DNA from: Plasmodium brasilianum
Taxonomy: Eukaryota; Apicomplexa; Aconoidasida; Haemosporida; Plasmodiidae
Assembly: GCF_023973825.1 (NCBI RefSeq)
Contig: NC_090120.1
Coordinates: forward strand, 1,141,001 to 1,205,000
Direction: 5' to 3'
Length of the DNA stretch: 64,000 nucleotides
How positions within the stretch are numbered: the first letter of the stretch is position 1; each line of letters opens with the position of its first letter. The notes under the pieces are model-generated. The model was not told the DNA's origin. It was given only the letters and a program-made list of their open reading frames with translations, and did not search any database. Below, one piece after another: positions 1-64,000 of this stretch. The translations under genes and the position numbers were made by a program.

Positions 1-848
1 ACACAGATGTTGGGAATTCATAGAAAACGTAAAAAGTAAAAAAAGTAAAATAATAATATAAAAGGAATCTAATACAAATTTTAATTGTTTTGTTCATGTT
101 GCCTTGCTTATTCACTCCCTTCTGTATTTCTTTGTAAATTTTTCTTTTTTCCTATATTTTAGTGTGTTTCAATTTTTTCTACAAAAATATACTAAGTGTA
201 TAATAACTGAAAAAATGAAAAGAAAACAAATTTACGCGTTATAGGCAATAATAGTGCACTACCAATGAACACGTTAAAACTTGTTACAATAAAATATACC
301 GACAGAAATGAAAAGAAGTAAAATGAAAAAATTCTCAAATATTTAAGTATACGTTAAATATATATATGTTCATATGTTATATATATAATATATATATTAG
401 CTTCAACTTGAGGAGGTCTTATAATTTAACCGTTTTTGAACAGATAGACAAAAAGAAGCATATATTGGTTTATATTTTATTTTATTTTTTTTTTAAATAT
501 TTTAAGTTCACGTTCAGGTAAAAGAAGCAAAAATTTGGAAATATATTTTTTTCGCACATATACATAATATACAATAAATGTATGCATAATATACGTTTTG
601 ATATATTTACGTCTGCATAGGTTTTCAAGCGTTCTTAAAAATGTACATGTAGCTTTTTGCATAAATGCACATCCTTACCGAGACTAAAGGTTTTACATTT
701 TTCTTTTCTTTTTCATCTTTTCATGCCATTTGCATGTTAAGCAAAGAAAAAAAAAAAAAAAAAAAAAAAGCAGTTATTTTTATTTTTATATTCAACAATG
801 CAATTACACTTAAACACTTTTGCAGTGCGAACAAATTTGCTCAGTGAA

Positions 849-884
<36 letters not shown>

Positions 885-1731
885 TTATTTATTTATTTAT
901 TTTTATTTCCCTAATCTCTTAGTAATAACATAATATTAGCTGTGTTTCTACGTGGTTTCACGTTCTGCAAATATAATAATAATCGTACAAATATTGCCAT
1001 TTTTATCATATTTTTTTTTTATTTTTGTCTTATTTTTACTTTGTTTTTATTTTGTTTTATTTTGTTTTTAAATATTCCAATAATAAAAACGTTTTTAGCA
1101 AAAATCAGGTACAAATATCAATAAGACATAAACTTCTAAAGGACATACACATTGGAAACTTAAAACCCCTCTCTTTTATGTTAGCAAAATTTAAACTACT
1201 TAATTTTTTTTATTATTATTTAGTTGAAAAGTGCAGAGACTGATTTCTTCATATCGCATATTATTTAAAAATTCAAATGACTGTGTCATATGACTTAGTA
1301 CATATAGAAAAAAGATTTTTTTTTTTTTTATTTCTTTGTACAACTTTAGTGAAAGAATTATGAATACCCTATTTGATGCTTAAGTACACATGCAGCAACT
1401 ATAGGAGAATAATTTACACTAATAATAGATATTGCTGTTACTAATTCGTAAAAAAAAAATAAAAAAATAAAAAAATAAAATAATACAATTCTCTGTAGCT
1501 GTAATATATATCTCTATGTGCACTTAAAATATAAAATGCATATGCATGTATACAAATATGCATAAATATATATATATTATGAAGCACTGCTATATATTTA
1601 TATGTTGGACTAAAGAAAAAATAATGTCGATAATTTAAACAGTATTACAACTTTTTAAAAGGTGTACTTTTTTCTTTTTTTAAATAACAACTTTTAAAAA
1701 ATTAATTTATACAGTGTTATAAAGATTATAG

Positions 1732-1764
<33 letters not shown>

Positions 1765-2371
1765 AAGAGAGAGAGAACCACTTATATTATAGATATGTAA
1801 AACGCTGTTACTGTACCGACAATTAATAAAGACCTGCTCAATAAAATATATCACCGAGAATTATTTAAACATTTTAAAAGAACGAGTAAGAGAATTGTTC
1901 AAAAATATTTAGTGATAAAAATGTTCAAAAAGAACTGGTAATGAAAATGTTCTAAAATAATTAGTAATAAATGTGTTTTAAAAAAAAAAAAAGAAAATAA
2001 ATTTTATTATAATGTTCTTTTTTGTTCTAGATAATTCATGTAGTAACAAAAGATTAGAGATACTCAAAAAATGTTGGTAAACTTTAAACTGCTGCTGATT
2101 TTGCTCATTTTTATGTTGCCAATATGTGAGCTATAAAAAAGGTAAAAATAAAACTAAAATATGCCCGTAAAAAAAATAAGATAACCGAAATAGTAATAAA
2201 AAAAAAAATAATATTAAACAAATAAAAAAGGGCAACCGTAAAAATAACTGCGATAAAGCTACCAAATATTAGAACAAAAAAACTAAGCTACTAAAAAATA
2301 GAACTGAAATATATAGCTACCAAAAAATAGAACAAAAACAAAACTATCATGAAGATATAAACTAAAATATA

Positions 2372-2409
<38 letters not shown>

Positions 2410-3306
2410 AAATGGAGCACCAAAATATAAAAATAAAATGGCGCAACAAAAATAAAATAGAATAAAGTAATAAAAATAAAATAAATTAAAGCAACCATAA
2501 AAAAAAAAAGTTATCTTTTTAACAATTTAAAAAAAAAAAAAATAAAAAAAAAAAAAAAAAAACTATATATTTGTTCAAGTTACTAAATTAGCATACTAAG
2601 TTAGGCACTACATTGCAGATATAGCTTTTAAGATCATTCATTGTATAAGGGGAAAAAAAAAAAAAGAAAAAGCCCCCCACCCCCCGTATTTATTTTTACT
2701 TGTATGAATCGACCAACAGAAAAAAAAAGAATAATAAAATAAAACTTATCTCATTCACCAGACGTAATTATCGAGCAGGATTTTTCTGAAATTTTTTTTA
2801 ATTTTTTAAAATTATAGAATTTCAAAACTTTGTTTATACAAATGTATAAGAAATATAGTTTTACACATATCAAAATCCTTCTCTTGGTATTAGCCTTAAT
2901 TATAAGTGGCGGGCGAATGACAGTAAGGATAAATTTTTGAACATTGTGTTAAGTGCACTTTAATAAAAAACCATACAAAATGAAGGCATACATACAGTAC
3001 ATATGTATACTTTAGTGCGTATATATGGTATGTATACTCTTCGGCGTATATATTGTATGTATACTCTTCGGCGTATATATTGTATGTATACACATGGGCG
3101 TATATATTGTAGGTATACACATGGGCGTATATATTGTATGTATACACATGTGCATATATATATGCATGTATACAAAAGTGCATATATATATATATGTATA
3201 CAGCGTACTACGCGTAGGTACATGCACGTAATGTGTTCGTATATATAAGACACGCAAACATTGCTGTGAACATATATATATATTTCAAAATTCTCACGAA
3301 CAGGAA
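1..3306. other. AT-rich intergenic region, no gene seen
   Basis: No open frame here looks like coding sequence. The stretch is made of poly-A/T runs, TA microsatellites (about 850-880 and 1738-1764) and degenerate A-rich repeats with the unit gctaccaaaaaatagaac around 2255-2345. It probably holds the 5' flank of the cytochrome b5 gene at its right end. I see no RNA gene. Confidence 0.6.
3005..3160. repeat. 27-bp minisatellite
   Basis: About five tandem copies of a 27-base unit built around ggcgtatatattgtatgtat. The last copies drift from tactcttc to tacacatg. The period is a multiple of three, so several frames stay open and give false ORFs of 9-residue repeats. It lies about 150 bases before the cytochrome b5 start codon, so probably in the 5' UTR or promoter. 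Confidence 0.85.
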
Positions 3307-4134
3307 ATGGAGGATAATAATAAGTTGAAGCCCGTAAATGTTGATGGAAATAGCTGTAATGAATTATTACATAAGAGCCTCCGTAGTACAAAACATAGTA
3401 TTATTTTTTTTTTTTTTTTTTTTTTTCTTTTTCCTTTAAATTATATGGTTACGTACTATTCATGTTTTAATATTACAAAATGTTAAAATAAATTTTTTTA
3501 GGTGCAAATCAAATGCTGTATGCGAATTTATCTGAAGGTTTTAAGAATGATGAGCAGGAGGACCCAAGTACAAAGACTTTTACCGTAGAGGAGGTATTTT
3601 TATACATATAACTTTTTCACTAAAGTGTTTTTAATAACACAATTATAAGATGGTAAGGGGGTGTAGGTGAAGTCACTTGCCCCCCTACATATATATTTAA
3701 GTATACATATATATATTTAAGTATACATATATATATTTAAGTATACATATATATATATATATCTGTACGTGTATATATATACATTGTGTTTGTATATACA
3801 TGTATAAAAAATAATAAGTTAATAAATTTAAGTACGTTCCTCTCCCTATAATGACAATACCGTCGTTTGAAAATATTTCCATTTTTATCTCATCATTTTA
3901 AAATATACTAACACTCATGTTCAGGTTGCGAAACATAACACAGAAAAGGACGCATGGGTAATTTACAATAAGAAAGTTTATGATATAACGCATTATATTA
4001 AATATCATCCGGGAGGTAAAAAAAAAAAAATAATAAATTACCATATTACCATATATAACAAGCAGCGGCAGTGTTATGAAAAAAAAAAAAAAAGGAAAAA
4101 TTTGTACTACTGCCATTTCGCTTTCCTCTTACTG

Positions 4135-4168
<34 letters not shown>

Positions 4169-4561
4169 GTTTCTTAAATCGTTGTGAAAAAAAAAAAAAA
4201 AAAAAAATTACAAACACATACACACATACAACTGCATCGTGCCTTCATTTTTTGTGCTTTATTTCGCTTTATTTTTCTTTCTTTCTTTATTTTATTTTTT
4301 TTTCATGGTTTATTTCTACATTGTGTTAATAACAGGAGAAGATATTTTACTGGAACAAGCGGGAAAGGATATCACCAATTATGTTTTTCAGTATCACCCG
4401 TGGGTAAATGTCGAAAGAATTTTAGCCAATACATATATCGGTAAGACAATAAAATTAAAGAAGCTTCTATAAAACAAAAATATTAGTATGTCGAAGGAAG
4501 AAAAATACATAAAATTTAAAAAAAAGAGTAAAAATGAATTGGAAAAATGGCACAAAATGTG

Positions 4562-4595
<34 letters not shown>

Positions 4596-5004
4596 ACGAA
4601 TAAATAGTATAGAGTATGGAGTACAAAGTATACTGTATAGAGATTAAATGAAAAAGCACGACAATAATTGGGCGTTATTTTTAACAAAAAAAAAAAAAAA
4701 AAATTTGCTAATAAGATAAAAATATATATAAACATATTCGGTCTTATTAAAATATGCATTTGCATTTAATATCTCTTTTACTCCCTTAATACATTTTACA
4801 TTATTCACAGCACTGTCAAATATTACAGCTGCTATCGAAACTGCAAATATTGCTTCTAATTATATATATACGTCTACTCCTATTTCTGCTTCTATTTCTT
4901 TTCTTTTTGAATTACACAATATTGCATTTTATGTGCCAAGCCACTGACATAACAACGTATTCGTATATTTTTTTTTTTTTTTTTTAGGGAACATTGACGA
5001 ATAA
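3307..5004 (+). CDS. Cytochrome b5-like haem/steroid-binding domain protein
   Basis: Five exons: 3307-3382, 3502-3593, 3925-4015, 4336-4440 and 4988-5004. All have GT..AG ends and the phases match. The product is about 101 residues. The last two-thirds form a cytochrome b5 fold: [22 protein letters not shown], with the haem-ligand motif HPGG split by an intron, then [13 protein letters not shown] and a second candidate haem His in QYHPW. There is no signal peptide or C-terminal membrane anchor, so it is probably a soluble electron carrier or haem-binding protein rather than the ER-anchored form. The N-terminal 55 residues are not recognisable. The last exon is inferred. An alternative acceptor at 4810 would give a longer tail of about 46 residues. 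Confidence 0.8.
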
Positions 5005-5142
5005 ATAGCTAAAATTTGATTAAACAAATAAGCATGCCGATATATATATATATATATAAGCATGTGTATACACGCGTACGTACCATGCATGTGTTGTATT
5101 ATATACTATAAGACAAACAAGGAGAAGCAATAAGTGCTTAAT

Positions 5143-5728
5143 CTATTTTACATTTTTTTCTTGTTCATATAACAAATCAAGTATGTATTTATATTTGTTA
5201 ACTTTGTTATCTTTCGATGCTGTTACTGTTACATATGAATTTCTATTTCCTGGAATGCACCCACTTACCAATATCTCATTCCTTTCTAGATTCAAACCTA
5301 ATAATTTTAAATTTATCATAGTTCTAAATTTGTTTCCGTGTTTTCCTGGCATCTTCTTTCCCTTCAGGACTCTACCAATATGTGTGGACGCCCCGATTGA
5401 CCCAGTCTTACGATGGTGCTTACTTCCATGTGACATTGGACCTCTAAAAAAACGGGAAAAAAATAGAAATGGATTACGTGATGGAAATCATGGAAGTGGA
5501 AGAACAAGTAGAAGTATACGTAAATGTAGATACAGCAATAGGCTTAGAAATAGCAAATGAAAAAACAAAAGCAAAAGTAGATGCAAATGCAAAACTGCGT
5601 GAACAACGAAGAATGATACATCTAATCACTTTAAGACTTGTTTTTTGTAACATTATTTTTAATTAAAAATTTGTATTTTTCTCCAAAAGCCAATCATATT
5701 ACTGCTACGTCCATATGTACATATAAAC

Positions 5729-5799
<71 letters not shown>

Positions 5800-6441
5800 T
5801 TGTCTTTTTTTAAAATGTGCATCTTTCATTTTTTACGTGTTTTTGAAAATTATATTTCGTCGTTTGTTTTACGTACAATAATTTGTGTTTGAACATAATT
5901 AACACGTAGATGATAGTTTATTAGTGCATAATTAACATGTAGATGATAGTTTATTAGTGCATAATTAACATGTAGATGATAGTTTGTTAGTGCATAATTA
6001 ACATGTAGATGATAGTTTGTTAGTGCATAATTAACATGTAGATGATAGTTTGTTAGTGCATAATTAACATGTAGATGATAGTTTATTAGTGCACAATTAA
6101 CACTTAGTTGGTATTCTATTACCATCTAAATGGTATATAATACATACATATATCTGGGTTTCTTTAAGATATTATACTATTAGTACTTTCTTATTAGACT
6201 TTATGCTTTAATAATTCTTTCCGTAAACTAAAACAAAAATTGTCTATTTTGTTAATATGCATATGAACTGTATTATACATATATAAATATGCATGCTCAG
6301 CATAGGGGCATTTGGATTTTCATTTATGTGCATGTATCTTATAGCTGTATTTGCAAAAAATTTTTTTTTTTTTTTTTATTTTTTTTTTTTTATGCAACTT
6401 ATTAAAATTGCGTCAGCCATTCATGCGCTCATAATATGAAC

Positions 6442-6485
<44 letters not shown>

Positions 6486-7640
6486 ATGTTCATGCATATG
6501 CACATATCACTATACAGAATAATTTCCCCCCTCGCGAAAATGTTTATATAAGGAATGATTACCTACTAAAGCCCCATCTTTTGACGACTCCACAAAAACC
6601 TTTTCCTTTTGATAACCCTCTGACATTTACATATTTATAATTATATAAATAAGAAACATCGATAATTTGACCTAGTACAAAATTCTGAGGAGGTGTTAAG
6701 GTTAAGCTACAAGTATTTTTAAAATTACAGCCTACTTTAGCAATCTGGCCTATTTCTGGTTTTAATATCCATCTACTTTCATCTAATGGCTTACCATATG
6801 CAATGCCAACTTTTCCAAAATCTAAAAATCTATATATTATATTTGGTATGATTTCAATTAAGGTGGCAGGCATTAAGTGACCGTTAGGTGAGAATATAGA
6901 CCGCATCTCAATCTTTTTTCCTCTAATTTGTATCTGAACGGAGTATCAAAAGTGGGTATACAGGCGTATGCGTACGGAAGTACATATATTTGTTCTGCTT
7001 ATGTAATATATATGCTGTACGAACGTATGTATAGAAATGCAGTTATGCATGCCCGCGAAACGCTTCTTATTTCATCGCTTACTCTGTCCAATTCATCCTT
7101 ATATGGAATGTCCTTCAAATACTCTTGGGGGTCAAAAGGATCCCTTGCGTAAGTAAACTTCTTTACCATGTTAAACTGAAAAGTTCTTTTGCCCTTGATC
7201 TGCGCATTCGTAAAATGTAAGTACTCAGTGTAGTATCGTCCGCGTGAATATATATACAACATATGCACACATACACAGGGACAGTTGTGCATATGTAAAA
7301 AGAAATGCTCTTACCTTTTTTTTTTTTTAAGTGCCCCATTGCCAAGGTCTATAGTGCTTCCATTTTTATCGAAAAAGTCTGGAATTTTTAGAAACAATTA
7401 GGAGTGAATAAATAAAAGTACGTATTATCCACTCAGATCAAAAAAATAAATAAATAAGTTAATACACAAAGAATACTCAAAAAAATACATAAATAACGAC
7501 AAAACAACGAGACGTGATGATTTTTTTTTTTTTTTTATACTTTTTTCCAAGGAGTTAAAAGGTCTTATAAATTTGTAGTTATATATACATTGAAATAATA
7601 TCGGGAAAAAAAAAATGGAGTAAGTTAAGTATAAAAGCAT
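5143..7640 (-). CDS. Bacterial-type 50S ribosomal protein L3 (uL3), probably apicoplast
   Basis: Five exons on the minus strand: 7541-7640, 7315-7378, 7083-7185, 6563-6933 and 5143-5443. Phases are consistent and the product is about 312 residues. The last two exons join to give GFSRGPMSHGSKHHRKTGSIG, the uL3 core signature, followed by GRVLKGKKMPGKHG. The exon before gives MRSIFSPNGHLMPATLIE, the uL3 N-terminal beta strand. Exon 1 encodes a hydrophobic leader (MLLYLTYSIFFFPILF) followed by basic residues, as in bipartite apicoplast targeting sequences; mitochondrial targeting is less likely. The junction of exons 2 and 3 lies beside a 13-base A run and is the least certain. The intron at 5444-6562 is unusually long (about 1.1 kb) and contains a minisatellite. 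Confidence 0.85.
5893..6115. repeat. 33-bp minisatellite in the L3 intron
   Basis: About seven tandem copies of a 33-base unit (tgcataattaacatgtagat followed by gatagtttrttag). The central copies are nearly identical and the outer ones degenerate. The period is a multiple of three, which keeps an 11-residue repeat frame open on the minus strand. That frame is not a gene, because it lies inside the intron defined by the L3 exons. Confidence 0.9.
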
Positions 7641-9175
7641 TATATATTTTCATTTCTGAGTAGGTTTCTTATGGAGCTACATGTAACATTTATTGTACTT
7701 GTGCATATCTTATAAATTTTTTTTTTTTTTTAAAAATTAATCTCCTTTCGTCAGTTCATCATCATTATCCTTTTTGAGTGACAAACAAGTCCGCGTTGCG
7801 GTATGATGACGTTCACATGTTACGCTTGCGTATTCGTATTCGTACGTGTATATGTATATATACATGTACATATATATAGGTATGCTCATTTGTAGTAAAA
7901 AACAAAATTTCCTTATATAATTTCACATTTAACGTATCGTTACGACTATACTTGAAGGAAAAGAAAAAATTATGCAATAATGTCATACATTTGTATTATG
8001 CACAATGCGTGAACGTATGGCTGTATACATACTTGATTGTATAAATGTATATGATTAAATAGATACATATAAATATATGAACACAGGAATGTATAAAGGT
8101 GCGAATATACGTACGAGCGCGCTTCAATTCATCCGCTCGACTCCCAAGAAGTTTGTTGGCGCAAACTACATAATATGAACTACATGCAGTTCCCATGAAT
8201 ATATAACATTACAGCCTTAGTAAAATATACAAAAAAAAAAAAAAATAATATTTTATTTCCGAAATAATTTTAAAATTAAATGAAAATTGTATATTTTTTT
8301 AAAAAACGAAAAAAAAGTATAATTGTAGCAAGTTACTACTTTTGCTTTATTTTGTTATTCCTTTTAAAAATGTACACAATTTGAACATACACTATGTTTG
8401 CACATCATTCAAAACAGAAAAAACACCATAAAAAATATATATTCTCTTAGGTAGTGATTAAAAAAAAGAATTTTTTTAAACAAATAAACAATATATATAT
8501 ATATTATTTTGTTCGTTATTTTACAATTAAGAAAATGCTGTAATAAATGTGTTTTTATGAGAAGGGGTCAAACCGACGTGCGAGTTACCCCAGCATTGTA
8601 CGGGTATTCATACGTACATACACATATGTATGCGTACACTTAAATATGTATATAAATGTTAATTTAATTGTTTACATTCATTCACGCAGACTAACGCGCG
8701 TAGACTACATGAACAAGACAGCTGCACGTTCCACACAAAGATAACGTTGATATGGAAGAGGAACGAAAAGCAAAATAATTTTAAAAAGGGAATTTTCTGC
8801 CTTATGTAGGATTAACACCTTTTCTTTTCCTACTATATCATGTTTGCATAATACATACTAATGGATAAATAAAAGAAGTACTGACTTTACTTTTTTTTTT
8901 TTTTTTAAATAAGTAGATTATGGTATGGTAAAAATTTGTTTAAAATCATAAAAAAAAAATACATAGGAAAAAAACAAGTTCAAAATAGGATAAAAATGAT
9001 TAAAATTGGAGCATATAAATAACTATTGTTTACTTTATAAAATTTAACAATTTTAAATTTTTGTTTTAAAAAAAAAAAAAATAATAAAAAAGGATACAAA
9101 TACACGTAGATAAATACTGCATAGGTAAAGAAGTTGATGAAGGGTTGGGATACTTATAATACCAAGACCTTTCCA
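7641..9175. other. Intergenic region with GC-richer islands between L3 and eIF3f
   Basis: L3 and eIF3f are both on the minus strand, so this should hold the L3 promoter and the eIF3f 3' end. Several patches are clearly less AT-rich than the rest: about 7741-7840, 8100-8197, 8560-8600 and 8690-8760. They are flanked by plausible splice signals, for example acceptor cacgcag at 8683-8689 (+) and a pyrimidine-rich acceptor near 7957 (-). I could not build one convincing gene from them. See the findings. Confidence 0.4.
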
Positions 9176-10046
9176 TCATTGCATAGATGATGCATTCAAC
9201 TTTTCAGCAATTAAGAATTGTAAGTGGGCTAAATTCGAAAGATAAGATATCATAAGGTTATCTTGTAATATGCTTTCATTTATTGAATCAAATTTTTCTA
9301 GTTCTAAGAATGTATCATTTGATAAAACCTTATGTAAATATCTACCTACTCCTGGATTTCCTTTTTTCTTTTTGTCTATTACATCTTGAACATAAGATTT
9401 GCAATGTTTTAACATAATTAATAATTTTTTTAACGATATTTCATTCATATCATTATTTATTGCATTATCTTTATTATTACCAATACTGCTATTGGTATCT
9501 TTATCCTTACTTGATGCTCCTTTTTCTCGATATTGTAGTACCTCTGCTCTTTCTACATTACATGGTAATAGTTCTGTTTGTATTTCATGAAAATGAACAA
9601 AATATTCCTTAACCATATTAATAGGTAACTGTACATATGCCTTAATATTTAAAAAACCACTTTCTAATGCTGCATCAACTAATAAATGTATTGGTTCATT
9701 TAAAGGTGAATGAGGGTAAAATTTGGAAATGGAATTATGTTCTTTAAACCATCCATGTACAGCACATGATAATTCAGACAGTTCTGAACCTGAGCAAAAC
9801 CAACCCACTACCTGATCTCTTGGACGGATTTTCTGTTTCAGTTCGTACATTGTTTCGTGATGATCTTTTATTATTTGCAAAAATCCCTGTAAAAAAAAAA
9901 AAGTCGTAAATTTTTGTTGTACGCATTGCATAAATGTGAACTTTAGCTCACGAGCAAATTTACATGCACAATTCAGGTAAATTTTCCCCGTGGTATTGCT
10001 GTATACATATATATACCCATGTATATGTACATGCACAGGCATACGC

Positions 10047-10085
<39 letters not shown>

Positions 10086-10496
10086 CATACACATGTAATA
10101 CACAGACACATATATATTCATGCTTGCGTTTTTTCCTTTCGTTTTTTTAAATTTACAAAAACATTGTCCATATAACTAGTTTTTAATCATACTAATGCGA
10201 CTAAACAATGCACGCATTTTTTTTTTTTTTTTTTTTACCCCTTCATTCAATGAATGCTTGTCAACAAAGCAGTCCGAAATTTCGATTAAATTTGTGTCAA
10301 TGGCAGACCCCATCAGAGTACCAATAACATGCGTTTGATCTTCATCTCTTCTTAAATATGCATCCAAGATTGTAAATATAACAGAGGGGTGGATAATACA
10401 TTTGATACTGGTATGTGGCAAAATGTCAAAATGCTGAGGAATTTTATCCTTTAATATGGCACTTAATGCTTTAAAATTGTAGCGATTAACGCTCAT
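9176..10496 (-). CDS. eIF3f: Eukaryotic translation initiation factor 3 subunit F (MPN domain)
   Basis: Two exons, 10239-10496 and 9176-9886, joined in phase 0 at SLNEG|GFLQ. The product is 322 residues. An MPN domain fills the first 200 residues: CIIHPSVIFTILDAYLRR, HVIGTLMGSAIDTNLIEISDCF, ELKQKIRPRDQVVGWFCSGSE and PIHLLVDAALESG. The JAMM zinc-ligand pattern is absent, as expected for the non-catalytic eIF3f lineage. The C-terminal helical part (NLMISYLSNLAHLQFLIAEKL) matches the eIF3f/h/Rpn type. An Asn/Lys/Asp-rich insert at residues about 219-245 is a typical Plasmodium low-complexity loop. It acts in the cytoplasmic eIF3 complex that recruits mRNA to the 40S subunit. The intron holds TA and TG microsatellites. 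Confidence 0.93.
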
Positions 10497-10552
10497 TTTA
10501 GCTCCGTTAGATATATGGTATACTTATGCTACGTGTATATATGTATGCATGT

Positions 10553-10693
10553 ACATATGTATCTATGTACATATGTATGTATCTATTTACATATGTATGT
10601 ATCTATGTACATATGTATGTATCTATTTATGTATCTATGTACATATGTATGTATCTATGTACATATGCATGTATCTATGTGCATATGTATGTA
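10553..10693. repeat. 20-bp minisatellite
   Basis: About seven imperfect copies of gtatctatgtacatatgtat, starting about 60 bases upstream of the eIF3f start codon (which reads leftwards). It is probably part of the eIF3f 5' UTR or promoter. Confidence 0.85.
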
Positions 10694-11289
10694 CGTACGT
10701 GGGCAAAACAAATAGCTAAGTAACCTGTACCTCACAACTTAACGAAATGCAATTATTTTAAGAATTATACTTTAATCAAAACTTTATTCTGAAGCATAAA
10801 ATAGGTATGTATATACATATATATATATGCTTATTTTTTCAGTAAAATACAAATTTTTAAATATTATAAAAAGCCTATAAATAAAACACGAAATGACCGT
10901 TAAAAAATTTAAAACATGTATAAACTAGCAAGGGTACATGTTTACAATTTTGTTTATGTAACACATAAATAATATATACATGGTACATAAATATAAGAAA
11001 TACATGTAAATACATACAGTAGCAAGTTAAACATTAACAGAATAAGAACTGCAAGAAAAAATATTTCTTTTCTTAACTTATTATATATCTGCGTGCTGCA
11101 ATTCTCATAAATTTGTGGGATGCACTTGTTTTCGTATTTTTAAATTAAATAAATAAAGCGGCAAAACTTGATTTTAACTGGTGATAATCGAAGTTCAAAT
11201 AATTATTAATTTTTTATTTTATTTTGCTAATCTTCGTACGGTAAGATGAAATTTTTTGTATTATATGACTAGTTAAAATAATGTATTGT

Positions 11290-11325
<36 letters not shown>

Positions 11326-12469
11326 GAGTGCTTCTCAAATCCATATGTTGGGTAACTGCGTATACATGTAAATATATAATATATAAAAAAGGAGTATCAT
11401 TCATATAATATAAATTAAAAAGTAGGGCACTACTTGACGTTTTGAATAATTCATTAAAAAGTGATCTGGGCTTGGGAAAGTTAATAAAACTAACTAAAGA
11501 AAATACAAAAACAGTTTTAGTTAAAATACATCATTTTTACTTTAGTATTATTTTATTTTATATCCTTTTTTTTTTTTTTTTATCATCTGCTTTTTATTCT
11601 TTTTAAAAAAATAAAAGCGTTGCTTTTCACGGTAGACCCTTTTTTCATTTTAGGAAACAATAATATGTGCGGTAAATATGAAAAATGGAATATAAATGGA
11701 ATGAATTTGTAATTATCCCTAGTACTTTAATCGATCATATAAGAAATTAATATTTTCTCAGTTATTTCGAATGTACCATATATTGCATAATTGAAATAAA
11801 AGGAAAAAAAAAAAAAAAAAAATAGGTGAGCAGATACATGTAAAGCAATATTTAACATTGCTACATTTGTAAATAATAATGATTATGACTATTCCCGTTG
11901 AGGTATGGTGCCTTTCCCCTCAAGTGGTATAATTTTATCTTTTTAAAACTAACAGAAAAGATTACATATCGTAAAAAAAAAGGTACTTTAGCTGCTTATC
12001 CTTCTTAAGCCGTGCTTATAACTGTCTATTTTAAGAAGAAAAAAAAAAAATTAGAATAACAATAGTAGTAAATTAATAAATAATCAATTAATAACAGTAA
12101 AAACTCAATATATGCGCAAAATATATGCACATAAACGTATACCACTTTTAGGCAATATTATAAATAGGTAACATCAATAACTGAATACAGCGTAATCTAC
12201 GCACATGTCTGTTTCCTTTTCCTTTTTCGTTTTCGCTTTGGCATTTCATTTTTTACTAACGAGTGTGCATATATAAACGCATATGCATAAGTACACATAC
12301 ACCTATATACCCATACACATATATACACATATGCAGACGTGTACATAATGTACCAGCGGGAAGTGGGAAAAATAGAAAGTATAGGGAAATAAAGGGGAAA
12401 CATACATTATCTCGTTTTTAATTTTAATTAGATTCACCCTTTAAAAATGTAAAAAAAAAAAAAAATAAA

Positions 12470-12712
12470 TACATAAATAAAATAAATACATAAGTAAAAT
12501 AAATACATAAGCAAAATTAATACATAAGCAAAACTAATACATAAGCAAAATTAATACATAAGCAAAATTAATACATAAGCAAAATTAATACATAAGCAAA
12601 ATTAATACATAAGCAAAATTAATACATAAGCAAAATTAATACATAAGCAAAATTAATACATAAGCAAAATTAATACATAAGCAAAATTAATACATAAGCA
12701 AAATAAATAAAT
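12470..12712. repeat. 17-bp minisatellite
   Basis: About 13-14 tandem copies of aattaatacataagcaa. The inner copies are almost perfect, with diverged aaataaatacataagtaa copies at the left end. It lies about 200 bases upstream of the start of the large membrane protein gene. Confidence 0.92.
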
Positions 12713-12918
12713 AAATAAAATAGAGTAGAGCAAACAAAATAGAATAAATGGAAATGATGTCCTACTGTTAGATTATCACACTACTCTTCCCTTTTACGGT
12801 TTTCTTTGCTTTTCAAATTTCTTTTTCTTTTTTTTTTTTTTTTTTTTTTTGTCCAAAATAAATTAAGAGGTTTACTGTCAGTTCTCAGTATGAAAAAATT
12901 TCTGTTTACCTTTCAAGG

Positions 12919-15900
12919 ATGGTAATTGCAATTTTCATTTTTTTATTATTTGAATTAGTATCATCTAACAAGAGTGATGCTAATCAGAATATCATAGAAG
13001 AAACAAAATCGTACCCATCCGATTCGACTATTAATTCTATATCTACAGATGAAAAGTACGATAAGTACGAAAAGTATGAAAATTATAAAAACCTTGTACA
13101 TACTTCTGAAAGAAATAATAGGATAGTATGCGTTCAGAAAGAATACAACCATTTAATATACTATACCTATGATAATGAGTGTGATCCTCAAAATACCTTT
13201 AGCTTTTCTTTTAATTCCACCTATAAATTTCATGATGATTATTATTTGTCTTACATAAAGAATAGAGAATCTTTTGTTGAAACTAAAATAAGTCCACAGT
13301 TAGCCGTTGGGTCATGTATAACTTGTCTCTTCCTCGACGAAATAAATTTACTAAGTATATATGGATACACATTCATTTATAACAAATCGGACGAGGTTGA
13401 TTACAAGAACTACTATAAAAAAATTATCGACACGCATTATAATTTGGAGGAAAATATCAATTTGCCACATTTACCTCCGAATAATGATTCATTCGAGGAA
13501 ACAGGCAAAGTAGAACCATTCGTAGAGGAAGTGCTGGATATCGACAGATGCCCAGATGATGGAGATGATGATGACGGAATCGTTCTCAGCAGTGTAAGTG
13601 GTAACACCAATAACACGAGCAGTAGCTACAGTAGGTACAGTGGACAGGACGAGGAGGAACGCGAGTTGACAACCCAAAAGCATAACGAAGGAGAGAAAAA
13701 AAGTTCAGAAAATGATGCATCCTTTTTTAATAATTATGAAAATACGATATTGCAAAATTTTTTAAAAGAGAACAGAATACATTATGCGTACGATGAAATA
13801 GGGAAGAATAAATTTCGGTACGATAGTGGCACCAGTGTAGAGGTGCGCAGCAATAGCAACAACAATAATGATTTCATCAGCAACAGCAGTAGTAACAACG
13901 ATAATGATTTCATCAGCAACAGCAGTAGTAACAACGATAACAGTAGTAACAACGATAACAGTAGTAACAACGATAACAGTAGTAACAACGATAACAGTAT
14001 TAACAACGATAACAATAGTAAGAGTAGTAATTCTTTAAATGGCGAAATGGTAGACAATTTTTTTCTAAACTTGAACGTGATAGGAAGCAATGAAAGAGAG
14101 AAAAATTATGGTACTGTATCTACTAATAAAAAGATATTACACTTAAAAGATTTACCAAATCTTGTTTTTAAGGAAAAAGAATGCAATGTATTTAAAGAAG
14201 ACATAAATAAAAAAAAAATTTGGAGTAATCTTATTTTCGTTAACTCATTTACTAATATAAATATACTGTCACATATGGATAAGTTCAGAGGGACCTATGC
14301 TGAATTAAAATATTATTCCTTTCATCAAAATTATAAAGAAAAGAAAGTTAATGATTTTATATCAATTACATTAGATTTAAATAATAAAGATTATTTAAAA
14401 AATAATAATGTATTCATTTTAATAGCTAATGATGAAATAAAATTTTTAAAAAAAATTATTTTTTGTTCCCCTATTGTCGTCAACAAAGAATCAGCTATTT
14501 CATATATAAATGATAATACTATCATTACAGAATATGAAAAAATAAAAAATATATACATGTCTAATGATGCAAATAATCAAGTATTTTTACTAAAAGTTTT
14601 ATATCATCAAGATGAAATACATTTGATTCTAATTGATCATATTAGAGGCATTAGTCACCCTATGAAATTGAGTATACCCTTTTTCTTCCTGACAACCAAT
14701 TCTTATTTTTCTCAGTTCACTCATTTTTTTATGAAAGACAATTTAATAGGCTGGATCATGAAAAGTAAAATGCTGTACGTCCGAACTATACGCAAAGTTT
14801 TCTCCTACATTCGGGAGTGAGAAAAAAAAAAAAAAAAAAAAAAATTAAAAAAAAAATAAATACAACATAACGGGGCACAACACGCCACAGAACACCACAG
14901 TGTAACATGACAAAATACAGTGCAATACAACACTTACCATGCGCGCATTTTTTATTCGAATAAATGTGTGCAATATTATCACCTCGGCTTGTGCCATCTG
15001 TGTGTGGGCAGTCTGAGCTATGCTGTCTCTTCGTCTGCACCTATGCTTAGAATATATATACATAATTATATACATGTATATATACTAGGAATATATATAA
15101 GGCATATATATAAAAATGTCCTCTTTACTATTACTCTGAGGCTTATAATCAGCGAGCTTGTTTCCACCATTCGCAGAAAAAGAACCGAAGCGATGGCTCC
15201 TCTAAAGGAGCAACTGCATAAGCATTTGCTAAAGCGTTTACTTATTCATTTATGCACCTATGAGTCGAATTATCCATCTGCTTCCTTACTCATATTTTTT
15301 TTTTTTTTTTGTTTTATTTTTCCCACCGCGCAGAAGCACCATGTACTCCAAAAAAATCTATGACGTGGTTTCTATAGAAAACAAGATCATATCAAACATC
15401 TATTTGTTGTATTTGAGTTATTCAATATTTAAATATGTATTATTTGGTAGATATAATCCTATGAAAGATTATTCATTACACAAAAGCATAACATTCGAGG
15501 CTGTACTACTAAACATAATGAGTACATTTACAAATGAAGAATTAACAAATTTTAAAATGTACTTTGAAAAAATTACAAATAAGCAAGTAGGGAATATCAG
15601 TAATATAAAAAAAATCAAAAGAATGGATGTATTCGAAATATTTGTTATTCCATCTGATAATTATGTGAGGTTTCAAAATGTACTGTCAAAACTTTTCAAA
15701 GCAATATTTGATTGTGGGGGTAAACATATTTCCAAGTTGATAAAAATAGTCGTGCTGAGGTCACATTACGATATGTTATACAATTTCAACTGTTACAATT
15801 ATCAGCTGTACAGTTTTTTGGTCAATCTTTTAGATTTACATGAATATTATTATGAGTACACGGACCTGGACAATCTGTTTAAGGAAAGTCAACGAATATT

Positions 15901-16079
15901 AACACAGTTGGTAAGTAAAGGGGGCGAAGCTAGCGTAAGGGGGCTTTTCACATAGATGGGCATCTATGTTTGCGTGTGGGCGTGCATGGGTGCTTGTGTA
16001 TGTATATGTGTATGTGTATGCTATGTGTATGTGTATGTGTATGCTATGTGTATGTGTATATGTATATGTATGTGTATGA

Positions 16080-16113
<34 letters not shown>

Positions 16114-19100
16114 GTGTATGAGTATGAGTATATGTATGTTTGTTTGTATGCGCGTGTACGAATGCTTGCCTGTTTATACGCCTGTTAGTATGCCTGTTAA
16201 CATTATGGAGGTGGGATACCCCCATGGCTACTACTCCCCACTCCTCAATGATCACATTTGTACATGCATTTTAATTGCACTTTTATTTTCATTTTTGTGA
16301 ACAAACAATTACGCAACTACGCAGATCAAGTTGACACTCGAGGAGATGAATAATTTGATCCCTTTCAATGAAGATAAGAAGCTGATCAAGTACCTCATTA
16401 TTATCCTCTACTTTGGAAATGATGTATAAAAGAAAAAGAAAAAAAAGAAATTACATAAATAGTTACAACCGCATGCATAGTTATATCCACACACAGAAGC
16501 ATTGCTTCTACATCGCATATACCCAAAGAAATACATGCATACAAAACTACATACTTGTATGTGTAAACTACCTACGCTTCTATATGCCTCAAGCACGCTT
16601 GCTCCACCTTTTCTTTTCTGAATAGATGTTCTGCTTAGAAAAGGAAAATTCAATATACATACAACTGATCTACGAACTGAGGCATTTGAATATTTTTCAT
16701 GCAATAATAGTTGCTTATCTCTCGGAAGAAAAAGCTGGTACACTGTGTTCCAGAAAGAATATGATAGGAGAAGAAACATTACAAAATGATTCATTAAGCC
16801 CTTATGAAACATTTGAAGATAAAAATGTTTATTTAAAATTTGCATGTACAAGTAAATGCAATATGAATGAGTTGGAGAATAACTTTTTAAAAAAATTTAA
16901 TAATAAATATTTTGGTGATTTTCATGTTACAATAAGATCTTATGAGCATTATACCTTAGGAATATTTCTAGTTTCCTTTATGACATCTGTAGTATTCATT
17001 GTAGGTGAGCTCCATAAAGAAATGAAAAAAATCTATGTATACAGAATTTTTAAAAATATATTCATAAAAAATTATACGCACAATATTACCAAGTATTACA
17101 CTTTCTGGAACACCAGGCTTTACGCTTTTGCCCAATATGAACCTGAGTGTGTGCTCTTGTTTAATAAATACAACTTATATGAAAAGTACAACCTTACTAG
17201 ACATATTAGCGATTCGCTCAGGGAAAACAACTTGGAAAAGTTTGGAAGGTTGAATAACATGAAAGGGGGAAAAACGGAAAAAATGGCAAAAACAGGAAAA
17301 CACCTAGACAAAGCGGAAAAACATTGTGACAATTCTGGTGATAAATGTGAAGAGGGAAGTCTGAACAACAACGAGGAATTAATGAAGTACTTTTCCGCTG
17401 AAAACCATAGCTGCTTATGTGACAAAAACATGATCAACAAGCCAAAAGGAGAATTTGTAGTAAGCGAATATTTAGAACTGAGGTCGAATTTTATGAATAA
17501 AATAAAAAGAAGTAATACAGAGTTATATGAAAAGATGAAAAATTATAATTTTTTTAACGACCCTTTAGAGATATCTTATAAAACAAGAAATTTCGAAAAG
17601 GAAAAATTAATAGACATATGTAAAGATATAAAATTTGAGAAAAATGGTTTATGTTTATTTGATAAGTCGAGGATAATATTAACTTATTTGTACTTACTAT
17701 CTACATGGCCTGATTACATATTTTATGTTGTTAGTCCACTTGTTTTTATAAAACCCCAAAAATATTGTGATCAATATGATATACCATTAGTATTAAATAA
17801 TATGCTAAAAAATAGATATTTCTATAAAAAAAGCTCAAAAATATGTATTAATTATGCATTTGCTCACTTTATATCATCTGGAAATAAAACAAGTAATTTG
17901 GTGGTCACAGCAAAAATTAGTAGTACCATGGTAAACATAAGTAAAAGTAATCTGCTACTCATCTTACCACTAATCAAAAGAGTTGATATATTAGATTATT
18001 CAAAAAATAATGAATATGATATAAAGGAAGAAATAGTAAATGAATATTTCATTTTAGGAAATTCTTATACCCCAATTAATATCATATCTTACAGTTTTAA
18101 AGATTATGATCAGATAAAAAAAAATGCACATATTACAATAGCAGGGGCTTTCATAAAACAACAGGGCAAAAAATTTGTTACCTATCATAGAATTAGTAAA
18201 AAATATAATGAACATGTTCAATGCTCAGAAGGTCATTTCTTTCAATTTAATGGTCAAACTTTATGTTTTTGTGATATTTTAGCAAAAAAAAATAGGAATA
18301 ATAAAAATTGTCTATATCCGTTTTGTGAACAAAGTAAACAATTCTGCTATTTAAATGAAGAATGTGTTGATGGAAAATGCGTTTGCATTGAAGGCTACTC
18401 AAGAAACCCCATGAGTTTTTTATGTGAAAAAAATAATGAATGTATTCTTCATGGACAACAGACTTGTAAAGGTCCAGGCAAATGTGTGCTAACCAATAAT
18501 CGTTACATCTGTTTATGCCCAATTCCATACGTTCGAATATTAAATAATTGTCTTCATCCCATCAAAGGAATTATAATAGGCTTACGAATCTTCAGTAATT
18601 TCGACAGTGACCATTCCAATGACGAGGACGATGCTTCCAAAAAGGAAAAATTTTATACAAATGTGTTCGGGTCTATATCTGAGTATATCAAGGCCACCAT
18701 TGATAGTGTACTTCCCAAAAGGCGAAACATATGCAAGCGCGTGGCACACGTTTACTAACGCGTAGGAAACTCGGTTATGCAGGCGCTAGCTCTATTATCG
18801 TTTTGCTATAGCTTTGCTACCGTTTTTCTATCCTATCAACATCGAACTGCTCTTTTTTTTTGCTCGTCTTTACTTCGTTTTTCCTACTTTTATTACTTTA
18901 TTTTCCCCTTTTTTTCCTCCTCCACGCAGACCGTGAAACACGACCTCAAGCCAAGGATGTACGCCATGCCGATTAGAAAAATGAAAGACGGAATTAAGGC
19001 AACGATAATAATAAATGAAAGGAATGACCCCACTGAACCGACACCCATTGAAGTATTTAGCATTTTTTTGAATCAATTTCGTGATTCAACATCTGTCTTA

Positions 19101-19382
19101 AACAATGGATTCTATTCCTATTTTGCTCGCTTTACTTATATAGAATACGTAAAATCTTTTTCTAAGAATGATGATCTTTCTCCCTTTTATGACAGCTTCA
19201 TGAACTACTTACCTAACTTTTTCATTAAAATTTTCGAAGTAGATACCTTCAACAATATATCAGTTGTTGTTTGTACCAATTTTGTTATTTTAATTATTGT
19301 TGCTTGTATGGTACTCTTTTATTTTTTATATTTGTTCATCAAAATTAATTTTATTCAAAGAGAACGAGTGAAGGCATTTTAA
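12919..19382 (+). CDS. Large Plasmodium membrane protein with EGF-like module, function unknown
   Basis: Five exons: 12919-14816, 15334-15910, 16325-16423, 16626 to about 18740, and 18930-19382. Donor GTGAGA at 14817 and a pyrimidine-rich acceptor at 15333 join the first two in matching phase (YIRE|STMYSKK), so what look like separate ORFs form one gene of about 1713 residues. The donor ending exon 4 is uncertain: 18740 or 18749, both phase 0. Residues 1-18 are a signal peptide (MVIAIFIFLLFELVSS). Residues about 310-375 form an Asn/Ser/Asp repeat. A Cys-rich block at about 1391-1503 contains an EGF-like pattern (CVDGKCVCIEGY, then CKGPGKCVLTNNRYICLCP). A single membrane segment lies at about 1673-1702, with a short basic cytoplasmic tail. 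The topology suggests a cell-surface or secretory-organelle type I protein. I do not recognise the family. Confidence 0.75.
13846..14031 (+). repeat. Asn/Ser/Asp-coding repeat in the large membrane protein
   Basis: Tandem copies of agtagtaacaacgataac plus a longer unit including gatttcatcagcaacagc, encoding SSNNDN and DFISNSSSNNDN repeats. It is coding low-complexity sequence typical of Plasmodium surface-exposed loops. Confidence 0.9.
15985..16145. repeat. TGTATG/TGTATA microsatellite in an intron
   Basis: A long imperfect hexanucleotide tract (tgtatg and tgtata) inside the second intron of the large membrane protein gene (15911-16324). Confidence 0.9.
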
Positions 19383-19908
19383 GGGGGCACCTCACTGTAG
19401 GATACAAACTATCAACAAGATGGACAAATTGGCAAATTTTAAAGAGAGAAAGAAAATACATGCATGTGAACGAACATGCATGTGCACAAACATACGTGTG
19501 AACATACATACATGTGAACATACATACGTGTGAACATACAAGCGTACATATGTATATATTTGTGTGAATGGACTTTTTTTTTACTTTTTGTAGAATGTCT
19601 TCAGGGTCGAGTAACCCCCCCATTTGTTATATAAAAAAGATGTAAAATGAAGAAATGTGAACTTGCATTTATTCTTTTTAATGTGCAATTTTTCTAGATC
19701 TACATATTTTTGCAAACAGTGTTACCATGTTTCACTTTATGCCATTTTGTTTTTTCATTCATATTTTCGACCATTTTTTCGTTCATTTTTTTGATCATTT
19801 TTTCGATCATTTTTTGGTGCATTATTTCCCCCCTTCTTCTTTGCTTAATGCAAAAGCTCCACCATTTCAACACATTTTCGAATTATATTAACATGTACAA
19901 AAATATTA

Positions 19909-19948
<40 letters not shown>

Positions 19949-19986
19949 TTTGAGCCTGTTAATGAGCATTAATCATCTCACTGTAA
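19383..19986. other. 3' flank of the large membrane protein gene
   Basis: It contains an imperfect acatacatgtgaac repeat at about 19455-19550, a ttttttcgatcat repeat at about 19760-19815 and a TA/poly-T run at 19906-19950. I see no coding sequence. Confidence 0.5.
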
Positions 19987-20691
19987 TCAATTTTCGGTTA
20001 CGCTGCTAACTCCAGTGATGGTTTGTCTCTGACCGTTTTGCAGTATATTAGTCGAGGGTGGGGGAACAAACAAGCATACAATACATCATGCAACAGAGAA
20101 AAATGAAAATATATATATAAGAAGTATTGTGCATACGTTTTTGTGCTTACTCTAAGTTTCATCTTCTTTTTCTTCTTATACTTAATGAGAGGTAATACCC
20201 TTCCGCATCTTTATTTGCTCATCACATATGAAGCATCGGAAAAGATGCAGTATATAATTTTTCAATAAGAAAAAGGGTTTACTTGCAGCTAGGGTAACAC
20301 ATAACAAACATATAAGATATATAACCGCCCCCCTGCATTGTTCAAAAATAATTAAGGAATACATAACACATAGCCATTATAATAGAAACATAAGGTGCTA
20401 ACTTTAAAAAAGAAAAAAATACATATTTTTATTTCTATCATTGCTTTAAAAATTAAACCGTTATACATGCACACATATCTACTAATTCTTGATCCTTTTA
20501 TTTACGTATTTTTCTGTTTTTAAATAATATAGCCAAGAAAATGAAGCATATGCACATAAACATATTGCCTTAACTGCATGCTGACACAATACACTTACAG
20601 CTAAGAATAATTTTAACAATTTTAGCCCCGTTAAAAAGCGAAAAAAAAATATATAAAATGAGCATACAAATGAATAAATAAATGAAAACAT
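19987..20691 (-). CDS. Possible small spliced membrane protein (about 80 residues), unknown
   Basis: Four putative minus-strand exons fit together: 20599-20691, 20283-20332, 20151-20208 and 19987-20028. The donors are strong (GTAAGT, GTAAAC, GTAAGC), the acceptors are AG, and the phases agree throughout. The translation has a hydrophobic N-terminal half (FLTGLKLLKLFLAGGGYISY), then MCYPSCKCGRVLPLIKY, a run of five Lys, and RQTITGVSSVTEN before a TGA stop. It resembles no family I know. The exons are short and the first is low in complexity, so the model could be chance. Support comes from three good donors in a row and from a local rise in sequence complexity. Convergent orientation to the preceding gene is plausible. 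Confidence 0.35.
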
Positions 20692-20699
20692 ATAAATTA

Positions 20700-21439
20700 A
20701 CATAAATAATATAAAAATAATTATATAAATAATTATATAAATAATTATAAAAACAAATTTAAAAATATTTTAATTATTATTAAAATATTATTTAAATAGT
20801 ATTCTGTTTTGTAATTTTTTTTTTTTTTTTTTTTTGTGTACACCAATTAATTTTTTATTTGTTTATTTAATTGTTCATTTGTTTAATTTTATAATTTTTT
20901 TGTTTCTTATGTGTTTTGTATATCTTAGTTCATTTGTTTGTTAATATATGCTTGTTAATTTCATTCTTATTTGCCTATTTATTAGCTTGACTTTTTAATT
21001 TATTATTTTTCGTTTTGTTGTCACGTTTTTCTAGTACTTACTCTCTCAGTTAATCCTTTTTTTTGTTGTGTATCGATTGGTCTTCACATTTCGCATTGTG
21101 TATTTTTATGTTTGTGTTTACGAACTTTTTTGTTATGCGGGCATATGTTTATATATATGTAAATACTAGTTTATGTTTACATCAGTATGTATGTATGTTT
21201 ATGTAAAAATGTCTTTAACCTTTTGATAACTATTTATGAACATGTACATTTGTCATTTATGTCTGTATTGTATTACTGTTTTTTCGTTTGTTTGTTAGTT
21301 TTTTTTTTTTTTTTTAAGCCCCCCCCCCCCTACAAATGATATCCCTTTTTTTTGTGGTTTTTGTTTATATAGGGGATGTAGTTCTATTTTTCTTGAAGAT
21401 TTTTTTTGGGAGAATATTTCTTTTTAGAAATATTTAAAA
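20700..21439. other. AT-rich intergenic region upstream of the telomerase RNA
   Basis: T-rich sequence with ttgtttgtt-like words, a poly-T run (about 20818-20835) and a T/C run ending in ten C at about 21300-21330. It probably contains the promoter of the telomerase RNA gene. I see no coding sequence. Confidence 0.5.
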
Positions 21440-21470
21440 AAAAATAAAAAGGAAAGAAAAAATGAATGTG

Positions 21471-21500
21471 GAAATCCTTGTTTTGCATGGGAAGGAATTC
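21471..21500 (+). other. Hairpin 5' of the telomerase template (putative boundary element)
   Basis: Arms 21471-21479 (gaaatcctt) and 21492-21500 (aaggaattc) pair with 8 of 9 positions matched and one A.A mismatch, around a 12-base loop. It ends three bases before the template. This fits a helix that stops reverse transcription, but the function is inferred. Confidence 0.55.
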
Positions 21501-21503
21501 TCA

Positions 21504-21514
21504 CCCTGAACCCT
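21504..21514 (+). other. Telomere-repeat template
   Basis: The sequence ccctgaaccct is an exact complement of the C variant of the GGGTTYA repeat. Its length (11 bases: one 7-base repeat plus a 4-base alignment region) is usual for telomerase templates. Confidence 0.75.
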
Positions 21515-22009
21515 CGAAGTAACCGATTGTGTGCTCATTAGTAACTGAATAATTGCGATAATGAAAAATTTAGGGAAAAGAAAACGATAGCTTATGGTTT
21601 GATTCCTTATTTTTTTCGTAGTGATTATTCACGAACATGAGGTCGTATATTGGATTAGGGCGGAAGTTAGCAACCAACAGTGCGCAATCATTTGAAGCTC
21701 ATAGGCTTTCTTTGTTAAATTAAGAAAACAGAAAGATCCATATACCTCAATCGGTGTACTTAATGATGCGCTATTATATCTCTCGTGTCGACCAGGAGAT
21801 AGACCTACTTTTTTCTTTTATTCAAATATAATTTCAAAATTATGAAGGTCGACGCATATATTTTGAGGTTTATATTTGGTAAAAGAAAAAGTACACACAC
21901 TCGAATAAAATATATATATTACATATTGTTTTATGAGTATATATTTGGTGGTGCGCACACCGAATGTATTCCCATTAATAAGCGTTTTATATTATTTGTT
22001 CGAAGTAAG

Positions 22010-22069
22010 AAGGAAAATTTTACAAGACAATTATATATACATATATATTTGTCTTGTAAAATTTTCCTT
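22010..22069 (+). other. Long perfect inverted repeat (hairpin) in the telomerase RNA region
   Basis: Arms of 21 bases at 22010-22030 and 22049-22069 are exact reverse complements around an 18-base TA-rich loop. The outer flanks can extend the stem by five pairs (agtaa with ttact) past a two-base bulge. It would form a very stable stem in the transcript. Confidence 0.85.
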
Positions 22070-22091
22070 TACTAATGGTCGGAATCTATCG

Positions 22092-22155
22092 GCATGTTTT
22101 TCTTTCAAAGGGTTTATTTTTTTAAATATATTCTTTGAAGGAAAAAATGTTTTGT
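22092..22155 (+). other. Second hairpin in the telomerase RNA region
   Basis: The word tttttctttcaaag near 22096 pairs with ctttgaaggaaaaa near 22131. This gives a stem of about 14 pairs with one mismatch, directly after the longer hairpin. Confidence 0.55.
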
Positions 22156-22385
22156 TTTCATGTTGCAGTTAACTCTGCGTGAATACAATTACAGGTTGTA
22201 TCATTCCAGGCATGAACACGGTAGACTAGAAAGGTCCAGATGGCAACTCTACATATTTGAGGTGTTATCGATATTCGCTGTACCTTTATAAATAAATTCT
22301 AAAAATAAATATTTTTTCTTAGAATAGATTGCACATTATTTAGAAAAAGGGGAAGAAGGGTTAAATTATTTATTAAAAAAAAAGC

Positions 22386-22695
22386 AAACTAAAATTTTAA
22401 TTATAATCCTCATGGAATAAATAAAATTTTAATTATTATCCTGATGGAATAAATAAAATTTTAATTATTATCCTCATTGGAATAAATAAAATTTTAATTA
22501 TTATCCTGATGGAATAAATAAAATTTTAATTATTATCCTCATTGGAATAAATAAAATTTTAATTATAATCCTTATGGAATAAATAAAATTTTAATTATTA
22601 TCCTCATTGGAATAAATAAAATTTTAATTATTATCCTCATTGGAATAAATAAAATTCTAATTATTATCCTCATTGGAATAAATAAAATTTTAATT
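22386..22695. repeat. 33/34-bp minisatellite
   Basis: About nine tandem copies of a unit reading ggaataaataaaattttaat followed by tattatcctcatt. Copies alternate between cctgatgg (33 bases) and cctcattgg (34 bases) forms. It sits inside the candidate telomerase RNA and may be a species-specific insertion. Confidence 0.92.
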
Positions 22696-22737
22696 TGCTT
22701 TTACTTTAATAAAAAAATAATGCAATTTGGATTTGCC

Positions 22738-22815
22738 ACAAAGAGTAGTAGCAGAGAAATTATTCCATACTTATTATGAAATATAACTATGGAATTATTT
22801 CTGTCTCTCTCGTCC
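22738..22815 (+). other. Hairpin after the minisatellite, telomerase RNA region
   Basis: The words aaattattccata and tatggaattattt pair over 13 positions with one mismatch, enclosing an AT-rich loop. They stand in a block of complex sequence between the minisatellite and a poly-T run. Confidence 0.5.
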
Positions 22816-23091
22816 TCTGTTTTTTTTTTTTTTTTTTTTTTTTTTGTTGTGCAAAAAATTAATTTTTTATAGGGGGGGAGGGGTTGTAGTGGTGGTATTC
22901 CTTCATATATAATCTATTCTTTATGTGAAGCGATAACCACCTCTTTTTATTGAACAACTTATGAACATAATAATAATATGTACATGATGCTGTTAAGTAG
23001 TTTTATATTGAAATACATTTCTATTACAGTGTAAAGATTTATTTGTAAAGGAATATATTAAAATAAGGAACTGGGAGATAATAAACTTTAT

Positions 23092-23128
<37 letters not shown>

Positions 23129-24564
23129 CACTTTTAAGAAGGCAGAAAGCGTCTTTTAAGCATATGAAATATATGCTAATCCAGAAGAAGATTATATATT
23201 TTTTTTTCTTTTTTTGCAGATGTGTTTATATGTATGTAATACATAATATATACAGTCAGTGTGTAAATAATTTTTATTGTTGTTTTAGCCTATATGTAGA
23301 GCATTCCCCATTGATGATAGTAGTGTAACCAATTATTCTCAGAACCTTTTTGTGTCAATATATGTACGGATTTACCTTAAATTTTTAATATATTAACTTG
23401 TTTAGTTTATCCTTTTTTTTTTTTTTTTTTTTTATTTTGGCCTTTTACATATTTTGTAACATTTCTCATTTTATTATTAATATATTTTTTTTCAAAACTG
23501 TAAATTTTTCCTTTTTTTTTAATTTTTTAGTAAAACTACAAAATGACATTAATGATATATTTTTCTTTATTATTCCTAAAAAAAAAAAAAATGAAAAAGC
23601 ATTTCTGCTTTTTTTTTTTTTTTTCTTTTTCTTTTTATATATTGTTGTACACCCTTTAATCTGTGAGGGGGAACAGTATGCTGTTTTTAATAAATTTAAA
23701 GAGGAAAATATCACATGGTCTTAAAAACTTGTAAATAGATAGCTTTTTTAAAAAAAAAGAAAAGACAGAAGTACGAAAGAAAAGATATTCTATTCTGTCC
23801 TTTTTGTTATAGCGCTATACTATAAAATAAATTATGACTGAGGAAACTTGCTCCCTCTTAACTGTTTTTCGTTGATCTTAAGAAATGACTAGGTACCACT
23901 TGTTATGACGTAAATAGTGAACATACCTAATAACAACATGTTAGTCTTTCTTTCTTTAAAATGATGTACCACAAATCAGTCAAATCAGGTAAGTAAATAA
24001 ATGGGAAAGAAAACGAAAGGGAATTTTTGCCTTTATAAAGCATTCTTTTTGTGTTAATGAAAAATTATGCATATCTTATAGAAGTATATAAATTAAACAG
24101 CTATAATGCACATATACATACATACATAGTTCACACATGTCCGCATATATACCCAGGTGTATGGTATGTGCCCCCTTCAAGAGTCAACATTTGCGCTTTT
24201 CTGTTTTATTTTTTTTAAAAACGGGGAAAAAGTAAATGATGAGAAATTGGTATGTGAATGGTACCTAAAATGTACGTAAAATAAAAAATTGTTATTTCTT
24301 TTTGTCCCCTAAAATACGATCGATTAATTCCGGAATAGGTTTAAATGATGAAGTTCAATTAAATGATCCTTTTTATATATGTTTATAGCCCGTAAAATAT
24401 GGAATATTTTTTATTTTTTTTTTTTAATTGTTTTTACTTCTTTATTCAGAGGTATAAAATTTCAAATATAATCATTCTCATTAACATATGACCAGGAAGC
24501 TTCCTTGAACAATTTTTTCTTTACATCCTTTATTTATAAAGCAGTTGGGTTGAAACAAAATAAA

Positions 24565-24598
<34 letters not shown>

Positions 24599-24654
24599 TA
24601 TATTCACATAATTTGACCTTATTTGATACAATTTTACTAATTTGATATAATATG

Positions 24655-24805
24655 TTGCAGGTTGAAATAATTTGAATTAATTTCATATAATTTGAATTAA
24701 TTTAATATAATTCGAAATAATTTGAATTAATTTGAATTAATTTGAATTAATTTAATATAACTTGAATTAATTTAATATAATTCGAAATAATTTGATATAA
24801 GTCTA
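24655..24805. repeat. Short-unit repeat (atttgaatta type) upstream of RecQ
   Basis: Imperfect tandem copies of aatttgaattaatttgaatt and the variants taatataattcgaaataa. It lies in the probable RecQ 5' UTR. Confidence 0.8.
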
Positions 24806-24929
24806 TATAAATTGCCAAAAATTGCTACAATTTGACACAATTTGTAAATACCCCTCTTGACAGTACTCATTTTAAGAAACCCGTAATGCCCCATATAGTG
24901 ACCTGCCAAAATAGCCAAATTTTACAAGC

Positions 24930-24956
24930 ATGAATATCGAAGAGGACAAAGAGTAA
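24930..24956 (+). promoter_or_regulatory. Upstream ORF (8 codons) before RecQ
   Basis: The frame atgaatatcgaagaggacaa continues through one Glu codon to a TAA. It ends five bases before the RecQ ATG. A ribosome scanning from the cap would meet it first, so it could reduce RecQ translation. The effect is inferred. Confidence 0.4.
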
Positions 24957-24961
24957 AAACC

Positions 24962-26914
24962 ATGGGGGAAATAAACCTGATAAAAGAAGGCACATTTGAT
25001 AATAAGGAGGATGAGATGTCAAATAGGTTATTAAATGAGTACAAAAACAAATACGCTAATATAGACATCCTTAAAGCAACAACCATTTTGAAAGAATATT
25101 TCTCCTTTAATGAGTTTAAAACAAAACAAATAGAATGTTTAAATGCAATTAAGAATTTTGAGCATGTTTTAAATATAACACCTACAGGGGGAGGGAAATC
25201 ATTAATATATCAAGTTATTCCTTTACTTATTGGAGGTATCAGTATAGTGATTAGTCCATTAATTTCATTAATTCAAGATCAAATACTATCTTTAAAAAAA
25301 CGAAATATTATGGCTGAAACTATTAACAGTTCATTGAAAAAAAAAGAAAACGAAAATATATTAACTTTGTTAAAAAGTTATAATGATTGTAATATAAAAG
25401 TGTTATTCATTACCCCCGAAACAGCAACAAGTGAATATTTTATTATGTTAATACAAGAGCTTTATATGAATCAAAAAATTTCACTTATTTCAATAGATGA
25501 AGTTCATTGTATTAGTACATGGGGATGTGAGTTTAGAAAAAGCTATAGGAATTTAAACAGAGTTTTGAAAACTTGCCCTTTTGTTAGGATATATAGTTGT
25601 ACAGCTACGGCTACTAAGTCTGTTGAAAATGATATTATACTTAATTTAAATTTGAATCAAGATAAGAATAATAGTCTTCGAATTGTTAGAACCCCATTTA
25701 ATAGACCTAATTTAAAATACGTCATAGTATATAGTGATTTATTAAAAATAGAAAAAAAGAAAAGTGTGTTAGATATTATTAATGAAAAAAAAAATATGAA
25801 CAAAATTGGTATTGTATACTGTTTTAAAAGAAGTACATGTGATGAAATATCCAAATATTTAAGAGAAAAAGGTTTACAAGCTTTGAGTTACCATGCTGGA
25901 TTGACAAACAATGCTAGGAAAAGAATACAGGAAAAATGGGTTAAAGGTAATGCAAAAATTTTAGTTGCAACCATAGCATTTGGTATGGGTATAGATAGAA
26001 AAGATGTATCATATATTATACATTTTAACCTACCCAAGTCTATAGAAAATTATTACCAAGAGTCAGGTAGGTCAGGTAGAAATGGAAATATTTCTTTTTG
26101 TTATTTGTATTATTCCAAAGAAGATGTAGAGAAGTTATCATATATCATAAAATGTAGCTACGCCAATTTGGATATGCATGATATCGATGTAGAAAAAAAA
26201 TTCGAAAAAGAAATGTACAAATTGGAATGCGTTCATAATATGTGCATTAACGAAAAATGCATCAGGTCCCAAATTCTTAGCTACTTTGGGGAGACACGCC
26301 ATAAAAATAGCGACAGAAACGGGGGTGATGGCGGTGGTGGTAACGGCTATAGGATCAGCGGCAATGGTAGTGGAAATAACTTCAGTAATGATATAGCTCG
26401 CAACTATTTAGGGAACGCACACAACGAACTGGGAAATACGCAGAAGGATGAAACCTACTGCTGTTCATACTGCTTCGACATAAGAGGATCAAAAGACAAA
26501 ATTCAACAAGTGTTAAAGTTGTATGAGCGAAAAAATTTGAATGCGCAATTTGCACAGGAGGAGAAAAGTTATAATAGCAAAAAAATTAATCCAAATGTGA
26601 ACCCAAAGAAACATATACTAAGTGATGATTCATATTCAGACAAGGAACAGGAATTAAATGAATATAAATTAACCAACAAAAAAATTAAAGGTTTTGTTCC
26701 CTTTCAAAGTGCATCATCCATAATCTCGAAGGAAGTAAGAGATAAGGGAATTATTGAAGTAATGAAAGAACTGGAAAGAAGAGAGGAACTAATGGAAAAT
26801 AAACTTGAACAGGAATCAAAAGATAAAAGTAAAATGTATAACACACCGTTACATTGCGTTAATTTTAGAAGGAAGCCCACATTTTCATCTTTCAAAGTTC
26901 CCAGGAAAATATAA
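24962..26914 (+). CDS. RecQ-family ATP-dependent DNA helicase
   Basis: Single exon, 650 residues. Superfamily 2 motifs appear in order: Walker A TPTGGGKS (73-80), SPLISLIQDQ (98-107), Walker B IDEVHCISTWG (178-188) including the RecQ aromatic-rich loop, CTATAT, and then YHAGL, VATIAFGMGIDRKDV and YYQESGRSGRNG of the second RecA lobe. A zinc-binding domain follows (CVHNMC, CIRSQILSYFGE, CCSYC), interrupted by a Gly/Asn-rich insert. There is no clear winged-helix or HRDC domain, so this is the shorter of the two Plasmodium RecQ types (RecQ1/BLM-like). It unwinds recombination and replication intermediates in the nucleus. Motif II reads DEVH rather than the usual DEAH. Confidence 0.93.
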   Translation: MGEINLIKEGTFDNKEDEMSNRLLNEYKNKYANIDILKATTILKEYFSFNEFKTKQIECLNAIKNFEHVLNITPTGGGKSLIYQVIPLLIGGISIVISPLISLIQDQILSLKKRNIMAETINSSLKKKENENILTLLKSYNDCNIKVLFITPETATSEYFIMLIQELYMNQKISLISIDEVHCISTWGCEFRKSYRNLNRVLKTCPFVRIYSCTATATKSVENDIILNLNLNQDKNNSLRIVRTPFNRPNLKYVIVYSDLLKIEKKKSVLDIINEKKNMNKIGIVYCFKRSTCDEISKYLREKGLQALSYHAGLTNNARKRIQEKWVKGNAKILVATIAFGMGIDRKDVSYIIHFNLPKSIENYYQESGRSGRNGNISFCYLYYSKEDVEKLSYIIKCSYANLDMHDIDVEKKFEKEMYKLECVHNMCINEKCIRSQILSYFGETRHKNSDRNGGDGGGGNGYRISGNGSGNNFSNDIARNYLGNAHNELGNTQKDETYCCSYCFDIRGSKDKIQQVLKLYERKNLNAQFAQEEKSYNSKKINPNVNPKKHILSDDSYSDKEQELNEYKLTNKKIKGFVPFQSASSIISKEVRDKGIIEVMKELERREELMENKLEQESKDKSKMYNTPLHCVNFRRKPTFSSFKVPRKI

Positions 26915-27805
26915 TGTGGTCAGCAATTTTTTAAAAAAAAGAAAGAGAAAGAGAAAGAGCAAATGCAATTTTATGCTGATCGTTTACGCGCAATTTTTAT
27001 CTACGTGGTGGCTCTACATAAGAGTACCTTTTTTTTTGTAATTACAAATGTGTGCAGACAATTTCCCATGTTTCTATGTGTACATCCCCTTATATATTAC
27101 ACAAATATTACTGTTCCATTTGATCCCCGAATGCCACACTATTTTTATGGTATTAAAACCTTTTCACGTACTCTAAATATGCTAAACGGATGAACTACAA
27201 ATGCACAAAAATTTTTTCTAATTTTGTACATGAAAACGCACACCTTTTCAGCAATTTTTTAGTAAGTATAATTCACATTTCGCGTATATATGTACATATG
27301 TTCGCGGTTATACGTGACTAACGTTTACGTTTGTGCATTTCTGCTTTGTTTTTTTCCCCTTTTTGTCTAAATAGGAGTAAAACACTAAGTATACTATTAA
27401 TTCTGTGAGAATATGTATAGTTTAAAATTCATATTTTTTTTACTTCGCCTATCCGTGTGTAGCGTACAGTGTTGTAACGAAGTCAACAATCTTATTATTT
27501 TCAAAACGGAAGTGTACCAATTTAAGTGCAAAAAATGCGTTACATGTCTTTTAGAATATTTAACTTCGAAAAGAGTTCACATTAAATTTCCCCTATAATT
27601 ATAAAAAATGATGAAGCTATTTAGTAAGAAAGAAAAAATTATGAACGTATTTGTGTTTTTTTATTCTATTTTATTTTTTCATTTTTTTATTTTTCGTATA
27701 TGTACAGAAAAATGTACCACACTGTGCTACCCAGTAAATGCTTTTAAAAATGCTACTCAATTTATTGCCTTAATATTTTTAGTTGTTCAATTTGATTCTA
27801 TTTTG

Positions 27806-27879
<74 letters not shown>

Positions 27880-29024
27880 CTATAATGATTGATATTTCTG
27901 CAAGTTCTCATAATAACCGTTGAAAAATGCGTGAAAATTTTTCTATTTTTTAAGAATTCAAAAGAAATTGCTTGTTAGGTACATTTTTGCAAATGCAAAT
28001 AATGGACTATATTTTATATAGCTAAGCTGTTTGCAAACTTTTTGCGTATTTTTTTTTCTTTTTTTTTATTTATATAATTACATGTTTCAAAGCAAAATGA
28101 ATCGTATTTTTGTTAGAGGATTACTATTTGTTGAAGCTCCTCATTTTTTCATTTAACATGTTCTTCTTCAATCATTTAAAATGAGACACTTTGAACTTTT
28201 TTTTTCTCTTTTTGTGTAGTATAATTTAACAAGCCAAAAGAAAAAGAAAAAGAGAAAAAAAAAAAAAAAAACTGTTCATGAGAAAAATTAATGCAAAAAA
28301 AATGTGAAATCCATTACGCACACATACTCATAATATTTTAACAATGTCCAACATTGAAAAGTTCGAAGTTGAGGAAAAAATTTAATTGTTAACGCTTTAA
28401 CTGGAACACTGTAAAAGTGTCCTGCGCATTAAGTAATTCGTACGGTTTCATATGTTGTGCGGTGTGTGCCGTTCAAATAGGTGATGTGTGAACATACCGA
28501 CGGGTTTACTTGCTTCGAAATACATTTCGCATTTATTCTGACTTGTTCAGAATATTGAAATAAAAAAAGAAAAAAAAAAAATATTCCTGTTCATAATATT
28601 TAATTACATGCGCAAAATCTGATAGCGGTAACAAGTTTCAGCTGTTAAAAAAGAAAAAAAAAAAATTCCAATTTTTAAAATTCCCCGTCTCCCACACACC
28701 AGTAATTGAATTGGAAGAGATTAGAAAAATCTAGAAAAAGTCTGAAGAAAACTGAATTAAACTGAAAAAATCTCAAGAGATCTAAAAAAAATATGAAGTC
28801 TTTTCAGTTCCAATAAAGAATAGTCATTTCTTACGAATCACGTACAAATATAAATACAATAACTTTCAAAATGTACAAAAAAAAAAAAAAAAAAAAATTT
28901 AAGTGTCAAATTTGTCCATACTTCTCAAAATAGACTTTGCGTAAAAAGGAAAAAAAAATTTCATTTATAATGTGTTAATTTTGTGGTGCATGGATCAATT
29001 TATGCCTAATATGATATAAATGAT

Positions 29025-29265
29025 ATAACTGATATAAATGATATGAATAATATAAATCATATAAATCGTATGAATGATATGAATAATATAAATCATATAA
29101 ATCGTATGAATGATATGAATAATATAAATCATATAAATCATATAAATGATATGAATAATATAAATCATATGAATAATATAAATGATATGAATAATATAAA
29201 TCATATGAATAATATAAATCATATGAATAATATAAATCATATAAATCATATGAATGATATATATA
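29025..29265. repeat. Minisatellite of atataaatcatatgaat type
   Basis: Many copies of 9- and 15-base units (atgaatgat, aataatata, aatcatata) in mixed order. All are multiples of three, so frames encoding NNINHM and IYMIYI stay open on both strands without being genes. Confidence 0.9.
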
Positions 29266-29639
29266 ATAAAAAAAAAAAAAAAAGAAAGAAAAAGAACAAT
29301 AGGTGGGTACTTGAAACCAATCTCCTTAATTATCTTTATTTTTAATTATAAAAAAAAAAAAAAAAATGAACTAAAAAGAAATATCTAAATGATTTTTTAT
29401 GATATATTATAAATTAGTAGTTGTCAAAGTATGGTTGCATTATCATATTCACTATTGCTGCAATATTTTTTTTTTTTTTTAAATTTACATATATATGTGG
29501 AGCACTATTGGTGTTTCAAATGCTTTTTAATTATAGCTGTTACAAACAGATCTGATTCATAGAGAGGAATTATTCTATGGTTACCGTTGTTTTAACAGGT
29601 TTTTTATTTTTTAATAATTTTTGTTCGCCTTTTTAATCC

Positions 29640-29775
29640 TTTTGACGAACTTTCTACTCATTTTTTTCTCATTTTTTGTTCATTTTTTTATTCATTTTTT
29701 GCTCATTTTTTGTTCATTTTTTTATTCATTTTTTGTTCATTTTTTTATTCATTTTTTGGTTATTTTTTTACACAA
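29640..29775. repeat. T-rich ttcattttttgttcat repeat
   Basis: Imperfect tandem copies of a unit of about 13-14 bases (ttcattttttgct or ttcatttttttat). It is not coding. Confidence 0.8.
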
Positions 29776-30170
29776 TTTTTACACATTTTTAACTGTTTTT
29801 TTTTTTTTTTTTTTTTTTTCGTTCGTTCTGCTTTTTGAAATGCATATATAATCTGTTGTATAATTTTTTTTCGCAAACACTTGTCGTTTTATCATTTTAC
29901 ACCACACACGGAAAATTTTGAGTATTCATTAAAAGGTATGTTTTTACCGAATAGTAAAAGGGAATTTATTTCCTTAAAATGTGGTCAAACCGCTTTTAAA
30001 TTAAATGTAAAACAAAGAGAAATAAAGTAAAATTTAGCACAATATTGGATAATATAGCATAATTTGGCATAATTTAGCATAATATAGCATAATATAGCAT
30101 AATATAAAAATATAAAGCACACCTTAGCACATTTTAGCAAAATAAACATAATTAACATTTCCGCTCCAAT

Positions 30171-32230
30171 ATGAGCGACGAAAAGACGCCTGAAAGTACA
30201 AGGTTGCACGCTTTCAAGTTAGGTAATTTAAAAAAACAGGCGAAAGTAAAATGGGGTAAAAAAAAAAAGGATAATGAAAAAAAAAATTCAGCTACAAGTG
30301 ACAGTTCAAGTGATACAAATAATAAGAAGAGTACATCTTTTTTTAGTTTTAGAAAATTTAAGCTTTTCAGTAGATCCAAAAAGAAGAATTCTTCAAAAAT
30401 GGAAAGAAATAGTATAAAGGAAGAAGAAGAAGTTCTTGAAGAAGTTAAAGAAAAATTCAGATTTTTAAAAGGAAAGAAAAAAAACAATTTGGGTCTTTCT
30501 TTACCATCACATACATCTTCAAAAGAGGAAAATTTAACTTCAAAAAAGATACCAAACAATGATTTGAAGGAAAAGGGTCAATATGGGAAAATGGATACTA
30601 TACACAACGCTTCAAATGGTAAATTGGTGGATTCAAATGACAAAGCAGATGATTCGTATGGTAAATCAGTTGACTTAAAAAAAACAGAAGATGAAGGCGT
30701 GAGCAATCTTTACAAAAGTGGTACAAAATTAAAAAATGAAATTAATGATACGAATAATGACAATATGAATAATAACAATGTCCAGTTGCACAGTAAAAAT
30801 AGCATTACTTCGTTAAGTAAGATTACTGAAAAAGAAGAAAACAATAATACATATATTGAGTCTACAAAAGTAAAAAATTTAAATGAGAAAAAACAGTCAA
30901 AAGTAGAAAATATTGTAAAGGCACCCGTATCACACAAGTCCAGCAAACATATGAATGATATTATTTTAAATAACAAAGAAGGCCATAATAATGAATATAA
31001 AAAACAAAACTCAACTGAAACAAAAAAAGACGGTAATGAAAATGATGATAGTAGTATATTGGTTGCTTTTGATAATAATGGAAAAAGCAAATTTTCGAAA
31101 ATTTTTGAAAAATTTAATATGTTAAGTAAATTAAGTACAGCTATAAAACCTGAGAAAAAAAATGAAAAAACAAGTGAGCAAATGAAATCAATTAACTCGA
31201 TTAAGAGTAATATCAAAATGAGTAGAAAAAATAGTAATTCCGATGTAGAGCATAATTCAAGTAGCCCAAGTGATAAATATAGGGAATGCAATTCAAATAT
31301 GGTAATTGTCACAAGTGATGATATAAAAATGAGGAAAAACAATCTTATTGAAAGGGCAAATTTAATTGCAAAAAGACAAAAAGGTACACCAAATGAGTTG
31401 GTAAATTTATATAATAACTCAGAAAATATACACCGTCAGGATACCAAAGAAACTATGGATGCGCAAGTAACATTCAATGTTGACCCCCCTCTGCTGTTCT
31501 GTGAAAATGCCTTCGCCATATGGTATATATCTACACTTTTGTAAATGATTAATTCATATATATAAAAGAAAAGAAAAGGGAAGAAGTGAGAAGAAAAAAA
31601 AGAAAAAAAAAAAAAAAAAAAAAAAAGAAAAAAAAAAGAAAAACTTTTTCCGTTGTTGCATTTCTCGTTTCCAAGTATTCCAATTTAATGTTAAGAGGTG
31701 TGCAATGTGAGTGTTGTACGTTTTTGTCATAATTTGGTGAACGCTGAACATATTAAGGATTAAACATCTCATCATCTCTCCTGATTTGTTATTTAACAGT
31801 TTCGTTTATATGAAGTTTCTTGTGTTTCATTATTTTTACAAACACTGTGTAGATGTTTTTTTCATGTATCTTACAGTGACACATATGAACTGTATGATAT
31901 GCACGATTTGCATATTTTTTTTTAAAGTATATCGTTTTTAACAATACTTACTATTTATCAATTTTCATACTTTCATTGTTCATACCATTTCATACACAGC
32001 ACTACAATAATGGCTATGTATTAAATGTTTTCTATTCTTTTTAAAATGCAGTCTCCTTTCAAATATTGAAGATTTAATCGATATGATTCATTCCGTATGT
32101 AAAAATAGCAAGGAAGAAACAATTGCCAAACTAAAATTGTGCAAAGAGAATAGTCAGAAGGTATCAGCCTCTTAAAAATATGGGGAAATTAAGAAAAATA
32201 TTTCTTTTCGTGCGTATTGAGCTATAAACA

Positions 32231-32275
<45 letters not shown>

Positions 32276-32817
32276 TCACACACACATAGGCACATGTGAA
32301 TGCATTTACGCATGGAAATTCCATTGAATCAATTTTGTTATGTTTTGTTTTATTTTGTTATGTTTTGTTTTATTTTGTTATGTTTTGTTTTATTTTGTTC
32401 TGTTATGTTTTTGAAACTTCACAGAGCTCCAATGTGCTACGATTAACCCTGGACGCTTTAAATGGAAATGAGGATTCCGTTGTTTCCAGATTAAATAAAA
32501 ATACGTAAGAATAAAGCCATTATTTTTTTCCTGTTAATAAATTTATTAAAATATACATGCAGGAGAAATAATTTTAAATAAAGTTCTTCTTTTATGAACT
32601 ATATGGACAGTTGAACATACATATTTATTATTGTGTGTTACGAGCAAAATTTTATAAATTATTGGCTTACGGCTCCATTGTTTCGTTGCTTTACTGCCCT
32701 ACAGATTTATTTGTTTATTTATTATTATTATTTTTTTTTTTTTGTAGGTCATTACAAAAAGAATACTTAATGGAAGCGAACGAAATTGTAAAGGCAGTCA
32801 ACGAAAATGTACAGTAA
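30171..32817 (+). CDS. Lys/Ser-rich protein, conserved-looking helical C-terminus, function unknown
   Basis: Four exons: 30171-31522, 32052-32160, 32425-32504 and 32748-32817. GT..AG ends and phases agree, and the product is 536 residues. Exon 1 is low complexity, rich in Lys, Asn, Ser and Glu, with basic clusters (KWGKKKKDNEKKN, FSRSKKKNSSK) and FSFRKFKLF. The C-terminal 105 residues are different: DPPLLFCENAFAICLLSNIEDLIDMIHSVC, then CKENSQKSSNVLRLTLDALNG and LMEANEIVKAVNENVQ. These look like regular amphipathic helices and probably form the conserved domain. There is no signal peptide or membrane segment. I do not recognise the family. The basic N-terminus could mediate membrane or nucleic-acid contact, but that is speculation. 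Confidence 0.8.
32320..32405. repeat. ttttgttatgttttgttttat repeat in an intron
   Basis: Three to four tandem copies of an approximately 25-base T-rich unit just before the acceptor of exon 3 of the Lys-rich gene. It forms an extended pyrimidine-rich tract. Confidence 0.75.
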
Positions 32818-33703
32818 TCAAAAATGTGCAGTAATCAAAAATTAGAAGTTAAAAATTAGCAGTTAAAAATTAGCAGTTAAAAATTAACGACCGTTAAAAA
32901 TCAATAACACATAAAATTTAACAATCTCATGATAATTACGTTGTCAAAAACGAAGGAGAATACAACACAAATTATGATATAGTGAAGTATATAGTAAAAT
33001 ATTTGAAAAGAATGGGAATTAAACCGAAAAAACAAAATCGAACAGAGTAAGATATAGCAGAACGACGAAAATAAATCTGTTGTGATACTCGTGATATTTC
33101 ACTTATTTTTAAAGCACATAGTAACTTAAAAAATAAAATAATAAACTAATAAAATAAAAATAACATACAAAATAATAAAATAAAAATAAAATACAAAATA
33201 CAAAATAGTAAAATGAAATAAAAATAACATACAAAATAATAAAATAAAATGCAAAATAACAAAATAAAGTAAAATAAGAAAGAATAAAATAAAACTAAAT
33301 GACAATTCAAATTTACTAGCAACAAATTAACAACAACGAATGAGGCCGCATAAAACGTAGCTCAAGTAAAATACATATGGTACTCAATACATACATACAT
33401 ACATACATACTTACGTGTTAATCCCGAATTATAAACAAAGACTTTTTTTATCGTAAAACTTTAATTAATAACATAAAAACGTTTAAAAAACAAATCATTA
33501 TTTCGCAAGGGGTTTATCCATGAGCGATAAGAAAAAAGGAAAAACTATACCATATAATACAAACACATAAGGAGAGAGGCTATTTTTTTTTTTTTTTACC
33601 TTATTTTATTATTTTATGATTTATTTATTTTTATTTATTTGTTTTTATTTATTTAATTTTTTTATTTTATTTTTGTTTTTTCTAGTTGCATATTTGTAAA
33701 TAG
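32818..33703. other. Convergent intergenic region
   Basis: This is shared 3' flank of the Lys-rich gene (+) and the Dus gene (-). It contains aaaaattagcagtt repeats right after the stop codon (32838-32895) and an aaaataaaataca-type simple repeat (about 33125-33300). No gene is seen. Confidence 0.6.
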
Positions 33704-35410
33704 TTAAAAATTTTTTACGTATTCCCGCTGCATTTTATAATCATTCAAGGGTAAGTCTAAACAACCAGGAGCAACACTATCAACATCTATGATAGCTTTT
33801 TCTAAAATTTCAGAACACTGCATAGTTGATGCGTAATTTCTAATATATACATCTAATTTGTTTCTAAATATTCTATGACCTGGCATCCCTTTAAGTATTC
33901 CTAAAATAGGTTTCAATAATTCAAACGCACTTGGTAAATTATAAAAAATGGAATTCTGTTCTAAATACACTTTATATGCTTCTAATACTGATCTCCTACT
34001 ATATGCACTACTTGGAGCCTTTTCATTATAAACCAACGTATCTGCTTGTGATAGAATAGTGATGTTTTCCATACATGCTCTACCTATCATAACGCCATAT
34101 AACGGATTTATATGATAATTTTCAACTAACTCGTAATTATCATTATTATTATCATAACAATTATTATTATTAGTAGAAGTAGTACTATCAGTAGTAGTGG
34201 TAGTGGTCGTGGTAGTGGGCGTGGTAGTTGTTGTGGAAAATGTACTTGTAGTAGTATCATTATTATTATTTTTATTGTTACCATTATTAGCACCATTTAA
34301 TTTGTTACTCTGTGGGATGTAGCCATTTAATAAAGCTACTGCTTCTTGTATAGACTTTACACCTCCATTTAATGTAAATTTTATATTAGGATAAAATTTA
34401 CACAAATCATATACTTTCTTATATTCTAATGGGGGTACACTTCTATTTTGTTTTGGGTCTAAACCTTTTAACCATGCTTTTCTTGCATGGACAATAAAAT
34501 GATTGCATCCTGCTGATGATACGGTTTCAATAAATGATTTTAAAAAAGAAAAAGAATCATATTCATCAACACCTGTTCTTATTTTAACTGATACAGGAAT
34601 TTGTACTTTTTTTTTTATTTCATATACAATATTTCTAACATGTTCAGGTTTTTTCATTAAATATGCACCAAAAGCTCCTCTATTAGCTACTTTTGTACTT
34701 GGACATCCAACATTTAAATTTATTTCATCATATCCTGCTTGTTCTACTAAAATAGCTGCTTCAGATAACGATATTGCATCACATCCTCCTAATTGACAAA
34801 CTATTGGATGCTCATTTTTGTTAAAACCTAAATATTCGTCTAATTTATTTAAGTTATACAATAACGTATTGTCAACTATCATTTCTGTCCATAGTTGTGC
34901 TTTTTTCGTTATAATTCTTACCAATGCTCGAAAATGTCTATTCGTTACATTAATCATAGGAGCTACTTGTATAAAAGGTATTGCCTCACTTCTACCTTTT
35001 CGATAGGCATCATTTAAACATGTACTTATGTTTTCAAATTTAAATACATTCTCACATGGGCGTAACACTTCATCGACATTATTTTCTATTAACATGGTCA
35101 TATTGCTTTCTTTGCTTTCTCTCCTTTCTTTGTTTCCTCTTTTTTCTTTTTTTCTTTTTTTCCCATTTATTCTTATTGTATTCTTGTAATTCACACTATT
35201 GTTATTAAAACCATATAATAAATCCCTTTTACCCTTTGTATAAAACCATAATTTTTTTTTTTTGTTTTTATGAAATTTTTCTTTATCTATGAAAAAATAA
35301 TATACTCTTACGAGAGTATATCTTCTTTCGTTCAATTTTGTTTTACCATGATTTTTGAAATAGATAAAGTATATGCTTATGATCAAACTTCTTAGAAGTT
35401 TTATTTGCAT
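33704..35410 (-). CDS. tRNA-dihydrouridine synthase, DusA type
   Basis: Single exon, 568 residues. From residue about 145 it is a flavin TIM-barrel Dus: FIQVAPMINVTNRHFRALVR, QLGGCDAISLSEAA, and INLNVGCPSTKV with catalytic Cys236, then VSVKIRTGVDE, HARKAWLKGLDPKQNRSVPPL (a DusA hallmark), FTLNGGV and GVMIGRACMEN. It reduces uridine to dihydrouridine in the tRNA D-loop using FMN and NAD(P)H. The first 100 residues are an extra hydrophobic then very basic region (LLRSLIISIYFIYF, KKRKKEKRGNKERRESK), which may be an organelle-targeting leader. A Thr/Asn-rich insert of about 70 residues, including a run of Thr, interrupts the barrel between GGVKSIQEAVALL and GVMIGRAC. Confidence 0.92.
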   Translation of the reverse strand: MQIKLLRSLIISIYFIYFKNHGKTKLNERRYTLVRVYYFFIDKEKFHKNKKKKLWFYTKGKRDLLYGFNNNSVNYKNTIRINGKKRKKEKRGNKERRESKESNMTMLIENNVDEVLRPCENVFKFENISTCLNDAYRKGRSEAIPFIQVAPMINVTNRHFRALVRIITKKAQLWTEMIVDNTLLYNLNKLDEYLGFNKNEHPIVCQLGGCDAISLSEAAILVEQAGYDEINLNVGCPSTKVANRGAFGAYLMKKPEHVRNIVYEIKKKVQIPVSVKIRTGVDEYDSFSFLKSFIETVSSAGCNHFIVHARKAWLKGLDPKQNRSVPPLEYKKVYDLCKFYPNIKFTLNGGVKSIQEAVALLNGYIPQSNKLNGANNGNNKNNNNDTTTSTFSTTTTTPTTTTTTTTTDSTTSTNNNNCYDNNNDNYELVENYHINPLYGVMIGRACMENITILSQADTLVYNEKAPSSAYSRRSVLEAYKVYLEQNSIFYNLPSAFELLKPILGILKGMPGHRIFRNKLDVYIRNYASTMQCSEILEKAIIDVDSVAPGCLDLPLNDYKMQREYVKNF

Positions 35411-37624
35411 TTAACTTGTTCAAAAAGGATTGAAAACGAACAGGGAAACTGGGAGGGAAAAAAAATAATTAACATAATTTATAAATATGTTTTATTTTAT
35501 TATTTATTTTTGTTTTTTTTGACCTTTGTTATACTAAATTGAATATAATGGAAAGTTTACAAAAACTATAAACATGTAAAATAATCTTTCAAAAAAAAAT
35601 AAAAAAGAATTTACTTGAAAATTTTTTGTTAACTTTCAATAGTTCGATGGATAAATCTGAATAATATATCCGCAAGTTTTTCATTATTGTATGGTATTAA
35701 TTTTATATTGAAGGAATTACATATTTTCCTTTAGGCCTCAAACGGGAGTACAATTTTTTTTTTTTTTTTTTTTTTTTAAGCAGATGAAAAAGAAGTATTT
35801 TATTTTGTGTAACTGTTTGTGTTCAAAAAATATGATGAGCCTTTATTTTGGTACTTCCTATTAGGTTATGTTACGTTCTTTTTAAAACCTTTAAATAGAT
35901 ATGTATGTATATATATATGTATACATATATGTGTTATTCATAACCATTTTAGCGCCAATGTGCGAACTAAATTTTTGTATTTTTTATTTTGTAGTATAAT
36001 TTGCGCGCACGTATATAATACATACATGCGTATATAGACAATTTTACGATGTCAAATTTTTAACCATATTCTATTACTTTGTTTGTCCTTAAAACAAGAT
36101 TACAGAGAAACACGTATATGTAGAGTTAACATGTTTACATTTTCTTATATGCACTTTATCTATTTTTTTATACATTTTTCCTTATGCTATATACACATAT
36201 TATTTATTACTTTTTCTTATAGCCTTTATAGCTCGTAAGTTATTGTTCACCATATCAAAGGGCCAGTTATAAAAAAAAAAGAACTTCATTCGAAATATAA
36301 TTATAGTGGTGTATATGTATATATAAATAAAAAGAAAACATATATTTTTCTCACTTATTAAATTATATAACTTTTAAAAAATATATTTTTTTCTTATTTT
36401 ACATGCTCATATTTATCTCCTTTTTTTTTTTTTTTATTATATTGTATAGGAAAATAATGTTTTGTTTTATATTTCACCAAACAATTGACTTATATTAATA
36501 TTTTTTAAGCTCATTTCTTTACTTTTTTTTGTTTTTCTTTTTATGGCATAAACTTATACGGATTAAGTTAATAATAAAATACAGATGACCAGCAGTGATC
36601 TGCATAATGTGTTTTTTATGCGTTGTTTTTTTTGTACGCGTATTTTATAAAAATACAGAACTTTCAAGTTGTTAATGAGTTGTATACCCACATATATATA
36701 TATGATCTTGCGCATACATACGTAAAATATACAAAAGGATATGCTTATAATATAAGGTTTTTATAATATTATGCCACTTGTGCGGTAGTAAACAAATTAG
36801 ATACTTTAATTTTTTAACGTAATTATTATATAATACATATAAAAAAAAAAAATACTTGTATATATTTCTTTTTCTTTTTTTTTTAAATAATATATGTCCA
36901 ATGTACTCCTTAAAATAAGCACTTTAAACTGAAAGGAAAATAATTATAAAGCTTGTTTTTTTTGAAGTAAAAAAAATACAGATACATCAATATATTTATA
37001 TATATGTAATATATATGTAAGTATATATTTATTTTAAAATCTCACAGTTAAGAAAATAAAAATACAATTTTTGAAATTTTTACATGGGATAGTTTTATAG
37101 TGGTCACTAAGAACAAAAACAAAAGAAAAAAAAAAAGGCACTGACTAAACCATTTTTTTTTTTTTTTTTCTGAGAGCAACATGTTTTTTTTTTTTTCATG
37201 ATTTTATTTGTATAATAAAATAACAGTGTTATGTTAAATGTTTGAGGTCATTTTATTTTATTTTATAAATTATATTTTATTCATTCTTGCCAAGATTCAA
37301 GTTTATACAAAATATATAAATATATTTATTACATATCAGTCTGAGGAATTAATATAATAATTTATACTAAGAAATTATAATTTTTTTTCATTTTTTTGTT
37401 ATGGATGTTTATGTAATATGTTTGAAATTAATAAAGAAAAAGCCCAAGGCTTCCATAATATTATATATATATATATATATATACATTATGCATATTTTAT
37501 AAAATCTTAACTCATAAAATAATTTTTGCTTAAAAATTCGTTTTTGTTATAACTTTTTTCGTTTTTTATATTTTTTTTTTTTGTAACATATTTAAGTAAT
37601 TTATTATTGGATTTATATTTTTTT

Positions 37625-37755
37625 TCTTTGCCTTTTTGCCTTTTTGCCTTTTTGCATTTTTGCTTTATTGCCTTTTTGCCTTTTTGCATTTTTGCATTTT
37701 TGCTTTATTGCCTTTTTGCCTTTTTGTTTTTTTGCATTTTTGCTTTATTGCTTTT
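37625..37755. repeat. gcctttttgcatttttgctttatt repeat
   Basis: Tandem units of 8-10 bases (gcctttttgcctttttgcat, ttttgctttattg) making higher-order copies of about 40 bases. It is non-coding. Confidence 0.85.
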
Positions 37756-39427
37756 TTTTTCATTCCTTCCATACGTTGAGATATATTGAACTTAAATTTT
37801 TTCTATCTACATTTTTTTATATATAAGTAAAAGCGAAACTTTTCTCTTGTATCTTATATCATATATATATATATATATATCTATATATATAATATATACA
37901 TTTTAATATACTATGTTCCTATTATTGTACACATGTTGTGATCACCTTTTTTTTTTTCTGTACACATTGGAGACTTATATTAAAAATTAAAAAAAAAAAG
38001 AGAAAAACACTCCATTAGATAAAAAATTAAAGAAAAATATATGATGGGTTAGTTATTCTTAAAATATATTGATATAATTTTTTTTTTTTTTTTTTTAAAT
38101 AGGTTCTTTTTTATGATTACCATGTACACTGTATAAATATATGTATATATATATTTTTTTTTTTTTTTAAATCTCAAAATTTTAAGTGTGCATGACCGCA
38201 TCACCTTGTTTATTTACACATTAAACCAATATTTCACCTTAATTTATACCTAAATAAGCAAATTAAGAATGAAAAGTATATATATATTTATATATATATA
38301 TATATACGTATATTCGTACGTGTACCTAAATGTGTATATGTGCAAATGTATATCTACGCGCACATACAAAAATAGTCACGCTGAAACACATAGTTTAAAT
38401 GCATTTAAAATATTTTGCTAACGGATCTCCGAGTTAAACAGTCTTACCATAATTAATATGTAAACATAAAAGATACAAAAGGAAGAAATGTTTCATACTG
38501 CAATAAACGCATAAGAGAACACGTGATATTTATATATATATATATATGTACATATATCTGAATTATTTGCCTAACACTGTAGCAGTAATGTCCTATTTGT
38601 ATTACTTTTTCTTGAAATTTTTTGTACATTGAAATTTCTATCACCTGCACAAGTAATAATTTTTTAGTTATTCGACATGACATGGCAATATTTTTTTTTA
38701 ACCAAATTTATTTCAAGCAACTCAGATATAGAACATATTCATTTTTGACTTGTTACTTGAATTTTTAAAGAGTGATCTTAATAAATTTTGCAAAATTTCC
38801 CAGTATAGTGTTAAGATCTGCACAAATAAGAAAAAAAAAAAAAAAAAAGGAAAAAAGGAAACAGAAATAAGGTTTCTAACAAAAAAAAAAAAAAAAATAA
38901 TATAATATAATATAAAATAATTAAATAATAAAACAGTAAAATAGTACAATAGTAAAATAGTAAAATAGTAAAATAATAAAATTAATAATTAAATAAATAT
39001 TATCTCAATCCTAATAAGGTTAATTCAAAATTTATCAATTTCACTACCATACAACGCATGGCAAAAAAAAATATAAAAAATCAACGCAGCGGTGAAGCTG
39101 GAAAGTTAAAGAGCATACAAAAAAAAAAAAAAAAAGCATGAACATTCATATACATAGTTATATACACCACCATATTCATAAACATACATATTTATATACG
39201 CACGCACATTCGTACACATAAATATTTACATACATACAAGCCTATATATAAATATATATATATACACACCCGTTCGCATATATTTACGTGTAAAACCGTA
39301 CATGTGCGCATGGAATGACAAAACTACGGTTTTGGTGCACGTACTCTATAAAGATAGCGAAATTATTTAAAAAAAAGAAGAAATAAGTAAATAAAAATAA
39401 TAATAAAAATAAAATAAAAATAAATTA

Positions 39428-39541
39428 GAAGTAAAATAGAAGCAAGATAGAAGCAAGATAGAAGCAAGATAGAAGCAAAATAAAAGCAAAATAAAAGCAA
39501 AATAAAAGCAAAATAAAAGCAAAATAAAAGCAAAATAATTG
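39428..39541. repeat. 11-bp minisatellite abutting the gamma-GCS start codon
   Basis: About ten copies of an 11-base unit, agaagcaagat on the left changing to aaagcaaaata on the right. The last copies run up to within a few bases of the ATG at 39546, so the array is in the 5' UTR. Confidence 0.9.
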
Positions 39542-39545
39542 CAAA

Positions 39546-42500
39546 ATGGGATTCCTCAAAATTGGAACGCCATTAAGCTGGGAAGAAGTGCAACATGTAA
39601 AATCTCTTATACGATTGTATGGTATACTGCAGTTTGTTCATACATACAAGTGTAATAAGGATCGAGAAGATGAAAATATAATGTTTGGGGATGAAATAGA
39701 ATATATCATTATAAGGAATGATGAAACATTGAAAGAATCATCAGCTCTTTTATGTGCTACAGATTTAATTGATGAAATGATGAATTTAGAAAGTGTTACT
39801 GATTGTCAATATGGATCTCATTGGACACCTGAATACTCATCCTTTACGATTGAAGGGACACCATCCGTACCTTTTAAATTTGATATTAATTCTTCATCAT
39901 TTGTTGAGGACTGTATGAGAATAAGGAGAAGTAAATTAAATAACGTTCTAAGTGCAATCAGCGGAGTTCGAGCAGTTACATTACCATGTTTCCCTAACAG
40001 CCTTTTGAATAATAGTCTTCTTATGGCTAAAAGAATAAACCAGGAAAATAGTAAAAAGAAAAATGAAAGGATTAATAAAAATGATTTGGTAGAACCACCT
40101 GCTATAGAAAACATTCATTTAAAAAAAATAGAAAAAAAAAATAGTGAAAATGAAAAATGCGCAAACATGCATAGTGAATATAAAATTACTTTTAATGATT
40201 CTAATCAAATTGATATGGATGAAAATAAATCAACACATTTTGTAAATTCAGATATAACTTGTCAAAAAAATGATGATATATTAATGCAAGATATATATGC
40301 GGATGAAGGAGAATGTATACATGTAGAGGAACTTAAGAAAGAAGAAAAAAGAGATGAAAAAGAAGGAAGAAACGAAGAAATGAAAGAACATGAACAGACT
40401 ATGTTCATAAATTCGTTAAAAGAAGATTCTATATTTGAATGTGAATTATTCAAACCAGAAAATATAAACAATTATAGTAATAGTTGTTTAATTACAGATA
40501 TGGTGATAAGTCCACATGCTAGATATATCACGTTAACACAAAATATAAGAAAAAGAAGAGGAACGAAAATTATTTCTTTTAATCCGATTTATATGGATAT
40601 TTATACAGAACAAATGGATAACTGGAAATTAGCTTTAGACAAAAGTGACAACAGACTTTTTAAAAAAATAAAAAAAAAGTATGTTCTAGAGGATCACTTG
40701 ATTTGGAATAAATCCATGTCCAACAGGAAAAAGAGGGAGGGAAATGTTCATGCAAGTGGTGAAACCACGCTTGACCACTTAAGTGCATCCATAAACGAAG
40801 AAACTACCTCAAAAAAAGAATTAAAAATAGATGAAAAAAAATATAATGGTAGTATTGTATATGGCGGAATGGATACGAAGCAAAAGGATATAGATAGCTA
40901 TTTAAATTATAAAGAAAAAGATGAAAAGGAAAATTTAATGGATATTGCTATGAAAAATAGCTTGTTTAGCAATATAGACGATGAAGAAGATTATATATAT
41001 GTATATGATAGAAAATTTATTGAAGAATATTCAGAAATATGCAAAAATCCAATAAAAAATTATGTATATTTAGATGCCATGTTTTTTGGAATGAGCATGT
41101 GTTGCCAACAATTAACTATGTCCTTTCCAACAATTGATGATGCAAAATATGTATATGATCAGCTAGCTGTAATAGCACCCTTATTTTTAGCCATTACTGC
41201 ATGTACTCCATATTTAGGCGGGTATCTCACTGAGACAGATACAAGATGGAGAGTAATTTCAAATAGTGTGGATTGTAGAACAGAAGAAGAGTTAGCTTAT
41301 ATATCCAAACCTAGATATTCAGGAATATCTTTATATATATCAGATGAATTACCTTTAAAAAGGAATTATTATTTTTATAATGATATAGATGTAGTTCTAG
41401 ATAAAAATGTATACGACAAATTAAGAAAAGAAAATGTGGATGATTATTTATCAAGACATATTTCTTCCTTATTTGTAAGGGATCCAATGGTTGTATTTCA
41501 GGGATCTTACAGTGAGAAGGACATTATATCCATTGAAAAGAGATTGGATTATCATATGTCTATGCCCCCCAACCCCCAAGAAAACAAAAAAAAATTTGAT
41601 AAAATTAAAAAAGGGAAGAAAAGAACAACTTATACAAGAATGCAAAAGGAAAAAGAGGATGTGGTGGTAGATAAAAATAAGAATAAAAAAAGTAATATGA
41701 ACAGTATATATCTAAGTGATAGTTTCAACTTTTTAGAAGATTATGAAGAAAAAGTACTTTCATCCCATCAACATTTTGAAAATTTTCAAAGTACCAACTG
41801 GAATAGTGTCCGATTTAAACCCCCACCTATACTTGATAATCATTTTAATGGACCAAGCTCTATTGGATGGAGAGTAGAATTTAGAACACCAGATATTCAA
41901 ATAACAGATTTTGAAAATGCTTCTGTTGTTACTTTAATTATGGTTTTGTCTAAATTTATTTTAAAAAAAAGACTTAATTTATATATTCCTATGTCTTTGT
42001 TAGAAGAAAATTTGTTCAGATCAGCACACAGAGATGCTATAATAAAAGAAAAATTTTATTTTCGCACAAATTTAAATTATGATACAACAGATAATGAAAT
42101 AGAGGAAAAAACTATATACGATATATTTTTCAATGAAAAAAATGGAATATTCTTTTTATGTTCCAAATATGTTGAAGAACAATATAATGAAGGCGCATTA
42201 ACACAGACAGCAAAAAATAAAATAGATGAATATATTGAATTTATAAAATTAAGAAGTTGTGGGAAAATATGTACAGGTGCAGCTTATTTAAGAAATTTTA
42301 TTATGAACCATCCTTCTTATGAAAAAAATTCATATATTAATAGTAAAATAAATTATGATATATGTAAATTAATAGCAGATATAGGAAAAGGTTTAATAAT
42401 TCCACAAGAATTATTAGGTGTTTTTGTTGATCCATATAAAGAAAGAATAAAAAGTGACTTAAGACAAATTAATGAAAGTCAGTATCTTAAATCATTAGCC

Positions 42501-42665
42501 TACAAATTTATATCAGGAGAGGATTATACACAGTACCTTCTTCTTAGTGAGGTTATTAAGGATGACCAAGACTATTACACTTGTACTAAAAGAACAAATT
42601 ATGAAGAATCTACGGATAATCATACACTTGAGTTTGGAAAGAAACTGTACCTATTAAGCGCATAG
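39546..42665 (+). CDS. gammaGCS: Gamma-glutamylcysteine synthetase (glutamate-cysteine ligase catalytic subunit)
   Basis: Single exon, 1039 residues. It carries the eukaryotic GCL catalytic signatures: MFGDEIEYIII (46-56), YGSHWTPEYSSFTIEGTPS, VYLDAMFFGMSMCCQQLTMSF, PLFLAITACTPYLGGYLTETDTRW, YISDELPL, and SSIGWRVEFRTPDIQITDFENA, the glutamate/Mg-binding region. The C-terminal helices match the family (LRSCGKICTGAAYLRNF). The enzyme makes gamma-glutamylcysteine from Glu and Cys with ATP, the first and rate-limiting step of glutathione synthesis in the cytosol. It is far longer than the mammalian enzyme (about 640 residues) because of charged low-complexity inserts at residues about 160-310, 375-480 and 675-745. 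No modifier subunit is visible in the window. Confidence 0.96.
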   Translation: MGFLKIGTPLSWEEVQHVKSLIRLYGILQFVHTYKCNKDREDENIMFGDEIEYIIIRNDETLKESSALLCATDLIDEMMNLESVTDCQYGSHWTPEYSSFTIEGTPSVPFKFDINSSSFVEDCMRIRRSKLNNVLSAISGVRAVTLPCFPNSLLNNSLLMAKRINQENSKKKNERINKNDLVEPPAIENIHLKKIEKKNSENEKCANMHSEYKITFNDSNQIDMDENKSTHFVNSDITCQKNDDILMQDIYADEGECIHVEELKKEEKRDEKEGRNEEMKEHEQTMFINSLKEDSIFECELFKPENINNYSNSCLITDMVISPHARYITLTQNIRKRRGTKIISFNPIYMDIYTEQMDNWKLALDKSDNRLFKKIKKKYVLEDHLIWNKSMSNRKKREGNVHASGETTLDHLSASINEETTSKKELKIDEKKYNGSIVYGGMDTKQKDIDSYLNYKEKDEKENLMDIAMKNSLFSNIDDEEDYIYVYDRKFIEEYSEICKNPIKNYVYLDAMFFGMSMCCQQLTMSFPTIDDAKYVYDQLAVIAPLFLAITACTPYLGGYLTETDTRWRVISNSVDCRTEEELAYISKPRYSGISLYISDELPLKRNYYFYNDIDVVLDKNVYDKLRKENVDDYLSRHISSLFVRDPMVVFQGSYSEKDIISIEKRLDYHMSMPPNPQENKKKFDKIKKGKKRTTYTRMQKEKEDVVVDKNKNKKSNMNSIYLSDSFNFLEDYEEKVLSSHQHFENFQSTNWNSVRFKPPPILDNHFNGPSSIGWRVEFRTPDIQITDFENASVVTLIMVLSKFILKKRLNLYIPMSLLEENLFRSAHRDAIIKEKFYFRTNLNYDTTDNEIEEKTIYDIFFNEKNGIFFLCSKYVEEQYNEGALTQTAKNKIDEYIEFIKLRSCGKICTGAAYLRNFIMNHPSYEKNSYINSKINYDICKLIADIGKGLIIPQELLGVFVDPYKERIKSDLRQINESQYLKSLAYKFISGEDYTQYLLLSEVIKDDQDYYTCTKRTNYEESTDNHTLEFGKKLYLLSA

Positions 42666-43063
42666 CGCAGTTAGATGTTTAAGGCTATTAGGAGCATTAC
42701 CCGTAAATAAAGGTCTATCATTTCTCTTTATTTTTCAGTCCAGCGTATATGTAGTTTTTGTGGCTTAATGGAGCCAAAATATATAATTATGTGTGCGCGT
42801 ATATATGTATATTAATATGTGTATGCAGAGTAATAAGTGTTTGTAGTAATATTTGTATGATATTGCTATATCCACGCGTACTTATGCGTACATGCTCAAC
42901 GGATGCAAATGGAGAGACGGATATGAAAGTGCTCCAAATATACCCCCAAACACATGCCAAGTGTGTTCAAGATGTGCGTCAAATGTATGCCATATGTACA
43001 CCAAATTAACGCCAAATAATTTACTTTTTAATTCTTTCCTAATAAAAAGACGTGAAAATGAAT

Positions 43064-43097
<34 letters not shown>

Positions 43098-43549
43098 TTT
43101 TTAAAATTATAAAATTAGTTATTTTTTCAATAAAAAATGAAAAGACATAAATAGTTCTTTCTTAAATCATAATTAAATATTTATATGCATAAAATACGCA
43201 TAAATATAAATATATAAATATATATATATTTATATATATATATATATATATATATGTGGTGCATATGTATATGTGTGTGTAAAAAGGGGAAAAATGAGAA
43301 CAGTTTGAAAAGAAAAAAAAAAAATTGTTTTTTTTTTTTTTTTTTTTTTTTGTATAAAGCTGGATTAAAATAAGAAGAGTCAAAATGGACTACATAGAAT
43401 TGAACTCATCTGGTATATCCATTTTTACTTTTTGTTTTATACTTTCTTTAATGCCTTATTTTTTTATTTTTCCTTCTTCCTTCCTCCTGCTTTTGTTTTC
43501 TTTTTTTTCATTTTTCCTTGTTGGTGTGTGTGACACCCAGACACATTTC
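42666..43549. other. Convergent intergenic region
   Basis: 3' flanks of gamma-GCS (+) and NAPS (-). It holds poly-T runs (43065-43094, 43329-43351) and a TA microsatellite (43213-43255). No gene is seen. Confidence 0.65.
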
Positions 43550-45291
43550 TCAATCATCGTTGTCTTCATCTCCTTCAACATCATCATCCTTATCATCGTC
43601 ATCTTCATCATCTTCTTCATCCTCATCATCTTCATCCTCCTCCTCATCATCATCATCAAATTCTTCGTCAAAATCTACATCGAAATCATCAAAATCTTCA
43701 AGTCCTAAATAATATGACAAAGGGTTATGCCATATTTCTCTTCTGATCAATTCACCAACATCTGGTTTATCTTGTAATTCTTCAGTTGTAAACCATTCAA
43801 ATAAAGACCATTTGGGCATTTCATTATCTAAATCTGATCGATTATTTGATACAGCTGCAATTGGATTTTTTCCTTCTTTCCATTTTATTCTTGTACATTC
43901 TACCACCTTTTCTTGATTGTTATCAAATGTTACATGCTTAACTAAAGTTAATGGTTCCATATATTCTTTTGCTTTTTCACTAAATGTAAACGTTATTTTG
44001 TATGAACCATTGTTATCCATATTATCTTTTAAGTCTAACTTAACTAAATGATTTAATATATCAATATCTTCAGGTACTATGTCACTTAATGCTGGATGTT
44101 TCCTTAACGTATTAGCCCAAAATCCAGGTACCTTTTGAATTATTTCATCTCTCTTTTCAAACATTGGCTTTTTTTTTTCATCGTACTGTTTCTGTATGTT
44201 CATTTGCTCATGCGCACATTTTATGTCTAGCTGTTCAATATCTTTTTGAACTGCAGGAACAGGGGAAAAATGGAAAGTACGCATGTTAAAAAAGAATATA
44301 AACACACATGGGAATGAAAATGTACATATATGCTGTTCTACCTACGTGATACAGCCAACTACTACATGTACTTATTCATTCATTCGTTCAATTATTCGTT
44401 CAATTATTCGTTCAGTTATGCAATTATTTTTTTGTGGGAAACTGAGCATACTGCACCGTTACACCAGCTTCTCTTCATAAATTATGTGCAATGTACATGT
44501 ACACGCGAAATGACAATGCAATGAAGTAATACAAAAATATGTAAGTATATATACACACATATATACACACATATATACAAACATACATACACACATACAA
44601 ACATACATACACACACAATTTTGTATTTCTAGTTATGCATTTCCATTTATATTTTTTCATATCACTAATAACTATTTAATAAAAAAAAATTTTTTTCTTA
44701 CTGTCTTCAAAATCTTTCATAAAAGGTACTAATGGATCATCATTGTCAATTTTGCTGTACAATAGGAGTGGAAAAGAAGACAACGTTATAAGTTTGGGAA
44801 GTTTGTATTAGTACATATACACATATGCACATATACGCATACACTCATATGCATGTATACGCTCACATGTATATATACACATATAATGTGCATTAAGCCA
44901 AGTGTATATATGCATATGTATGGGAAAATATATATGCAACAAACAGAACAGTGCCCCTTTCGGAATTCGTGATATATATAATATAATGAAAAAATTATTT
45001 TTTTCTCTCTAATGATTTTTCTTTTCTTCGTGTATTCGTTATAATATTAAATATATATATGTTGACATATTTTTTGGAAAAAAAAAATATTTAATCAATT
45101 CATTTTTCTTTTTATATTTAAAACATCATATGTATAAGCTTCAAGAAGTAGCATATAAACGTTTTTTACATCCTTATCATGGATTAATTCTTTATATACA
45201 CACGCATATATGCACAAATAAACGTACAAATTATTACGTGCCCGAATATGTATACATACACGCACGTAAATACTCTCATATGCATATAAAG

Positions 45292-45322
<31 letters not shown>

Positions 45323-45583
45323 TATATAGATAGATAGATATATAGATATATAGATATAGATACATAAACATATATATCCATATATAAGTATGCGATTAAT
45401 TATAACATTTATATGGATAAATAACAAATATATACATCTATAAGCATATATGTATATGAATATATGTACATGTATAAGTATATATGTATATATTTATATA
45501 TATGTATGTACATATGTATGTGCTTACGTATGCTTGGGCTCTGTTGTGTTTTCAACGGAATTTTCTGAGCGATCTCTCTTCAT
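43550..45583 (-). CDS. NAPS: Nucleosome assembly protein, short form (NAPS/SET family)
   Basis: Three exons: 45528-45583, 44702-44754 and 43550-44250, with matching phases. The product is 269 residues. Exon 3 begins IQKDIEQLDIKCAHEQMNIQ, the NAP dimerisation helix. It is followed by KKPMFEKRDEIIQKVPGFW, then WANTLRKHPALSDIVPEDIDIL, and a C-terminal acidic tail of Asp/Glu from about residue 225. Exon 1 (MKRDRSENSVENTTEPKHT) is inferred from an in-phase GTAAGC donor. It is a histone chaperone that carries H2A-H2B or H3-H4 between cytoplasm and nucleus and helps assemble chromatin. The two introns are 451 and 773 bases long and packed with microsatellites. The total length agrees with what I recall for P. 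falciparum NAPS. Confidence 0.9.
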
Positions 45584-45635
45584 TTTTAGTTACTATATTC
45601 TTATGCTTTCATGTATATATATATATAATATATAA

Positions 45636-45676
<41 letters not shown>

Positions 45677-48600
45677 TTATAAATAGTAAAATATGTTATT
45701 AAATTAAGGGAAAAGCTTTTAAATTTTATAATCACAAGGAGGGCTTTAAATTATATTGTTTAATAAAGAGAAATAGAATCCTATTTTATTTTTTTTTATT
45801 TTTTATTTTTTTCGATTTTTTTCTTTATTGAACTTTGTTTTATGTTCGATAAATAAAGGAGTCGATTCCACTGCTTTAAAAAAAAAAAGGGAATTAAAAA
45901 ATAAAAATTAATTTTAAAATTATAAAAATTATTTGCAGTACATGTATATGTACGTACGTTTGTACGTATGTATGTATGTATGTAGGTATGTACGTATGTA
46001 TATATAGATATATGCGTATATAGATATATGCATATGTATTTTTATAGGTATATACCTATGTATTTATATAGATATATACATATGTATTTATATAGGTATA
46101 CAACTATGTATAAATGTATATAGGTATATACGTATTTATGTATGTTTGTAGGTATATGAGTACATATGAACATATCCATGTGCATATAATATGCATAAGT
46201 AAATATGGTGAATGATCAGGTTCGCCATAATATTAAAAGAGCCATGTGAAAATACTGACATCTTATGTATAGCTTCCACAAAACAAAAAAGTAGGTAGTA
46301 GCAATGATAGCAATAAAAAAAAAAAAAATAAATAATAATAATATTAAATGGTATATTTTTACGCAATTATAATATAAAAAATACTCAGTTGTAATACAGA
46401 TTTATAAAACTTTTTAACTTGGAATTATACAACTAATATTTTTATTTTCGTTTATTCATTCGAGTAATTATATACATTCCTTTTTTAAAAACTTTGCATA
46501 TATATTTAAATTACATGTATTTATATTACATATAAGTACATATGGTACATGTAATATGAACAAATCATATATATAAAATATATACAAGCAATATATTTAT
46601 ATATGTACGTGTACTTATAATATATTGTTTTATATTTCATTGCGTGCGACGGCGCTCATTTTTTATAGCTTCTTTCCTTTGAATTGAGAAATAAAAAATG
46701 ACTATATTTTTAAACATAATCTACATATTACATATATGTACATATACGTTCATATACATGTGTAAGCACATACATAAATATATACATATTTATAAGTACA
46801 GAAGTTCCATTATTGTGTACATATACATATATATATATATCATAATATCATTTTCATGTTTGTACTTACATATATTTTATTTATATTGTACATAATTTCT
46901 TTAAATTCTCATGATACATAATAATAAGATAATAACAGGAAATATTAACTTTTTTCAGTATTTAATCTGAGGACCTATTTATTTCCTACAAGTTTTTGCA
47001 TAACAATTTTAGAAGGACTAGAGATGAAACGCAAATATTTATTGCTGCCTTAAATTTTGTAGTTCTATATAATTTCAAACTTAAACTCATACTCTTCTGG
47101 GCTTCCTTATTATTATTACTATTATTTTTACATATTCATATGTATATGTATATGTATATACATATAGTGGTATGTGTAATGATGGGTGTTCATGCGATAA
47201 GATAGTATTGTGTAATATTTCATACGAAATATAAAATAACATAAATATAGGAGCACAAACGTATTAGCTGTTTAATAATAAAATGTAAAAATCATCCATA
47301 TAATATTTTCATGCCATTTAATTCTAGTTATAATAGGTATGTACTTTCCACTTGAATATAATAATTTATGTAATAAATGTATATGAGTAGCAAGGAAAGG
47401 AGTATATATAACGTTATCATATATTAAATATGGAGTTAATTATAATATTCTACTTAAATGTATGTGGAAAATATTATGTTTTCAAATAATTATATATCTA
47501 CACTCTTATGAAAAAAATATTTGCAAAAGAGTAACATGGTTAATTTTTTTTTTAATTTTTTTTTTTTTATTTTTACCTTTTTGTTTTACCATATGGCAGT
47601 TCTTATGTACGTATTGTACATATATACATATAAACATATATGTTTATAATTAAGCTTATACGTATGCTTATATATGTATATATACATTTATGCATATGTT
47701 TACTCCATCAACTTGCTTAAATTATTTGTAAGAAAGCAATTTATTTTTTTCTTCTCTCCTTTTAACACTCTATTATATTTATACACGTACATAAAATTAG
47801 AAAATTTTTAGGTATTACACAAATTGCTATATGATAATCTTCGTTAACGCCAATAAATATTTTTGCAAATCTTATATCAATTCTATGCTGTCCACATATG
47901 TACATATGAGAGCACACATTTGATACCTAATGTTATCTCTTTTTTTAATATTTGTTATATTCGTTATCACAATAAAATAATAAAATGCATTTTGTAGAAA
48001 ATAGGAAAATTATATCATTCCTATGTGTATTATTTTAATATTATAAAAAAAAAAAAAAAAAATTTCTTTCCTTTTTATTTTACTATTTTTTTTTTTTTTT
48101 TAATATTATTATTTTACTCACTTATTCAACCTTTTTTTGAAAAGAAATTCCTTATAGCTAACTTTTCATAGGGGAAAACGAAAAAAAAAAAAAATATATT
48201 CCTATAATATTTTTCCATCCAATGGCGTCTTATTATATATAAAAGGAAAAAGCTTTAAATGAAGAAAAAATAATAATAAAAAAAAAAATCAATGCGGATG
48301 TATTCGCCTTTTCTTTTTCTTAATGAAACTAAAGCGTGCTATTATATATATATATATAATACGTTATTTTTAATTTTCTCACATAATGGAAATTATATTT
48401 TATCTTTAAGTACTAATTATTACAAATATACAGCTGAATAAATGTACAGAGAAGCTCTTGTAATTCTGCTTATATAGCACATTTTTGTTACCTGTATTAC
48501 TCATACATATACATATTTATATCATACCAATATATTATGTGATACATAATTATAAACACAATAAAGCCATTCCTTGCTGTCGTAAATGCTTAAATATGTC

Positions 48601-49534
48601 CATTTAACATTTTCAAAATTTACCCCCAAATTACTAACAGCACACACCATAACTTCTATTAACTCTAAAAGTTTATTCCATTTTATGCAGAACGGAATAT
48701 TAATAAAATTATATTTGCTTGTTTGTTCCTCCCGCGGTAGTTAAAATAAGGGAAATTTAAATTTTGACCCTCAACCATACTAAAATAAGCTTAATAATTT
48801 TTTAAAACTAACTCAATGTACTAACTCTGTTTTAAGGTAACGCTTATTATGGACATGTGTTACTTATTCAGGGGATATGTTAAAAAAATATAAACCCATA
48901 CATATACGGTATATGTGTATGCATACGCTACATACATGAGTATATATATATATATATTATACATACAGGAATATATATACACCTGTCCTACTGTATATAC
49001 TTCCAGCCACATAAACTTGGCTTCAGTTTTGCGGTAAAAACCAGCTACACGGTATACGTAACAATTACTCAAGTAACAGCCATCCTATTCATGTACTAAC
49101 TTAAAAACAAATGTTAAAATACTGTGTAATTACTATAAATTATAAAAATTGTAAATGGTACTAAAAAAAAAAGGAAGAAAATATTAAATTTATATTTAAA
49201 TACATTTTTGAATAATTTTCGTATATTATTATTATACTTTAGTATATTAACGTAAAATACAAAAAAAAATTTCTTTTTTTTTTTTTTTTTAAACCTGCAA
49301 AGGGAACATTAACATAAATTAATTTTTACACTTAAATATAATAATATTATCTTAACGAAATTAATATTCATATTAAAGGATTATATATTATATATTATAT
49401 ATATTATATATTATATATTCCTTGTCAGTCCTTCATCTTTTGCCGTTATGTATATGTGTATGTAGGTAATATTTCGTGAGACTGCATTGAATGCTTTTTT
49501 TTTTGTTTTTATCCATATATATATTTTCTTAAAG

Positions 49535-49565
<31 letters not shown>

Positions 49566-50229
49566 TTCATGCATACACCATGTCAAGAATTAAAATTAAT
49601 AATTCATCAAAATTATTTTGAAAAATGCTTCAGTTTTATTGTTATTATATTTTATATATTTGTTTTATTTATTTATTTTATATATTAGTTTTAAATTTAT
49701 AATGATTAATTGGTATTTTAATTAATGTATATTTTAATTTTGATTAAAGTACAATTCATACGTTAATTTGTTATAAGTTAAATTCAGTATATATTTTCGT
49801 ACAACGAAAGCGGGGAAACAAGCAAATTTGCCAGGAGGAAAGAAAAATAAAAAAATATGTACACAGTATATATATATATATATATAAATGTTATATATAA
49901 ATATATATAAATATTATATATATATTATATATACATCGTTTTGTGTATATATACATACACGTATATATAATTATACTATTCACTTAACAAATACTGTTAT
50001 AACATACACGAGCAATCGTTTTTTACGTTATACTTGATGATTGAAAAGAATTGTTTTGATATACGTAAACTTTTAAATAATGACCGCTAAATTATAATAA
50101 TATAAATTTTAGCCAATGAATTTGACTAAAATAAAGTTCAGCTTTTATTACTAAAATATAATATACCAGAAAAAAAAATATATTAAATAAAATAATTTAA
50201 AATATAGGAAAATTCATTTTCTCTTAGAA
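45584..50229. other. Very long divergent intergenic (promoter) region
   Basis: About 4.6 kb between NAPS (-) and the J-protein (+). It contains many TA, TG and GTAC microsatellites (45616-45680, 45955-46145, 49385-49420, 49868-49935) and homopolymers. Slightly more complex patches occur at about 46200-46280, 46960-47110 and 48975-49085, but none supports a gene model or a recognisable RNA. Confidence 0.5.
45950..46145. repeat. gtatgtatgt / tatatagrtatat microsatellite
   Basis: Imperfect tetra- to 28-base repeats (tatttatataggtatatac) in the NAPS 5' flank. Confidence 0.75.
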
Positions 50230-53216
<2,987 letters not shown>

Positions 53217-54913
53217 AAAAAAATATATAAAGGAAAGCGGGAAGATGATAAAATAACGAACTAAATATGTAGTAACAAAATGATCAACTAAAAAAAGTAA
53301 TATAGTAAGTAACCATAACGACATTGCAGTATAACAATATATAATAATAAAAGGAAAAAATAATAAAGCAATGTAGTAATATAATAATATAGTAACAAAA
53401 AAAATGTATTTTTCTCAAATTCTTCGTACACTTCAAACTGTAAAACACTGAAGGAGGAGAGGACAGGGCTTATACATCCCGAATTAAGTAATTGTAAGCA
53501 TTTCATATGGAAGGATGTACCATTGTAAAACATAAATGTTCGTGTTTATTTATATATGTATATGTATATATCCAGGTGCACATTATGGAACATAAGGCGA
53601 AATATTGTTAAATATCCCCCAACTTTATAGTTAAACTTCAAAAACCATTTTTTCGTTTGAATATGTACATAACTGTAACTAATATTTCTTTTTTGTTCTT
53701 GATTTTGGAAAATGCTGAAAATTGCAAAAATATTGTAAAAAATAAGAAAAAAAAAAAAAAAAAAAAAAAAAAAACTTGCTTTTTCTTTATTTGTAAACCC
53801 CATTTTGTATTTTTACATGTACAAAAATATACCCACCTTGTCAATTTGGTGATAATATAATAATCAACATGCTATTTATTTTTAGTAATATATGTATATG
53901 TGTGTATGTATGTGTATATGTTTATATGTATATATATACATGTGTATTTTTACATTATGTCGGAACATTTAAAGACTCCCTATTTTTAAGTTAAACTATT
54001 ATAATGAATAGCATAAGATTTTTTTATTTTTTTTTAAATTAAAAGACAATATATAAAAGGAGAAATATATGGTTAATTTTTAAGGTAAATTTTTAAAGGG
54101 CACTTATTTTACATATGAAAAAAGGAGGTATAATAATGAGACTGTAAACGTATTTGTGTAAAAAGCAAAATGTGCTACATTCATATTTTCTATGTGTATC
54201 TTTATTTATCTATCTATATAAAAACAGGTTAATAGGAATCGAAGGAGGAGCAATAACTATACTTTTGCTCTTACGTAAGCAAGGGTAAATCATATTACGC
54301 TCCACAAGGGTATACCCAAATGTGCTTAAAATTTCTCAAAAATCTTGAGAAACAGAGAAAAAAAAAAAAAAAAAAAATGATATGATATGATTTAAAATGA
54401 TATGATATGATTTAAAATGATATGATATGATTTAAAATGATATGATATGATATAAAAGGATTTGTTATGAAATTAATAAAGTTTACGTAAGTGAACAAAA
54501 TTGATCATTAGTGAATACTTAATATAAATTAAAAAAAAAAAATTGTACGAGAAAGTTATAATATAAGGAGTAAGAGAACTTTGTTATTTTGAGTATTAAT
54601 TTTATATCACACACAACACTTTATTTTTTGTCTTCAAGGAAAATAAATATTATGTACATATGTATGTATATAATTCCACCTGTACATAGGACTCTATACT
54701 GCGAAAAGCAAATAACAATAAATAAATGTCAAGCACAGACCATAAGTGCAAAGAAAAAATTATAGGTAGAGATATAAGCTCAAGCATAGGCATGAGAGCT
54801 AGATTAATTGTAAGAATATTTTCAGTCAGCCCACACTTGTACACAGTTTTGCGCTTGAAATGAAAAGTCTTTCCATTTGATATGCTTCATTTTTAAAAGG
54901 AATGGGTGTATCT
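53217..54913. other. Convergent intergenic region
   Basis: 3' flanks of the J-protein (+) and the PPPDE gene (-). It contains a poly-A run (53743-53774), a tatgtatatgtgtgtatg microsatellite (53885-53945) and a 20-base repeat (54378-54450). No gene is seen. Confidence 0.6.
54378..54450. repeat. 20-bp minisatellite
   Basis: Nearly four copies of tgatatgatatgatttaaaa in the convergent intergenic region. Confidence 0.9.
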
Positions 54914-56017
54914 TCATATCATTGAAAAGTTTCCACGTATTCTAAAGAAATACATATTGTCGAATAGACTGTTATGATGGAAAATGTTGTGCATGCCATC
55001 ATTTAAATCATCCATTGAGTTATTTACGAAATTTTCAGTGTAATATATATTTTGATTTACACAAGGATAACTTGCATATGTTCTATATGGAACAACATAT
55101 AAAGGGGTAGTAACATAATTTTGATGATAATTTTCATTAAAATTGTTAATATCATTAATATCATTAATATCATCAATATCACTAAAATCATTAGTATCAT
55201 TAATATCATTAATATACAATACAGCTCTTTTATTTTTATTTTTTTTGAGAATTGATTTTGATAAATTTAAAGCATAAATATATAAAGTTTTATCGTTCCT
55301 TGAGATTTCCATAGAATTAATATAACCACACAAAGCTACATTTTTGAAATTACCAAATATTTTACCTAATCTTGAATAAAACATAAACGTATGAAATAAT
55401 CTTTTCCCACTTAATAATTCAAATAAATCATCACAAAAATGATTGCAGTTTTTGTATATAAAATTATAAGTGTTTGGTCTATAAATTTTTCCAATAGCAT
55501 TTAATATTTCTGAAAACTGAGAGTAACTTAACTTTATACATTTTAGTTCATAACTTTTACAATATTGTCCAACAGTTGAATTCTTTGGTTTGCATGTTAT
55601 TATTCCGTCCATGGAAAAGGTGTATTCACGGCCGAACAACTCAATTCCTTCGAAAACGCGTAAGTGTGCATGCATGTTTGTACGTGAACATACGTGGACA
55701 TACGGTTATATACGTGTACATATGTATACATGTTTACATGGCCATATATACATACTAACTTATATATATATATACATATATGTATATACACATATTTATC
55801 TTTACACCGACACAGCGCCTTTTAGCTTTTTTCTAAAAAGCACATTTCATATTTCGACAAAATTGTTCAACGTATTAATTTTAAGTGAAACTTTTCCTTT
55901 TTTATTTTTTTATTTTTTCAAATTTATATTCAATAAATAAAAGGAATTCACCCCATTATTCAGTGAATATAAATTATATACTTTAAAGAATTTAACATTT
56001 ACCTGTATGACGAACAT
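54914..56017 (-). CDS. PPPDE/DeSI-type putative thiol peptidase
   Basis: The main exon is 54914-55647. It gives GIELFGREYTFSMDGIITCKP and later NTYNFIYKNCNHFCDDLFELLSGK, the PPPDE signature in which the Cys of KNCNHF is the catalytic nucleophile. An upstream exon at 55952-56017 encodes VNVKFFKVYNLYSLNNG, which aligns with the VYDMYWMNE start of human DESI2. The link between them is unclear. A 25-base exon at 55808-55832 fits the phases and restores GIELFG, but it lacks the expected HSG/HTG catalytic His. The C-terminal half has an Asn/Asp repeat (DINDTNDFSDIDDINDIND) not found in other family members. Family members are deSUMOylating or deubiquitinating isopeptidases or depalmitoylases. Confidence 0.75.
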
Positions 56018-56479
56018 TTTTCAAAAAAAAAGGAACGTCAAGGGTGTAGGTATGCAACCACACATTCATTTATTTCTGTTTATCCTTCTACATATATGTA
56101 TATATACGTATACATATACTAGGCTATGTGGGTTGTACCGATATGAAACATATAGTGTGATTTATTATTTTGATAAATGAAATTAAACCTAAAAAGTGTG
56201 TAATAAAAAGGGGGGGAGGGAAATAAGTCAGGGTTATAGAACTGTTCTTACGCACACGTTATATGCACCCCATTTGAAATAAATAACAATCTATTTGCAG
56301 CAATTTCAAAAAATATGAAAATATGAAAAAATAAAAAAATTAAATAAACTTATTTTATGTTAACCCTTCCTCGATTGATTATCGCCTTAATTATCAGTTA
56401 CCTTAGTCACACGTTGTACTAATTTTTTTTTGGGTAAAATTCATATTTAGAAGAAAAAAAAAAAAAAAAAAAAAAAAAT

Positions 56480-56612
56480 ACTATTGCAGTACTGACGTAT
56501 TGTAGTATTGCAGTATTGTCATATTGTAGTATTTCAGTATTGACGTGTTGTAATATTGAAGTACTGAAGTATTGCAGTATTGTACTATTATGTATTGCAG
56601 AATGAATAATTA
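56480..56612. repeat. gtattgcagta-type repeat
   Basis: About twelve imperfect copies of a 10-11 base unit (gtattgcagt, gtattgtaat, gtactgaagt). This is unusual here for its regular spacing of G and C. Confidence 0.8.
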
Positions 56613-57296
56613 ATAATATACAATATAAATATATGGTGGAAGTACTTCCACAATCAAATCTTCGCCTTCATTAAGAGAGGGGAAGAAAAATTATGTACCC
56701 AAATATATATTTATAAAAATGTATGTTAGTTTAGTAATAAAATTTCCCTTTATATAATTTTTTCTCTTCGCATGGCATGTTTATAATTGAAAAAAAAAAA
56801 TATATTTTTATGTCTTTATTTATTTTTTTTTTTTTTTTGATTTCTATTTTAACTTTAGTACATTATCTAAGAATTTATAATAAATCTTGTATAAAATTAT
56901 TTTACACACATACAAGTGTAAAATAGGGAAATTTTTTTGGTCAATTTTCCACCATTTTTTATTTTGGGAATTTCTTTTTTTAAATATACATGGGTTTAAA
57001 CAATTTCTTATGAAAAAAAAAAAAAAAGTTCAATTTAGAAAACGTTGTAAAAATGACAGAGATTAATATATAACTTATTGTGTTTCATAATGGAGAATTA
57101 ACATTAACTAAACTTAAAGTATAGGAAATGGAAATTTTAATAGGAAACTTATACCTCCTTTGGTGAAATTGCGAAAATGTTATTTGGTACACTTGTGTAT
57201 ATATATGAACATATGCGTATTTGTATAATTCATAAGTAAGCATGCACCATTATTATACTAAGTTAAAAAGGGTATTTACTGCAAGAACAAAAAAAA

Positions 57297-57655
57297 AATT
57301 GAAATAAAATTAGGTTGAAATAAAATTAGGTTGAAATAAAATTAGGTTGAAATAAAACTAGGTTGAAATAAAATTAGGTTGAAATAAAATTAGGTTGAAA
57401 TAAAATTAGGTTGAAATAAAATTAGGTTGAAATAAAACTAGGTTGAAATAAAATTAGGTTGAAATAAAATTAGGTTGAAATAAAATTAGGTTGAAATAAA
57501 ATTAGGTTGAAATAAATTTACGTTGAAATAAATTTACGTTGAAATAAAATTAGGCTGATAAAAAATTAAGTTGAAATAAAATTAGGCTACTAAAAAATTA
57601 AGTTGAAATAAAATTAGGTTGATAAAAAATTAAGTTAAAAAAAATTAAGTTGAAA
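57297..57655. repeat. 16-bp minisatellite
   Basis: About 22 tandem copies of ttgaaataaaattagg, nearly perfect in the first 15 copies and then degenerating to ttgataaaaaattaag at the right end. Confidence 0.95.
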
Positions 57656-57915
57656 CAGGATGATCCCCAAATTTATCCCACGTATAAAATTTCTTAAAAA
57701 TATAACTTTTATATATAGAAAATATGTATTAAGAGAACACCCAAAAAAAAAAATTTCAAAACATTTTCCGTAGAAAGTTATATATCAATAAAAATTCTTT
57801 TCATTTATCCTTTAATGAAAATCATATAATAAAAGGAAAATAATAAAAACGAAATTCATATTTTCTTAATTTTATAAAAATTAACACTTGAACCAACTTG
57901 TGTCGCATTTTTTTT

Positions 57916-57968
<53 letters not shown>

Positions 57969-59538
57969 AACTTTATTAAATAAGGGTAACTATTTTTATT
58001 ACTCGATTTTACATATTTTCACAAAAATATATTCTATTTGTTAAGAAAAAAAAAAAAAAATTCCAATAAATTAAAAAGTGTAACAAGTTCAAAAAATATA
58101 CTGGAATAGCATACACATAATAGTTTGTTTTTTTATTTTTTATTGTAAACATAAAAGGGAGATGTTTTTGTTACGAACAACTAAATTTTTTTTTTTTTGT
58201 TTTTCAAGAATTATGGAAGAAAAAATAAGACTCTCTGGTTTAAGAGATTTATACATTTTCTTTTTTTTAATAACACATGTTATATAACCATATCAAATGT
58301 AAGCCTCAGTATTTTTTGTTCCTATGCAACACAAATATATGGGCATTTTTGTAAAACAATAAAAGAGGTGTTCTCTTTTCCCTTAATACTTTTTTTTCTT
58401 TCGGTTAGTTTTCATTTAATTTTTCGACTGTTATAGTAATAATAAATGCAGAAAATATTAAGTCTTTATTTTTCAAATAGACAAAAAAGACTATACATTA
58501 AAATTTCCAAAATGCCATAAGTGTTATAAAATGTTCTTTACTTCTTCGGCTTTTTACATGTAAAAAAGGAAAAATGTTTATAATATTTATATTACTTAAT
58601 ATATACATATATGTACTTATGTGTATATATATATATATACGTATGTACATATGTATTGCTTGTTCAGGTAAATAACTATTAAACATATATAGAGAACTTT
58701 TTTAAAGTTGATCATTTCTTAACAACACATCAAAATGATTTTAAAAATATGTGTATTATAGCTTTTATGTATATACTGTTACATAAAATGTATGTACGAA
58801 TATATCTGATTTGTGAAAATTAGAGAGTTATTTAGCATGAGCTGTTCATATTTTTTACCAAAAAAAAACAAAAATATATGAACAGACATTTATTTTTGCG
58901 TATGATTGTATCAAAATGGCTAGTAAAAAAAAAAAAAAGGACAGGAAAACAAAATAAAGTATCTTTTTTTTTTTTAAATACACTTAAAAAATGTCATATT
59001 ATGCAACTTGTTAATAAATTATGTACATAACATATTAATTGGTTAGCAAGCGTGTATTTTCTGAATAAGCACATAAGAGAAAAAAAAAAAAAAAAGTAAA
59101 ATGAAAGTAAAAGTAAAAGTAAAAACAAATTGAAGTAAAATAAATTAAATAAAATAAAGTAAAACAAAATTAATAAATAAAAATGAAGCAAAATAAAATA
59201 ACACATTTTAATATAACATAACAAATAATTATGTAATGAATTATATTTTAAAAACAAAAAAAGGAGATAAATAGAGTTAAAAACAAAAATAACAACCCTC
59301 CTAATTGACATTAAAAATTTGAAACTTCAAATAAATCTTTTAAGTCTTTTTTCCTAAAAACAATCTTGTAGGCAAATATTATTTCCCTAGGGTTATCTTA
59401 TGCCTAGTTATATCAGAAATTTTTTGTTTTTTTGTTTTTCCGCCCTTCCGCCTTCTCCTCTTTTCATTTTTTTCGTAAAATATTCATTTTTTTCCTTTAC
59501 ATTAAACTTCTTAACACATTTTATTTCCTACTTGCAAA

Positions 59539-60643
59539 ATGTCCTGTGCAAATTTCAACTCTCCCTACCAAGCGGAAAAAAGGAGAACATCAGAAAATAC
59601 GGATAACAAAAATGTCGAATCTGTAAGCACCGCTGTTAATTATGCTGATATGGGTAAATAAATTTTCCAAAAAAATGTAATAGCTACATTTGTGGAATAT
59701 TACTACTGTACAAATTTTGGTGAAATTAAGTAAAAATGCATTTCTATTTATTTTTTTTTTTTATTTTATTATTTTATTACTTTATTTTATTTTTTTTTTT
59801 TTTTGTTATTATAGATCTTATACTTTTTCCCGAAGGATCATTAAAGAATATAAACAACACCGTAGTAAACGAGAAACATTTAGTTGGAAAATCAGTTGCT
59901 TTGTTTTTTTCAAACGGAAGTGACCCCAAATGTAGAGCTTTTTTACCGTTCTTACAACAGGTTCTTAATTTTTCTTTTTTGTTCCATTATTCTTAATTTA
60001 TACACAAGTGCAATTTTTTTCTTTTTAAATAAAATTATCTTTCAAACTATATACACGAAAATGTACTATGTCCAAGTGTTTCTCGCGTGTATGTATATAA
60101 GTATATATATGCACATGCGAACTTGCGCATGCTCGTTCCTGCATAGAAAACCTCTTTCGTGTATTGCCTTGAAGACTTATTTATAAAATTTTTCTCTTTT
60201 TACCCCTTTTTATTCACTTACATTAATTTATACACAATGAAACAATTTTTTGTACTTTTCCTCAAAAACCTATTCAGTATTATAAAACCATAAACGAAGC
60301 AGGGTCTCGTCAAAAAATAGAAGTCATCTTTGTTAGCACTGACCCCGATAGAACATCATTCGAAGACCACAAAAAGCATATGCCCTGGTTATATATTGAT
60401 ATTGCTGACCCATTAACAGATATATTGAAAAAACATTTTAGAATTATGAATTTTCATGAAGTTCCTTTTTATGGATCAGGGCCAAGAAGTGATGTACCTT
60501 GCTTAGTTGTTATTGGAAGTGATGGAAGAGAAGCTCAACTTTTACATATTTGCAGTGGAAGGGATGAAGGTGAAAAAGGTATATTAAGATGGGACTACAG
60601 AAATAATGTCTATTCGCTGAATAAAAATGAGTCATCATTTTAG
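59539..60643 (+). CDS. Thioredoxin-fold (nucleoredoxin/tryparedoxin-like) protein with degenerate active site
   Basis: Three exons: 59539-59653, 59815-59960 and 60278-60643. Phases agree and the product is 208 residues. The fold is recognisable: [29 protein letters not shown] (strand and first helix), [44 protein letters not shown] with the cis-Pro region, and [13 protein letters not shown]. The usual W-C-x-x-C redox site is replaced by NGSDPKC, leaving one Cys in the position of the second active-site Cys. It therefore probably cannot act as a normal dithiol oxidoreductase and may bind or regulate partners. There is no signal peptide, so it is cytosolic or nuclear. It is not plasmoredoxin, which keeps a CxxC. 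Confidence 0.85.
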
Positions 60644-62493
60644 TAAGTAGTTTACCATCATGGCTAATAATATGAAAGCGAAGAAAAAAAGAAAAAAAAA
60701 GAAAAAAATTTATTTTCAAACACACTCCGATGTCTTCATATCATATATGTTCATAAGCAGATATATATCTTACCTATTTGATATTTCATATGTGTAAGTT
60801 CAGAAAATCTTTAATCGAACAGACGAGCATAAAAAGACGTTTTTGTTCATATACTATTTTTAACGGCACATAGACCTGTACACTTACCTACTTACATACA
60901 TACATACATGCATAAATACTTATATGCATACGTGAATAACCGCTTATGCGCATATCCATGTTATGTAATATTTTTTTCATCCCAGCTGCTATTTTTTTTT
61001 TTTATTAATTTTTTCCTTATTTGTACAAGGCATATCCTGTGCTTGGCCCATTCTTAATTTTTATAATTTTGAATTCTTTTTGAATATAATTTTTTACGTT
61101 TTTTTGTATTATTTTTTTTGTATTATTTTTTTTGTATTATTTTGTTAGTATTATTTTGTTAGTATTATTTTGTTAGTATTATTTTGTTAATAATATTTTG
61201 TTAATAATATTTTGTTAATAATATTTTGTTAATAATATTTTGTTAATAATATTTTGTTAATAATATTTTTTGTATTGTTTTTATTTATTTATTTATTTAT
61301 TTTTTGTTTTTTTGCAATTTACTGATTTGTGAAAACTATTAAATTAAACTTCAAGACAAAAATTGCTATTTTGGATTGAATTCTAGCAAAAACAAAAAAA
61401 AAAAAAAAAAAAAAAAAAACGAAATGGGAGTAAAAATATATTAGAAATACGAGTAAAAATAGGAATGGAATAGAAATATAAATAAAATTAGGAATCAACG
61501 TAGTAATACACGTAATTCTTGTAGTAATGCGCGTACTAATACATTAGTAGTGCCCGTAGTAATAGGCTTAGAAATGGAAGCAAGAAGGGGGAATTATAAA
61601 TCGGTGCACCAAAATGTACACTTTGATTAACAGCTAAGAAAGAGTAAAAATAAGGTAGGTGTGCAACATCCCCATAATTCTAGTGTGGAGTATGTTTTTA
61701 TACCATGTACCGTAATAAAATATATATATATATATGTATATTTGTATACCTGAGTTTGAAAATTATACTAAATGACGTAGCAATTAATAACTTTTAAGAA
61801 TAAAAAGAATAAATTTCGTAATTTTTAAATATTATGACCTTTGATAAAAATGTGATACGATATTTTTTGTAGTGCATATGGGGAAGTATAAAAATATAAT
61901 CAAATTAGAAAGTGATAGAATTCATATATGTGTATATATATATGTTCCTTTGTTCATGTTGCCCCTTTTTTTTTTTTTTTTTTTTTTTCTCTTAATGAAA
62001 TTTTATTTCTTGTTACAACTTAGAGAGGCTTATATAGGAAATGTGCTAATTACTATTTGAGCTTGTTTGTGCATATTCTCCTTTATTTCTTTGTTTCTTT
62101 AATTCTTTAATTCTTAACTTGTTTCCTTTTATTTTATTTTTTTTTTTTTTGTCACTAAATTCACAGCAATTAATAAAATTGGAACATCTGATTTAGTTAA
62201 ACGAATCCTCATTCTGGACAAACCTTTACATAACGCATAGCGCATAAAACATAACTCAGTTGATACACTGTTTATTTAATATGTTTTTCACCTAGTGCCA
62301 TGCCCGCTTGATGTTCAACTTGCTTGATGTGCTATTTAGTGTTCTACTCACTTAATGAGTAATTTGCCACATGCGCTATAAAAACGTGTATATGCAAAAA
62401 ATTGGTAATCATGTAAATTGAAAAATTTGGGGCTAATATTAATAATTTCACGTTAGTATATACATAAATTAGGAATTTATTTTGTGAAACTTC

Positions 62494-62524
<31 letters not shown>

Positions 62525-62529
62525 TTAAG
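60644..62529. other. Intergenic region between two + strand genes
   Basis: 3' flank of the Trx-like gene and promoter of the PDI-like gene. It contains a minisatellite (61085-61275), poly-A (61395-61419) and poly-T (61969-61988) runs. No coding exon is seen. Confidence 0.6.
61085..61275. repeat. 14-15 bp minisatellite
   Basis: About 13 tandem copies grading from tattattttttttg through tattattttgttag to taatattttgttaa from left to right. It is a clear series of stepwise variants. Confidence 0.92.
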
Positions 62530-64000
62530 ATGATACTGACAATGATGATGACAACGATAACGACGATAATGAAGTCCACTTCCTTTTTTCGTGTATATTT
62601 TTTCTCCCTTTTGTGTTTATTTTTTATTTCCATTTTTACGCATGAACATGTGGAATGTGCCATATGGGAGGGGATAAGTGATGAGGAGGTGAAGCATGTG
62701 AAGCACTTGACGCATGATGTAGAGTTACAAATATACAGTCAACATACATCCAATTGTATAGCATTATTCTGTAATAATAAAGAATTAAAATGTAAAAATG
62801 TGTACAAAGAATTTGTTAAAGCTTCTAATGAGTTGGTAGGAGAAGATATAATTTTTGTATATGTGGACACATTAACATTAGAAAAAACAGCTGATAATTT
62901 TGATATAAAATCAATTCCAAAAATATTAACATTTAGAGATTTTGATCCAGAAAAAGGATATACATTTAGTAAACCATATACAAAAGAAAATATAATTGAA
63001 TGGTTTAAATTATTACCGGTACCATCAATAGAAATTATGGATGAAAATAATGTAGACAAATATGTAGACATGCAAAAGAAAAAAGGATATGCTAGTATTA
63101 TAGCATATTGTATAAAGGGTTCTGATAATTTACATAAATTTGTGCATTTTGGAGAAACACATAAATTGCAAAATTTATCTGTTGGTTTAGTTTATGTAAA
63201 AAAGGAAGAAGAAACAAAAATAGATATTTCAAATGGACCAGGTGTTACTGTTCCAAATGACCAAATTAAATATAAAGATACTTATAAACCTGATAATAAT
63301 ATATGGAGCTCAGAAGAAATTTTAAATTTTGCTAGTGAATACATGAAACAGTTTCCCATTATAATTAATTATAGTAGGAAAATAATTAAACCCATGCAAA
63401 ATGATTTATATTTATATATATATATATACCCTGGTGAATATTCAGATGCTTTATATTCCCAGTTGTATAGCGTTATAAAAGCGAACCCTCAGGTAATACT
63501 ACCTCGACATCCGCCTCCCACTACATGGTGAGGGTTCCCTCTCGCTGCGTACGACCGCGCACATGTATGCATATACGTATATATGTGTGTAGGTGTACAC
63601 ACAAGTATTTATGCATATGTGTATATATACGTAATTATGTATTTATTTACGTATCTATGTGGGTGCTCTTCCCCCCCGTGTGCATTTTTTCCTTCGTAGG
63701 TTAAGTTTGTCTTTCCGAAGAGCGAAGAAATTACCGACATTTTGGGGATAGAGACCCACGCAAACTTGTTGTGCATTATGGATTACAGTAACGCGTCAAT
63801 GGATATACTTTACAGTTCCCTAAGACCAAAAAAATATATTAAAGAGATAGATGGAAATATTAAAGTAGATGACGTATCAACATTTTTGGATGATTTTTTT
63901 ACCAATAAAATAACACAATTTAAAAAATCGCAGAAAGCTATAAAAAGGAGGGAAAAACAAGAGTTCCAAATATTATGTGGTAATAATTTTGAATCTTTTG
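62530..64000 (+). CDS. PDI-like thioredoxin-domain protein of the secretory pathway (3' truncated by the window)
   Basis: Exon 1 is 62530-63492 (321 codons) and exon 2 starts at 63700 and runs off the edge. The junction ANPQ|VKFVFPKSEE is in phase 0. A signal peptide follows a Met/Thr-rich start (FFSLLCLFFISIFTHEHVECA), and a later ATG at 62569 would give a more usual leader. Residues about 58-160 form a PDI-type thioredoxin domain: LQIYSQHTSNCIALFCNN, FVYVDTLTLEKTADNFDIKSIPKILTF with the cis-Pro. The CxxC is absent from this first domain. A second, b-type fold follows (KKKGYASIIAYCIKG), then a third in exon 2 (THANLLCIMDYSN). It may be a non-catalytic PDI family member of the ER. An active a' domain could still lie beyond the window. 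Confidence 0.8.

Follow-up and report, generated by a model that had tools for sequence, protein, structure and literature searches.

The plus strand from about position 21440 to about 23.6 kb is very likely the telomerase RNA gene of a P. malariae-like parasite, the ortholog of PF3D7_0918500 of P. falciparum. The original prediction of a telomerase RNA at this place is supported by an exact template, by the gene neighbourhood of the known malaria telomerase RNA, and by a TERT domain and GGGTTYA telomeres in the same genome; in addition, the region 21800-22300 folds beyond its shuffled counterparts. The stretch of DNA analysed, referred to below as the window, is 64 kb long (C7:1141001-1205000, contig NC_090120.1) and belongs to an assembly of 31.4 Mb in 43 contigs. 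The gene, its template and the neighbouring genes used as anchors are located as follows.

21440-23600, + strand: probable telomerase RNA gene, its ends estimated from the 2148-nt length published for P. falciparum (PMC4183507)
21503-21514, + strand: telomerase template ACCCTGAACCCT, exact sequence, about 1.7 CCCTRAA repeats, with the variable R being G at 21508
24962-26914, + strand: RecQ helicase gene, ortholog of the P. malariae 'ATP-dependent DNA helicase Q1'; synteny anchor
33704-35410, - strand: Dus; synteny anchor
39546-42665, + strand: gamma-glutamylcysteine synthetase (GCS); synteny anchor, P. falciparum identifier from PMC6272303
43550-44284, - strand: nucleosome assembly protein (NAP); synteny anchor, P. 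falciparum NAPS identifier from PMC8941266

The locus

The template lies in a gap of 5579 bases (19383-24961) that contains no open reading frame (ORF) of at least 150 aa in the ORF list of the window, in agreement with the 5.6 kb first estimated. The non-coding character proposed for 21440-23980 also holds, as the longest ATG-initiated ORFs starting inside this interval are 79 and 77 aa long and the longest stop-free run is 111 codons. Nothing independent supports the end coordinates 21440 and 23980 originally assigned to the gene, and its extent is probably close to that of the P. falciparum RNA.

As had been claimed, the gap is adjoined by the RecQ gene, which starts 3.45 kb downstream of the template. 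The link between telomerase RNA and RecQ goes no further than this adjacency. Loss of PfBLM in P. falciparum is reported to make telomeres slightly longer (PMC6044543), an effect that does not require the two genes to be adjacent. Over its full length, the RecQ protein of the window is 98% identical to P. malariae helicase Q1, versus 69-71% identity to the helicases of P. ovale curtisi and P. relictum, which places the genome in the P. malariae clade.

On the other side of the gap lies a 710-aa ORF (16626-18758) without a Pfam or NCBIfam match, whose C-terminal part is cysteine-rich by eye. It is followed after 18 bases by a 201-aa ORF (18777-19382) that has no Pfam match and includes a membrane-like segment. 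Read by eye, the two ORFs are perhaps one spliced surface protein gene.

The template

The word CCCTGAACCCT occurs exactly on the + strand at 21504-21514, where it was first noticed, and is present in a single copy within the 64-kb window. Extended by the A just before it, the word includes in full the template ACCCUGAACCC reported for P. falciparum (PMC5550746), and it is complementary to more than one telomere repeat. None of 100 dinucleotide shuffles of the window contained the word, so that its rarity by chance stands for the window; on the scale of the genome it does not, since the word is found isolated at four places and is no proof when taken alone. The GC content of the segment 21501-21700 is 0.38, a value reached in 18 of 879 overlapping segments outside the 13 listed ORFs, those with the template included. 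In single-sequence folds, the mean unpaired probability of the template is only 0.39-0.58.

According to a review of 2025, the telomerase RNA of Plasmodium has no conserved template region (PMC12457308). This statement conflicts with the P. falciparum report (PMC5550746) and with the template seen here, and is disfavoured because the present template contains that of P. falciparum.

Synteny with P. falciparum and P. berghei

Gene identifiers in P. falciparum follow chromosome order in steps of 100. The order in the window is RecQ (24962), one ORF (30171), Dus (33704), GCS (39546) and NAP (43550). The telomerase RNA of P. falciparum is given as PF3D7_0918500, of 2148 nt on chromosome 9 (PMC4183507), and took the place of the deleted gene model PFI0905w (PMC6484455). 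The corresponding numbers are PF3D7_0918600 for PfBLM (PMC6044543), PF3D7_0918900 for gamma-GCS (PMC6272303) and PF3D7_0919000 for NAPS (PMC8941266). The RecQ of the window is taken to be the PfBLM ortholog. Between RecQ and GCS there are two ORFs of at least 150 aa, which fits the P. falciparum numbering, whose two middle genes are taken here by number alone. Compared by identifiers and on the RecQ side of the gap, the synteny that had been proposed as a check is therefore found: the RecQ-ORF-Dus-GCS-NAP order fits the numbering of PF3D7_0918500, 0918600, 0918900 and 0919000, with RecQ/PfBLM next to the RNA and GCS and NAP beyond. In P. berghei, the numbers reported for the telomerase RNA (PBANKA_081945) and GCS (PBANKA_081980) are likewise close.

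The template thus stands in the same neighbourhood as the known malaria telomerase RNA, and the locus is therefore very likely the ordinary copy of the parasite. It is synteny that decides the identity; the word alone does not.

The template word across the genome

Searching CCCTRAACCCT across the 31.4 Mb genome returned seven sites broken on the 3′ side and eight broken on the 5′ side, two of them in both sets, and control patterns read backward gave two matches in each search. Telomere-type arrays account for the sites on C1, C22, C32, C37 and at the start of C7. Outside telomere-like arrays, the word is found at four places, namely the studied site on C7, C9:748872, C12:1506722 and C14:2733469. 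Within 3-kb loci, the words on C14 and C12 are inside frames open for 1003 and 918 codons, respectively. The copy at C9:748872 is an isolated CCCTAAACCCT next to nine consecutive C and about 30 T, in no long open frame. Only the studied copy is preceded by an A. Because isolated copies and control matches exist genome-wide, the template word alone is a good lead and not proof.

Other template registers are common by chance. Among copies broken on the 3′ side, the register TRAACCCTRAA gave 73 matches versus 44 for its backward control, 21 of the 73 being by position in telomere-type arrays, and the register AACCCTRAACC gave 35 versus 6, with 31 of the 35 in such arrays. Genome searches for longer isolated forms of the template returned, by position, only sites of telomere-type arrays (3, 0 and 9). 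A DNA search of the genome for a second copy of 21440-22380 found none, its two extra matches being the inverted repeats of the region itself. The original prediction had named a template at another locus as evidence against it. No better site was found in the CCCTRAACCCT register, and a second telomerase RNA is rejected for that register; the two further registers were covered on one side.

Predicted fold of the RNA

Folding was scanned over the gap in 36 segments of 200 bases on both strands, each compared with 60 shuffles. On the + strand, segments 21801-22000, 21951-22150 and 22101-22300 reach z scores of -5.81, -8.57 and -3.87, in keeping with the stem-forming sequence first described. 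The two template-containing segments (z -0.06 and -0.79) are not significantly structured, and this part of the description does not stand. The minus strand is equally structured at the inverted repeats (z -4.76 and -10.08), and 22101-22300 has a z of 0.01 on the minus strand versus -3.87 on the plus strand. Outside the proposed gene, strong folds are found at 19401-19600 (z -4.37) and 24651-24850 (z -4.73), both over tandem repeats. The second coincides with an AT-rich 10/50-bp tandem array at 24608-24844, just 5′ of the RecQ start. Within the proposed gene, the following elements are predicted.

21475-21496, + strand: short hairpin with a TCCTT/AAGGA core, core pair probability 0.73-0.90 in four folds
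21546-21631, + strand: long imperfect hairpin 3′ of the template, four helices with pair probability 0.94-0.98 in all four folds
21806-21893, + strand: long hairpin arm, helices 0.78-0.95 in the three folds reaching there
21901-22003, + strand: hairpin arm, probability 0.89-0.98 in the two folds reaching there
22009-22070, + strand: near-perfect inverted repeat, 29-nt arms 97% complementary, within the segment of z -8.57 (21951-22150)
22097-22146, + strand: hairpin with a 17-bp helix, probability 0.97
22369-22713, + strand: arm with a closing stem of about 30 predicted pairs, helix probability 0.86-0.99 in the single fold that extends to it
22762-22795, + strand: hairpin ATTCCATA/TATGGAAT, probability 0.98, located 24 bases 5′ of a T26 run

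The short hairpin ends 6 nt 5′ of the template, a position that makes it a candidate template boundary element, which is suggestive only. The 66-nt stretch around it has a z of -0.10, with 91 of 200 shuffles folding as well or better, and in its fold the outer end of the pairing extends to 21504 and includes the first two bases of the template. The arm at 22369-22713 encloses a 33-bp tandem array (22390-22695) of 9.4 copies, partly organized as a 65-bp dimer. All four matches to a 39-letter word of the array, searched genome-wide with up to three mismatches, are at this site. Should the RNA extend across this array, the repeats would make up an arm of variable length.

Rfam returned no match in the window at gathering score and thus no telomerase family, and the 19 matches below gathering score that the gap gives at an E cut-off of 10 include none from a telomerase family. 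Matches to mir-297 and rox2 were far below their gathering scores and were rejected. A relative among viral contigs was also dismissed, as the 14-base pattern matched at least 120 stretches, which were taken for chance matches of a short word. RNA polymerase III was considered as the transcribing enzyme; seven T runs of at least five are present within 21440-22900, which speaks against one long transcript of this polymerase.

TERT and telomeric repeats

The RNA-binding domain of TERT (PF12009) has matches above cut-off in two stretches of C14 and in none of 14 control genomes. The telomeres consist of CCCTRAA arrays (GGGTTYA), so that the genome holds both a TERT, identified by its RNA-binding domain, and the repeat that the template specifies. 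In P. falciparum, the G of the template ACCCUGAACCC appears to specify C or T, and the same G template is reported together with the same mixed repeats (PMC5550746).

Exact CCCTRAA units were counted in twelve stretches among the matches listed, other units being dropped. The main count covers nine ends and leaves out C1 (an interstitial array at an assembly gap), C41 (its order copies that of C7) and C37 (degenerate). In exact repeats at these nine telomeric ends, among the matches listed, the variable position is T in 131 of 218 cases and C in 87, and 81 of 169 adjacent pairs are alike, versus 87.5 +/- 6.0 in shuffles. Adding C37 and C41 gives T in 177 of 316 cases among the matches listed, and 103 like pairs out of 225 versus 114.8 +/- 7.1. 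C is no more frequent than T, and the counts give no hint of blocks or of correlation between neighbours, as expected if G is read anew as C or T in each repeat. These counts represent one consensus per end; recombination between subtelomeres duplicates patterns, and older repeats that mutate from C to T would raise T.

Two arrays are of interest for the assembly itself. The telomere-type array at C1:1386622-1386918 is found 184 kb inside C1, ends at a run of 10 N and contains an internal near-duplication. Because this internal array stops at the run of N, C1 has the look of a scaffold whose parts were joined across a chromosome end. Over about 15 repeats, the starts of C7 and C41 share one succession of T and C repeats, as if a telomere-proximal stretch had been copied or the two contigs were alleles.

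Alternative readings of the locus

The region could be a long 5′ leader or promoter of RecQ in which the template word is a chance match. It is on the same strand as RecQ, its word recurs in isolation at three other genomic places with two backward-control matches in each search, and the surroundings of the template are not unusually folded. Such a leader is nonetheless very unlikely, given that the word contains the P. falciparum template and sits in the slot that holds the telomerase RNA in P. falciparum and, by synteny and transcript data, in P. berghei. Moreover, among the four isolated copies, it is the sole one that is preceded by A, lies outside a long frame and lacks a C run.

A decayed or second copy, with the working gene elsewhere and perhaps bearing A at the variable position (GGGTTTA), would accommodate the T found at 131 of the 218 counted positions, among the matches listed, while the template here has G; the isolated CCCTAAACCCT on C9, outside long open frames, also counts in its favour. 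That site is, however, flanked by 9 C and about 30 T, and the A-variant on C12 is inside its 918-codon open frame. A DNA search found no second copy of region 21440-22380 beyond its own inverted repeats, and P. falciparum combines the same G template with the same mixed repeats, which makes a working gene elsewhere extremely improbable. The telomerase RNA gene on the + strand remains the preferred reading.

A model for repeat synthesis

In the proposed mechanism, the telomerase RNA would be transcribed from the + strand, adopt a fold of successive arms, associate with TERT and offer ACCCUGAACCCU for copying. The AGGG end of a chromosome would pair with the 3′ UCCC of the template; copying of AAGUCCC by TERT would yield TTCAGGG, after which the enzyme would shift for the next round. 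Nine healed chromosome ends of P. falciparum began with GGGTT (PMC5550746), so that full AGGG pairing is not needed for the start. At the variable G, TERT would set C or T in each repeat, as stated qualitatively for P. falciparum (PMC5550746).

The sole variable base of the template is G while the counted telomeres carry more T, and the mixed repeats are best explained if TERT places C or T opposite this G afresh each time. It is about an even bet that the pair acts as a built-in randomiser, in which T is favoured over C opposite G, independently in each repeat, as a fixed RNA-TERT property from P. falciparum to the P. malariae clade.

Relation to known telomerase RNAs

The telomerase RNA of P. 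falciparum was reportedly first described by Chakrabarti and co-workers in 2007. PF3D7_0918500 resembles the present locus in its template and in an identifier directly before PfBLM, with GCS and NAPS beyond; the comparison covers template and identifiers, the 33-bp array and the exact ends being unmatched. Five P. falciparum ESTs are reported to map to the template-containing 5′ end (PMC2695484). The P. berghei gene PBANKA_081945, compared here by identifiers alone, is annotated from transcript data and synteny to P. falciparum, and its northern signal is described as strongest in late trophozoites and schizonts, with an expected size of 2 kb. The telomerase RNA of Paramecium is similar in that one RNA yields two repeat types differing at one position, and unlike in lineage, repeat and template. 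McCormick-Graham and co-workers (1996, 1997) are said to have traced its variable repeats to misincorporation on a single RNA.

As anticipated at the outset, the gene itself is probably not new: it has been described in P. falciparum and P. berghei and predicted, according to the literature, in several species, and public databases may well annotate it already. The additions made here, the count of the variable base and the 33-bp array, are modest. Two broad surveys of telomerase RNAs are said to have failed in Apicomplexa (PMC9841428). Such RNAs are difficult to identify, and an ortholog located through synteny adds a further sequence for a covariation model. The locus also makes it possible to test how one template base gives two repeat types; if the randomiser is real, a single RNA gene would write a degenerate telomere.
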